Part shown: piece by piece, positions 1 through 64,000 of the stretch
Position numbering within the stretch: position 1 is the stretch's first letter
Layout of the letters: every line of letters begins with the position of its first letter
Assembly (NCBI GenBank): GCA_019930625.1
Contig: CP082844.1
Location: 496,001 to 560,000 of the forward strand
Direction: 5' to 3'
DNA: 64,000 bases
Origin: Nocardia asteroides
GTDB taxonomy: Bacteria; Actinomycetota; Actinomycetes; Mycobacteriales; Mycobacteriaceae
Translations under genes and position numbers: made by a program
Notes under the pieces: model-generated
What the model saw: the letters and a program-made list of their open reading frames with translations, nothing else
Told to the model about the DNA's origin: nothing
Databases searched by the model: none

Positions 1-79
1 GTAAGGCGCATTCCCCCATGCTGCCACGCGGAATTCTCACTCAAGAAAGGATCCCCCACATTCTCCCGCGGGCCGCGCG
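1..79. other. Left edge: no complete gene; possible minus-strand start
   Basis: No complete gene is visible here. On the minus strand an ATG at 9-11 opens a frame reading Met-Arg-Leu-Thr before the window ends. In mycobacteria the genes beyond the rhomboid gene are murI and an MBL-fold phosphodiesterase whose N-terminus, as I recall it, also begins MRLT, so this could be the first codons of that gene. Three to four codons cannot prove it, and the purine run before the ATG has essentially no spacing, so it is a poor ribosome site. Confidence 0.25.
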
Positions 80-805
80 TCACCGCGGCGAAGCGCCGAA
101 TCCGGCTCGGTCCCCGCGGCGGTTTCGTCGTGCATCTCCAGAGAGTACCCAGGCGGCCAGCAATCCACTCAACGCGCCGAATAGATGCCCCTGCCAAGAG
201 ATTCGGTCCTGTCCCGGCAGCACCCCCCACAGCAGCGATCCGTACAGGGCCAGCACCACGAGGCCGAGCGCGATCTGGCCCACGTTCCTGGCGAACCAGC
301 CACGGGAGATCAGGAAGGTCAACCAGCCGAATACCAGCGAGGACGCACCGAGATGCACGCTGCCGGCCGCTCCGGTGAGCCAGACGCCGAGCCCGGCCAG
401 CAGCCAGATGATCGCGGTCGCGGCCAGCCCCCGGCCGATCCCCGCCAGCAGCACGAGGAAACCGAGCACCAGCACTGGAAGCGTATTGCCGATCAGGTGC
501 CCCCAGCCGCCGTGCAGCAACGGCGCGAACAGGATGCCGGACAGGCCGTCGGCGCGGCGCGGCTCGATGCCTGCGTAGTCGAGCCGTCCGCCGACCACGG
601 AGTCGACCCCTTCGAGCCCGTAGAGCGCCGCGACGAAGCAGGCGATCAGCATCCCCGCGCGCAGCCAGAACTGTTTGACCGCGGCGAAACCCGCGGTGTT
701 GGGCGGCGTGGACGGCCCCGGCGCGCTGACGGGCTTGCCCAGGCGCGCACGGATCGCAGCGATCCGATCAGGGTCGAACGACGACCCGGTTCCCGCGCCG
801 GTCAT
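80..805 (-). CDS. Rhomboid family intramembrane serine protease
   Basis: A 241-residue polytopic membrane protein that should cleave transmembrane substrates within the bilayer. The rhomboid signature is complete: H103-x3-N107 in the second hydrophobic segment, catalytic Ser155 in HLGASS, and catalytic His207 in GHLFGALSG. The 103/107/155/207 spacing is close to GlpG (150/154/201/254). The first 45 residues are a hydrophilic cytoplasmic tail. The ATG at 805 was chosen because GGAGG precedes it; an upstream in-frame start would run into the cysM region. It lies just downstream of cysM, as Rv1337 does in M. tuberculosis, and is probably at the end of that operon. The substrate is unknown. Confidence 0.88.
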   Translation of the reverse strand: MTGAGTGSSFDPDRIAAIRARLGKPVSAPGPSTPPNTAGFAAVKQFWLRAGMLIACFVAALYGLEGVDSVVGGRLDYAGIEPRRADGLSGILFAPLLHGGWGHLIGNTLPVLVLGFLVLLAGIGRGLAATAIIWLLAGLGVWLTGAAGSVHLGASSLVFGWLTFLISRGWFARNVGQIALGLVVLALYGSLLWGVLPGQDRISWQGHLFGALSGLLAAWVLSGDARRNRRGDRAGFGASPR

Positions 806-870
806 GGCCACCTCCTCGCCGTTGCGGGGGCGTGGCCCCGCCTCATCGAGGGTACCGGCGCGGCCGGGAA

Positions 871-2114
<1,244 letters not shown>

Positions 2115-2147
2115 GGGTACTCCTCGGTTTCGCGAACAGGCATCGGT

Positions 2148-2567
2148 CTAGTTCTCGTAGGCGTCGACGATCCGCACCGGCTCTTCGGTGACCTCGCCGT
2201 CGACGATCCGGTAGCTGCGCAGTTCGTGCTGCTCCGGATCCCGGGTGGAGATCAGCACGTAGTGCGCGAACGGCTCGGAGGCGTAGGACACGTCGGTCCG
2301 GCTCGGATAGGCCTCGGTGGCGGTGTGCGAGTGGTAGATCACCACCGGCGTCTCGTCGGCATCGTCCATTTCACGCCACACCTTCAACTGCTCACCCGAG
2401 TCGAAGCGGTAGAAAGTGGGCGAACGTTCGGCGTTGACCATGGCGATGAAGCGCTCCGGACGATCCGAGCCCTCCGGCCCCGCGATGACACCGCAGGCCT
2501 CATCCGGGTGATCGGCGCGCGCGTGCGCCACCATCGCCTTCACGAGGTCGGCCCTGATCACCAGCAC
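2148..2567 (-). CDS. mec: CysO-cysteine peptidase Mec (JAMM/M67 metalloprotease)
   Basis: A 139-residue zinc peptidase of the JAB1/MPN type that releases cysteine from the CysO adduct and regenerates the CysO diglycine. The JAMM residues are present: Glu23 in DEACG, then His79 and His81 in HSHTATEAYPSRTD with Asp92. The GTG at 2567 was chosen because GGAAAGG lies 10 nt before it and it gives the mycobacterial N-terminus VLVIRADL. A second GTG three codons upstream has the ribosome site too close. The frame stays open far upstream on this strand, but that part is antisense overlap with the hydrolase gene. Confidence 0.92.
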   Translation of the reverse strand: MLVIRADLVKAMVAHARADHPDEACGVIAGPEGSDRPERFIAMVNAERSPTFYRFDSGEQLKVWREMDDADETPVVIYHSHTATEAYPSRTDVSYASEPFAHYVLISTRDPEQHELRSYRIVDGEVTEEPVRIVDAYEN

Positions 2568-2719
2568 GAGTCGCACACCTTTCCACAACGCCGACCCATC
2601 GCAGTCGACAACGAGCCAGAATATTCGGCTATTCCCACGACGACACCGCCCGGTCCCCCGGAGCCGGCCCGGAGATCGAGTGGCGGCGACTCGCACACGA
2701 GGCACAGCAGGGCCGGAAG

Positions 2720-3784
2720 TCAAACACCGAAGAGGTCGTGATAGGCCGGGATGCCCGCTACCGCGCGCGCCGAGCGGATCGCATCGACGATGGCGCGCTC
2801 GACGCAGACGGCGGCGGCCGTGCAGATCGCGTCCAAGACGAGCAGATCGGCGGGGAAAGCGGGCGGCAGCGGCAGGTCCGCGCCCTCCTCCGCCGTCCCG
2901 GTGGCGAGCGCGAAGAGCGTGTCCCCGTCCAGCGGCGAGTGCGCGGGGCGGATCGCACGGGCCAAGCCGTCGTGCGCGGTGGCCGCGACCCGCCGGCATC
3001 CCGTCGGATCGAGCGGGGCGTCGGTGGCCACGACGCCGATCGTGGTGTTGAGCACGGTGCCTTTCACCGGCAGCTCGTTCGCCGCCGCCAACTGCGCTTC
3101 GGTCGGCGGCCGTAGACCGAAGAATTCGGGTCCGTCGGTGCCGCACCCCCACGGCAAGCCGGTGCGCGGATCGAACACCGAGCCGACGGGATTCGCCACG
3201 ATCAGGGCGGCGACGGTGATTCCCGCGGCGGCGCCTTCGCCGAGCACGATGCTCGCGGTGCCCACCCCGCCTTTGATCGATCCGGCGCGTGCGCCGACGC
3301 CCGCGCCCACCGAACCGCGGGCGAAGTCGACGCCCGCCGCCTCCGCCGCTCGATAGCCGAACTCGGCGGTGGGACGGATGTCCCACGCGCCGACGGGCAG
3401 ATCGAAGATCACCGCGCCGGGGACGATGGGCACCACCCGGGTCGCGTCGGCCGGGTCCATGACGATGCCCGCGCCGTTCTCCTCCAGCCAGCGCATCACG
3501 CCGTCGGCCGCGGCGAGACCGAAAGCGCTGCCGCCGGTGAGCAGGATCGCGTCGATCTGGCGGACGGTGTTCGCCGGATCGAGCAGGTCGGTCTCGCGGG
3601 TACCCGGTCCGCCGCCGCGCACGTCGACGGCCGCCACCGCACCGCCCGGCACGCGCACGACCGTGCATCCCGTCGCCGCCCCGGAGCCGAGTGTGGCACC
3701 CGGGTCGAGGACGTGGTGATGACCGACCAGCACTCCGGGCACGTCGGTGAGTGAATTACCTTGCCCCGGGGTGGCATTCGCCAT
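2720..3784 (-). CDS. P1 family peptidase (DmpA/NylC-type N-terminal nucleophile hydrolase)
   Basis: A 354-residue protein of the DmpA/NylC family, homologous by position and sequence to Rv1333. These enzymes are made as one chain and cut themselves before a Thr or Ser, which becomes the catalytic N-terminus; here the expected cut is Asn246|Thr247 in VLNTTIGVVATD. Other family segments are LTGGSAFGLAAADGV and NPVGSVFDPRTG. The family includes D-aminopeptidases and nylon-oligomer hydrolases; the physiological substrate in actinomycetes is not known to me. It lies between the DUF2017 gene and mec, probably in the same transcript. Confidence 0.87.
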   Translation of the reverse strand: MANATPGQGNSLTDVPGVLVGHHHVLDPGATLGSGAATGCTVVRVPGGAVAAVDVRGGGPGTRETDLLDPANTVRQIDAILLTGGSAFGLAAADGVMRWLEENGAGIVMDPADATRVVPIVPGAVIFDLPVGAWDIRPTAEFGYRAAEAAGVDFARGSVGAGVGARAGSIKGGVGTASIVLGEGAAAGITVAALIVANPVGSVFDPRTGLPWGCGTDGPEFFGLRPPTEAQLAAANELPVKGTVLNTTIGVVATDAPLDPTGCRRVAATAHDGLARAIRPAHSPLDGDTLFALATGTAEEGADLPLPPAFPADLLVLDAICTAAAVCVERAIVDAIRSARAVAGIPAYHDLFGV

Positions 3785-3845
3785 CTCTACTCCTCACGAC
3801 GCGGAACCGCGGGTCGGCTCGCGCCGATCTTCGCATCGCGGCCGG

Positions 3846-4415
3846 TCAGGGAGCCAGCGCCTGCAGCAGTGAGTCCTGCATCCAGGTCAGCCAGTGGTAC
3901 ACGTCCAGGTGCGGTGCGCGCGGGTCGTCGGGGGCGAGCTGGTCGGGCGTGTCGGCGTCGATGTCGAGCACCGTGCCCAGCGCCAGCCGCACGTCGGTGA
4001 GCGCGGTCAGCCACGCGTCGGCCTGCTCGGGCGTGAGGACGATCTTGCCGCCCGCGCTCGGCACGGTGTCCAGCACGACCGAACCCGCCGCCAGCTTGGC
4101 GTCGATGATGTCGGGCTCGTGCAGGCCGCGCAGCGCGCTGTTGAGGTCGGCGCGCTCGGCATCCGGCGAGCCGGGCTCGCTGCGGTGGAAGTCCGGAAGG
4201 AGTCTGCGCAGCCTCGGGTCGTCCGGGGGCACGGTGTTGCCGGATCGCAAGCCGGTGAGGGCGGCCAAGTCGTCGTCGGGTGCGGACTCGGCGCGCTCGG
4301 TGAGCAGCCCGGAAACCGCGCCCACCAGCGACCGAAGCACATCGGCCTCACGTGCGTCCATTTCGGATCGCAGTTTGAGACCGCTCAGCGAGTTCTTCCT
4401 GCTCCACTTGCGCAC
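3846..4415 (-). CDS. aosR: DUF2017 protein, AosR-type oxidative-stress regulator
   Basis: The actinobacterial DUF2017 family, recognised from its N-terminal VRKW block and the LRRLLPDFHR motif. The M. tuberculosis homologue Rv1332 (AosR) is reported to sense oxidants and to raise expression of the neighbouring mec-cysO-cysM genes with SigH. The GTG at 4415 opens the conserved domain and gives 189 residues with no cysteine at all. An in-frame ATG at 4478, inside the 3' end of clpS, adds 21 residues and a C5-x3-C9 pair like the reported AosR redox switch, so the functional start may be there. Neither start has a strong ribosome site; translational coupling to clpS is likely. Confidence 0.8.
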   Translation of the reverse strand: MRKWSRKNSLSGLKLRSEMDAREADVLRSLVGAVSGLLTERAESAPDDDLAALTGLRSGNTVPPDDPRLRRLLPDFHRSEPGSPDAERADLNSALRGLHEPDIIDAKLAAGSVVLDTVPSAGGKIVLTPEQADAWLTALTDVRLALGTVLDIDADTPDQLAPDDPRAPHLDVYHWLTWMQDSLLQALAP

Positions 4416-4437
4416 GGCGTCAGGGTAGTCGTCCTGG

Positions 4438-4752
4438 TCAGTCGTCCCGCTGCATGGTGGCCCACAGGCCAGCGGCATGCAGCCGTTGGACATCGTGTTC
4501 CATCTTGTCCCGGGAACCGGACGACACCACCGCCTTGCCTTCGTTGTGGACCTTCAGCATCAGTTCGGTCGCCTTCGCTTTGCTGTAGCCGAACAGCTTC
4601 TGGAAGATGTAGGTGACGTAGTGCATGAGGTTGACCGGATCGTCCCAGACCACGGTCACCCAAGGGCGGTCCTCCGCCTCCAGGATCTCGGTGTATTCGA
4701 CCGCTTCGGGTGTCGCCTGTGCCGCCGACAATGTCGCGTTCGCGGCGTCCAT
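4438..4752 (-). CDS. clpS: ATP-dependent Clp protease adaptor ClpS
   Basis: A 104-residue adaptor that binds N-degron substrates and passes them to the ClpC or ClpA unfoldase. The core signature is clear: [21 protein letters not shown], then [17 protein letters not shown] with the conserved ligand-pocket histidine region, and the C-terminal [10 protein letters not shown]. The ATG at 4752 was preferred because it gives the usual roughly 100-residue length; an ATG at 4788 would add 12 residues. It is divergent from pncB and heads the minus-strand cluster ending in cysM and the rhomboid gene. Its last codons overlap a possible extended reading frame of the DUF2017 gene. Confidence 0.92.
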
Positions 4753-4910
4753 AACGACGTCACCCCGGACGATGTTGCACAAGGCCATAGGGTCAAGGGT
4801 ACGACTCGACTCCCGATAAACAACACCCACGCAGCCCCGATTCGCGATTCCCCGGTTCACCGGACCGATGCCGGCCGCCGTGGACGAGCCGTCCTGTCTA
4901 CAGTGACTGC

Positions 4911-6221
4911 GTGAACCTGCGTGACGGCGTCTCCAGCACGGCGCTGCTGACCGACCAGTACGAACTGACCATGCTCGCCGCGGCGCTGGCCGACGGTTCG
5001 GCGCATCGGCAATGCACGTTCGAGGTGTTTGCTAGACGTTTGCCAAATGGTCGTCGTTACGGTGTCGTGGGGGGTACCGGAAGGCTGCTCGACGCGCTGC
5101 GGCAGTTCCGGTTCGGCGAGGCGGAACTCGCCGTGGCCGCCTCGTTCTCGGATCGGCGCACGCTCGATTGGCTGCGCGACTACCGATTCACCGGCGATAT
5201 CGACGGCTACGCCGAAGGCGAGCTGTACTTTCCCGGCTCCCCCATCCTCTCGGTGCGGGGCAGCTTCGCCGAATGCGTCGTCCTGGAGACGCTGATCCTG
5301 TCGATCCTCAACCACGACAGCGCGATCGCGGCCGCCGCCGCACGCATGGTCAGCGCCGCGAGTGGGCGGCGGATGATCGAGATGGGTTCCCGGCGCACCC
5401 ACGAGCTGGCCGCCCCCGACTGCGCCCGCGCCGCGTATCTGGCCGGTTTCGACGCCACCTCGAATCTGGAGGCGGTGCGCCGCTACGGGATCCCGGGCGC
5501 GGGTACCAGCGCACACGCGTTCGTCCTGCTGCACAGCGGCCCCGACGGTGCGCACGAAGCCGAAGCGTTCCGCAGCCAGGTGCAGACGCTCGGGGTCGGG
5601 ACAACACTGCTGGTGGACACCTTCGACATCGCCGCGGGCGTCGCGACCGCCATCGAGGTGGCGGGCACCGAGCTGGGCGGGGTGCGGATCGACTCCGGTG
5701 ATCTCGGCGTCCTGGCCAGGCAGGTGCGCGACCAGCTCGACGCGCTCGGCGCCATCAAGACCCGCATCGTGGTCTCCGGCGATCTCGACGAGTACGCCAT
5801 CGCCGCATTGCGCGCCGAGCCGGTCGACGTCTACGGCGTCGGCACCGCACTGGTCACCGGCTCGGGGGCGCCCACGGCGGGCATGGTCTACAAGCTGGTC
5901 GAGGTCGACGGGGTGCCGGTCGCCAAACGCAGCAGCCACAAGCAGTCCCGCGGCGGCACCAAGAAGGTGATCCGCTTGGCCCGGGAGACCGGCACCATCG
6001 TCGAGGAGATCGTCTATCCGGCGGCCGGGCCGGTGCCGCCCGCCAACGGTTTCCAAGCCCGTGAGCCGCTGGTCCCGCTGCTGCGCCGCGGTGAGCAGGT
6101 CGAGGACTTGCCGACCCTCGCCGAGAGCCGCGACCTGGTCGCGCGCGGACTGATCAGCCTGCCTTGGGAGGGTCTCAAGCTGTCGGCAGGTGAGCCGGCC
6201 GTGGTGACCACGTTCGTCTGA
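4911..6221 (+). CDS. pncB: Nicotinate phosphoribosyltransferase
   Basis: A 436-residue enzyme of the Preiss-Handler NAD salvage route, converting nicotinate and PRPP to nicotinate mononucleotide. Family blocks include [10 protein letters not shown] at the N-terminus, FEVFARRLP, the [13 protein letters not shown] segment carrying the histidine that is phosphorylated in this family, and [11 protein letters not shown]. The GTG at 4911 is the first start in frame after the divergent clpS gene. It precedes pncA, which makes its substrate nicotinate, so the two form a functional pair about 230 bp apart. Confidence 0.93.
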
Positions 6222-6452
6222 GGGTGGGGCCTACGCTCATCGACCCGGCAGACCAGCAGCAGTCCGGCGGCGAAAAGCAGCGCGAGAAGGCGGCGAACTC
6301 GGCCGGGAAGCGAAGGGGGCACTCGGTAATCACCGTGGGCGGTGTCCGCGTTTACATCGCGGGCGACTGATTTCCCGCGAGTCGGTGAACCGAGTGTCCG
6401 ACCGGGCGGCAGAATCTGGGGCAGTCATCCAGCCACACCGCGGGAGGTCGCC

Positions 6453-7019
6453 ATGACCCGGGCACTGATCATCGTCGACGTCCAGAACGATTTCTGCGAG
6501 GGCGGTTCACTCGCGGTCACCGGCGGCGCCGCCGTGGCGGCCCGGATCAGCGAGCACCTCGTGGCGACGAACTACGGCGCGATCGTCGCGACTCGCGACT
6601 ATCACATCGATCCCGGTGCGCACTTCTCCGACGAGCCCGACTACATCGACAGCTGGCCGCCACACTGCCGGGTCGGCACGCCGGGCGCCGATTTCCACCC
6701 CGCGCTGTCCACCGGACCCATTCAGGCGATCTTCTCCAAGGGGACGTACTCGGCGGCCTACTCCGGGTTCGAGGGCACGACCGACGAGGGAGCCGCGCTG
6801 GCCGACTGGCTGCGTGACCGCGGCGTCGACGCCGTCGACGTCGTCGGCATCGCGACCGACCACTGCGTGCGCGCTACCGCGCTGGACGCGCGCATCGAGG
6901 GTTTCGACACCCGCGTCCTGCTCGACCTCACCGCCGGTGTCGCGCCCGACACCATCACCGCCGCGCTGGACCGTATGCGCGGAGCGGGCGTCGATCTCGA
7001 GGGCAGCATCAGCCGGTAG
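6453..7019 (+). CDS. pncA: Nicotinamidase / pyrazinamidase
   Basis: A 188-residue cysteine hydrolase that deamidates nicotinamide to nicotinate for NAD salvage. The catalytic triad is Asp9, Lys96 and Cys138 (ATDHC), and the metal ligands Asp49, His51, His57 and His71 fall at the same numbers as in M. tuberculosis PncA. The ATG at 6453 follows GGGAGG with good spacing; in-frame starts further upstream lack this. PncA enzymes of this type generally also hydrolyse pyrazinamide, so drug activation is an inference from family knowledge. It lies between pncB and dinG. Confidence 0.93.
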   Translation: MTRALIIVDVQNDFCEGGSLAVTGGAAVAARISEHLVATNYGAIVATRDYHIDPGAHFSDEPDYIDSWPPHCRVGTPGADFHPALSTGPIQAIFSKGTYSAAYSGFEGTTDEGAALADWLRDRGVDAVDVVGIATDHCVRATALDARIEGFDTRVLLDLTAGVAPDTITAALDRMRGAGVDLEGSISR

Positions 7020-7076
7020 ACCGTCCGGTCTCGGCGACCGTCCTGCCTTGTCGGCGGTGCCGAGTAGGCTGCTCGC

Positions 7077-9125
7077 GTGCCCGAACTGCCGCCCGTTTCC
7101 GACCTTTTGGCCACCGCCGTGCAGGCGCTCGGCGGCAAGGAGCGCGCCGGGCAGGTGACGATGGCCGCGGCGGTGGACCACGCGATCGACACCAAGGAGC
7201 ACCTCGCGGTGCAGGCCGGGACGGGTACCGGCAAGTCGCTGGCCTATCTGGTGCCCAGCCTGCGTCACGCGGTGCGCACCGGCCGTACGGTCGTGGTCTC
7301 CACGGCGACGATCGCGCTGCAGCGTCAGCTGGTCGACCGTGACCTCCCCCGGCTGGCCGAGGCGCTGAGCGCACCGCTGGGGCGCACCCCGAAGTTCGCG
7401 ATCCTCAAGGGACGCAACAACTATCTGTGCTTGAACAAGATCAACAGCGCCGTTCCGGACGAGCCCGCCGAAGCGGAGCTGTTCGACGCGTTCGCGATCT
7501 CCCGCCTCGGGCGCGAAGTGCAACGGCTCAACGACTGGGCCTCCGACACCGAGACCGGCGACCGCGACGAACTCGCCCCCGGGGTGAGCGACCGCGCCTG
7601 GCGGCAGGTCAGCGTGTCGTCGCGGGAATGCCTCGGCAAGTCGCGCTGCTCCTTCGGCCAGGACTGCTTCGCCGAGCGCGCCAGGACCGAGTCCGCGCAG
7701 GCCGATGTGGTGGTGACCAACCACGCGCTGCTGGCCATCGACGCCATCAGCGGCATCCAGGTGCTGCCCGAACACGACGTGGTGGTCATCGACGAGGCGC
7801 ACGAGCTGGTCGACCGGGTCACCGGCGTGGCCACCGCCGAACTGGCTTCCGCCGCGATCAGCGCGGCCGCACGGCGCTGCGCCAAGCTGGTCGACGAGCA
7901 GGAGCTGGACCGTCTGGAGGGCGCCGCCGAGGCATGGCACGAGGTGCTGGAGGAACTGCCCGCCGCCCGGTGGGACAGACTGCCCGACGGCGTCGCCCCG
8001 GTGCTGGCTCTGATCCGCGACGCCGCGTGGAACGCGCGCACCGCGCTGGCGCCACCGGGCAGCACCACCGCGCAGGGCGACCCGGAGAACGCCGCCGCCC
8101 GCACCATGGCGTTGGCCGCGATCGATGAGGTGCACGACAGCGCGGTCCGCGCGCTGACGGCCTTCGACGAGCCCGACCCGGCCGCCCGGCGCGACGTCAT
8201 CTGGCTGGCCGCCGACGAGATCCGCGGTGTCGTGCGCCGATCGCTGCGGATGGCGCCGCTGTCGGTGGGTGGCCTGCTGCGCAGCAGGCTTTTCGGCACC
8301 GCCACCGTCGTGCTGACCTCCGCGACGTTGCAGATCGGCGGCTCGTTCGACGGCCTCGCGGTCACCTGGGGCCTGCCCGCGCAGTCGGGCAGTCGCACCG
8401 ATGCGGCCACCGCGAACGGCGCGGAGGCGCCGTCGGACGCCGACACCGTGCGCTGGAGTTCGCTCGACGTCGGATCACCGTTCGACCACGCCAAGTCCGG
8501 CATCCTCTACGTCGCCAAACACCTGCCCCCGCCGGGCCGGGACGGGCTCGCACCGGCCTATCTGGACGAGATCGAACGGCTCATCACGGCGGCGGGTGGG
8601 CGCACCCTCGGTTTGTTCTCCTCCATGCGCGCGGCCCGCGCGGCCACCGACGCCCTGCGCGACCGGTTGCGAACGCCCGTGCTGTGCCAGGGTGACGACG
8701 CGACGGGCGCGCTGGTCCGCAAGTTCGCCGACGACCCGGAGACTTCCCTGTTCGGCACCTTGTCGCTGTGGCAGGGCGTCGACGTGCCAGGCCCGTCGCT
8801 GAGCCTGGTGATTCTCGATCGCATCCCGTTTCCGCGCCCGGACGATCCGCTGCTGGCCGCCAGGCAACGCGCGGTGGAGATGCGGGGCGGAAACGGGTTC
8901 ATGACCGTCGCCGCCAATCACGCGGCTCTCCTGCTCGCGCAGGGTACCGGGCGCCTGCTGCGCAGCGTCGACGATCGCGGCGTGGTCGCCATCCTCGATT
9001 CCCGCCTGGCCACCGCACGCTACGGCGGGTACCTGCGCGCGTCGCTGCCGCCGTACTGGGAGACCGCGGACCCGGAGGTCGTGGTGAAGGCGTTGCACCG
9101 ACTGGCCGCAGCGGCCACGGTGTGA
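7077..9125 (+). CDS. dinG: DinG/XPD-type ATP-dependent DNA helicase
   Basis: A 682-residue superfamily 2 helicase. Walker A is AGTGTGKS (residues 47-54) and the Walker B box is VVIDEAHEL. A cysteine-containing stretch between them (CLNK and ECLGKSRCSFGQDC) fits the iron-sulfur cluster of the XPD/DinG family. The C-terminal domain carries LFGTLSLWQGVDVPG and QGTGRLLRS, motifs V and VI. It is the counterpart of Rv1329c. It starts at a GTG 57 bp after pncA. The role is probably repair or unwinding of structured DNA; the exact substrate is not evident. Confidence 0.9.
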   Translation: MPELPPVSDLLATAVQALGGKERAGQVTMAAAVDHAIDTKEHLAVQAGTGTGKSLAYLVPSLRHAVRTGRTVVVSTATIALQRQLVDRDLPRLAEALSAPLGRTPKFAILKGRNNYLCLNKINSAVPDEPAEAELFDAFAISRLGREVQRLNDWASDTETGDRDELAPGVSDRAWRQVSVSSRECLGKSRCSFGQDCFAERARTESAQADVVVTNHALLAIDAISGIQVLPEHDVVVIDEAHELVDRVTGVATAELASAAISAAARRCAKLVDEQELDRLEGAAEAWHEVLEELPAARWDRLPDGVAPVLALIRDAAWNARTALAPPGSTTAQGDPENAAARTMALAAIDEVHDSAVRALTAFDEPDPAARRDVIWLAADEIRGVVRRSLRMAPLSVGGLLRSRLFGTATVVLTSATLQIGGSFDGLAVTWGLPAQSGSRTDAATANGAEAPSDADTVRWSSLDVGSPFDHAKSGILYVAKHLPPPGRDGLAPAYLDEIERLITAAGGRTLGLFSSMRAARAATDALRDRLRTPVLCQGDDATGALVRKFADDPETSLFGTLSLWQGVDVPGPSLSLVILDRIPFPRPDDPLLAARQRAVEMRGGNGFMTVAANHAALLLAQGTGRLLRSVDDRGVVAILDSRLATARYGGYLRASLPPYWETADPEVVVKALHRLAAAATV

Positions 9126-9221
9126 TACCGAACACACCGCTCGGCATCTAATTCCATTCGGAAGTAGATTGTTGGTCGGTACTTCGGTGACCCCCAATTC
9201 CCACACCGAATGTATCGGCTC

Positions 9222-9256
9222 GTCCCCGCGCCAAGCCCTGCACGCGGCGCGGGGAC
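9222..9256. terminator. Inverted repeat between convergent dinG and ridA
   Basis: An 11-bp perfect inverted repeat (GTCCCCGCGCC at 9222-9232, complement at 9246-9256) with a 13-nt loop lies between the ends of two convergent genes. No U-tract follows on either strand, as is common in actinomycetes. It is probably a bidirectional terminator. Confidence 0.6.
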
Positions 9257-9287
9257 CTCACCGAATTCATCTCCGCACAGCGGCTGC

Positions 9288-9683
9288 TCAGCCGCGCACG
9301 GCCACCGCGTCGACCTCGAACAGCATGCCCGGCAGCGCGAGCGCCGCCACCCCGGTCAGCGTCTGCGCGGGCGGGCGGTCACCCCAGATCTCCGCGATCT
9401 TCTTGCCCAGCACCGCCAACTTGTCGAGGTCGTGGTCGACGATGTGCGTCCGCAACTGCGCGACATCGCCGAAGTCCACTCCCGCCGAGCGCAGCGCGAT
9501 GCCCAGGTTGGCGAACGCATTGTCCACCTGCACGGCGAATTCCGTGCTCGTGGTGTGCCCTTGCCCGTCCGAGTCGTACTGCCCGGCGATGAACACCAGT
9601 TCTCCACGCGCCACCGCCACGTGGCTGTAGCCGAACCCGGTCGGATCGTGCAGTGCACCGGGATTGCTGATTTCGACGGCCAT
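9288..9683 (-). CDS. RidA family protein (YjgF/YER057c/UK114)
   Basis: A 131-residue small trimeric-fold protein. RidA proteins hydrolyse reactive enamine/imine intermediates from PLP enzymes; some relatives have other roles. Family features are GELVFIAGQYDSDGQGH near residue 30, the VDNAFANL segment, and THIVDHDL. The usual RidA arginine motif near the C-terminus is replaced by LPGMLFEVDAVAV, so this may be one of the Rid subgroups without proven imine hydrolase activity. A ribosome site (AAGGAAA) sits 2 nt before the ATG at 9683. An IS110 element is inserted within that 5' region, separating the gene from its original promoter. Confidence 0.85.
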   Translation of the reverse strand: MAVEISNPGALHDPTGFGYSHVAVARGELVFIAGQYDSDGQGHTTSTEFAVQVDNAFANLGIALRSAGVDFGDVAQLRTHIVDHDLDKLAVLGKKIAEIWGDRPPAQTLTGVAALALPGMLFEVDAVAVRG

Positions 9684-9694
9684 GGTTTCCTTAC

Positions 9695-9890
9695 CTTTCT
9701 TCTTGGGTGGTCGATCCCGTAGCCAGCGGGTTTCGAACTACCCAGGAGCGGCGGGTTTGGCTTGCATGGTTGTGCCGAGGTTCATGGCCGAAGGAGATTG
9801 GCCGCCCGCCGTTCCGCGACGACTCGACCGCTGATTGAGAGACGCGATCCGATCGCTGTGTAAGGACGAGACGGCGTGGTCGTCGGCTAC
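9695..9890 (+). ncRNA. Putative IS110 bridge RNA
   Basis: Three structured parts can be drawn. (1) A 5' hairpin at 9705-9743: GGGTGG-TCGA pairs with TCGAaCTACCC around an inner CCCG/CGGG stem. (2) A target-binding loop: outer stem 9749-9755 with 9805-9811 plus GGC 9759-9761 with GCC 9801-9803, an internal loop, and an apical stem GCCG 9774-9777 with TGGC 9785-9788. (3) A donor-binding loop: outer stem 9817-9823 with 9879-9885, CCG 9828-9830 with CGG 9872-9874, and apical stem GCGA 9844-9847 with TCGC 9853-9856. Guide-like strings sit in the internal loops: CATGGTT 9765-9771, AAGGA 9791-9795, ATTGAGA 9834-9840, GTAAGGA 9860-9866. Transcript ends are approximate. Confidence 0.7.
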
Positions 9891-9924
9891 CTGATTCTTC
9901 GGTGTGAAACTGATGGAGGTGGTT

Positions 9925-11115
9925 GTGCCCCAACAACTTTGGGCTGGCATAGACGCCGGTAAAGCGGCGCATCACTGCACGGTGATCGATACCGACGGCA
10001 AACGGGTGCTGTCGCGGCGGGTCGACAACGACGAGGCCGAACTGACCGGCCTGATCGATGACGTGCTCGCCGTGGCCGACAGTGCGGAGATGGTCTGGGC
10101 GATCGATCTCAACACCGGCGGCGCCGCCCTGCTGATCACGGTGCTGCTGGGCCGTGGTCAGCGGCTGCTCTACATTCCCGGCCGTACTGTCCACCACGCC
10201 GCGGCCGGATACCGTGGCGACGGCAAATCCGACGCCAAGGACGCCGCGATCATCGCCGATCAGGCCCGCATGCGCCGCGACCTGCAACCCTTGCGTGCCG
10301 GTGACGACATCGCCATCGAGTTGCGCATCCTCACCGCGGCACGCACCGACCTGGTCTGCGACCGCACCCGGGCGATCAACCGACTGCGCGCGAGCCTGCT
10401 CGAGTACTTCCCCGCTTTGGAACGTGCCTTCGACTACAGCAAGTCCCGGGCGGCGCTGATTCTGCTCACCGGCCACAACACCCCCGACGGGCTGCGCGCG
10501 CTCGGCGCGACCGCGCTCGAAGCTTGGTTGCGAGAACGCAAAGCCCGCAACGCTTCTGCCGTCGCAGCCACGGCCATGACGGCCGCCGAAGCCCAGCACA
10601 CGATCGTACCCGGCCAGCAGATCGGCGCGGCCATGGTCGCGCGACTGGCGAAGGAGGTGATGCGGCTCGACAACGAGATCAGTGGCACCGAAGCATTGAT
10701 CGAGCAGCGATTTCGCCGCCATCCTCACGCCGGGATCATCGTGAGCATGCCCGGATTCGGGCCGCTGCTGGGCGCGGAATTCCTCGCCGCCACCGGCGGC
10801 GACCTGACCGTGTTCGACCGCGCCGACCGGCTGGCCGGCGTCGCCGGACTGGCGCCGGTACCCAAGGATTCCGGCCGCGTCAGCGGCAACCTCACACGTC
10901 CCCGCCGCTACGACCGCCGCCTGCTGCGTGCCAGCTACCTCGCCGCCCTGATCGCCGCCCGCTTCGACCCGGCCTCCAAGGCCTACTACCAGCGCAAAAG
11001 AGCCGAAGGCAAACGACACACCCAAGCCGTGCTCGCGCTGGCCCGCCGCCGCCTCAACGTCCTGTGGGCCATGCTCCGCGACCACAAGCCCTACCAAGCA
11101 GCCCCCGCCACCTGA
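9925..11115 (+). CDS. IS110-family transposase (bridge-RNA-guided recombinase)
   Basis: A 396-residue protein with the IS110 layout: an N-terminal RuvC-like DEDD domain beginning LWAGIDAGKAAHH with the first Asp, a conserved KSDAKDAAIIADQ stretch, and a C-terminal Tnp_20 domain with VSMPGFGPLLGAEFLAATGG and LAGVAGLAPVPKDSG, followed by the serine-bearing region. The GTG at 9925 was chosen because GGAGG (9915-9919) lies 5 nt before it; GTG 9904 and ATG 9913 are further in-frame options. The gene is full length with no frameshift, so the element may be active. The bridge RNA is encoded just upstream in the same direction. Confidence 0.9.
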   Translation: MPQQLWAGIDAGKAAHHCTVIDTDGKRVLSRRVDNDEAELTGLIDDVLAVADSAEMVWAIDLNTGGAALLITVLLGRGQRLLYIPGRTVHHAAAGYRGDGKSDAKDAAIIADQARMRRDLQPLRAGDDIAIELRILTAARTDLVCDRTRAINRLRASLLEYFPALERAFDYSKSRAALILLTGHNTPDGLRALGATALEAWLRERKARNASAVAATAMTAAEAQHTIVPGQQIGAAMVARLAKEVMRLDNEISGTEALIEQRFRRHPHAGIIVSMPGFGPLLGAEFLAATGGDLTVFDRADRLAGVAGLAPVPKDSGRVSGNLTRPRRYDRRLLRASYLAALIAARFDPASKAYYQRKRAEGKRHTQAVLALARRRLNVLWAMLRDHKPYQAAPAT

Positions 11116-11149
11116 CAACATCACCAATCCCCGAAATCACTATCTGGGC

Positions 11150-11155
11150 TTGACA
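11150..11155 (+). promoter_or_regulatory. TTGACA -35-like box in the IS110 right end
   Basis: A perfect TTGACA lies 35 bp after the transposase stop and 15 bp before the proposed core repeat. In IS110 elements the right end carries a -35 box that joins a -10 box in the left end when the element circularises, creating the bridge RNA promoter. The left end has TACCTT at 9692-9697, which would be spaced about 19 nt from this box in the circle. The pairing is inferred. Confidence 0.45.
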
Positions 11156-11305
11156 ACTTCATTGAGAATCTCCTTGCTCGATCGTCACGCGCTGCAACAC
11201 CACGACGACGATCCGGAATGCCACACTGTGACATGACGATGCCCACAAACGACCGCGGCGCGGCGGCCGAGGCCACCGCGCCGCGAATCCGGCTGTGTCG
11301 CAGAG

Positions 11306-11839
11306 TCAGAGCACCCACTTCAGGATCAGCGTGAGCACGCCCGCCACGACCGCCACGATCAGCGCACCGACACCCCACACGAAGCCGTGACGCCCCCACG
11401 GCCGCCCGGCGTCCAACGAGAACTTGCCGGGTCCGGTGAAGGGAAGCGCCGCGCCGACCACCGCGAACAGCAGGCCCATCTCCCAACCGCCCAACAGTCC
11501 ACCGGACCAGGTGACGTTGATCGCGTTGATCATCGTGCCCACCACGATCGCCCCGGCCAGCGGCGTCAGCAGACCGAGCAGCAGCAGCAGGCCACCGCCG
11601 AGTTCGGTCAGGCCGGCCAGCGTCCCGAACAGCTTGCCCGGGTTGTAGCCCATCTGCTCGAAGCTGTCCGCGTTGGCCTGTAGGCCCGGTCCGCCCCACC
11701 AGCCGAACAGTTTCTGCGCGCCGTGTGCCGCGAGCAAGCCGCCGAAGACGACCCGCAGGATCAGCAGGCCGATGTCGGTGGCGATTCCGTCCAGTTCGGT
11801 AGAGGCGCCGTTTCGGTCGAGTACGGATTTGATGGTCAT
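11306..11839 (-). CDS. DoxX family membrane protein
   Basis: A 177-residue integral membrane protein with four hydrophobic segments. The DoxX signature is LLILRVVFGGLLAAHGAQKLFGWWGG near residue 25, followed by AGLTELGGGLLLLLGLLTPLAG. Family members are quinone-linked or stress-related membrane proteins with poorly defined activity. The ATG at 11839 follows GAGGA with 6-nt spacing and was preferred over upstream in-frame ATGs. It lies downstream of the permease in the opposite reading order, with about 160 bp between, so it probably has its own promoter. Confidence 0.85.
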   Translation of the reverse strand: MTIKSVLDRNGASTELDGIATDIGLLILRVVFGGLLAAHGAQKLFGWWGGPGLQANADSFEQMGYNPGKLFGTLAGLTELGGGLLLLLGLLTPLAGAIVVGTMINAINVTWSGGLLGGWEMGLLFAVVGAALPFTGPGKFSLDAGRPWGRHGFVWGVGALIVAVVAGVLTLILKWVL

Positions 11840-12001
11840 GCTGGTCCTCATCCCTGCGCTGTCGTCTTCGGTATGTTCGTTACCTCGGCGAATAACCGGA
11901 CTACGGTCCGATTCTCGCATGAAGAGCTCAACTGTCCAACCCCTCGGTCCTATTCCACGACCGGCAGGCAAGGAAGGTTCAGCGCGAAGGCGAGCGGGAA
12001 G

Positions 12002-13363
12002 TTACTCCGCGAGGAAGAAGAAGTAGCCGAGGAACACCAGCATCAGCGCCCACATCGCCGGGTGTACGTCCTTGATCCGGCCCTTGGCCGCCATGACGAT
12101 CGGATACAGCAGCATGCCCATGGCCAGGCCGTTGGCAATGGAGTAAGTCAGCGGCATCATCACGATGGTGACGAACGCGGGCACCGAGTACTCCAGGCGG
12201 TTCCAGTCGATCTGCCCGAGCGAGCGGGCCATCAGGATGCCGACCACGATGAGCGCGGCGGCGGTCACCTCGCCGGAGCCCGCGACCACCGCGAAGATCG
12301 GATAGCAGAACATCGCGAGCAGGAACCAGCCCGCCGTGGTGACGGCGGTCAGGCCGGTCCGGCCGCCCGCCGAGACGCCCGCGGTCGATTCCACGTAGGC
12401 GGTGGTGGTCGAGGTGCCGATGACGGCGCCCGCCATGGTGCCCACCGAGTCCGCCGCCAGCGCGCTCGACGCGCGCGGCAGCTTGCCGTCCTCGTCCAGC
12501 AGACCGGCTTGGTTCGCGACGCCGATCAGGGTTCCCGAGGCGTCGAAGAAGTCGACGAACAGCATGGTCAGCACCACCACAGCCATCTGGCCGGTGAAGG
12601 CGTCGGGCAGATGGATGATCGCCTGGCCGAAGGTGTGCTCGAGGCCCTTCGGCGCGGCGAACACCCCCTTGGGCAGGTCGACCAAACCGCTGACGATGCC
12701 CACGATCGTGGTCAGCACGATGCCGTAGAGCACCGCTCCGTGCCAGCCCCGCACGAGGAACACCACGGTCACCAGCAACCCGAACAGCGCGAGCAACGTG
12801 GTGCCCTCGGTGAAGTCGCCCAGCGCGACCAGCGTCGCCTCGCTGTTCACCACGATCCCGGCGTTCTTCAGGCCGAGAAAGGCCACGAACAGTCCGATGC
12901 CCGCGCCGACCGCGAGCTTCAACTGCATCGGGATCGCGTCGAGGATGCGTTCCCGGATCTTCGTCACGGCCAGGACGAAGAAGATGACGCCCGACAGCAA
13001 CGTGCCCGAGAGCGCGACCTGCCATGGAATGCCCATGCCGAGCACCACGGTGTAGGCGAAGAACGCGTTGAGTCCCATACCCGGCGCGAGCGCGATCGGA
13101 TACCGTGCCCACAGCCCCATGACCAACGTGCCGAACACCGCGGCGACGGCGGTGGCGGTGAACACCGCCTGCATCGGGATGCCCTTGTCACCCAGCGCGC
13201 CCTGGTCGCCGAGTATCGCGGGGTTCACCGCGAGGACGTACGACATGGCGAGGAACGTGATCGTTCCCGCCATGAGTTCCCGCCGGACGGTCGAGCCGGT
13301 CGACCGGACCCCGAAGTACCCGTCGAGGCGTCCTCGGGTCCGGTTCAGAACGTCGGTGACCAT
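12002..13363 (-). CDS. NCS2 family permease (AzgA/PbuG-type purine transporter)
   Basis: A 453-residue transporter with about twelve hydrophobic segments. AzgA-type markers include the N-terminal FLAMSYVLAVNPAIL, LAPGMGLNAFFAYTVV, VFVDFFDASGTL-like LFVDFFDASGTLIGVA, and TSTTTAYVESTAGVSAGGRTG. This subgroup usually imports hypoxanthine, guanine or adenine by proton symport. The ATG at 13363 has GGAG seven bases upstream; the frame runs on far beyond, but only as antisense of glgP. No riboswitch-like structure was evident in the short space upstream. Confidence 0.88.
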   Translation of the reverse strand: MVTDVLNRTRGRLDGYFGVRSTGSTVRRELMAGTITFLAMSYVLAVNPAILGDQGALGDKGIPMQAVFTATAVAAVFGTLVMGLWARYPIALAPGMGLNAFFAYTVVLGMGIPWQVALSGTLLSGVIFFVLAVTKIRERILDAIPMQLKLAVGAGIGLFVAFLGLKNAGIVVNSEATLVALGDFTEGTTLLALFGLLVTVVFLVRGWHGAVLYGIVLTTIVGIVSGLVDLPKGVFAAPKGLEHTFGQAIIHLPDAFTGQMAVVVLTMLFVDFFDASGTLIGVANQAGLLDEDGKLPRASSALAADSVGTMAGAVIGTSTTTAYVESTAGVSAGGRTGLTAVTTAGWFLLAMFCYPIFAVVAGSGEVTAAALIVVGILMARSLGQIDWNRLEYSVPAFVTIVMMPLTYSIANGLAMGMLLYPIVMAAKGRIKDVHPAMWALMLVFLGYFFFLAE

Positions 13364-13470
13364 GGGTGACTCCAGTCGGGAAAACAATGCTCGGGCTGCC
13401 AGGCACGGTAGCCGACGATTCACCGGCCGGGGCAACTCGCGGCGGCCCCACCGTGACCAGCGCCACCCGG

Positions 13471-16044
13471 CTAGGCGTTGGGGGCGGAGACCAGGCCCAG
13501 CTCGGCGTCGGAGGCCAGCAGGTCGTTGTGCGGCAGCACGCGCACCGTGTAGCCGACCGCTCCGGACAGCGGCACGGGGGTGTCGACGGTGAACAGCTCG
13601 GCCCCGCCGTCCGACCCGCTGTGCGTCATCGGGACCGCCGTGGCGTCGGAGAGGTCGTCGGACGCCGACACCCGGCCGAGCACCGCCTGCACCACCACGT
13701 CCGACACGCTCAATCCGCCGAGCTCGACCCGCGCGGTGAGCGACAGCCGCGCCCCGATGACCGGCGTATCCGGCAGACCCGCGCTGTCCACCTGGATCAC
13801 CTTGACCGAGGGCCACGCCGACTCGACCCGGTGACGGTACTCGGCGATGGCGCGCGCCACCGCGAACTCGTCGGCCGTCGCCCGCTGATACGCCGCGGCG
13901 GCGGGAGCGTAGTACTCCACCGCGTAGTCGCGGACCATGCGGGAAGCCAGCACCTTCGGCCCCAAGGTCTGGAGGGTGTGGCGGACCATCTCGACCCAGC
14001 GCACCGGCATCCCGGACGCGTCGCGTTCGTAGAAGCGGGGCGCCACCGTGCGCTCGAACAGGTCGTAGAGCGCGGTGGCCTCCAGGTCGTCGCGGCGATG
14101 CTCGTCCCGGACGCCCTCTGCGGTCGGGATGGCCCACCCGTTCTCGCCGTCGTACATCTCGTCCCACCAGCCGTCCCGGATGGAGAGATTGAGCCCGCCG
14201 TTCAGCGCGGATTTCATGCCGGAGGTGCCGCACGCCTCCAACGGTCGCAGCGGGTTGTTCAGCCAGACATCGCAGCCCCAGTACAGGTAGCGGGCCATCG
14301 ACATGTCGTAGTCGGGCAGGAAGACGATCCGGTGCCGCACCTCGGGATCGTCGGCGAAGCGGACCACCTGCTGGATGAGCGCCTTGCCTCCGTCGTCGGC
14401 GGGGTGGCTCTTGCCCGCGACGACCAACTGCATCGGCCGGCGCGGGTCCAGCAGCAGGGCGCGCAGCCGCTGCGGGTCGCGCAGCATGAGGGTGAGGCGC
14501 TTGTAGGTCGGCACCCGGCGCGCGAAACCGACGGTCAGCACATTCGGATCGAAAACGCCGTTCACCCAGCCGAGTTCGGCCTCCGCGGCGCCGCGCTGCA
14601 ACCATGACGCGCGCACCCTGCGGCGCACCTCGTCGACGAGAATGCCGCGCAGGGTGTTGCGCGTCGACCACAGCTCGGTGAGGTCGATCTCACGCAGTCG
14701 TTCCCAGCCGCGCCCCTCCTCGACCAGTTCCGCGCCGATGTGCTCGCGCGCCTTGTCCACCCATTCCCGCGCGGCCCAGGTCGTGGCGTGCACACCGTTG
14801 GTGACCGAACCGATCGGCACCTCCGCCGGGTCGAAGCCCGGCCACAACGAGGCGAACATGGACCGGCTCACCTCGCCGTGCAGGCGCGAGACGCCGTTGG
14901 CGCGCTGCGCCAGGCGCAGCCCCATGTGCGCCATGTTGAATACAGCGGGATCGGCTTCTCGTCCGAGCGCCACGATCCGGTCCACGGGAAGGCCTGGCAG
15001 CAGGGCGGATTCGGATTCGCCGTGCGCACCGCCGAAGTAACGGCGCACCATCGGCATCGGGAAACGGTCGATGCCCGCCGGGACCGGTGTGTGTGTGGTG
15101 AACACCGTGCCCGCCCGCACAGCGGCGAGCGCGGAATCGAAATCCCGCCCCGCCGCGACGAATTCGCGGATGCGCTCGACACCGAGGAAGCCCGCGTGCC
15201 CTTCGTTCATGTGGAACACGTCGGGATCGGGCAGGCCGGCCGACGCCGTATACGCGCGCACCGCGCGCACGCCGCCGATGCCCGCCAGGATCTCCTGGCG
15301 GATGCGATGTTCCTGGTCGCCGCCGTAGAGCCGGTCGGTGACCGCGCGCAGCTCCGGGTCGTTCTCGGCGATATCCGAGTCCAGCAGCAACAGCGGAACC
15401 CGGCCGACCTGCGCGATCCACACCCGCGCGCGCAGCACCCTGCGGTCGGGCATCGCCACGTGGATGAGCACCGGCGACCCGTCCGAGGTGAGCGCCCGCA
15501 GCGGCAAGCCCTGCGGGTCCAGCGCCGGGTAGTGCTCGGCCTGCCAGCCGTCCGCCGTCAGGGACTGCCGGAAGTAGCCCGAGCGGTAGAGCAGGCCCAC
15601 GCCGATCAGCGGCAGACCCAGGTCGGAAGCGGCCTTGAGGTGGTCGCCGGCCAGGATGCCCAGACCACCCGAATAGTTCGGCAACACCTCGGTGACGCCG
15701 AACTCCATCGAGAAGTAGGCGATGCCCCGCACGCCCTCCTCACCTGCCCGGCGCTGGAACCAGCCCGGCGCCGCGAGGTATTCCCGCAGATCCGCCGCCG
15801 CGGCGTCGACGCGGGCGACATAGGCGGGGTCGGCGGCCAGCTCGTCCAGCCGCGCCGCGGGTACCTCGCCGAGCATCCGGACCGGATCGTGGCCCATCTC
15901 CTGCCACCGCCGCGGATCGAGCGCGGCGAACAGGTCCTGTGTCGGCGGGTGCCACGACCAGCGCAGATTCGTGGCGAGCTCGCCCAGGGCCGCCAGGCGC
16001 TCGGGCAGATGGGCACGGACGGTGAAACGACGCAATGCCTTCAT
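13471..16044 (-). CDS. glgP: Alpha-glucan (glycogen/maltodextrin) phosphorylase
   Basis: An 857-residue PLP-dependent glycosyltransferase that releases glucose-1-phosphate from alpha-1,4-glucans. The PLP lysine lies in EACGTSGMKSALNGGLNLSIRDGWW, and the substrate region has FSMEFGVTEVLPNYSGGLGILAGDHLKAASD. The N-terminal DUF3417 domain (about residues 10-120, LRWSWHPPTQDLF) marks the actinobacterial and archaeal short-type enzyme, as in Rv1328. The ATG at 16044 begins the usual MKALRRFTVRA. It is divergent from the glgE-glgB pair, separated by two unrelated genes, and completes the glucan turnover set here. Confidence 0.92.
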   Translation of the reverse strand: MKALRRFTVRAHLPERLAALGELATNLRWSWHPPTQDLFAALDPRRWQEMGHDPVRMLGEVPAARLDELAADPAYVARVDAAAADLREYLAAPGWFQRRAGEEGVRGIAYFSMEFGVTEVLPNYSGGLGILAGDHLKAASDLGLPLIGVGLLYRSGYFRQSLTADGWQAEHYPALDPQGLPLRALTSDGSPVLIHVAMPDRRVLRARVWIAQVGRVPLLLLDSDIAENDPELRAVTDRLYGGDQEHRIRQEILAGIGGVRAVRAYTASAGLPDPDVFHMNEGHAGFLGVERIREFVAAGRDFDSALAAVRAGTVFTTHTPVPAGIDRFPMPMVRRYFGGAHGESESALLPGLPVDRIVALGREADPAVFNMAHMGLRLAQRANGVSRLHGEVSRSMFASLWPGFDPAEVPIGSVTNGVHATTWAAREWVDKAREHIGAELVEEGRGWERLREIDLTELWSTRNTLRGILVDEVRRRVRASWLQRGAAEAELGWVNGVFDPNVLTVGFARRVPTYKRLTLMLRDPQRLRALLLDPRRPMQLVVAGKSHPADDGGKALIQQVVRFADDPEVRHRIVFLPDYDMSMARYLYWGCDVWLNNPLRPLEACGTSGMKSALNGGLNLSIRDGWWDEMYDGENGWAIPTAEGVRDEHRRDDLEATALYDLFERTVAPRFYERDASGMPVRWVEMVRHTLQTLGPKVLASRMVRDYAVEYYAPAAAAYQRATADEFAVARAIAEYRHRVESAWPSVKVIQVDSAGLPDTPVIGARLSLTARVELGGLSVSDVVVQAVLGRVSASDDLSDATAVPMTHSGSDGGAELFTVDTPVPLSGAVGYTVRVLPHNDLLASDAELGLVSAPNA

Positions 16045-16332
16045 TGGGTAGAAACTACACGGAGCCCACCGCTCGCGCCGTGCGCGCCTACGAGCCGGAA
16101 CAACCTTCCGACCTGCGTCTTTCGTGACGTGGCTCGGTGGCGCGCACCCTGCGCGCGCACTCGCGTAACGCTCTCTACCGTCACAGAACGAACACATCAC
16201 GCGCACCGAGCCCCCTGGCCCGCTACCCGATCGAGACCCCCGTTTCCTTGTGAACTCCCGAACGCGGGGCAAACCCACAAGCTGTGCGGACCAACCGGCC
16301 GCACCAACCGAATCAGTACGGGAGTGATCGAG

Positions 16333-16782
16333 ATGTGGATGAAAGCACACCCAAATCGCGCCCGCGATCGGCGCTGGTCGCGCGCCGGATCGGCGATGAC
16401 GGGGTTCGTAGCTTGCACGGCGGCTCTCGTTCTCGTCGCACCCGCCGCCGGGGCCGCGGTCACAACGGCGACGGCAACGGCCCAAGGAATGAGTCTCGGG
16501 TTCGGAAACTACGGAACCAACTGCCAATACCGGGTGACGGCCACGGTGGACAACGTTCCTTCGTCCGACGCCGTCCAGTTCGTCGACAGCGCGGGCGGAA
16601 GCTTCACGCCGAATCCCGCACCGGTGGTCGGCAACCAGGCCACCACCACGTGGGTACCTGACGCGACCGGGCCGCACACCATCTCGGCTACACAGGGCGC
16701 CGCCGGTCCCGCTTGGACTTCACCGGTGATGAACGTGGACAACGGGATCAACCTCGGCGTCGGGTGCGTGGTTCTGCCGTAA
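16333..16782 (+). CDS. Secreted hypothetical protein, possible Ig-like fold
   Basis: A 149-residue protein that I do not recognise. A long N-terminal region with an Arg-rich stretch (residues 8-17) leads into a hydrophobic core FVACTAALVLVAPAAGA, so it looks like a Sec signal peptide cut after about residue 42. The mature part is small, Gly/Thr/Pro-rich, with two cysteines (NCQYRVTATV and VGCVVLP) that could form a disulfide, and alternating beta-type residues suggestive of a bacterial Ig-like domain. GGAGTGA precedes the ATG at 16333. It stands alone between glgP and a LysE gene. No function is assigned. Confidence 0.7.
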   Translation: MWMKAHPNRARDRRWSRAGSAMTGFVACTAALVLVAPAAGAAVTTATATAQGMSLGFGNYGTNCQYRVTATVDNVPSSDAVQFVDSAGGSFTPNPAPVVGNQATTTWVPDATGPHTISATQGAAGPAWTSPVMNVDNGINLGVGCVVLP

Positions 16783-16934
16783 GCGCCGCGCTCTTCGCAC
16801 ATCCGGAGTGTCAGGTGAGCGCCCGGGCGGCCACTGCCATGGATTCCTGGTCGTGGCCTCCCGGGCACCTCTCGGCCCCCTCGCGGACCGGGAAATCCGT
16901 AGCCGGAGCCACGTAGAGGTGACAGCATCGGCGG

Positions 16935-17576
16935 ATGCCGCACTGGGTCGATGTTCTGCCGCAATTCCTGCTCGCCTGCCTGCTCCTCGCCGCGCTACCC
17001 GGGCCTGCGACCGCGCTGTTCCTGCAGCGCGCCGTGCGTGACGGCCGCACCGCGGGTTTGGCGGCGGTAGCCGGAAACGAGATCGGCGTGCTCGGCTGGA
17101 CCTTGGCGGGTGGAGCGGGGCTGTCGGTCCTGCTCGTCGCGAACCGGGCCATGAACACGGCGGTGCACATCGTCGGGGCGCTGGTGCTGATCTGGCTCGG
17201 CGTGCAGGCCTGGCGGGGCGCACGGGGTGGCGACGAGTTCGGCAGTGCGATGACGAAGATGCTTCCGGCGGGCCGCTCGCCCGCCGCCGCCTTCCGCGCC
17301 TCGCTGCTCTCGATCGCGGCCAACCCCAAGGCGGCCGTCTTCGGGTTGACGATCCTTCCCCAGTTCCTTCCGTCCAGCGGGCCGGTGCTGCCGACCGTGG
17401 TGATCCTGGCGCTGATCCAGTTGGTGATCGACACCGCGTGGTGCGTCGGCGTGGTGCTGGCCGCCGACCACGCGGGTGCGTGGCTGCGCCGCAGCGGCAT
17501 CCGGCAGCGGGTGGAACGGGCGCTCGGCGCGGTGCTGGTCGCGCTGGGCCTCGGCCTCGCCGCCGACGCACGCTGA
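16935..17576 (+). CDS. LysE/RhtB family amino-acid exporter
   Basis: A 213-residue membrane protein with about six hydrophobic segments. The LysE family pattern is present: PGPATALFLQRAVRDGRTAGLAAVAGNEIG in the first third and SPAAAFRASLLSIAANPKAAVFGLTILPQF in the middle. Such proteins export amino acids such as lysine, threonine or homoserine lactone; the substrate here is not predictable. The ATG at 16935 follows a GAGGTGA ribosome site. It reads toward glgE but is separated by about 100 bp and is unlikely to be part of glucan metabolism. Confidence 0.87.
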   Translation: MPHWVDVLPQFLLACLLLAALPGPATALFLQRAVRDGRTAGLAAVAGNEIGVLGWTLAGGAGLSVLLVANRAMNTAVHIVGALVLIWLGVQAWRGARGGDEFGSAMTKMLPAGRSPAAAFRASLLSIAANPKAAVFGLTILPQFLPSSGPVLPTVVILALIQLVIDTAWCVGVVLAADHAGAWLRRSGIRQRVERALGAVLVALGLGLAADAR

Positions 17577-17675
17577 CCGATCAGCCCAGCTCAGCCGCCG
17601 CCGCGCCGAGCCGGGACGGCGGAGGAAAACTCCGCCGATCCGGTCCGGACGGCCGGCTACCGGTAGGTTGGTCCC

Positions 17676-19675
17676 GTGACCGGCCGCATCGCTATCGATG
17701 ACACTGCACCGTCCATCCCCGGCGGCCGGCCCGCCAAAGCGGTGGTCGGCGAGGTTTTTCCCGTGCGCACCGTGGTGTGGCGGGAGGGGCACGAGGCCGT
17801 CGCCGCCACACTTGTCGTCCGCGCCCCGGGTGTGTCGCGACCGACCCGCATCCGCATGACGCCGGATTACGAGCCCGACGTCTTCAACGCGACGTTCACC
17901 CCGAACGCGCCGGGAGCGTGGACCTACCGGATCGAAGGCTGGAGCGACCCGATCGCGACCTGGCGCTCGGCGATCGAGGCGAAGCTGGCCGTCGGGCAGA
18001 GCGCCGCCGATCTGGCCAACGACCTGGAGCTGGGCGCCCGCCTGTTCGAGCGCGCGGCCCAAGCCGTACCGAAAAAACAGTTCGAGCGCCTGCGCGCGGT
18101 CGCGGCGGCGCTGCGCGGCGACGAGCAACTGCCCGCACGGGTGGCCCCGGCCTTCGCCGAGGAGGTCGCCGAGATCCTGCGGGCCGCGCCGTTGCGTGAC
18201 CTGGTCACCCGCGGCCCGCAGCACACCGTCCAGGTCGAGCGGCAACGCGCCCTCTACGGCTCCTGGTACGAGTTCTTCCCCCGCTCGACCGGCGGTCGCG
18301 ACGCGACCGGCAAGCCGGTGCACGGCACCTTCGCCACCGCGGCCGAGGAACTGCCGCGCATCGCCGCCATGGGCTTCGACGTGGTCTACCTGCCACCCAT
18401 CCACCCGATCGGCGAGGTCAACCGCAAAGGCCGCAACAACGCGCTCACCGCGGAGCCGGGCGACGTCGGCTCCCCGTGGGCGATCGGCTCGAAGCACGGC
18501 GGGCACGATGCCGTGCACCCGGAGTTGGGCACCGAAGCCGATTTCGCCGAGTTCGTCGCGCAGGCGCGGCGACTCGGCCTGGAGGTGGCGCTCGACCTCG
18601 CCTTGCAATGCGCGCCCGATCATCCGTGGGTGTCGGCGCATCCCGAGTGGTTCACCACCCTGCCCGACGGCACCATCGCCTATGCGGAGAACCCGCCGAA
18701 GAAGTACCAGGACATCTACCCGGTCAACTTCGACAACGATCCCGACGGTCTCTACGCCGAAGTGCTGCGCGTGGTCCGGCACTGGATCGGGCTGGGCGTC
18801 TACATCTTCCGTGTCGACAACCCGCACACCAAGCCCGCCGACTTCTGGGAGTGGCTGATCGCGAACGTGCGGCGCACCGACCCGGACGTCATCTTCCTGT
18901 CCGAGGCGTTCACCCGCCCGGCGCGGCTCTACGGGCTCGCCCGGCGCGGATTCAGCCAGTCCTATACGTATTTCACCTGGCGAGTGGCCAAGTGGGAACT
19001 CACCGAGTTCGGCAACGAACTGGCCGCGAAGGCCGACGAGGCCCGCCCGAATCTGTTCGTCAACACCCCGGACATCCTGCACGAGAGTCTTCAGCACGGC
19101 GGACCGGGAATGTTCGCCATCCGCGCCGTCCTGGCCGCGACCCTCGCGCCGACCTGGGGCGTCTACTCCGGTTTCGAGCTGTTCGAGCACCAGGCGGTGC
19201 GACCGGACAGCGAGGAGTACCTCGATTCGGAGAAGTACGAGCTGCGCCCGCGTCCGTTCGCCGAGGCGCTCGCGCGCGGAGAGTCGCTGGAGCCGTGGCT
19301 GACCCGGCTCAACGAGATCCGCCGGGCGCACCCGGCGTTGCAACAGTTGCGCTGCCTGCATTTCCATCACGTGGACAACGACGCGTTGCTCGCCTACTCC
19401 AAGATCGACCCCGCCAGTGGTGACGCGGTGCTGGTCGTGGTGAATCTCAACCCGTTCGGCGCCGAGTGGGGCATGCTCTCGCTCGACCTGCCCGCGATCG
19501 GCCGCGAATGGCACGACCATCCTGTGGTGTACGACGAGGTCAGCGGCGAGGAATACCACTGGGCCCAAACCAACTACGTGCGATTGGACCCCGCACACGC
19601 CGTCGCGCACATCATCACCTTGCCCCCGGTGTCACAGCAGGCGCGCACCGAGCTGGCCTACCGCAGGACGCTGCG

Positions 19676-19679
<4 letters not shown>
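17676..19679 (+). CDS. glgE: Maltosyltransferase GlgE (alpha-1,4-glucan:maltose-1-phosphate)
   Basis: A 667-residue GH13 enzyme that extends alpha-glucans with maltose units from maltose-1-phosphate. The N-terminal beta domain (about 1-110) is followed by the GlgE-specific helical insert and a TIM barrel: [22 protein letters not shown], nucleophile Asp in [18 protein letters not shown], acid/base Glu in [10 protein letters not shown]. These are GlgE rather than amylase motifs. It starts at GTG 17676 and its stop overlaps the glgB start by 4 bp (ATGA), so the two are translationally coupled. This matches Rv1327c-Rv1326c. Confidence 0.93.
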
Positions 19680-21829
<2,150 letters not shown>

Positions 21830-21865
21830 CGAACCCGGCCGCTCGAGGCGACCCGACCGCATGGC

Positions 21866-21888
21866 CCGGGGCGGGCGTCACGCCCCGG
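21866..21888. terminator. Inverted repeat between convergent glgB and the thioredoxin-fold gene
   Basis: CCGGGGCG at 21866-21873 pairs with CGCCCCGG at 21881-21888 around a 7-nt loop, 37 bp after the glgB stop and 26 bp from the end of the convergent gene. There is no U-tract. It probably serves both strands. Confidence 0.5.
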
Positions 21889-21913
21889 TTCGCGGCCGCG
21901 CCACGCGGTGCGA

Positions 21914-22810
21914 TCAGTACAGCGCGGCGGCGAGCTTGCGGCGCGCGGCCACGACGAACGGCTCGGCTTGGTCGAACAACTCGAACAGTTCCAGCAAACG
22001 GGTGCGCGCTTTGGTGCGCTCGTCACCGGAGGTCCGCTTGACGACGTCGATCAGCCGGTCGAACGCCGCTTCGGGCCGCTGCTGGAACAGTTCGAGGTCG
22101 GCGGCATCGATCGCGGCGTCGACATTCGACGGGTCGGCGTCGGCGGTCGCGATGGCCGACTCCGGAAGGTCCTGGGCCCGAGCCAGGAAGCGGAGCTGCC
22201 GCAGCGCGCCCTTGGCCTCCTCATTCGTCGGCTCGGCGTCGATGATCGCTTGGTAGGCGGCCTCGGCTCCGGCCAGATCGCCCTGCTCCAGCGCCGCCTC
22301 GGCCGCCGCGAAACGCGGGTCCTCGGCAGGCTGCTGCGGCTGCCCGCCGCCCTCGAGCTTGCCCGCCACCGCGTCTACCACCGCGTTCAGCCACTGCCGC
22401 ACCTGCGGCTCCGGCTGGGCGCCCTCGAAATCGGCCAGCGGCTGCCCGGCCGCGATCGCGATGACCGTCGGGATACCCTGCACCCGCAGCGCCTGCGCGA
22501 TACGCATATTGGCCTCGGCTTCCACCGTGGCCAGGTCCCAGGCGCCGCCGTCGGCGGCCACCAGACGCTCCAGCGTCCGGACCAATTCGATACTGCCCGG
22601 GCTGCGCTGCGAGTACAGCACCACCACCACGGGCACCTGCATCGAACGACGCAGCACCTTGGTCTCGAACTCGGCCTCCGACACCGCATGATCGCCACCG
22701 GCCGCACCGCCGGCACTCCCGGCGGGCTGCTTCAGACTGGACAGATCGACCGCCCCGGACATGGCGGCGGCGACAGCGGGCGAAGGACGGCGTGCGGCTG
22801 GTCGATTCAC
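21914..22810 (-). CDS. Thioredoxin-fold TPR protein (CnoX/YbbN-like, no CxxC)
   Basis: A 298-residue protein homologous in position to Rv1324. Residues 45-145 form a thioredoxin fold (VPVVVVLYSQRSPGSIELV; the cis-proline loop QGIPTVIA), followed by a Gln/Pro linker and helical TPR-type repeats (FAAAEAALEQGDLAGAEAAYQAIIDAEP). The usual CxxC active site is replaced by SQRSPGS, so it cannot act as a dithiol oxidoreductase; like CnoX it may be a chaperone holdase. An in-frame ATG at 22762 could also be the start. It ends just before the glgB terminator and overlaps nothing. Confidence 0.85.
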   Translation of the reverse strand: MNRPAARRPSPAVAAAMSGAVDLSSLKQPAGSAGGAAGGDHAVSEAEFETKVLRRSMQVPVVVVLYSQRSPGSIELVRTLERLVAADGGAWDLATVEAEANMRIAQALRVQGIPTVIAIAAGQPLADFEGAQPEPQVRQWLNAVVDAVAGKLEGGGQPQQPAEDPRFAAAEAALEQGDLAGAEAAYQAIIDAEPTNEEAKGALRQLRFLARAQDLPESAIATADADPSNVDAAIDAADLELFQQRPEAAFDRLIDVVKRTSGDERTKARTRLLELFELFDQAEPFVVAARRKLAAALY

Positions 22811-22823
22811 GACTTCCAGTTTG

Positions 22824-23201
22824 TCACGACGTAGCGGATGCGGGCGCCCCGGACTCGGCCGAATCGGCGTTGCTCAGCTCACCCAGCTGCCCCGTGCGCA
22901 CCGCCCAGATCTCGAACAGCACCGTGCAGAACGGCGGCAGGCTGGACAGCAGCGCGAGACCGGTGGTCTTGGCGTTCCAGCCCAGCTCGCGCGCCGCCAC
23001 GATCGCGCTGATCACGAACAGCACGAACACGATGCCGTGCGTCATGCCGAACACCTTGACCGGCCACATCACCGGTTCGGGAATCCGCTTGAACACCATG
23101 CCGATGATCAGCAGAACCCACGAGATCGCCTCGAGCACCGCGATGAAACGAAACCGCTTGGCCACCGTGCTCAGGTCGAAGACATTGCCCATGCGCCCCA
23201 T
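22824..23201 (-). CDS. DUF3817 integral membrane protein
   Basis: A 125-residue protein with three hydrophobic segments (AVLEAISWVLLIIGMVF, GMTHGIVFVLFVISAIVAA, TTGLALLSSLPPFCTVLFE). The signature F-x3-AxLEAxSW and MTHGIVFVLFV block identify DUF3817, a family of unknown function. ATG codons at 23201 and 23192 are both possible. It lies 13 bp upstream of the thioredoxin-fold gene and is probably co-transcribed with it. A 20-nt palindrome sits 12 bp before the ATG at 23201 and may be an operator. Confidence 0.8.
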   Translation of the reverse strand: MGRMGNVFDLSTVAKRFRFIAVLEAISWVLLIIGMVFKRIPEPVMWPVKVFGMTHGIVFVLFVISAIVAARELGWNAKTTGLALLSSLPPFCTVLFEIWAVRTGQLGELSNADSAESGAPASATS

Positions 23202-23212
23202 TGTGCCGGATG

Positions 23213-23232
23213 CACTACAACCTGTCGTAGTG
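23213..23232. promoter_or_regulatory. Palindromic operator-like site upstream of the DUF3817 gene
   Basis: CACTACAACCTGTCGTAGTG is a 20-nt dyad with 8 of 10 positions symmetric, placed 12 bp upstream of the DUF3817 ATG. Its form (outer CACTAC/GTAGTG, centre CCTG) is typical of a TetR- or BlaI-class repressor site. The regulator is not identified and none is encoded nearby. Confidence 0.45.
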
Positions 23233-23246
23233 AGCTGTGTCTAATT

Positions 23247-23265
23247 GCCGCGCCTGCGGCGCGGC
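23247..23265. repeat. GC-rich palindrome in the DUF3817-thiolase gap
   Basis: GCCGCGCC-TGC-GGCGCGGC is a perfect 8-bp inverted repeat with a 3-nt loop. The 23202-23543 gap (342 bp) contains no credible gene; it holds the operator-like dyad, this palindrome and the thiolase terminator. The palindrome resembles the short GC-rich dispersed repeats of Nocardia-type genomes, but I see one copy only in this window. Confidence 0.4.
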
Positions 23266-23477
23266 GTGCTCGCGCCCCCGTGGTGGCTCGCCGCGAACGG
23301 AGCGATGCTCGGTCTCGCTTCGCTCGAACCGGGTGTTGCGCCGAAGTGGTCACGCGAGCTACAACGCCACAGACCGAGAGCACGCGAGATCACCGTCGCG
23401 GCCGAACGCCGGTGGCACGGCGGCCACGCCGACGTCGTCGCGTGTTCGTCCGGGCAGGCGCAGGGGGCGTCGGGAAC

Positions 23478-23512
23478 GACCGATGGCCGCCCACTCGAGA
23501 CGGCCATCGGTC
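23478..23512 (-). terminator. Terminator downstream of the thiolase gene
   Basis: A perfect 12-bp inverted repeat (GACCGATGGCCG at 23478-23489 with its complement at 23501-23512) and an 11-nt loop, 31 bp after the thiolase stop. No U-tract follows, as usual for actinobacterial hairpin terminators. Confidence 0.65.
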
Positions 23513-23543
23513 GGTGTTCGGTGCGGGTGTCGCCCGCCTACGG

Positions 23544-24722
23544 TCAGACTCGGACGATCAGCGCGTCGCCCTGGCCGCCGCCACCGCAGAGCGCGGCAGC
23601 GCCCACGCCGCCGCCGCGGCGCTTCAGTTCCAGGGCCAGGTGCAGCAGGATGCGCGCACCGGACATGCCCAGCGGGTGGCCGATGGCGATGGCGCCGCCG
23701 TTGACATTCACCTTTTCCGGGTCGATGCCCAACTTGCGGGTGGACGCGACGCCGACCGCGGCGAACGCCTCGTTGATCTCCACCAGGTCCAAGTCGGCGG
23801 GCGAGATACCCTCGCGCGCGCAGGCTTTGGCGATCGCGTTGGCGGGCTGGTCCTGCAGTGTGGAGTCCGGACCGGCGACCACACCGGCGGCGCCGATCTC
23901 GGCGATCCAGCTCAGACCCAGCGCCTGCGCCTTCGCCTTGCTCATCACCACGACCGCGGCGGCGCCGTCGGAGATCTGCGAGGCGGTGCCCGCGGTGATC
24001 GTGCCGTCCTTGCGGAACGCGGGCCGCAGCTTGGCCAGCGACTCCGCCGTGGTGTCGGCGCGAATCCCCTCATCGGTGCTCACCAGCACCGGATCGCCCT
24101 TGCGCTGCGGCACCGCGACCGGGACCACTTCGTCGTCGAAGACGCCGTTCTTCCACGCCGCCGCCGCACGCTGGTGCGAAGCCGCCGCGAACGCGTCCTG
24201 GTCCTCCCGGCTGACCCGGTCGGTCTCGTTGCGCTGCTCGGTGAGCGCGCCCATCGGCTGATCGGTGAAGATGTCGTGCAGACCGTCGTAGGCCATGTGA
24301 TCACGCAAGGTCACATCGCCGTACTTGAAGCCTTCCCTGCTCTTCTCGAGCAGGTGCGGCGCCTGGCTCATGGATTCCTGACCGCCCGCGACGACGACCT
24401 CGTACTCGCCCGCCCGGATCAGCTGGTCGGCGAGGGCGATCGCGTTGATGCCGGACAGGCAGACCTTGTTCAGCGTCAACGCGGGCACGTCCATCGGGAT
24501 ACCCGCGGCGACCGCCGCCTGACGGGCCGGGATCTGCCCCGCGCCCGCGGTGAGCACCTGGCCCATGATCACGTACTCGACCTGGTCGGGCGCGACACCA
24601 CCCTTCTCCAGCGCCGCCTTGATGGCGAACCCGCCCAGATCGGAGCCGCTGAAGTCCTTCAGACCTCCGAGCAGCCTGCCGACCGGAATTCGCGCACCGG
24701 AAACGATCACGGAAGTGGTCAC
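23544..24722 (-). CDS. Acetyl-CoA C-acetyltransferase (thiolase)
   Basis: A 392-residue thiolase equivalent to FadA4/Rv1323. The acylated nucleophile is Cys88 in [11 protein letters not shown]; His349 in [10 protein letters not shown] and Cys379 in CGGGGQGD complete the catalytic set. The length and the NEAFA box ([13 protein letters not shown]) fit the biosynthetic/degradative acetoacetyl-CoA thiolase group. It is divergent from the methylmalonyl-CoA epimerase gene, so both sit next to each other in short acyl-CoA metabolism but with separate promoters. Confidence 0.92.
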
Positions 24723-24858
24723 GACGAGCCTCGCATTCGTAGATCGGACCTGCCCGCGCCGACGCCGAGGGCAGCCAGGGGCAGCGCGAGAGCAGGTGTT
24801 CTACTCAACGGTAGCGGGTGCGGCCCGCGCACCCCGTGCCAGGTCGCGCTACTTTCGA

Positions 24859-25335
24859 ATGGTGAGCAATGTTATCGAACAGTCACCTTTCATCCCCGCG
24901 GACTACGTGACCGCGGTCGACCATGTCGGCATCGCGGTGCCGGACCTGGACGCGGCGGTGGCCTGGTACGCCGAGAACCTGGGCATGGTCGAGACCCACC
25001 GCGAGGTCAACGAGGCCCAAGGCGTGCACGAGGCGATGCTGTCGCTGCCCGGCGCACCGGATCGCGCCACAGCCCTGCAGTTGCTGGCCCCGCTCGACGC
25101 GGAGTCGACCATCGCGAAGTTCATCGACCGCAGCGGTCCCGGCTTGCAGCAACTGGCCTACCGGGTGACCGACATCGAGGCCGTCTCCGCGTACCTGCGC
25201 GCCAAGGGTCTGCGTTTGCTGTACGAGGCTCCACGGCATGGAACGGCGGATTCCCGCATCAATTTCATCCACCCGAAGGATGCTGGAGGTGTGCTGATCG
25301 AGTTGGTCGAACCGAGCGCTCATGTTACGCACTAG
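24859..25335 (+). CDS. mce: Methylmalonyl-CoA epimerase
   Basis: A 158-residue VOC-superfamily protein with two paired beta-alpha-beta-beta-beta modules. Metal ligands are the His in AVDHVGIAVPDLDAAV, the His/Gln in LQQLAYRVTD and the Glu in VLIELVEP; FIHPKDAGGVLIELVE is the family C-terminal block. It interconverts the (R) and (S) forms of methylmalonyl-CoA between propionyl-CoA carboxylase and methylmalonyl-CoA mutase, a cobalamin enzyme; the adenosyltransferase at 34964 supplies that cofactor. The ATG at 24859 was chosen; GTG at 24862 is an alternative. It corresponds to Rv1322A. Confidence 0.88.
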   Translation: MVSNVIEQSPFIPADYVTAVDHVGIAVPDLDAAVAWYAENLGMVETHREVNEAQGVHEAMLSLPGAPDRATALQLLAPLDAESTIAKFIDRSGPGLQQLAYRVTDIEAVSAYLRAKGLRLLYEAPRHGTADSRINFIHPKDAGGVLIELVEPSAHVTH

Positions 25336-25421
25336 TATCGACGTCAAGTCGGGAAAACTCGTTGGAATGACATTCGCAGTCGAGTCACCATCGGCTGTCT
25401 TCAGGCTGTAGTTTGTGTGCC

Positions 25422-26423
25422 ATGTCGTCACCCGAGTCCGATCGCAATCGCTTCGTTGCACTGCCCTTCACCGTTGTGCGCAAGGGTTATGCGCAAGACG
25501 AGGTGCGTAATTACTTCGACCGCTTCGACGCGGAACTGAGAGTCACCGCCACCGACCGCGATGCCGCTGCGGCACAAGCACGTAACCTCGCCAGTCAGCT
25601 GGAAGACGCGCGCGACGAGATCGACGAACTCCGTAAGGAGGTCGACCGACTCTCGGTGCCGCCGACCACCGCGGAAGGCATGTCCGACCGCATTTCCCGC
25701 ATGCTCCGGCTCGCCTCCGACGAGGCGTCCGAGGTCCGTGCCCTGGCTCAGGCCGAGGCAGCGGAGATGGTGTCGATCGCCGAGCAGCAGGCCACCGAGA
25801 TGCGTGGCAAGTACGAGTCGCTGCTCGCGGAGACCAAGGAGAAGCGCGAGGCGCTCGAGATCGAATTCGAGCAGACCCTCGCGAACGCACGCACCGAGTC
25901 CGCCAAGATCATCGAGGCCGCCCAGGCCGAGGCCGACCGCATCGCGAAGGAAGCCGACGCGAAGCGCAAGGCCACCCAGCAGGACTTCGAGGCCACCATG
26001 GCCGAGCGTCGCACCAAGCTCACCCGCGCCATGGAAGAGCTGGAAGCCACCAGCCGCGCCGAAGCCGCCCAGCGGATCAAGGACGCGACCGACGAGGCCA
26101 ACCGCCTCATCACCTCCGCCACCCAGACCTCCGAGCGCAAGATCGCGCACGCGAAGGAACTGGCCGAGGAGATGCGCGTGCTGCGCGGCCGCGTGCTCGC
26201 CCAACTGCTCGGTATCCGCGGTCAGCTCGACTCGGTGCCCGCGATGCTCGCCGCGGTCAACCGGGAAAGCGAATTGCTCGACGGGGTTCCCGATCAGCGC
26301 AAGTCGATCGGCGGCAACACCAAGTCCGTCGCCGGTTCGCGCCAGAAGGCGATCCCCGAGGTCGCCACCGATGACGAGGACATCGACTCGGACGAGCGCG
26401 AGAGCGCCGACATCAGCAACTGA
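25422..26423 (+). CDS. Coiled-coil protein with DivIVA-like N-terminus
   Basis: A 333-residue cytoplasmic protein. The N-terminus VALPFTVVRKGYAQDEVRNY resembles the DivIVA/Wag31 lipid-binding motif (F-x3-RGY-x2-DEV). Residues 45-285 are almost continuous heptad-type coiled coil rich in Ala, Glu, Arg and Lys, interrupted by VPPTTAEGMSDRISRMLRLAS near residue 85. The last 60 residues are acidic and probably disordered (DDEDIDSDERE). This layout suggests a polar-growth or envelope scaffold of the RsmP/Wag31 type; that is inference. The ATG at 25422 was preferred to GTG 25413. A strong terminator follows. Confidence 0.8.
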   Translation: MSSPESDRNRFVALPFTVVRKGYAQDEVRNYFDRFDAELRVTATDRDAAAAQARNLASQLEDARDEIDELRKEVDRLSVPPTTAEGMSDRISRMLRLASDEASEVRALAQAEAAEMVSIAEQQATEMRGKYESLLAETKEKREALEIEFEQTLANARTESAKIIEAAQAEADRIAKEADAKRKATQQDFEATMAERRTKLTRAMEELEATSRAEAAQRIKDATDEANRLITSATQTSERKIAHAKELAEEMRVLRGRVLAQLLGIRGQLDSVPAMLAAVNRESELLDGVPDQRKSIGGNTKSVAGSRQKAIPEVATDDEDIDSDERESADISN

Positions 26424-26469
26424 CGTCGGGCCCCACGGCGACTGCGAGCAATACCTGAACCGATTCACC

Positions 26470-26496
26470 GAAGGCCGCCCCATCAGGGCGGCCTTC
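26470..26496 (+). terminator. Rho-independent terminator of the coiled-coil gene
   Basis: GAAGGCCGCCC (26470-26480), loop CATCA, GGGCGGCCTTC (26486-26496), followed by CTTAATT. The 11-bp stem with a T-rich tail lies 46 bp after the stop codon. Confidence 0.85.
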
Positions 26497-26607
26497 CTTA
26501 ATTCTGGCCCTGAAGACGCCTACTGCGTAGAAGGTCCAACGTAGACGTCCGGCCCCTAGAGGCCTTGCAGGGGCATCCAACTGCGCCCGATGACGCGACC
26601 GCGTAGG

Positions 26608-26916
26608 TCAGGACCACCGACGCGTGATTCTGCGGGTGTGGCGGCCGTTCCAGCATCCGCTGTGCCAGTGCCTGCGGTCGTCCTCTCCTCCGTAAGCGGG
26701 CCAGGCGACGATGTGGGGAATCCCGGGCGGGATCTCGTGGTCACAGCCGGGGCAGCGGTAGGTCTTGACCGCGCGGCTGCCCGGGATGGCGCGAACCACA
26801 TACGTCTCGTCACCATGCGGTCCGGAATCGGTCCGTCCGAAGACGTCCGTGAGCGGGTAGCCACCCGCTCGTGAGCGATCAGCGGGCCGACCCGTACGCG
26901 GCTTACGGCGGGGCAT
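26608..26916 (-). CDS. Small Cys/His-rich protein next to nucS
   Basis: A 102-residue protein with an Arg-rich tail at both ends and a compact core. The core contains CPGCDHEI-x2-GIPH-x15-RRHWHSGCW, a CxxC plus His/Cys arrangement that looks like a zinc ribbon. The preceding VVRAIPGSRAVKTYRCPGCD block is shared by a conserved actinobacterial family of unknown function, often loosely labelled ATP/GTP-binding. It is 48 bp downstream of nucS on the same strand and probably in the same transcript. No function can be assigned from sequence. Confidence 0.72.
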   Translation of the reverse strand: MPRRKPRTGRPADRSRAGGYPLTDVFGRTDSGPHGDETYVVRAIPGSRAVKTYRCPGCDHEIPPGIPHIVAWPAYGGEDDRRHWHSGCWNGRHTRRITRRWS

Positions 26917-26964
26917 TCGACAAGCCTATTACTCGCCCCTGCGCGGCACGCACGGCCCCGATGG

Positions 26965-27654
26965 TCAGAACAAGCGGAATTCGTTGCTCTCCGTGCCACG
27001 CAGGGCGTCGTAATCCAGTGTCAGGCAGCGGATGCCGCGATCCTCGGCGAGCGTACGAGCCTGCGGCTTGATCTGCTGGGCGGCGAACACCCCCGCGACC
27101 GGGGCCAGCAGCGGATCCCGGTTCAGCAACTCGAGGTAGCGCGTGAGCTGTTCGACGCCGTCGATCTCGCCGCGCCGCTTGATCTCCACCGCCACCGTCG
27201 CTCCCGTGGCGTCCCGGCACAGCAGGTCCACGGGCCCGATCGCGGTCATGTACTCGCGGCGGATGAGTGTGTAGCCCGCGCCGAGCGTGTGCACGTGCTC
27301 GGCGAGCAGCTCTTGCAGATGGGCCTCCACTCCGTCTTTCACCAGCCCCGGGTCGACGCCCAACTCGTGAGAGGAGTCGTGCTCGATATCCTCGATGGTG
27401 ATGCGGAGTTCTTCGCCGGCCTTGTTGGTGACGACCCACAGCGCCTTCGCTCCGTCGGGGAGCTGCGAGTCGCCGTTGCGTTCCTCCAACCAGCACGGCG
27501 GGCTCATCCAGTTCAGCGGCTTGTACGAGCCGCCGTCGGAGTGCACGAGCACCGAGCCGTCCGCTTTCATCAGCAGTAGCCTGCGGGCCATCGGGAGATG
27601 GGCGGTGAGTCGCCCCACGTAGTCGACCTGACAGCGAGCAATCACTAGGCGCAC
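26965..27654 (-). CDS. nucS: Mismatch-specific endonuclease NucS (EndoMS)
   Basis: A 229-residue nuclease of the non-canonical mismatch repair pathway that replaces MutS/MutL in actinobacteria; it makes double-strand cuts at certain mismatches. The N-terminal dimerisation domain holds [20 protein letters not shown]; the C-terminal RecB-like nuclease domain has GPVDLLCRD (Asp), [17 protein letters not shown] (Glu-x-Lys) and the QLTRYLELL helix. The C-terminal FRLF resembles the short tail that binds the beta clamp in this family. It starts at GTG 27654. Counterpart of Rv1321. Confidence 0.92.
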
Positions 27655-27728
27655 CCAAGCACTGTAGGCGAGCGCCGCACGACGGATGCGATCAGCCCAT
27701 CAATTGCGTTTCTTACCTAGAAACGACG

Positions 27729-27757
27729 AAAGGCCCTCAACAGTGTTGAGGGCCTTT
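27729..27757 (-). terminator. rRNA operon terminator
   Basis: A perfect 13-bp stem (AAAGGCCCTCAAC at 27729-27741 with its complement at 27745-27757), a 3-nt loop and a T-rich run on the minus strand, 13 bp after the 5S gene. Confidence 0.9.
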
Positions 27758-27769
27758 CGTGAAGGATGT

Positions 27770-27886
27770 TCCGGCGGTGTCCTACTCTCCCACACCCTGT
27801 CGAGTGCAGTACCATCGGCGCTGGCAGGCTTAGCTTCCGGGTTCGGAATGGGACCGGGCGTTTCCCTACCGCTATGGCCGCCGTAA
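27770..27886 (-). rRNA. rrf: 5S ribosomal RNA
   Basis: On the minus strand the gene opens TTACGGCGGCCATAGCGG and closes with GACACCGCCGGAAC. The ends pair as the 5S helix I, and the CCGAAC-GGAAGC loop of actinobacterial 5S is present. About 117 nt; ends are accurate to a few bases. A 137-bp spacer separates it from 23S. Confidence 0.93.
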
Positions 27887-28023
27887 CTCTATGAAACTAT
27901 CCACACACCCCCGCGCGCTCCCACCCACCAACCCCACCCCGGTAAAGAAGGGGGGTTCATGGGAAAAAGCCGGGGTATCTGTGTGTTGTTTCAGATACCG
28001 CACAGTGGACGCGTAGCAACCTT

Positions 28024-32983
<4,960 letters not shown>

Positions 32984-33149
32984 GACTCACAACCACACCC
33001 CCGAAAGGGTGCAATCAGATCAAAAACTAGAGTCCGAAAACCTAGCAAAACAATCGCCAGCAAAAAGCTGACAAAAAATGCCCGACCCTCCACACGGGGA
33101 GTGTAAGAGCCGGAACCAAAAAATATTTGGCACTGACATTCATCGACAC

Positions 33150-33172
33150 ACTATTGAGTTCTCAAAGAACAC
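33150..33172 (-). promoter_or_regulatory. BoxA-type antitermination / processing element of the rrn leader
   Basis: On the minus strand GTTCTTTGAGAACTCAATAG matches the actinobacterial rRNA leader element (boxA-like) that loads Nus antitermination factors and forms part of the 16S processing stem. It is about 170 nt upstream of mature 16S. Confidence 0.75.
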
Positions 33173-33225
33173 ACGCACACACCATCGCCCGGTCTGAACC
33201 GATTGATCGGTGAAGCAACTTTTCC

Positions 33226-33255
33226 AGCTTAGCTCAGCCGTGAACCCAGTCGCAA
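33226..33255 (-). promoter_or_regulatory. rrn promoter, proximal
   Basis: TTGCGA (33250-33255) and TAAGCT (33226-33231) on the minus strand with 18-nt spacing. This is a reasonable housekeeping sigma promoter about 240 bp upstream of 16S. Confidence 0.5.
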
Positions 33256-33387
33256 ACCGGGGTCGCGTTCAAGCCAGTGTGATCGCCAGGCGCTCCTCGT
33301 ACTACCTCGTTTCCCTGGCCTCTCGCTCAGCGTTTCCGCTCAGCTCCTGGGCCCCGGGTCGGTGTCCGTGTCGCTCTGACTTGGAAT

Positions 33388-33416
33388 AAGTTACGTGTCT
33401 GCGTGAACGATGTCAA
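33388..33416 (-). promoter_or_regulatory. rrn promoter, distal
   Basis: A consensus TTGACA (33411-33416) and TAACTT (33388-33393) on the minus strand with exact 17-nt spacing, 70 bp beyond the murA stop. It gives a leader of about 400 nt before 16S. The 32984-33486 gap holds this leader and no gene. Confidence 0.75.
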
Positions 33417-33486
33417 ATCGCCTGGTCAGTACGCGTTTTCGTGAAACCGTTGCGTAACGTGCCGGCGACGAAGATCGAATCGGCGC

Positions 33487-34746
33487 TCAATCCCCGGCGC
33501 CGACCCGCACTACGTCGCCGCCCAACGCCTGCAGCTGCTCGACGAAGTTCGGATACCCGCGATCGATGTGGAAGACGTCGTGCACTTCGGTGGTCCCGTC
33601 GGCGACCAGTCCCGCGAGGACCAAACCCGCGCCGGCCCGAATATCCGACGACCACACCGGAGCGCTCGACAACCGCGGAATCCCGCGCACCACCGCATGG
33701 TGCCCGTCGGTACGCGCGTCGGCGCCGAGCCGGATCATTTCTTCCACGAAGCGGAAGCGGGCCTCGAAGATGTTCTCGGTGATCATCGAGGTTCCGTCCG
33801 CGATGGACGCGAGCCCGATGGCCATCGGCTGCAAGTCGGTCGGGAAACCGGGGAACGGCAGCGTCGAGAAGTTCACCGCACGCGGACGCTCGGCCTGGAT
33901 CACGCGGAAGCCGTCCTGCTCGAACGAGATGCGCGCCCCCGCGGACCGCAGCTTGTCCAGTACCAGCGACAGATGCTTGGGGTTCACGCCGGTGACGCGG
34001 ATGTCCCCGAGGGTCATCGCGGCGGCGATCCCCCACGTCGCGGCCACGATGCGGTCCCCGATGACGCGATGGGTGGTCGGCGACAGGCGCTCGACCCCCT
34101 CGATGGTGAGCACCGAGGTGCCGGCGCCGCTGATTCGCGCGCCCATCCGGACGAGCATGTTGCACAGGTCGACGATGTCGGGTTCGCGCGCGGCGTTGTC
34201 GATCACCGTCTCCCCTTCGGCGAGCACCGCGGCCATGAGGATGTTCTCGGTCGCGCCGACCGAAGGGAAGTCGAGGCGGATCCGGGCGCCTTGCAGTTCG
34301 TCCGCCTTGGCCACCACGCAACCGTGCTCGATCTCGCTGGTCGCGCCGAGCAAGCGCAGACCGGCCTGGTGCATGTCGAGCGGACGGGAGCCGATCGCGT
34401 CACCGCCGGGCAGCGCGACGACGGCGCGCTTGCACCGCGCCATCAACGGACCCAGTACACACACCGACGCGCGGAACTGGGTCACCGCGGGGAAGTCCGC
34501 GTGATACTTCGGTTCGGCAGGCGTCGTGATGGTGACCACCCCGCCGTCGATGGACACGTCGCAGCCGAGACCGCGCAGCACATCACCCATCAGTGGCACG
34601 TCGAGGATGTCCGGGCAGTTCGTGATCGTGGTCGTGCCCTCGGCCAGCAACGCAGCGGCCATCAGTTTGAGGACGCTGTTCTTGGCGCCCCCCACCGTGA
34701 CCTCACCGACGAGTCTGTTTCCGCCGGTAACCAAAAACCGTTCCAT
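33487..34746 (-). CDS. murA: UDP-N-acetylglucosamine 1-carboxyvinyltransferase MurA
   Basis: A 419-residue EPSP-synthase-fold enzyme that transfers enolpyruvate to UDP-GlcNAc, the first committed step of peptidoglycan synthesis. Lys22 in [10 protein letters not shown] binds substrate. The loop residue that is Cys115 in E. coli, target of fosfomycin, is Asp116 here ([11 protein letters not shown]), as in M. tuberculosis; this change gives intrinsic fosfomycin resistance in that family. The ATG at 34746 begins the family MERFLVTGG; the upstream extension is not conserved. It lies immediately upstream of the rRNA operon. Confidence 0.95.
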
Positions 34747-34963
34747 GCCGCCTCTCCGCGTATTCGGCGCACTGTTGGTGCAAGGATAGTTGGGGCGGCG
34801 CACTACGGTGCCGCCTCTCCACGACTCCCCTCGCCTCCGAACGTTTTCGCTGTTCGAGCGAGTGCCGCGGGATGGGCGTTCTGCGGCCGACGGGGTGGAG
34901 GCCCCGTTGCCTTGCTGGCCATACCCGGTGATCGCTCGGCTAGTCGCCTCCGGTGCTACGCGA

Positions 34964-35545
34964 TCAGTCGCTCGGCCGTTCTCCGCCGGGTTTCCACAGG
35001 ATATCGCCGCCGGGATTGGCCACCCGACTCAGGATGAACAGCAGGTCGGACAGGCGATTGAGGTACTTGGCCGGCAGGATGTTCGTGTCCTCCGGATGGG
35101 CCTCGATCGCGGCCCACGCCGAGCGCTCCGCACGCCGGGCGACCGTACGGGCGGTGTGCAGCAGGGCCGCGAGCGGAGTACCGCCGGGCAGGATGAACGA
35201 ATTCAGCGCGGGCAGTTCGGCGTTGAACTCGTCGCACCATGCTTCGAGCCGGTCGATGTAGGGCTGTGTGACTCGCAACGGCGGGTACTTCGGCTCCGCG
35301 ACCACGGGGGTGGAGAGGTCTGCCCCGGCATCGAACAGGTCGTTCTGTACCCGGCGCAGCACCGCGAGCATTGTTCCTTCCGCTCCGCCGAGGGCGATCG
35401 CCACACCGATGGCGGCGTTGGTCTCATCGCAGTCGGCGTAGGCGACCAACCGGGGGTCGGTCTTCGCGACCCGGGAGAAGTCGCTCAATCCCGTGGTCCC
35501 GTCATCGCCGGTCCGGGTGTAGATCCGCGTCAGATGCACGCTCAC
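34964..35545 (-). CDS. Cob(I)yrinic acid a,c-diamide adenosyltransferase (PduO type)
   Basis: A 193-residue ATP:cob(I)alamin adenosyltransferase. The ATP-binding N-terminus is [14 protein letters not shown]; the helical core has DECNA-like [10 protein letters not shown] and the C-terminal [12 protein letters not shown]. It makes adenosylcobalamin for mutases such as methylmalonyl-CoA mutase. Counterpart of Rv1314c. It begins at ATG 35545, about 57 bp after the DUF2550 gene ends, and may share its transcript. Confidence 0.92.
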
Positions 35546-35602
35546 AGCACCACCCTAACGGGCGCGGCGGGAAGCAGTCCGCCAAGCGGCCGAGCGCGGG
35601 TG

Positions 35603-36025
35603 TTACAGGCCCGGCATCCGCCGGGTGCGGTCGGACGGGCGGGACTCCACCCAGGAGAGGAAGGCGGTCAGGGAGTCGCGATCCAGCGCCAGCTCGAAAT
35701 CGCCCGCGCGGTCCGCTACCGCGATCACAGCGATGTCGTCGGTCATGATGTCGAATTCGTCGCCGCGCGGGCCGCGGCGGTCACCGATCTCGATACCCTG
35801 ACGCCCGATGGTGGAATCCGGGCCGAGTTTCAGGCTGGTGAGTTTGAAGAAGACGAGACGATCCTCGTCGTAACGGATCAGTCCGTGCCGCCACCCTTGC
35901 CCCCCACGAGCGGGGAGGACGCGCAGAATCGCGGCGGTTCCGCCGCGGCGCAACATGATCAGGCGGTAAGTCGAGGCGAGCGCGAGGAACACGAGCGTGA
36001 GCACCAGAATGATCAGCAGAACCAT
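35603..36025 (-). CDS. DUF2550 membrane protein
   Basis: A 140-residue protein of the DUF2550 family (Rv1312 type). A single N-terminal transmembrane helix (MVLLIILVLTLVFLALAS) is followed by a cytoplasmic or periplasmic domain with GGTAAILRVLP, GWRHGLIRYDEDRLVFFKLTSL and ALDRDSLTAFLSW. The ATG at 36025 places the helix at the very N-terminus; an ATG at 36067 would add 14 residues, and neither has a clear ribosome site. Function is unknown; it follows atpC after a strong terminator, so it is not part of the atp transcript. Confidence 0.82.
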   Translation of the reverse strand: MVLLIILVLTLVFLALASTYRLIMLRRGGTAAILRVLPARGGQGWRHGLIRYDEDRLVFFKLTSLKLGPDSTIGRQGIEIGDRRGPRGDEFDIMTDDIAVIAVADRAGDFELALDRDSLTAFLSWVESRPSDRTRRMPGL

Positions 36026-36220
36026 CCCGGTGTGCAATGCCGTTCGTCCCTTCGCTCGCGCCACCATGTCTTCGACACGGCATTCGATTGGCGGTGATCA
36101 CAGGCTCTTCGTTGGTACGCAGGCTTCCGCCTCCGACCCTGATGCTCACACCGCGTGCGGTCATTCAACCACGGCCGCGAGTTTACAAATGGCCCGGCCG
36201 TGTCCGACTCGCCTGAAAGA

Positions 36221-36259
36221 CGCTGTCGGCGGTGAAGGAACCCTTCACCGCCGACAGCG
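36221..36259 (-). terminator. Terminator of the ATP synthase operon
   Basis: A perfect 18-bp stem (CGCTGTCGGCGGTGAAGG at 36221-36238 and its complement at 36242-36259) with a 3-nt loop, 26 bp after the atpC stop. Very stable, no U-tract. Confidence 0.8.
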
Positions 36260-36285
36260 ATTGCTCTCGATGACAGGTTGTTCGC

Positions 36286-36663
36286 TTACGCGTTCGCGTT
36301 CTGTTCGACCGCGCGCACCCGGGCCTGAGCGGCCTTCTGCTGCTCGTCGCTGGCCTCCGAGTCGGCCAGTACCCGGCGGGCCGCCTCGAGGTCCACCTCG
36401 TCGGCGAATTCCGCCGACTCGGCGAGTACCCGAACCGAGTTCGCGGTCACCGAGAAGAAGCCCCCGTGGACCGCGGCGACGATGCGCCGACCGTCGGTGT
36501 CCACGATCGTCACGGTGCCGCCCTCGACCAGCTGGCCGAGCAACGGCTCGTGCCCGGCCATGATGCCGATCTGGCCCTCGGTGGTCTGCGCGCTGACGAA
36601 CGACGCCTGGCCGGACCAGAGCAGTCGCTCGACCGCGACGAGATCCACTGACATTTCCGCCAT
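36286..36663 (-). CDS. atpC: F1 ATP synthase epsilon subunit
   Basis: A 125-residue epsilon subunit. The N-terminal beta sandwich ([31 protein letters not shown]) is complete; the C-terminal helical part is short, as in mycobacteria, where it helps suppress ATP hydrolysis. It ends the atp operon, 6 bp after atpD. Confidence 0.93.
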
Positions 36664-36669
36664 CGGTGA

Positions 36670-39169
<2,500 letters not shown>

Positions 39170-39300
39170 CAGCGGTTCACACTCCCTTCATTCCCTGCGT
39201 TGGATTGGCGGCATTCGCGGGGCACCAGGTGGTCGCGTACGCGTCCTCCTTCGTGCCCCTCGCTCCTGCCGCGGATCGAATAGCGCATTGCGAGCTCGCG

Positions 39301-40938
<1,638 letters not shown>

Positions 40939-40992
40939 GTTCTTCCTGCTCTCGCTGTCTGGGTCTGGAATGTCGGGGGTGGTGGAAGCGCG

Positions 40993-41802
40993 CTAGGCGA
41001 GTGCCCGGCGCAGCTTCTCCAGTCGGCCGATGGCGCTGCCGTCGATCACGTCGTCACCGACGCGCACCACGACTCCGCTCAGCAAACTCGGGTCGACCTC
41101 GATGTGCACCGTGGTCGCCTTGCCGTAGATGCGCCGCAGGGAGGCGGCCAGCCGGTCACGCTGCTGTTCGGTGAGCCCGATGGCGGCGCGCACATGCGCG
41201 ACGATCTGATCGCGGCGAGCCGCCGCGAGGTCGGCCAGTTCGTCGAAGGCGGCGCCGATACTCGTCCGCTGCCTGGTCACCACCTGCTCCGCCAGGGTCA
41301 GGGTGATGGCCTCCGTCTTGCCCGCGAGCAGCCCGTTGAGCAGCTCGCGCTTGGCCGAAGCCTGCTGCGACCGATCCGACAGCGCCTGATCCAACGCCGA
41401 GTTGTCGCTGATGATCCGGCCGAGCCGGAACAGCTCGTCCTCGACCGCTTCGAGCCGGCCACGCTGGGCCGCCGACTCCAGCAACGCCTCCTGGCCGAGC
41501 AGCACCAGAGTGGCCACCAGGTCGGAGGTGCGCGACCAGTTCTGGGCCACGGCGGTGGTCAGCACTGCCAGCGTGGCAGCGCTGACCTTGCCGCTGAAGA
41601 CCCGCTCGCAGAGTTCCGCGCGCGCGGAACCCGGCACCGACACGTCCGCGAGCGCCACACGCAGCGAACGCTGGTCGTCCAGCACGGCGACAACGGCGAA
41701 CAGTTCCGACCCCGTCGTGGCCGCGGCACTGTCGCTTCCGGTCAGAGCGGCCCGAAGCGCCTCCCGAGACCGGGCACTGGCCTCGCGGCTCGCTGCGTAC
41801 AT
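40993..41802 (-). CDS. atpH: ATP synthase delta subunit
   Basis: A 269-residue peripheral-stalk subunit that caps the F1 head. The N-terminal helical domain and the C-terminal [25 protein letters not shown] block are typical. It is about 90 residues longer than E. coli delta, with an inserted helical region as in other Mycobacteriales. Here it is a separate gene from atpF, unlike the fused b-delta of mycobacteria. The ATG at 41802 is preceded by GAGAAG. Confidence 0.93.
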
Positions 41803-41821
41803 GCTTCTCACTTTCGCGTCG

Positions 41822-42382
41822 TTACCTTCCGACCCCGATGCCTGCGTCCGTCTGGTCGAGCTCATCGAGGAACCGGTCGATCGAGGAGGCCTGCTTGGCC
41901 TCGTCCGAAACCGACTGTCCGATGATCTTCTCGGCCAGATCGACGGCCGTGCGGCCGACTTCCGAGCGCAGCTCGGTCAGGATCTGCTGGCGCTGGGCTT
42001 CCAGCTGGGTGTGGCCCGCCGCGATGATGCGGTCGGCTTCGGCCTGGGCCTCCGAGCGCATCTGCGCGAGGATCTCCTGGCCCTGGGTGCGCGCGTCCTC
42101 ACGGATGCGAGCGGCCTCGAGCCGGGCGTCGGCCAGTTGCTGCTGGTACTGCTGCAGGGTGAGCTGAGCTTCTTCCTGCGCGGCTTCGGCGCGAGCGATG
42201 CCGCCTTCGATCTTCTCGGAACGCTCGTCGAGTGTCTTCATCAGGCGCGGAACCACGTACTTGTAGAACAGGATTCCGATGATGACGACGCAGACGATCG
42301 ACCAGACGATGTCGTACGTTTCGGGGACGAGAGGATTCACTTCCTCTCCCTCCGCCGCGGCGAGCAAAACTGACTCGTACAT
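41822..42382 (-). CDS. atpF: Fo ATP synthase b subunit
   Basis: A 186-residue b subunit: a single N-terminal membrane helix ([22 protein letters not shown]), then a long hydrophilic coiled coil ([21 protein letters not shown]) ending in DELD. It forms the peripheral stalk with delta. It lies 20 bp upstream of atpH and 6 bp downstream of atpE. Confidence 0.94.
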
Positions 42383-42387
42383 CGGAA

Positions 42388-42699
<312 letters not shown>

Positions 42700-42714
42700 T
42701 TAGTGTCGGTCAGG

Positions 42715-43563
42715 TCAGTGATCGGCCGCGTGCTGTGCGAGTCCGATGTATACGGCGGTCAGCAGCGCAAACACGTAAGCCTGCAGGAAGATGACCAACA
42801 GTTCGAAGAGCGTGAATCCGAGTCCCGCGATCAGCGAGAACGGCGAGAACACCTTCATCCACGCGGCGGCGTCGAACAGGAAGAACCAGGTCGCGCTGAA
42901 GAACAGCACCAGCATGATGTGGCCGGCCAGCATGTTCGCCATGAGTCGGACGGTCAGCGTGAACGGACGCAGGATGAAGGTCGAGACGAACTCGATCGGA
43001 ATCAGCAGCACGTGCAGCGCGGGGGGAACATTCGGAACGACGATGCTGCTGCGCATGTAGGTCAGGAAGCCGTACTTCTTGATACCGACGTAGTTGAACG
43101 CCAGGTACGCGACGACGGCCAGCACCAGCGGCATGCCGATTCGGGCGTTCGACGAGATGTTCAACCCCGGGACGACGCCGGAGAAGTTCAGGAAGAGGAC
43201 CGTGAAGAAGATCGTCGCGATCAGCGGGAAGTACTTGCGCCCGGTTTCCTTGCCGAGGACCTCTTCGCAGATCTGCTCCTTGACGAAGACCAAACCGATT
43301 TCGGCGACATTCTGCAGGCCGCGCGGCACGATCCTCGGCGAGCGGAAGGCCAGCAGCATCACGCCGACCAGAACGAACGACATCAGAATGCGGATCAGCA
43401 TCAATCGATCGAGTTCGAACGGTGTTCCCTCGAACAGCACAGCTGGAGGGAAGAAGTCGGTAAGCGACGGCGCGTGGAACTCGGCCGCCAGAGTGGTGAC
43501 GCTCAGCGTTCTCTCCCGTGTTCGGGCCGCGGGTACGGTCATTCCCGCGGTTCGATCGGACAT
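42715..43563 (-). CDS. atpB: Fo ATP synthase a subunit
   Basis: A 282-residue membrane subunit of the proton channel. The essential Arg lies in LRPFTLTVRLMANMLAGH; further markers are FVKEQICEE and the C-terminal helices LLVIFLQAYVFALLTAVYIGLA. The N-terminal 30 residues before LAAEFHAP are longer than in most; an ATG at 43542 is a possible alternative start. It heads the atp genes after an intergenic of about 270 bp. Confidence 0.94.
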   Translation of the reverse strand: MSDRTAGMTVPAARTRERTLSVTTLAAEFHAPSLTDFFPPAVLFEGTPFELDRLMLIRILMSFVLVGVMLLAFRSPRIVPRGLQNVAEIGLVFVKEQICEEVLGKETGRKYFPLIATIFFTVLFLNFSGVVPGLNISSNARIGMPLVLAVVAYLAFNYVGIKKYGFLTYMRSSIVVPNVPPALHVLLIPIEFVSTFILRPFTLTVRLMANMLAGHIMLVLFFSATWFFLFDAAAWMKVFSPFSLIAGLGFTLFELLVIFLQAYVFALLTAVYIGLAQHAADH

Positions 43564-43763
43564 TGACGATCAATTTGGTCGACTCAGGTCGGCTCGAAGT
43601 TCGTCAGCAGCTGGGCGGTGGTTTCATTTCCACCAGGCGTCTGTACGTGTGTCGGCGACATTCGTCGACATGCAGAACCGGAACAACCCCTGGGAGCCCG
43701 GCACGGCAGTAAGCATAGCGGCCCAGGCGGTGGATCTCGGCGGTGACCCCTCATCGATCCTCG

Positions 43764-43797
43764 ACTTGGTCGCTTGCTTACCAACACTTTACCAAGT
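43764..43797. promoter_or_regulatory. Inverted repeat in the atpI-atpB gap
   Basis: ACTTGGT (43764-43770) and ACCAAGT (43791-43797) form a 7-bp dyad with 20-nt spacing, between the AtpI-like gene and atpB. It could be an operator for the atp genes or a hairpin; nothing else in this 269-bp gap is recognisable. Confidence 0.25.
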
Positions 43798-43832
43798 CAT
43801 CTACGACAGCGTGTAGGGGGTGGGTGTTTTCG

Positions 43833-44288
43833 TTACTCCCGAGTATCTGGAGCGCTCTGGGCGTCGGTCGTCGTCACGTACGGAACCTTCTGCCGCACAA
43901 CCCCGTACGTCTCCGCGCCGAGCACGATGACCAGGGCTCCGACGACCGTGAGGAACAGGACGACCCGGTCGTAGAAGTCGAACCGCTGCAGGATCGCGAC
44001 GACGATCAACGCCACCAGCACCTTGCCCGCCCAGCTGACCAGCATGATCAGTCCGGCCGTGCTGGGCGGCAGTTTCGCGCCGAACAGCACGACGGCCGCG
44101 GTGGTGAGGATGAAGCCGCCGCCGATCGCGGCGCCCAGCAGCGCACCCCACACTCCGGGAATGCCCGCGACGGCCGCGCCGAGCGCGACGGCCAGGACCA
44201 CCAGCACCCCCAGGCCGATCAGTCCGTAGCGCAGCGCGGACCGCAGCGGCGCATCGGGGCCGGGGACGGGTTCGGGTGTGAAGCTCAC
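43833..44288 (-). CDS. AtpI-like membrane protein
   Basis: A 151-residue protein with four hydrophobic segments (YGLIGLGVLVVLAVALGAAVAGIPGVWGALLG first). The place between wecA and atpB and the pattern of an AtpI/Rv1303-type assembly factor fit a role in c-ring assembly or magnesium handling. The GTG at 44288 was chosen because it is 11 bp after the wecA stop; a longer upstream frame is antisense or overlap. Sequence similarity to AtpI is weak. Confidence 0.8.
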   Translation of the reverse strand: MSFTPEPVPGPDAPLRSALRYGLIGLGVLVVLAVALGAAVAGIPGVWGALLGAAIGGGFILTTAAVVLFGAKLPPSTAGLIMLVSWAGKVLVALIVVAILQRFDFYDRVVLFLTVVGALVIVLGAETYGVVRQKVPYVTTTDAQSAPDTRE

Positions 44289-44299
44289 AGCCGCCGACT

Positions 44300-45457
44300 T
44301 TACCCGGACGCCGATCCGTCCCCCGCCGGGTCCCCACGCCGCAGCCCCGGAATCGCGGTGATCACCAACGCGAAAACCAACCCGCCCGCCATCAGCAACA
44401 CCACGAGCGTGCGATCCATCAGCGAGGTGCCGACCGCGCCGAACGCGAGCACACCGACCCACAAATAGATCAACAGCACGACGCGGCGGTGGGAATGGCC
44501 GATCTGCAGCAAGCGATGATGCAAGTGCATCTTGTCCGGCGTCGAGAAACTCACGCCCGCCCGGACCCGGCGCACGATAGCGAGCAACAAATCGAGCACC
44601 GGAATGAACATCACCGCACCGACCAGCAACAACGGGGAAAGCAGACCGACGATGTCGCGCGGGCCGTAACCCTGCAGGGGGATTCGGCCCGAAGCGCCGG
44701 TCGAGACCGCGGCGAGCATCAATCCGATCAGCATCGAGCCGGAGTCACCCATGAATATGCGGGCGGGCTGGAAATTGTGCGGCAGGAATCCCAGGCATCC
44801 GCCCGCCAGCGCGGCGGCCAGCAGCGCGGGCGGGTAGGTGTCGACCGAGCCGCCCTGCTCGTTCATCAGGCCCAGGCAGAACACGAAGACCGCCAGCGCC
44901 GCGATCAGGCCGAGGCCCGCCGCCAGACCGTCCAGCCCATCGACGAAGTTCATGGCGTTGACCAGCGTGACAGTGACCGCGACGGTGACCAGGCCGCCCT
45001 GCAATCCGTCCAGCACGACCGTGGTGTTGCTGAACGGGTTGTAGACGACGTACCAGCCCAACCCCATGACCGCCATCACGCCCGCCGCCGTGACCTGCCC
45101 CGCGAACTTCGTCAGCGCGTCGAGGCCCCAGCGGTCGTCGACGATGCCGACCAGCACGATGACGGTGCTCGCCACCAGCACGGCGATCGGGATGTTGGGT
45201 TTGTAGTCGAACCCACTGCGCAGCGCGGGTAGCTGGTGGGCGAACAGCACCGCGGCGACCACACCGATGTACATGCCGACGCCACCCATGCGCGGAATCG
45301 GCTTGACGTGCACATCGCGGTCACGCGGCACGGCGACCGCGCCGAAGCCGATCGCCAGCACCCGCACTCCGCCGGTGGCCAGGAACGTCACCACCGCCGA
45401 GATCAGCAGGACGACGAGCAGCTCCCGCAGGGGGACGACAGCGCTCGAACCCATCAT
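44300..45457 (-). CDS. wecA: Undecaprenyl-phosphate GlcNAc-1-phosphate transferase (WecA/Rfe)
   Basis: A 385-residue polytopic enzyme of the MraY/WecA family; it starts synthesis of the arabinogalactan linker by loading GlcNAc-phosphate on decaprenyl phosphate. Signatures are VDDRWGLDALTK (DD), NFVDGLDGLAAGL (NxxN/D) and the HLHHRLLQIGHSHR loop. The start ATG overlaps the sua5 stop by 4 bp (ATGA), so translation is coupled. Counterpart of Rv1302. Confidence 0.93.
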   Translation of the reverse strand: MMGSSAVVPLRELLVVLLISAVVTFLATGGVRVLAIGFGAVAVPRDRDVHVKPIPRMGGVGMYIGVVAAVLFAHQLPALRSGFDYKPNIPIAVLVASTVIVLVGIVDDRWGLDALTKFAGQVTAAGVMAVMGLGWYVVYNPFSNTTVVLDGLQGGLVTVAVTVTLVNAMNFVDGLDGLAAGLGLIAALAVFVFCLGLMNEQGGSVDTYPPALLAAALAGGCLGFLPHNFQPARIFMGDSGSMLIGLMLAAVSTGASGRIPLQGYGPRDIVGLLSPLLLVGAVMFIPVLDLLLAIVRRVRAGVSFSTPDKMHLHHRLLQIGHSHRRVVLLIYLWVGVLAFGAVGTSLMDRTLVVLLMAGGLVFALVITAIPGLRRGDPAGDGSASG

Positions 45458-46134
45458 CCGAGCTGCTGCGCGGCGCCGCTGAGCGCTTCCGGCGACATCC
45501 CGAGCACCTCGGCGATGTCGGCGACGGACACCGCGCCCACGCGCAGGACCCGCGGCTGATCGGCGGTCAGATCGACGATCGTGGAGGCGACCGCGTGCTC
45601 GGCGGGCCCTCCGTCCAGGTAGACACCGACCAGCTCGCCGAGCTGGTCGCGCGCCTCGGCCGCGGTCGTCGCCGGCGGCCGGCCGGACACGTTCGCGCTG
45701 GACACCGCCAGCGGGCCCACCTCACGCAACAGTTCGAGAGCGACCGGGTGCAGCGGCATACGCAGCATCACCGTCCCACGCGTGTCACCGAGATCCCACG
45801 CGAGCGAAGGAGCTTGCTGCACAACCAGACTGAGACCGCCGGGCCAGAACGCCCGGATCAGCTCGCGCGCCTGGGGACGCACCGAGAACACCAGTCCGTC
45901 GATCGTGTGCCAGGAGCCGACCAGCACCGGCACCGGCATGTCCCGGCCGCGGCGCTTGGCCGCGAGCAGCGAGCTCACCGCCGTGGAATCGAACGCGTCG
46001 GCGGCCAGGCCGTACAGAGTGTCGGTGGGCAGCACGACCAGCCGTCCGGATTTCAGGGCGCTGGTGGCCGCGGACAGTCCGGCGGCGCGCGAGTCGGGAT
46101 CCGCGCAGTCGTAGACGGTACTCACGCCGACCAT
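45454..46134 (-). CDS. Threonylcarbamoyl-AMP synthase (Sua5/TsaC)
   Basis: A 226-residue YrdC-domain protein that makes threonylcarbamoyl-AMP for t6A37 of ANN-decoding tRNAs. The KxR-type nucleotide motif region is SGRLVVLPTDTLYGLAADAF, and SSANVSGRPPATT and ARELIRAFWPGGLSLVV are family blocks. The C-terminal extension past residue 190 is short, unlike full Sua5. The GTG at 46125 is an alternative start. Counterpart of Rv1301. Confidence 0.92.
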   Translation of the reverse strand: MVGVSTVYDCADPDSRAAGLSAATSALKSGRLVVLPTDTLYGLAADAFDSTAVSSLLAAKRRGRDMPVPVLVGSWHTIDGLVFSVRPQARELIRAFWPGGLSLVVQQAPSLAWDLGDTRGTVMLRMPLHPVALELLREVGPLAVSSANVSGRPPATTAAEARDQLGELVGVYLDGGPAEHAVASTIVDLTADQPRVLRVGAVSVADIAEVLGMSPEALSGAAQQLG

Positions 46135-46221
46135 CCTGGCATCTGTGCCGCCTCTCCGGGTATTCAGGCCGTACTAGTGGGGTGACGCGGGATACACGTT
46201 CAGTGCGGAGCAGCCCGCGGG

Positions 46222-47100
46222 TCAGGTGTGGATGGCGGCTACGAAGCGGGGTTTGCCTGCCAGGTCGGGGTGCTCGACGACGTCGGTGAAGACGCCGGTG
46301 GCGGTGAGGAGAGCGGCTACGCCGGAGCCGTTGGTGTCGTCGTGCTCGATGGCGGTGGCACCGCCCGGCCGCAGCAGTCTGGTGATGTTCGGGATCATCC
46401 CGCGGATGACGTTCAGCCCGTCGGGGCCACCGAACAGGGCGACGGACGGATCGTGCTCGGCCACCTCGGGGTCGAGGGGCGCGCCCTCCGGGATGTAGGG
46501 CGGATTGGACACCACGATGTCGACCCGGCCGTCCAGGTCGGTGAGCAGTCCCGGATCGGTGGCGTCGTCGGCGTAGAGCGTGATCGGGGTGTCGCCCGCG
46601 GCGATGCGGTCGTCGGCGTTGCGCCTGGCCCACACCAGTGCGGCGGGATCGAGTTCGACGGCGCGCACGTCCGCGTCGGGGCGCGCGTGCGCGACGGCCA
46701 GCGCGAGCGCTCCCGATCCGGTGCACAGGTCGACGACGATCGGCGCGTGATCGTGCGGCAGCGCCTCCAGTTGCGCCAGCGCCCACGCGTACAGCAATTC
46801 GGTCTCGGGACGCGGCACGAAGACACCGGGGCCGACCGCGAGGTCCAGCGCACCCATCACGGCGGTGCCGGTCAAGTGCTGCAACGGGATTCGCCGCGCC
46901 CGGCGGGCCACCAACGCACGGAACTCGTCCAGCTTGTCCGGCGGCACGAGCGGGGTCAGCGCCAGCCTGGTCCGTTCCACGCCCAACACGTGCGCCGCCA
47001 AGTGCTCGGCGTCGGCCTGCGGACTGTGCACCCCGGCGGTCCGTAACGTCTCGACGGCATCGTTGATGGCGGGGCGCAACGCGACTCGGGTGGTAGACAT
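46222..47100 (-). CDS. prmC: Release factor glutamine methyltransferase PrmC
   Basis: A 292-residue SAM-dependent methyltransferase that modifies the GGQ glutamine of release factors. The SAM motif is VVDLCTGSGALALAVA and the catalytic NPPY is in VVSNPPYIPEG. The N-terminal helical domain (about 1-85) binds the release factor. It is 25 bp after prfA, its substrate gene. The ATG at 47100 gives the conserved N-terminus. Confidence 0.93.
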   Translation of the reverse strand: MSTTRVALRPAINDAVETLRTAGVHSPQADAEHLAAHVLGVERTRLALTPLVPPDKLDEFRALVARRARRIPLQHLTGTAVMGALDLAVGPGVFVPRPETELLYAWALAQLEALPHDHAPIVVDLCTGSGALALAVAHARPDADVRAVELDPAALVWARRNADDRIAAGDTPITLYADDATDPGLLTDLDGRVDIVVSNPPYIPEGAPLDPEVAEHDPSVALFGGPDGLNVIRGMIPNITRLLRPGGATAIEHDDTNGSGVAALLTATGVFTDVVEHPDLAGKPRFVAAIHT

Positions 47101-47125
47101 GGCACCGACTCTGCCGGAAAGACGA

Positions 47126-48196
47126 TCATTCCGCCGCCATACGCGCTTCGCGATCCGCCTTTCCCAGAGCATCCAGCAGCGCGTCGAGGTCGCCGTCGAG
47201 CACGGAGTCGAGGTTGTGCGCCTTGAAACCGATCCGGTGATCGGTGATCCGGTTCTCCGGGAAGTTGTAGGTGCGGATCCGCTCGGAGCGGTCCACGGTG
47301 CGGATCTGGCTGGCCCGGCCCGCCGCCGCCTCCTGGTCGGCCTGTTCTTCCGCCAGCGCCTGCAACCGCGCCGCGAGCACCTGCATGGCGCGCGCCTTGT
47401 TCTGCAGCTGGGAACGCTCGTTCTGGCAGGTGACGACGATGCCGGAGGGCAGATGGGTGATGCGCACCGCGGAGTCGGTGGTGTTGACGCCCTGTCCGCC
47501 CTTACCGGAGGAGCGGTAGACGTCGATGCGCAGGTCCGACTCGTCGATCTGCACCTCTTCGATCTCGTCGGGCTCCGGATAGATCAGCACGCCCGCGGCC
47601 GAGGTGTGGATGCGGCCCTGCGATTCGGTGACCGGGACGCGCTGCACCCGGTGCACGCCGCCTTCGAACTTGAAGCGCGACCAGACACCGTCGCGGGCGG
47701 CGTCGCGGCTCTTGATCGACAGCGTCGCCTCTTTGTAACCGCCCAGGTCGGACAGGTTGACGTCGAGAATCTCGACCTTCCAGCCGTGCCGCTCGGCATA
47801 TCGCACGTACATGCGGGCCAGGTCGGCGGCGAACAGCGCGGACTCCTCACCGCCTTCGCCGGATTTCACCTCGAGCACGACGTCGTCCCCGTCGTGCGGG
47901 TCGCGCGGGGCCAGGAGGTCGGCCAGGGCCTGTTCCAGTTCCTCCACCTGCCGTTCCAGATCCGGGATCTCCGCGGCGAACGCCGAGTCGTCGGCGGCGA
48001 GTTCCCGGGCGGCGGACAGGTCGTCACGCGCCGTCTCGAGTTTGCGGTAGGTTGCCATGACCGGCGCCAGCTCGGCGAACCTTTTGCCGACCCGGCGCGC
48101 GGCGCCCGCATCGTTGTGCAGCGACGGATCGGCCAGCTGCGTCTCCAGGCCCGCGTACTCGGCCAGAATGTCGTCGATGGCGGACGGTTGCGTCAC
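47126..48196 (-). CDS. prfA: Peptide chain release factor 1
   Basis: A 356-residue class I release factor for UAA and UAG. The catalytic GGQ is in [16 protein letters not shown], and the codon-reading loop is [14 protein letters not shown] (PxT-type anticodon region of domain 2). The GTG at 48196 follows GGAGAAGGAAG. It is separated from rpmE by a strong terminator. Confidence 0.94.
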
Positions 48197-48233
48197 AGTG
48201 CTTCCTTCTCCTGGTACCAGTCCATACAAAACA

Positions 48234-48269
48234 CCGACGCCCGGCCTGCGCAGCAGGACCGGGCGTCGG
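48234..48269 (-). terminator. Rho-independent terminator between rpmE and prfA
   Basis: An 11-bp stem (CCGACGCCCGG at 48234-48244 with its complement at 48259-48269), 14-nt loop, followed on the minus strand by TGTTTTG. A classic hairpin plus U-tract that should separate rpmE from the prfA operon. Confidence 0.8.
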
Positions 48270-48277
48270 CGAGGAAG

Positions 48278-48508
48278 CTACTTGGCGTCGGCCTTCTTGC
48301 CGGCACGCTTGCCGTAGCGGGCCTCGAAGCGGGCCACGCGACCACCGGTGTCGAGGATCTTCTGCTTGCCGGTGTAGAACGGGTGGCACTGCGAGCAGAC
48401 CTCGACGGTGATGTGTCCCGACTCCTTGGTGCTGCGAGTCTGGAAGGTGTTGCCGCAACCACAGACGACCGTGGTGTCGACATACGTCGGGTGAATTCCT
48501 GCCTTCAT
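48278..48508 (-). CDS. rpmE: 50S ribosomal protein L31 (zinc-binding form)
   Basis: A 76-residue ribosomal protein with the four zinc-type cysteines C16, C18, C38 and C41 (VVCGCGNTF and [12 protein letters not shown]). This is the C+ form used when zinc is available; a C- paralogue usually exists elsewhere in actinobacteria. The ATG at 48508 follows AGAGGAC. Confidence 0.95.
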
Positions 48509-48847
48509 GGGTGTCCTCTCGAGTTTGGTCGCCGGGTCGCCCACGCGAATTCGCGCGGAGCGTGAACCGGAACCGACTAGGCGGGAGCTCTGCTCACCTG
48601 AGCAGACGCAACGACCGTTCAGTATGCCAGAACTGCCGTTACGCTCCCAAAACGCCCCCGGCGAGTGGTTTGTTCCCGCCCTGCGTACTCCCCCGCCGTT
48701 CGCGCCCCTGGAAGTCCTGGCACGCGAATCCCCACCGACTCCGGGACCCTGAAGTCGGGTAGTCCGCTACTCAGGAATGCGAACAGATTCGTTCATAGAG
48801 TTGCGTACCTGGTGCACATCGGCGTGCCGAGACAGGAAGGAGACCCC
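48509..48847. other. 339-bp gap upstream of rpmE
   Basis: No gene is supported. It contains a 7-bp hairpin (TCTGCTC-ACCT-GAGCAGA at 48589-48606) and must hold the rpmE promoter on one strand and the start signals of the small membrane gene (GGAAGGAG at 48837-48844) on the other. Reading frames here lack ribosome sites and are probably chance. Confidence 0.5.
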
Positions 48848-49426
48848 GTGAACATCCGAATCGCGTCCGCGATTTTCGTTCTACTGACTCTCGCGGTCGC
48901 CGTCGGTTTGTACGCACTTCCCGATCCGCACTATCCGGCACCGGAGAATGCCGTACACAGTCAGACTTCGGATTCCACCGCGCCCGACCCCGGCGACGAG
49001 CCCTGCGCACTGATCCTCGGTCTCCTGATCAGTGGCGCGGCCACGATCGGAATCGCTTTCTTCGCCCCGGCAACGCCGAGAGGGTCCCGCTTGTGCGGGA
49101 CCCTCTCGGCCGTTGTCATGGCGACAACTGATTTGGTAACTCGTCGGGCACGCCCAGAACCCGCCGAGATGCTTTTGGTCGGCCCCGCACGCGAACTCCG
49201 CGGCACCCGACCACTACGGCCTGAATACTCGAAGGGGCGGACGAGCCCGAGCCTATTCGTCGAGCGCGCCCGGCGCGGTCTTGCTCACCGACATCAAGAA
49301 TTCGAGGTTGGTCTTCGACTTCTTCAGACGGTCGATCAGCAGATCGATCGCCTGGTGGGAGTCCAGGCCGGACAGTACGCGGCGCAGCTTGTGCAGTACC
49401 GCCGCCTCGTCGGGGCTGAGCAGTAG
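48848..49426 (+). CDS. Small two-helix membrane protein, frame runs antisense into rho
   Basis: A GTG with a strong GGAAGGAG site opens a frame with a hydrophobic helix (IRIASAIFVLLTLAVAVGLYAL), a Pro/Ser-rich hydrophilic stretch (residues 23-55) and a second helix (CALILGLLISGAATIGIAFFAP) near residue 58-80. That first part looks like a genuine small exported membrane protein. The frame then passes through the rho terminator hairpin and 174 bp of rho in antisense before stopping at residue 192, with no further recognisable features. The natural product may end near residue 82, and a lost stop codon or frameshift is possible. No function known. Confidence 0.45.
   Translation: MNIRIASAIFVLLTLAVAVGLYALPDPHYPAPENAVHSQTSDSTAPDPGDEPCALILGLLISGAATIGIAFFAPATPRGSRLCGTLSAVVMATTDLVTRRARPEPAEMLLVGPARELRGTRPLRPEYSKGRTSPSLFVERARRGLAHRHQEFEVGLRLLQTVDQQIDRLVGVQAGQYAAQLVQYRRLVGAEQ
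49075..49110. terminator. Terminator downstream of rho
   Basis: A perfect 16-bp stem (GCCGAGAGGGTCCCGC at 49075-49090 with its complement at 49095-49110) and a TTGT loop, 143 bp after the rho stop. It could serve rho and the convergent small gene. Confidence 0.75.
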
Positions 49427-51340
49427 CTCGTCCTTGCGGGTACCGGACGGGTTGACGTCCACCGCGGGGAACACGCGCCGCTCCGCGATCTTGCGGTCCA
49501 GCTTGAGCTCGGCATTGCCGGTGCCCTTGAACTCCTCGAAGATCACCGTGTCACCGGTCGAACCGGTCTCCACCATCGCGGTGGCGATGATCGTCAGCGA
49601 GCCGCCGTTCTCGATGTTGCGCGCCGCGCCGAGGAACCGCTTGGGCGGGTACAGCGCGGTGGAATCGACACCACCCGAGAGAATCCGGCCCGAGGCGGGC
49701 GAGGAGTTGTTGTACGCGCGCCCGAGCCGGGTGATCGAGTCGAGCAGCACGACGACGTCCTTACCCATCTCCACCAGGCGCTTGGCGCGCTCGATGGCGA
49801 GTTCGGCGACCGAGGTGTGGTCCGACGGCGGACGGTCGAAGGTCGAGGAGATGACCTCGCCCCGGACCGAACGCTGCATGTCGGTGACCTCTTCGGGACG
49901 CTCGTCGACCAGCACCACCATGAGGTAGACCTCGGGGTTGTTGGTCGCGATCGCGTTCGCGATGTCCTGCAGGATCGTGGTCTTACCGGCCTTCGGCGGC
50001 GACACGATCAGGGCGCGCTGGCCCTTGCCGATCGGCATGATCAGGTCGATCACGCGGGTGGTCAGCTTGTTCGGCTGGGTCTCCAGCCGCAGGCGCTGAT
50101 TCGGGTACAGCGGGGTGAGCTTGCCGAACTCCGGCCTGCGCTTGGCCGCTTCGACTTCGCCGCCGTTGACCGTGTCCAGCCGCACCAGCGGGTCGAACTT
50201 CTGGCGCTGGTTGGCCTGTTCGCCGTCGCGCGGAGCGCGCACCGCGCCGGTGATCGCGTCACCGCGGCGCAGGCCGTTCTTGCGGACCAGGTTCATCGAC
50301 ACGTAGACGTCGTTCGGCCCGGCCAGGTAACCCGACGTGCGGACGAAGGCGTAGTTGTCCAGCACGTCGAGGATGCCCGCGACCGGCTGCAGAACGTCGT
50401 CCTCGCGGATCTCGAGCTCGCGGGCCTCGCCGCCGCCACTCTCGCGGTCACGCCCACGACGACGCTCACGGAAGCGACGTCCGCGCCGTCCGCGACCGCC
50501 CTCTTCGTCGTCGCCGCCACGGCCGCCCGCGCTGCCGTTCTGGCTCTGGCCGCGCTCGCCCTGGCCACGCTCGTCCTGGCCACGCTCGCTCTGACGCTCA
50601 CCTTGGCCACGGTCACTCTGACGGTCGCCCTGGCCACGGTCACTCTGACGGTCGCCCTGGCCACGCCCGCTCTGACGTTCGCCCTGGCCACGCTCGCGGC
50701 GACGCTCGCCGCCCTGTTCGGCGTCCTGCTTCGGCTCGTCGGCACGCGTTTCGGCGGGCGCGGTGTCGGCGGCGGATCGCGCCTGGTCACGGCCACGCCG
50801 CTGCCTGCCGCGGCCACGCTGGCCGCTCTCCCTGCCGGACTCCTCGGAGGTCTCGGTCGCCGTGGACGACGCCGACGCGGCCGCGTTCGCGGCGGCGGGC
50901 GCGGAATCGGCGGGGGCCGTCTTCGCCGGGGCGGGAGCCTCGGTGGGCGCAGCCGAAGCCGCGGGCGTCACGTCGAGGGTCGCCTGCTCGGCCTTGGCCG
51001 GCGCCGGCGCAGCGGGAGCGGCGGTCTTGGCGGGGGCATCGGCCTTGGCTGTTGCCGCGGACTTGGCCTCGCTCTTGGCGGGCTTTTCCGCCTTCGCTGC
51101 TTTTCCGGCCTGATTTTCCTTGATGGCGGCGATCAAATCGCCCTTGCGCATTCCGGAGGTGCCTCGGATACCGAGCTCCCCCGCAAGCGCGCGCAACTGC
51201 GGCAACAACATTCCAGTCAGCCCCGATCGTGCGACGTCGGTGTGTTCGCTCATCTTCGAAATCTGTCCGGATTCACTTTCGCGGTCGCCCGTCGGGTTCG
51301 ATTCCACGCCGGGTGTCGCGAGCAGGTCCGTATCTGTCAC
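49253..51340 (-). CDS. rho: Transcription termination factor Rho
   Basis: A 695-residue hexameric RNA helicase, far longer than E. coli Rho (419). The N-terminal helix domain (about 35-75, LLPQLRALAGELGIRGTSGMRKGDLIAAI) is followed by a roughly 225-residue insert rich in Ala/Pro then Arg/Gly/Gln, containing tandem 9-residue units. The RNA-binding OSB fold (YAFVRTSGYLAGPNDVYVS) and the ATPase core (SPPKAGKTTILQD; VVLVDERPEEVTDM; LLDSITRLGRAYN) follow and are intact. GTG 51340 has GGAAAGG upstream. Such inserts occur in other actinobacterial Rho proteins and bind RNA or drive condensation. Confidence 0.95.
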   Translation of the reverse strand: MTDTDLLATPGVESNPTGDRESESGQISKMSEHTDVARSGLTGMLLPQLRALAGELGIRGTSGMRKGDLIAAIKENQAGKAAKAEKPAKSEAKSAATAKADAPAKTAAPAAPAPAKAEQATLDVTPAASAAPTEAPAPAKTAPADSAPAAANAAASASSTATETSEESGRESGQRGRGRQRRGRDQARSAADTAPAETRADEPKQDAEQGGERRRERGQGERQSGRGQGDRQSDRGQGDRQSDRGQGERQSERGQDERGQGERGQSQNGSAGGRGGDDEEGGRGRRGRRFRERRRGRDRESGGGEARELEIREDDVLQPVAGILDVLDNYAFVRTSGYLAGPNDVYVSMNLVRKNGLRRGDAITGAVRAPRDGEQANQRQKFDPLVRLDTVNGGEVEAAKRRPEFGKLTPLYPNQRLRLETQPNKLTTRVIDLIMPIGKGQRALIVSPPKAGKTTILQDIANAIATNNPEVYLMVVLVDERPEEVTDMQRSVRGEVISSTFDRPPSDHTSVAELAIERAKRLVEMGKDVVVLLDSITRLGRAYNNSSPASGRILSGGVDSTALYPPKRFLGAARNIENGGSLTIIATAMVETGSTGDTVIFEEFKGTGNAELKLDRKIAERRVFPAVDVNPSGTRKDELLLSPDEAAVLHKLRRVLSGLDSHQAIDLLIDRLKKSKTNLEFLMSVSKTAPGALDE
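50545..50700 (-). repeat. 27-bp tandem repeat within rho
   Basis: Within the Rho insert a 27-bp unit encoding DRGQGDRQS is repeated, with at least two exact consecutive copies (around 50603-50660) and degenerate copies on both sides (RGQGERQS, RGQDERGQ). It codes for alternating Arg/Asp and Gly/Gln residues. Confidence 0.8.
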
Positions 51341-51669
51341 GGAAATCCTTTCCTTCCCTCGATTGCCGTGTGCTGTGTCGAGGGTTCGTCCCGCAGCCCG
51401 GGCATTCTGCCGGACTGGGATGCGTCCGTCCGGGCGCTGTGTGCCGTATCACCTGCCCCGCCGGCCCGGCGGCTTCTCCACCATTGGTGAAAGGTGGGGG
51501 AGAGATCATTCCAGTTGCGCAGCTACGCAGCACCCCCATGGCCTGGAGGCTCGAGCCTGGAGCCTGCTGGAGCGATTGCCCTGATGAAGCACCGGCGTCT
51601 GATGCGCACGATGTACGGACTTGCCCAGGATAGCTGTCCATTGCGAATCTCGGCAAGACAGACTCGCCG
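51341..51669 (-). promoter_or_regulatory. rho leader and candidate promoter
   Basis: The 329-bp gap upstream of rho has no gene. On the minus strand TTGCCG (51651-51656) and TATCCT (51627-51632), 18 nt apart, form a plausible promoter giving a leader of about 280 nt. The leader is GC-rich with stable hairpins (for example GCCGCCGGGCCGGCGGGG near 51460-51480). rho is autoregulated through its leader in other bacteria. Confidence 0.4.
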
Positions 51670-52623
51670 TCAGTCGACCAGGACGCCCTCGGCGATTCCC
51701 GGCTCCACCACGCGCAGGCCGTCGGCCGCCGCCAGTTCGCGAAGTTCCGCTGGAAATTCGCTGGTCGCCAGAGCCAGGATGGTGGGGCCCGCGCCGGAGA
51801 CCGTGGCCGCGATCCCCGCCGCGCGCAGGCGGGTGATCCAAGCGGTGGTCAACGGCAGCGCGGGAGCACGCTGAGCCTGGTGCAGGCGGTCGGCGGTGGC
51901 CGGCATCAGCAGGTCGGGTCGCTGGGTGAGTGCTACCACCGCCAGCGCGGCGCGGCTGACGTTGAACGCGGCATCGCCGTGCGCCACGATCTCGGGCAGC
52001 AGGCCGCGGGTGTGTGCGGTGGACGAGCGCTCCTCGGGGATCAGTACGACCGGGCGCAGCGCGGGATGGGCCTCGAGCCGCACCGCGCGGTAGGCGCGGC
52101 CGTGGTACTCCGTCACCGGAGCCTCGTCGGCGTTGCGTTCGCTCTCGGTCCAGGAGACCACGATTCCGCCGAGCACGCTGGCCGCCGCGTTGTCCGGGTG
52201 ACCCTCGAATTCCGCGGCCAGCTGGACCATTCGGTCGGCCGACGTGGCCAGCGCCGGGTCCAGCTTGCCCGCCAGGGCACAGCCCGCGGCGAGTCCGCCG
52301 ACGACCGCGGAGGCCGACGAGCCGAGCCCGCGCGAATGCGGAATCACGTTGCGGCACACCACATCGAGGCCATCGGCCCACACCCCCGCCGACTCGAGGC
52401 CGCGCTCGATCGCGCGGACCACGAGATGCGAAGGGCCCCAAGGTACATCGTCGGCGCCCTCGCCCTCGACCCGGATGGTGAGCCCGGAATCCGTAGTGCG
52501 CACCTGGATCTCGTCGTAGATACCCAATGCCATGCCGAGCGAGTCGAACCCTGGGCCGAGGTTCGCGGTGGACGCCGGTACCCGCGCGGTCACGGTGAGA
52601 CCTGCGGGCAGGGTCGCGGTCAT
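51670..52623 (-). CDS. thrB: Homoserine kinase
   Basis: A 317-residue GHMP kinase that phosphorylates homoserine for threonine. The GHMP motifs are [16 protein letters not shown] at the N-terminus, the ATP loop [22 protein letters not shown] and the C-terminal [16 protein letters not shown]. The ATG at 52623 gives the family length; a TTG at 52647 directly after the thrC stop would extend it by 8 residues. It ends the lysA-thrA-thrC-thrB series. Confidence 0.94.
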
Positions 52624-52648
52624 GAGCTGGCTGTCGCGGGAATCCAAC

Positions 52649-53797
52649 TCAGGCCAGCTCTAGTTCGGCGGCGACCGCGACCGGGTCGACCGAGATCGGC
52701 TGCACCTGAGGCATGCCCGACAGCGCGGTGTCGGGGTCCTTCAGACCGTTGCCGGTCACCGTGCACACCACGGTGAGTCCGGAATCCAGCCAGCCCTCCT
52801 TGCGGGCGGCCAGCACACCGGCCACGCTGGCCGCCGACGCGGGCTCGACGAACACCCCTTCGGTGGCCGCGACCAGGCGGTAGGCGTCGAGGATCTCCTC
52901 GTCGGTGGCGGCGCGGAACGCTCCACCGGACTGCTCCTTGGCCTCGACCGCGCTGTTCCAGGAGGCAGGCGCGCCGATCCGGATCGCGGTGGCGATGGTC
53001 TCGGGATCCTTCACCGGGGCGCCGTTGACCAGCGGGGCCGCCCCCGCGGCCTGCACCCCGAGCATGCGGGGCAGACCGCCGGTGATGCCGTCGGCGTGGT
53101 ACTCCCGGTAGCCGCGCCAGTACGCGGTGATGTTGCCCGCGTTCCCGACCGGAAGCGCGTGCACGTCGGGAGCCTTGCCGAGCACGTCACAGATCTCGAA
53201 GGCCGCGGTCTTCTGGCCCTCGATACGCGCCGGGTTGACCGAGTTCACCAGGCCGATGCTGGGGAAGTCGGCGGTCACCTTGCGAGCGAGCTCCAGGCAG
53301 TCGTCGAAGTTGCCCTGCACCTGGATGATCTTCGCGCCGAGCATGACGGCCTGGGCCAGCTTGCCCATCGCGATCTTGCCCTGGGGGATCAGCACGGCGC
53401 AGCTCATGCCGGCGCGCGTGGCGTACGCCGCGGCGGATGCCGAGGTGTTGCCGGTGGACGCGCACAGCACCGCTTGCTGGCCGCGGTACTTGGCGTCGGT
53501 CATCGCCACCGTCATTCCGCGGTCCTTGAACGAGCCGGTCGGGTTCAGGCCCTCGACCTTCAGGTACACCTCGCACCCGGTCACCTCGGACAGGTGCGGC
53601 GCGGGCACCAGCGGCGTACCGCCCTCATACAGCGTGACCGGCTCCCAGTCGGCCGCGCCCGCGATCCGGTCGCGGTAGGCCGCGATCAGGCCCGGCCAGC
53701 GGGAGTGCACTCCTGCCTGGGGCGCGACGCCAGTGGTAGGCCCACCCGTCTCCCGGCCGCCGCCCCTTATGGCGTCGCTGCGCGACACTGTGGTCAT
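52649..53797 (-). CDS. thrC: Threonine synthase
   Basis: A 382-residue PLP enzyme converting phosphohomoserine to threonine. The PLP lysine lies in [30 protein letters not shown] and [16 protein letters not shown] are cofactor loops. The start ATG overlaps the thrA stop by 4 bp. Confidence 0.95.
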
Positions 53798-55152
53798 TCT
53801 TCGGTGCCTTCCAATCTCAGAACGCTGGTCACGGATGTGACGGATGCCATTTCCGCCAGGGCGGCCACGGTGTCCGCGAGCGCCGACTCCACGGCGTGGT
53901 GGGTCACCACGACCAGGCGCGCACCCGAGCCGTGCCCTTCTTGACGGACGGTCGAGATGCTCACCCCATGTGCGGCGAATTCGCCCGCCACCGCGGCCAG
54001 GACCCCAGGACGGTCTTCGACCTGGAGGTTCACGTGATAGCGGGTGGGCGTGTCGCCGATCGGCGCGATCGGTAGCTCAGCATAAACCGATTCGCCAGGA
54101 GCGCGACCCCCGAAGAACTTGTTCCGTGCCGCCATCACCAGATCGCCGAGCACGGCCGACGCGGTCGGGGCCCCGCCCGCTCCCTGTCCGTAGAACATCA
54201 ACCGCCCGGCGTTCTCCGCCTCGACGACGACCGCGTTGAACGCGCCGGTCACCGCGGCAAGGGGGTGCTTGCGGGGAATGAGCGCCGGGTAGACGCGTAC
54301 CGAGACGCGCTCCTTGCCGCCGTCTTCCGGCCCCGGCTCGCCGGGGCCCGCGTCCACACGCTCGCAGATCGCCAGCAGCTTCACCGTGCAGTCCAGCGCC
54401 GAGGCGGTCTCGAAATCCTCAGCGGAGATCCGCGAGATGCCCTCGCGGTACACGTCGGCGGCGGTGACCCGGGTGTGGAACGCCAGCGAGGCGAGTATCG
54501 CGGCCTTCGCCGCGGCGTCGTAACCCTCCACGTCGGCGGTCGGATCGGCCTCCGCGTAGCCGAGCCGGGTCGCTTCGGCCAGCGTCTCCGAGTAGTCGGC
54601 GCCGGTCTCGTCCATCCCGGAGAGGATGAAGTTGGTGGTTCCGTTGACGATGCCGACGATCCGGTTCACCCGGTCGCCCGCGAGCGACTGGATCAGCGGC
54701 CGCACCACGGGGATGGCGCCCGCGACCGCGGCTTCGAAGTACAGGTCGGCGCGGCTGCGTTCGGCGGCCGCGGCGAGTTCGCCGGTGTAGTCGGCCAGCA
54801 GCGCCTTGTTCGCGGTCACCACGGATTTGCCCGCGTTCAGCGCGGCCAGGATCAACCGCCGCGGCGGGTCGATGCCGCCGATCACCTCGACCACCAGGTC
54901 GACGTCGTCGCGGGCGACGAGTGCGTCGGCGTCGGTGGTCAGCAGGTCCGCGGGGATGCCGCGGTCGGCGGCGAGATCGCGCACGGCCACGCCGCGTAGC
55001 ACCACCGGGGCGCCGACGCGAGACCGCAGGTCCTCGACGTGCTCACGCAGGATGCGCACGACCTCGGTGCCGACATTGCCCATGCCCAGGACCGCGACCC
55101 CGATCGGGCGATCGGGCCCCCAGACGCCGTTCTTCGCGTTCGCCGTCGTCAC
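53794..55152 (-). CDS. thrA: Homoserine dehydrogenase
   Basis: A 452-residue NAD(P)-dependent enzyme linking aspartate semialdehyde to homoserine. The Rossmann motif is [14 protein letters not shown]; the catalytic domain has [14 protein letters not shown] and [23 protein letters not shown]-terminal ACT domain ([21 protein letters not shown]) provides threonine feedback. GTG 55152 overlaps the lysA stop by 4 bp (GTGA). Confidence 0.95.
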
Positions 55153-56570
55153 GCTTCCACCTCCAAGCTGAGCAGGTCCGCCACCGTCTCCCGGCGCAGG
55201 ATCAGGCGCGACTGTCCGTCCCGCACCGCGACGACCGCGGGGCGGGTCAACTGGTTGTACCGGCTGGACATCGAGTAGCAGTACGCGCCGGTGGCGGCGA
55301 CGGCGACCAGGTCGCCGGGGCCGACGTCGGCGGGCATCCAGGTGTCGCGAATGACGATATCGCCGCTCTCGCAATGCTTTCCGACGACGCGCGCGACCAC
55401 CGGCCCGGCCTGCGACGACCGCGAGACCAGGCGGCAATCGTAGTCGGCCTGATACAGCGCGGGCCGGATGTTGTCACTCATACCGCCGTCGACGCTCACG
55501 TAGCGGCGGCGCAGACCGCCGTCCAGCGAGACGTCCTTGATGGTGCCCACTTCGTAGAGCGTCACCGTGCCGGGACCGGCGATGGCGCGTCCGGGCTCCA
55601 CCGCGATCACCGGCGTGGGCAGGCCCGCGCGTTCGGCTTCGGCGGCGACCAGTTCGCGCAGGTTCGCGGCGAAGCGGTCCAGCGGCGGCGGGTCGTCCGA
55701 CGGCAGATACGAAATCCCCAGTCCGCCCCCGAGGTCCAGCGTCGCGATCTGCGCGGTGCGCTCGACGCCGAACTTGTCGACGGCCTCGCGCAGCAGGCCG
55801 AGCATGCGCCGCGCGGCGATCTCGAAGCCGTCGATCTCGAAGATCTGCGAGCCGATGTGGCTGTGCAGGCCGACCAAGCGCAGATTGTCGGCATCGAAGA
55901 CGCGCGCGAGCGCCTCCATCGCGTCGCCGCCCGCGATCGAGAAGCCGAACTTCTGATCCTCGTGCGCGGTCGAGATGTACTCGTGGGTATGGGCTTCCAC
56001 ACCGACGGTAACCCGGACCAGTACGTCCTGCACCACGCCCGCGCGGCCCGCGACGGCTTCCAGGCGGTCGATCTCGATCAGCGAGTCGACCACGACGTGA
56101 CCGACCCCCGCGGACACCGCGGCTTCCAGTTCCAAGACCGATTTATTGTTGCCGTGCAAGGCGATTCGCTCCGCGGGGAAGCCCGCGTGCAGTGCGACGG
56201 CGAGTTCGCCGCCGGAGCACACGTCCAGCGAGAGACCCTCGTCCCGGATCCAGCGGGCGACCTCGCCGCACAGGAATGCCTTGGAGGCGTAGTGGACTCG
56301 CGCGTTCGACCCGAAGGCGCGCACCATATCGCGGCAACGGGAACGGAAGTCGTCCTCGTCGACCACGAACAGCGGGGTGCCGAACTGCGCGGCCAGCTCG
56401 TGCACCGGCACGCCCGCCAAGCGGACGACGCCGTCTTCGTCACGGACGCAGTTGCGCGGCCAGACGTTCGCGGGCAGGTCGATCATCTGCTTCGGATCGC
56501 TCGGACGCTCCGGCAGGTTCGGCGCGTGCGGGATCTCGGCATGCCGGGGACCGGCCGGGTGCGCGCTCAT
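55149..56570 (-). CDS. lysA: Diaminopimelate decarboxylase
   Basis: A 473-residue fold-type III PLP enzyme that makes lysine from meso-diaminopimelate. The PLP lysine is in [10 protein letters not shown], the glycine loop is [11 protein letters not shown] and the active-site Cys is in VGKHCESGD (contributed across the dimer). Its position at the head of the threonine genes links two branches of aspartate-family synthesis. Counterpart of Rv1293. Confidence 0.95.
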
Positions 56571-56672
56571 TTCCGCCTCTCGCTGACACTCGGCTCCGGC
56601 GCTGTCGCGCAGGCGGTAGCGATGGTTCGCTCGCTCACTGATGCTTCCTTCCTCGCTCTGGTCGACAGGCCG

Positions 56673-58331
56673 TCACATGCGCTCCGGCGCGCTGACGCCG
56701 AGCAGGCCCAAGCCGTTGGCCAAGACCTGGCGCGTAGCGGTGACCAAAGCGAGCCGGGCGGCGTTCGTCGGTGAGACGGGGTCGTCACCCAGCGGCAGGA
56801 CGCGCAGGTTCTTGTTGGTCTGGAAACGGTGGTACGCGCCGGCCAGCTCCTCGAGGTAGCGGGCCACCCGGTGCGGTTCACGCAGGCTCGCCGCACTGGC
56901 CACCACGCGCGGGTACTCGCCGAGGGTGCGGATCAGCTCGCCCTCTTCCTCCGCCGAGAGCAGCGCGAGGTCAGGGGTGACGGAGGCGTAGTCGAACTCG
57001 GCGGCGTTGCGCGCGATGGAGGCGGTGCGCGCGTGTGCGTACTGCACGTAGTAGACCGGGTTCTCGTTGCTCTGGCTGGCCCACAGGTTCAGGTCGATGT
57101 CGATGCTCGAGTTCACCGACGAACGCACCAGCGAGTACCGGGCCGCGTCCACACCGATCGCCTCGACCAGGTCGTCGAGCGTCACCACGGTGCCCGCCCG
57201 CTTGCTCATCTTCACCGCGACGCCGTCGCGCAGCAGATTCACCATCTGCCCGATCAGCACCTCGACGGTCGCCGGGTCGTCGCCGAACGCGGCCGCGGCG
57301 GCCTTCAGTCTGCCGATGTAGCCGTGGTGGTCGGCGCCGAGCATGTAGATGCACAGGTCGAAGCCGCGTGAGCGCTTGTCCTGGAAGTAGGCGATGTCAC
57401 CTGCGATGTAGGCGGCCTTGCCGTCGCTCTTGATGACCACCCGGTCCTGATCGTCACCGTATTCCGAGCTGGCGATCCACCAGGCCCCGTCCTTCTCGTA
57501 CAGGTCGCCGGAGTTCTTCAGCCGCTCCACGGCCTTCTCGACCGCGCCGGAGGCGAACAGCGAGCTCTCGTTGAAGTAGACGTCGAAGTCGGTGCCGAAC
57601 TCGTGCAGCGATTCCCTGATGTGCGCGAACATCAACTCGACGCCCTCGGCGCGGAACAGCTCCAGGCGCTCGGCCTCCGGCTTGCTCAGCACGTCGGGGT
57701 GGGCGGCGACGATCTTGTCGGCGATCTCGGCGATGTAGGCGCCCGCGTAACCGTTCTCCGGAGTCGGCGCGCCGGTGGCGGCCGCGACCAGCGAGGCGGC
57801 GAACCGATCGATCTGCGCGCCGTGGTCGTTGAAGTAGTACTCGCGCACCACGTCGGCGCCCTGCGCGGCCAGGATCCGGCCCAGCGCGTCACCGACCGAG
57901 GCCCAGCGGGTGCCGCCCAGATGTACCGGGCCGGTCGGGTTGGCGGAGACGAACTCCAGGTTGATCCGGGTGCCCTTCAGCGCCTCGGCGGTGCCGTACG
58001 CGGCACCCGCGGCGAGCACCCGCTCGATGATCGCACCCTGCGCGGAAGCCGCGAGGCGGATGTTGAGAAAGCCGGGTCCGGCGACCTCGGCGGCGGCGAC
58101 GCCGTCCGCGTCGGACAGTGCGTCGGCCAGCCAGGTGGCCAGGTCACGCGGCTTGGTTCCGGCGCGCTTGGCCACCTGCATCGCGACATTCGTGGCATAG
58201 TCGCCGTGTTCCGGATTACGGGGACGCTCCACAGTGACCTCGTCGGGCAGGACCGCAGGGTCCAGTCCACGTTCGACGAGCACCTTCGCCGCGGCGGAGC
58301 GAAGGAGATCTGCAAGGTCAGCTGGAGTCAC
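56673..58331 (-). CDS. argS: Arginyl-tRNA synthetase
   Basis: A 552-residue class I synthetase. The HIGH box is [20 protein letters not shown] and the KMSK box is [11 protein letters not shown]. The N-terminal Add-1 tRNA D-loop domain and the C-terminal anticodon-binding helices ([20 protein letters not shown]) are complete. It is divergent from the DUF3105 gene with 93 bp between. Confidence 0.96.
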
Positions 58332-58424
58332 GAGTCTCTATCCTATGGTCTTGGCGGGTGTACACCACGGGGTGGGCACTGCGCAGCCAGCGGATCCATC
58401 CACGTCGAAAGAGCACACTGAGCG

Positions 58425-59324
58425 ATGCCTAGCAGTCCCAGCGCCAAATCGGCCAAGGCCGCCAAGGCCGCGGCGAAGTTGTCGGGTCCCCGCAAGCGGG
58501 GCAGACAAGGACAGCTTCCGAAGAAGACGCGCCACATCCCCTGGCCGGCCATCGGCGCGGCCGTAGTAATCATCGCATTGATCGGCGCACTGGCTTACAA
58601 CCTGGTCCCCAAGTACCGGGAAAAGGCCGACCTGGACAAGTACACGCCCAGCGCGCAGAAGAAGGACCCGTCCGAGGGGATCGCGGGCGTGGTGAAGAAG
58701 GAATACCCCGCCGGGCTGCACATCGGCGCGAACCAGCGCGTGGCCTACGACCAGGCGCCGCCCTTCGGCGGCCCACACGACCAGTCGTGGGCGACCTGCA
58801 CCGGCGTGGTCTACAGCAAGCCGATCCGGGTGGAGAACGCGGTGCACTCGCTCGAGCACGGCGCGGTGTGGATCACCTACAACCCGGACAAGGTGAACGC
58901 CGACGGCATCGAGAAGCTGAAGTCGAAGGTCGAGGGCAAGCCGTACACGATGATGTCGCCCTACCCCGGTCAAGACACCGCGGTGTCGCTGCAGTCCTGG
59001 GGCCACCAGTTGAAACTCGACAGCGCGGACGACAAGCGCGTCGGCCAGTTCATCACCGCGCTGCGGCTGAACAACTACACCTACCCCGAAGTGGGTGCGG
59101 ACTGCTCGACCATCGTCTTCGACACCGACAACCCGCCGCCGTTCGATCCGACGCCGCCCGGGCCGGACGCGGTGCCGATGGACGGCAGAGGTCTGCAGCC
59201 GGATCCGTCCGAGGTCGGCGGTCTGCCTGGTGTGCCCGGTGTGCCCGGTCTCCCCGGTGTGCCCGGCGCTCCGGCGCCGACGCAGCCGGCGCCCGGCCAG
59301 CCCGCACCCGGCGCGGGGCAGTAG
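58425..59324 (+). CDS. DUF3105 membrane-anchored protein
   Basis: A 299-residue protein with a Lys/Ala-rich cytoplasmic N-terminus, one transmembrane helix (residues 41-61), and an extracytoplasmic DUF3105 domain marked by WATCTGVVYSKPI, ENAVHSLEHGAVWITYNPD and MMSPYPGQDTAVSLQSWG. Two cysteines (TCTG, ADCST) could pair outside the membrane. The tail is a Gly-Val-Pro repeat. The family is often found with DUF305, here translationally coupled (1-bp overlap). The domain's biochemical role is unknown. Confidence 0.85.
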   Translation: MPSSPSAKSAKAAKAAAKLSGPRKRGRQGQLPKKTRHIPWPAIGAAVVIIALIGALAYNLVPKYREKADLDKYTPSAQKKDPSEGIAGVVKKEYPAGLHIGANQRVAYDQAPPFGGPHDQSWATCTGVVYSKPIRVENAVHSLEHGAVWITYNPDKVNADGIEKLKSKVEGKPYTMMSPYPGQDTAVSLQSWGHQLKLDSADDKRVGQFITALRLNNYTYPEVGADCSTIVFDTDNPPPFDPTPPGPDAVPMDGRGLQPDPSEVGGLPGVPGVPGLPGVPGAPAPTQPAPGQPAPGAGQ

Positions 59325-60313
59325 TGTCCGACGATCGCGAAGCGCCCGTGTCCGGCAAGCGCGAAACGCCTGCCGGGTCCGATGTCGGTGCGGCTCCTGC
59401 CGGGTCCGAGAACCACGAAGCCGCAGCCGACCCCGGGGACGGCGAAGTTTCTGTCAGACCAGACGGCCCCGAATCAGCCGAGTCCGACGACCCCGAAGCC
59501 GCAGCCGAGTCCGACGGAGCCGAAGCGACAGCCAGGCCCGACAACCTTGCAGCCACGAGATCCGGCGCCCCGGCAGCACTTGGATCCAGCAATCGCGAAG
59601 CCTCGGCCACGCCCGACGACCGCGACATGGCGGCCGACTCCGGCCTGGGCGGCCAGTTCCGCCGTCAGCGCACCGCACTGCTGATCCTGGGCATCATCGG
59701 CGCCATCCTGATCGGCTTCGCGATCGGTGTGCTGGCGCGGATTCCGCTGGACGGTGCCACGGAGCCGGATCCGGGCCCGGTCGACGTCGGATTCAGCCAG
59801 GACATGTCGGCGCATCACGCCCAAGCCGTCGAAATGGCGGGCGTGGTGCTGGTGCGATCGACCGACACCGACGTCCGCCGCCTCGCCTACGACATCCTGA
59901 CCACCCAGCAGAGCCAGATCGGGCGCATGCAGGGCTGGTTGCAGCTGTGGAACGAGCCCGCGCAGGGTGTGGACGGTTTCATGGGCTGGATGACCGAGCC
60001 GATGGGCGGACACGACCACACCGGGACGAACGAGCCTCACCACTCCGGCCCGATGGCCGCCATGCCGGGCATGGCGACCCCCGCCGAACTCGCCGCGCTG
60101 CGCCAGGCCACCAGCCCCACCCTCGACACCATGTTCCTGCAGCTCATGCTGCGCCACCACGAGGGCGGACTGCCGATGATGGACTACGCCGCCCAGCACG
60201 CCGCCACCACGGCGGTGCGCACGCTCGCGGAAACCATGGCCACAACCCAACGCGGTGAATCCGAGCTGATGACCACCATGCTCAGAACCCGCGGCGCCGC
60301 CCCCCTTCGCTGA
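59324..60313 (+). CDS. DUF305 membrane-anchored protein
   Basis: A 329-residue protein with an acidic, imperfectly repeated Glu/Asp/Ala/Pro N-terminus (residues 1-105), a transmembrane helix (about 113-137), and a DUF305 four-helix domain with the family FSQDMSAHHAQAVEMA and MLRHHEGGLPMMDYA signatures. A His/Met-rich loop (MGGHDHTG, EPHHSGPMAAMPGM) suggests metal, possibly copper, binding; that is inference. GTG 59324 shares a base with the DUF3105 stop. Confidence 0.85.
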   Translation: MSDDREAPVSGKRETPAGSDVGAAPAGSENHEAAADPGDGEVSVRPDGPESAESDDPEAAAESDGAEATARPDNLAATRSGAPAALGSSNREASATPDDRDMAADSGLGGQFRRQRTALLILGIIGAILIGFAIGVLARIPLDGATEPDPGPVDVGFSQDMSAHHAQAVEMAGVVLVRSTDTDVRRLAYDILTTQQSQIGRMQGWLQLWNEPAQGVDGFMGWMTEPMGGHDHTGTNEPHHSGPMAAMPGMATPAELAALRQATSPTLDTMFLQLMLRHHEGGLPMMDYAAQHAATTAVRTLAETMATTQRGESELMTTMLRTRGAAPLR

Positions 60314-60325
60314 CACGAAAACCCC

Positions 60326-60357
60326 GCCGCCGTCCGCGCTTTTTGGCGGACGGCGGC
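60326..60357 (+). terminator. Terminator of the DUF3105-DUF305 operon
   Basis: A perfect 12-bp stem (GCCGCCGTCCGC at 60326-60337 with its complement at 60346-60357), 13 bp after the DUF305 stop, with a T-rich loop. Confidence 0.8.
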
Positions 60358-60420
60358 CGATACGATAGGCTGACCCAGCCCGATCGGACCGCCTTCCCGG
60401 CCCCGACCGAGTCCTATCCC

Positions 60421-60493
60421 GCCCTCGTAGCTCAGGGGATAGAGCGTCTGCCTCCGGAGCAGAAGGCCGCAGGTTCGAATCCTGCCGAGGGCA
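60421..60493 (+). tRNA. tRNA-Arg (anticodon CCG)
   Basis: A 73-nt cloverleaf: acceptor GCCCTCG with CGAGGGC and discriminator A, D loop AGCTCAGGGGATAGAGC, anticodon stem TCTGC/GCAGA with loop CTCCGGA (CCG), and T arm GCAGG-TTCGAAT-CCTGC. No CCA is encoded. A TACGAT -10-like box lies about 55 bp upstream (60361-60366). It reads CGG codons. Confidence 0.96.
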
Positions 60494-60499
60494 CGCAGA

Positions 60500-60542
60500 A
60501 GAACGGCCCCTGACCAGCTAGCCTCTGGCCAGGGGCCGTTCT
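60500..60542 (+). terminator. Terminator following tRNA-Arg
   Basis: An 18-bp stem with one mismatch (AGAACGGCCCCTGACCAG at 60500-60517 with 60525-60542), 6 bp after the tRNA. The minus-strand gene also ends in this direction, so it may be shared. Confidence 0.8.
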
Positions 60543-60746
60543 CGTCAACCAGTTCAGCCGCGTCGATGACACGAGATGACACAGCCTCACCCAAGTCTTC
60601 GTCACCTCCCGCAGCGCTTCGTCCTGAGACCGTGTCTTACGTGGTTGTGATTCGTATGCGTGGTGGCGGAATCGGCTGTGCTGCACGATGACTGGTCGTG
60701 GTCGACGAGTTGTCCAGGGGTCTGGTGCCTGGCGGCGGGTGGATGT

Positions 60747-62600
60747 TCAGCGGGTGGGGATGAGCAGGTGATGGTTGTAGCCGGTGACCAGCGTGCCCCA
60801 GGGAGCGATCGAGAGTTGTGCGGAGATGGAGGGCGGTGGGTCCGGCCGCGTGACGAGCGTGGCTGTGACCGGAACATCGATCAGCGGTCGGTCTCCCGCG
60901 GGCGTGGGAGCGGGCCCGGCCAGCACGGTGGGTTGACCGCTGGCGAGGTCGTAGGCGACGATCCAGTTCCGATCCGCGGCACCGACGGTGACGAGTAGCG
61001 CGTTGCCACTGATCCAGGCCGGGCCGGACGGCGGAATTGTCCCGGAGATCCGCGGCGGCGCCGGCAGCGGCGCCGTCCACAGCTCGTGCCCGTCAGGCCC
61101 GGTCAGATGGGCGGTGTTGCCGGTGACCGTCAAAAGATAGCCGCGCGTCAGCGGATACCCGCCCGGGGCGTCGGCTCCGGTGTTGTCGCCGAGTTTCTGG
61201 GCGCCGAGCGGTCGGCCGGTGCGTGCATCCAGAATGTCGAGGTTGCGGGTTCGAGAGCTGGACCCGGCATCCCTTCGCAGGACCGTAGCGACGGGGTCGG
61301 TGGGATCGTCGGGGACGTTCGGGAGAGTCAGATGTTCGTGGGGAACCGATGTGCGGGTCCACAGCACCCGTCCCGATTCGGGGTCCAACGCGCCGACGAT
61401 TCTCGGCTCATAGATCGCGGCGGTCTTCGATGTCGCGCAGCTGAACTGCACCGCGCCGGCTCGCACGGTCCACACGAGTTTTCCGTAGATGACCAGGCCG
61501 GGTGTGCAACCGAGGTCTTCGGCTTGGACCGTCCACATCGGGGCCCCGGTGCGGGGGTTGTTGCGCGTCAATCGTTCCGGACTGGGCTGGTTCGGGTCGG
61601 AATATTCCGACCAGCCCTGCTGCTGGTCCGGCACCTTTCCGATGTCGCGGCTCCATAGTTCCTGCCCGGTGTCGGCGGCATAGGCGTGCACCCGGCTCTC
61701 AGCGCAGGAGTCGTTGTCGCAGTATGGGTTGGTCCACCGGACCACAAGGACGCGGCTCGCGTCGGCGGTGCTCACAACGGGCTGCAGCGCTGGACGGCGG
61801 ACGTACCAGCGAGTCGCTCCGGTACGCGGATCCATAACGGTCAACTGGCCGACGTGCGTGGTGTACAGACCGTAGGCGGTCACGCCGATGCTGTCGGGAC
61901 CGCCGACATGGTGGGCGAGGGTGATCCGGGTGAGATCCAGCACCGGGGCCGCCGATGTGGGCTCGGGCAGCGCGGCCGCGGTGACCGTGGAGCCGACCAC
62001 TCCGGCGGGTTTCGCGCTGACGACAGCGACCACCACGCACACCAGTGCCGCCGCCACCGCGAACGCTCCCGTGCCGACCGCATGAGCAACGCCGGACCGC
62101 TCGTCGTCCTTCACGTCTGCGCGAATGGCCTCCGACAGCGTGATGACGGTCGTCAGCGCCGCGACGCCGAGCAGCACTCCGGCGACCAGCCACAGCATCA
62201 GCAATCCGTATCGGGGCGAGGATGGCAACTCCTCGAACGGGATATAACCGCTGCTGTCCAGCACGCCCCACACAACCAGCAGCACTGTGATCGCCGCCGC
62301 CCACACCACGACACCGACGATCACCGCGGCCGCCGAATTCTGCCAGCCCCGTCGGCGCGAGCTTTCCACCACACGCCACAGCCGCCAACCGCCGATCGCC
62401 GCCGCGATCGCGATGATCAGGAATAGCGTTGCGGTGCTGCGAAACCGGGTGCCGTCCCACACGTGCCGGAAGTGCACGACTCCCTGGATCCTGGTGGGGA
62501 CATCCATGACCTCGACCTTGGCGACGAGCCACCCCAAGGCTGCCAGCAACAACAAGCCGTCGCGTGCTCGCGCTGCTAACCATAGAGTCCTGGACTGCAT
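60747..62600 (-). CDS. Membrane-anchored PQQ-like beta-propeller protein
   Basis: A 617-residue protein that I can describe but not name. Five hydrophobic helices occupy residues 13-200 (for example TATLFLIIAIAAAIGGWRLW, AAAVIVGVVVWAAAITVLLVVWG). The remaining 400 residues look like an extracytoplasmic beta-propeller with PQQ-like repeat ends (LTVMDPRTGATRWYV, AYAADTGQELWSRDIG, VGALDPESGRVLWTRTS, LDARTGRPLG), which in BamB-like and quinoprotein relatives bind partner proteins or cofactor. No PQQ ligand residues are evident. Cys pairs (NPYCDNDSCAES) suggest an exported disulfide. It stands alone after tRNA-Arg. Confidence 0.75.
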   Translation of the reverse strand: MQSRTLWLAARARDGLLLLAALGWLVAKVEVMDVPTRIQGVVHFRHVWDGTRFRSTATLFLIIAIAAAIGGWRLWRVVESSRRRGWQNSAAAVIVGVVVWAAAITVLLVVWGVLDSSGYIPFEELPSSPRYGLLMLWLVAGVLLGVAALTTVITLSEAIRADVKDDERSGVAHAVGTGAFAVAAALVCVVVAVVSAKPAGVVGSTVTAAALPEPTSAAPVLDLTRITLAHHVGGPDSIGVTAYGLYTTHVGQLTVMDPRTGATRWYVRRPALQPVVSTADASRVLVVRWTNPYCDNDSCAESRVHAYAADTGQELWSRDIGKVPDQQQGWSEYSDPNQPSPERLTRNNPRTGAPMWTVQAEDLGCTPGLVIYGKLVWTVRAGAVQFSCATSKTAAIYEPRIVGALDPESGRVLWTRTSVPHEHLTLPNVPDDPTDPVATVLRRDAGSSSRTRNLDILDARTGRPLGAQKLGDNTGADAPGGYPLTRGYLLTVTGNTAHLTGPDGHELWTAPLPAPPRISGTIPPSGPAWISGNALLVTVGAADRNWIVAYDLASGQPTVLAGPAPTPAGDRPLIDVPVTATLVTRPDPPPSISAQLSIAPWGTLVTGYNHHLLIPTR

Positions 62601-63023
62601 CTCACTCCCCGTTGATTCTGCGTCCTGTCGTCATGCCAAGACCCCACCGACCTCAGCAGCCGGGAGGGTCGAGACACCCGGCAGCATCGCACATGCCACC
62701 CCACCATGCACCAGCTCCGTTCGACGGTCCACTCGCGGTGAGGGCTCAATACTGGGAAGCCGTAGCCCGACGACGACAAATGGCGAGTGGCACACCTCGA
62801 GCGGGCTACCTCACGCTTGCCTCAGCCATGTACCACTCGCCTACGTATCCGGTTCGAATTCCTTGCAATTGCCGCTGATCGAACCCCTACTGCGAACATC
62901 GGACACCCGGCATCCGCCAGCGCATACGATATCCACCGCGTGGCACACTGCGTCCCGACACCGGCGCGGCCGGTACCGCAGCGGGCATACGCCTACTTCC
63001 TGAGCACGGGAGCGTGAACAGTT
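62601..63023. other. 423-bp gap between divergent genes
   Basis: No credible gene. Short open frames on both strands lack ribosome sites and family features. It should contain the promoters of the minus-strand propeller gene and of the plus-strand transpeptidase-like gene. I see no hairpin or repeat of note. Confidence 0.5.
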
Positions 63024-63734
63024 TTGGCTGATGTCGGGGCTCGGCGTGGGACGGTACGGCGATGGGCCGCGGCGGGGGTTCTCGTCACCCTCGTCGCGGT
63101 ACTCGGGATCGTGTTGCTGCCGAGGATCACCGGGGATCGGCCACCGTTCGATCCGGGCTCGGTTCCGGGGACTCAAGTCGTCTGGGTGACGGCGGCGGCG
63201 GGCGCGGACCGTGGGACGTTGGAACTGTGGCAGCGAGATCGATTTCGGCGCTGGGGGCGCACCTTGGCGGTACCGGCCTGGGTCGGGGCGGCCGGGATCT
63301 CGCGGGAGGCCAGAGAAGGCGCCGCGTACACGCCGGAAGGAACTTTCGCGTTGACCGAAGGTTTCGGCCGGTTGCCCGGCGTGGGCGCGAAGCTTCCCTA
63401 TCTGTCGGTGGACGCGTCCAATACCTGGTGGTGGGTCTCCGACACGGAAAGCCCGCTCTACAACCAGAAATTCCAGTGCGCCGAAGGCGACTGCCCGTTC
63501 GAGACCACCCGCAGCGAGAATCTCGGGCGAACCGATCCGCAGTACAACTACGCGCTGGTCATCGACTACAACCGGTTCCCCGTGGTGCCGAATCAAGGCT
63601 CGGCCTTCTTCGTCCACGTCGACGTCGGCAGGCCGACCGCGGGCTGTGTCGCGGTGAGCGACGAGGTCATGCGAACGTTGCTGGCCACCCTCGAGCCGTC
63701 GAGGAAACCGGTCATCGGCATGTACGCGAGCTGA
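63024..63734 (+). CDS. L,D-transpeptidase-like (YkuD) secreted protein
   Basis: A 236-residue protein with an N-terminal membrane helix (residues 13-34) and an extracytoplasmic YkuD-type domain. The catalytic pair is His198 and Cys208 in HVDVGRPTAGCVAVSDE. The usual motif HGT-SxGC(I/V)R is altered to TAGCVAV, as in a distinct actinobacterial subgroup. Cys151 and Cys156 (QCAEGDCPF) may form a disulfide. The only in-frame start before the helix is the TTG at 63024, after GGGAG. It may crosslink peptidoglycan or act on another substrate. Confidence 0.8.
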   Translation: MADVGARRGTVRRWAAAGVLVTLVAVLGIVLLPRITGDRPPFDPGSVPGTQVVWVTAAAGADRGTLELWQRDRFRRWGRTLAVPAWVGAAGISREAREGAAYTPEGTFALTEGFGRLPGVGAKLPYLSVDASNTWWWVSDTESPLYNQKFQCAEGDCPFETTRSENLGRTDPQYNYALVIDYNRFPVVPNQGSAFFVHVDVGRPTAGCVAVSDEVMRTLLATLEPSRKPVIGMYAS

Positions 63735-63937
63735 ATCCACCTGAGCCGACCCGCTTCCCGGCATGGGGAACAGGGACGGGCAGCCGTACCCTGCATGGTC
63801 GACACTGGCTCGGGTGGGAGTGCCGCAGTCTCGGTTCACGGTGCCCGCGAGCGCCGAAGTGATTGTTGCTGTTCGCGTGTGACCGACAGTCGGCTTCGAA
63901 CACGGTGGTTTCGCTCGCTCGACGTTCGAGAGGGTAA

Positions 63938-64000
63938 GTGGGTCCGCGTCGCCGTATAACCGAAGAAGTCACCGAGCAGCTCACAGAGCTCATCGCACGG
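63938..64000 (+). CDS. Start of an unidentified gene, cut by the window end
   Basis: A GTG at 63938 with GAGAGGG upstream opens a frame of 21 codons reading GPRRRITEEVTEQLTELIAR to the window edge. The short amphipathic start would suit a small DNA-binding protein, but nothing can be assigned. Confidence 0.4.
   Translation, partial: MGPRRRITEEVTEQLTELIAR

Follow-up and report, generated by a model that had tools for sequence, protein, structure and literature searches.

An IS110-family element at the start of a ridA-like gene in Nocardia asteroides and its candidate bridge RNA with readable target and donor guides

The window analysed here, a 64,000-nucleotide stretch of Nocardia asteroides DNA, contains an IS110-family element on the forward strand at positions 9688–11168 (1481 bp with one copy of its core), with boundaries based on empty sites from the same genus and on an isogenic pair available for a relative. 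Its transposase gene (9904–11115, forward strand, 403 aa) matched PF01548 (E = 1e-46) and PF02371 (E = 1.9e-18), both exceeding the cut-off, and NF033542, the IS110 family RNA-guided transposase model, with 211.5 bits (threshold 140). Alignment with IS621, for which an offset of two was counted between chain and paper numbering, placed S323 against S241 of IS621; D110 and D113 aligned only weakly with D102 and D105, and D11 and E60 were not included in the alignment. To the left lies a ridA-like host gene (9288–9683, reverse strand, 131 aa, PF01042), which starts four bases before the element, at 9683 on the opposite strand, and is severed by the element from its own upstream region; a DoxX gene lies to the right. 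We interpret the locus as an IS110-family insertion sequence that probably inserts at a gene start by bridge-RNA-guided recombination, a reading to which we give a probability of roughly 0.88 from sequence comparison.

The element is present once in the 7.4-Mb host genome, and a search of that genome for other close copies returned none, only one 46%-identical relative at three places and two short matches. The three copies of this IS110 relative (L002, L003, and L004) are equal in length (1447 bp when the same landmarks are applied) and have CATGGC(T/A)GGA in common in their left flanks and TCG in their right flanks; two of them lack a single T that the third has at its left junction. Among the best 120 of 5951 transposase matches, homologues at 84–98% identity were found, the closest (98%) from Nocardia gipuzkoensis, so the lineage of the element appears to be recent. 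The single copy, the length of 1481 bp compared with 1449–1455 bp in most close relatives, and an antisense frame that is unjoined to the right-end ATG (described below) would suit a decayed, immobile element whose guides are fossils at a locus inactive today. We regard such decay as unlikely, given that the element retains its transposase open reading frame (ORF), both ends, the core copies, both promoter halves, and all four guides and that close homologues point to a recent lineage.

IS621 has been described as encoding a DEDD and serine recombinase that works with an RNA from the left end carrying two guide loops; its insertion is scarless at a CT core, a promoter forms across the circle junction, and its right target guide (RTG) is 4 nt long, with longer RTGs reported for other orthologues (PMC11208160, PMC11208158). 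A seekRNA has likewise been described as guiding target choice in IS1111 and IS110 elements, with a non-coding region implicated (PMC11187229). The window element would share an RNA guide and the involvement of the non-coding region with the seekRNA systems; IS1111 elements differ from it by their subterminal inverted repeats.

The predicted bridge RNA region (9697–9889, forward strand, ends approximate) precedes the transposase gene and contains, on the forward strand, four guides in the order left target guide (LTG), RTG, left donor guide (LDG), and right donor guide (RDG). The LTG, CATGGTT (9765–9771), the start-codon half, equals host DNA at 9681–9687 on the forward strand, which is the complement of the ridA-like start and was placed as left target by empty sites and by checking the letters. 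The RTG, AAGGAGA (9791–9797), the Shine-Dalgarno half, is the reverse complement at 7/7 positions of TCTCCTT at 11169–11175 (forward strand), which comprises the core and the right target in the host and whose bottom strand, AAGGAGA, is the original Shine-Dalgarno sequence of the ridA-like gene. The LDG, ATTGAGA (9834–9840), equals 11161–11167 at the right end, and the RDG, GTAAGGA (9860–9866), is the reverse complement of the core plus left end at 9688–9694 (TCCTTAC). The LTG match adjoins the core, and the LDG match ends one base short of it. When the core is set to TC, the RTG and RDG become consistent, since each is then complementary to the core plus five bases. A sequence-only reading of the window had proposed a bridge RNA of the IS110 type whose guides follow this order and could be read from the letters, and all four matches were verified letter by letter; for the RDG, the complementarity to TCCTTAC stood and the interpretation of TCCTT within it as the core did not.

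The core was located by comparison with empty sites. A search with the ridA end against 148 same-genus genomes gave matches in 111 at E values up to 0.001, many of them short, and returned 29 non-self ridA loci, of which the best 12 were read (L082–L093). The element was absent from all 12, and CTCC followed just past the start codon in every one. Seven read CAT-NNNT-TCTCC, five of these with CGTT-TCTCCTC; three read CAT-NNNN-(G/C)CTCC; and L091 and L093 read CAT-GGTC-ATCTCC. As the filled site reads GGTT-TCCTTACC at the left and GAGAA-TCTCCTTGCTCG at the right, the simplest empty site of the window element would be CATGGTT-TC-TCCTTGCTCG, with TC common to both ends; the two core copies lie at 9688–9689 and 11169–11170 on the forward strand, supported by the empty sites, the isogenic pair, and a check of the letters. 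This site would join 9687 to 11169 and is expected to read CATGGTTTCTCCTTG, as judged from orthologous sites of which the closest is approximately 91% identical and none is isogenic. The sequence-only reading had instead assumed a 5-bp core and an empty site joining 9687 to about 11171, predicted as CATGGTTTCCTTGCTCG. The distance from CAT to CCT proved longer than in that prediction by two bases in 10 of the 12 empty sites and by three in the other 2, so the assumption of a 5-bp core had made the site too short by these amounts.

Direct evidence on the core came from a relative with a 74%-identical transposase (L112) on a 26,019-bp M. intracellulare plasmid. Its left flank was found in eight plasmid records, namely itself, six of 24,567 bp, and one 30,582-bp M. 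kubicae plasmid, and three of the seven other plasmids were aligned. In all three comparisons the insertion was exactly 1452 bp and scarless, with TC as the sole overlap, which refutes the core TCCTT, and the filled and empty flanks were identical over 400 and 250 bases. The annotated gene to the left of L112 retains the same start and protein accession before and after insertion. This relative directly shows an insertion at a short core that left the target unduplicated, and the window copy probably arose in the same manner. Empty sites were also sought for L036 (one genome of 148 matched, with the same filled site), L113 (two records), and L111 (one record), and all were filled; the flank of L165 gave distant matches in 17 records.

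Across relatives, the core was TC in 32 of 36 right ends, GC in two, and GT in two, and the left and right cores were the same in 29/29 cases. L118 and L207 have the core GT and L010 and L165 the core GC, with right target guides altered to match in all four and right donor guides too altered to match in L010 and L165; in these elements, the core has apparently undergone natural reprogramming.

To compare guides with flanks more widely, relatives were collected from genome contigs, further genomes, and 21 plasmid regions, and fixed motifs of the loops and ends were used to parse 164 loci with a transposase match. Fifty-four loci passed (48 distinct), and 110 failed the loop anchors and were left out, many of them distant or partial and over forty of 58–76% identity. 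L183 and L186, two of those that failed, were read by eye and kept outside the counts, and the RTG matched at 7/7 in both. L114, L081, and L187 were removed before counting as places already entered as L001 and L009, as were six elements whose guides and flanks duplicated those of others (L182, L180, L011, L010, L202, and L162); L076 was left out of the left-guide count because its left end is apparently misplaced. L015, possibly a remnant, matches the left end and the RNA region over 253 bp and has no transposase hit at E 1e-8.

Among 36 distinct elements, the RTG matched the element's own right flank at 7/7 in 31, at 6/7 in four, and at 4/7 in one (L013). The earlier view that this guide matches only the core, leaving recognition to the right weak or undetected, is contradicted by these matches and by the 7/7 pairing in the window. 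Non-core RTG matches averaged 4.81/5, compared with 1.84 ± 0.26 when flanks were permuted, and none of 20,000 permutations was as high. Because relatedness inflates such permutation tests, guide types were also tested singly; with one element for each of the 15 RTG types the value was 4.73/5 against 1.83 ± 0.36, again with 0/20,000 as high. The register was sharp, with 6.73/7 matches at offset 0 and no more than 2.33 at any of ten others. For the LTG, scored as the best of four registers in data and null alike, the 36 elements gave 5.61/7 against 3.43 ± 0.17 (0/20,000 as high). LTG types without CATG (15 types) gave 6.0 against 3.16 ± 0.31 and those with CATG (12 types) 5.67 against 4.58 ± 0.23, each with 0/20,000 as high; in a smaller first run, 3 of 10,000 permutations were as high for CATG-type left guides. 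The RDG was not counted as evidence across relatives, because the left end had been located by that very complement and the comparison is circular.

Left-guide matches were imperfect in several elements under the same best-of-four scoring, namely L112 (4/7), L149 (3/7), and L171 and L165 (both 2/7); L112 is a recent insertion, yet its LTG matches at only 4/7. Pairing of the LTG extends across both positions of the core in 21 of 36 elements with wobble allowed; in the window copy it reaches one position, by wobble. On the sequence-only reading, copies with the same loop 1 should stand beside related left flanks; among three pairs of identical elements this held for L113/L037 and L144/L007 and failed for L149/L150, whose left flanks are largely unrelated (LTG 3/7 and 5/7) and whose right flanks agree.

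A later set was obtained by searching 346 genomes of another genus with the L113 RNA region, which gave 22 loci, of which 18 were parsed, 15 of them with a right end, and four were unparsed; L236, L240, L243, and L245 were places seen before. The RTG matched at 7/7 in seven of the 15, at 6/7 in five, and at 5/7 in three, the last being one site in three genomes; without three known places, the counts were five, four, and three (n = 12). L247, L248, and L249 share this insertion site in the three genomes, with an RTG match of only 5/7 and without a long host ORF, and their left guide reads TCCATAT-TC like the target.

These matches bear on whether the transposase protein itself chooses the target, with the right-hand TCTCCTT being element DNA and loop 1 simply matching the element. 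Close copies carry the same TCTCCT beyond their right end, and the pairing of the RTG has the same form as that of the RDG, as such an account would expect. The empty sites themselves carry CTCC, however, the isogenic pair places TCTCCTTCGG entirely in the host, and relatives with other RTGs have other right flanks (TCAGTAG, TCACTGA, GTAGTTC, GCCTTTC, and more) that match their own guide. We consider target choice by the protein highly improbable.

The region 9697–9889 was predicted to fold into three units (−92.6 kcal/mol, z = −3.68; matched or bettered by 1 of 200 shuffled sequences), a 5' hairpin at about 9704–9744, a target unit at about 9745–9814, and a donor unit at about 9816–9885. Twenty-nine elements, namely 27 of the 54 parsed ones together with L183 and L186, were aligned with MAFFT and folded with RNAalifold; the consensus structure contained two stem-internal-loop-hairpin units in which the LTG and RTG, and the LDG and RDG, form the two sides of the loops. 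In its 35 conserved pairs, 98.0% of cells pair and 13 show changes on both sides; none of 500 shuffles reached any of five structure measures, and slid partners paired at 25–59%. The two loop units proposed from the window sequence were thereby recovered, whereas the 5' hairpin proposed with them was found in the window's own fold and was absent from the 29-element consensus. An Rfam search of 9000–12000 at E up to 1 returned two sub-threshold matches only, to unrelated families.

Joining of the right end to the left end would bring TTGACA (11150–11155, forward strand) to a 17-nt spacing from TACCTT (9692–9697, forward strand; a TANNNT sequence pattern) as the −35 and −10 halves of a predicted circle-junction promoter. 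TTGACA-N17-TANNNT was found across the junction in 28 of the 29 elements, and this spacing requires that the core be counted once as TC. We therefore propose that, in an excised circle, the right end joins the left end across one TC and the resulting promoter would transcribe the bridge RNA. The target loop would then hold the transposase on the site, with AAGGAGA pairing with the right half and CATGGTT with the left half, the donor loop would pair with the circle junction through ATTGAGA and GTAAGGA, and exchange at TC would give insertion without duplication. That the RNA is made and guides the transposase is suggested by these features of the DNA.

As in IS621, the transposase would be a DEDD and serine recombinase, the LTG, RTG, LDG, and RDG lie on the same strands in two internal loops of an RNA encoded at the left end, a promoter is predicted at the junction, and insertion is scarless around a dinucleotide core. 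The window family differs from IS621 in its core (TC, with few GC or GT, instead of CT) and in its RTG (7 nt including the core instead of 4 nt). Its left guides are often unpaired with the core, in contrast to IS621, where the core takes part in every guide pairing, and a single guide is found with CAT-to-core distances that differ by as much as three bases.

The bottom strand of the target reads AAGGAGA-AACC-ATG, a Shine-Dalgarno sequence and a start codon. Since the target guide spells both in inverse orientation, the element would land between the two. Close relatives likewise have a Shine-Dalgarno plus start target with varied letters, and their host ORFs (79 to >424 codons) start at the CAT, with a TTG start instead in L184. 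In five plasmid cases drawn from the 21 plasmid regions, the annotated start fell exactly at the site in four (L112, L113, L164, and L165) and inside the element in the fifth (L111). In the later set, an ORF of at least 79 codons began from ATG or GTG at 6–10 bases in 12 of 18 parsed loci, and no long host ORF was found at L237, L244, L257, or the site shared by L247–L249. In the window's own genome, 24 places matched the target with at most two mismatches, compared with 11 for a reversed control (binomial P = 0.02), and an ORF of at least 80 codons began at 17 of these 24, compared with 118 of 321 nearby control CATs (Fisher P = 0.0012).

A tree of 31 rows, for which both the selection and the Shine-Dalgarno plus start labels were made by the analyst (that of L184 relying on its TTG start), contained a 13-row clade with support of 99/93, in which 11 rows carried the label and two were unlabelled. 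RTG letters varied within this clade (AAGGAGA, AGGAGGA, AGGGGGA, and AAGGGGA). The label needs five changes on the tree, which implies several gains or losses of it, and it also occurs outside the clade. The gene-start position could instead be a by-product of insertion survival, the Shine-Dalgarno–ATG pair being meaningless to the guide; Streptomyces relatives read other sites, such as TCAGTAG, and share TAAGGA, and guides vary freely. Such an origin appears improbable, although less so than decay of the element, given that all 11 labelled rows of the clade lie at a Shine-Dalgarno plus start despite their varied guide letters. L168, L169, and L170, on Streptomyces plasmids, have TCAGTAG guides and lie beside winged helix-turn-helix genes, with transposase genes in two of three, as if another mobile element were targeted.

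Spacing to the start codon varied under a single guide. Among elements whose left guides agree over 13 letters, the CAT-to-core distance was 7 in L111, 8 in L113 and L037, and 9 in L112, and L238 and L254, with one guide in one genome, had distances of 10 and 7. The start-codon half thus probably acts as an anchor with slack before the core, and the spacing between the guide halves would be flexible, like the natural spacing from Shine-Dalgarno to ATG.

Start-site targeting by IS900 has reportedly been in print since 1997, in work by Doran. IS900 of Mycobacterium avium subsp. paratuberculosis is described as targeting CATGN6TCTCCTT at translation initiation signals and as carrying an antisense ORF, 'hed', over the element (PMC8141618). 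The window element resembles that description in its insertion at translation initiation signals, its CATGN..TCTCCTT motif, and its antisense ORF, and differs in that its site reads CATGN3TCTCCTT and its antisense ORF is unjoined to the right-end ATG. The part of PMC8141618 available does not mention a bridge RNA for IS900, and the available text of PMC11187229 mentions neither IS900 nor start-site targets. Among the matches listed in a literature search, preprints aside, no title or abstract beginning tied IS900 or start-site targeting to a bridge RNA. IS621 had already provided the mechanism and IS900 the targeting of start sites; new here are start-site targeting read through a bridge RNA, a TC core with isogenic proof, and slack between the guide halves. 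If this is correct, the puzzle of IS900-type start-site targeting becomes a readable, testable sequence in which the target motif is the guide. It would also offer a family of bridge RNAs in which the core is TC, the right guide measures 7 nt, and the left spacing has slack, together with many natural guide/target pairs and one isogenic pair of filled and empty sites, and would suggest how a mobile element addresses many gene starts while possibly leaving the genes usable.

On the ridA side, AAGGAGA-AACC-ATG before insertion has become GTAAGGA-AACC-ATG. Because the core GA is retained, TAAGGA (9688–9693, reverse strand), which overlaps a TAA, replaces AAGGAG in the same seven-letter block, and its AAGGA lies two bases closer to the ATG than the original. 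TAAGGA has six letters of the Shine-Dalgarno consensus. The original Shine-Dalgarno sequence now stands upstream of an ATG in the right end (TCTCAATG). This exchange is a fact of the DNA, and its function is a suggestion from it: the left end may supply TAAGGA for the lost Shine-Dalgarno sequence, about two bases nearer the ATG, so that the host gene might still be translated. Against adaptation, TAAGGA is required by the RDG and overlaps the −10 box, and as relatives without start targets retain it, it need not have evolved for Shine-Dalgarno replacement; the lack of a codon-position signal in the antisense frame (below) points the same way.

The antisense ORF (9691–11127, reverse strand), 'hed'-like, ends at the left-end TAA and is open to it for 481 codons; the right-end ATG at 11160–11162 does not connect with it, as the frame of that ATG closes after 13 codons in the window. 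At 10 loci (8 distinct elements), a right-end ATG frame of 479–481 codons does end at the TAA of TAAGGA; in the later set an end-to-end frame was present in 9 of 15, six of them at new places. It is broken in L036, L184, L237, and L250, among others. The antisense ORF had no match in Pfam at E 0.1. In the RNA region, mean pairwise differences among 10 analyst-chosen elements, including that of the window, were 0.212, 0.210, and 0.204 at codon positions 1, 2, and 3, with no bias (permutation P = 0.56) and hence no sign of selection on a protein. There the antisense frame had no stop before the terminal TAA in 10/10 elements and 0/219 columns out of phase, compared with 1 to 4 stops in the other two antisense phases. 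GC-rich coding DNA seldom carries stops in the antisense frame that is in phase with its codons, and because this ORF is in phase with the codons of the transposase gene, its openness across that gene is weak evidence. We do not claim a protein product for it.

These observations allow a broader proposal, which we hold at about even odds: the bridge RNA would be a two-part, spacing-tolerant reader of translation starts, the trapped Shine-Dalgarno sequence would serve the antisense frame, and the left end would give the host gene a new Shine-Dalgarno sequence overlapping the TAA, so that the insertion would act as an extra upstream cistron and leave the gene translatable. If true, this would explain why IS900-type elements target translation initiation signals. 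If transcription from the host promoter ran through 9691–11127, its product would be complementary to the bridge RNA and could conceivably silence the latter.
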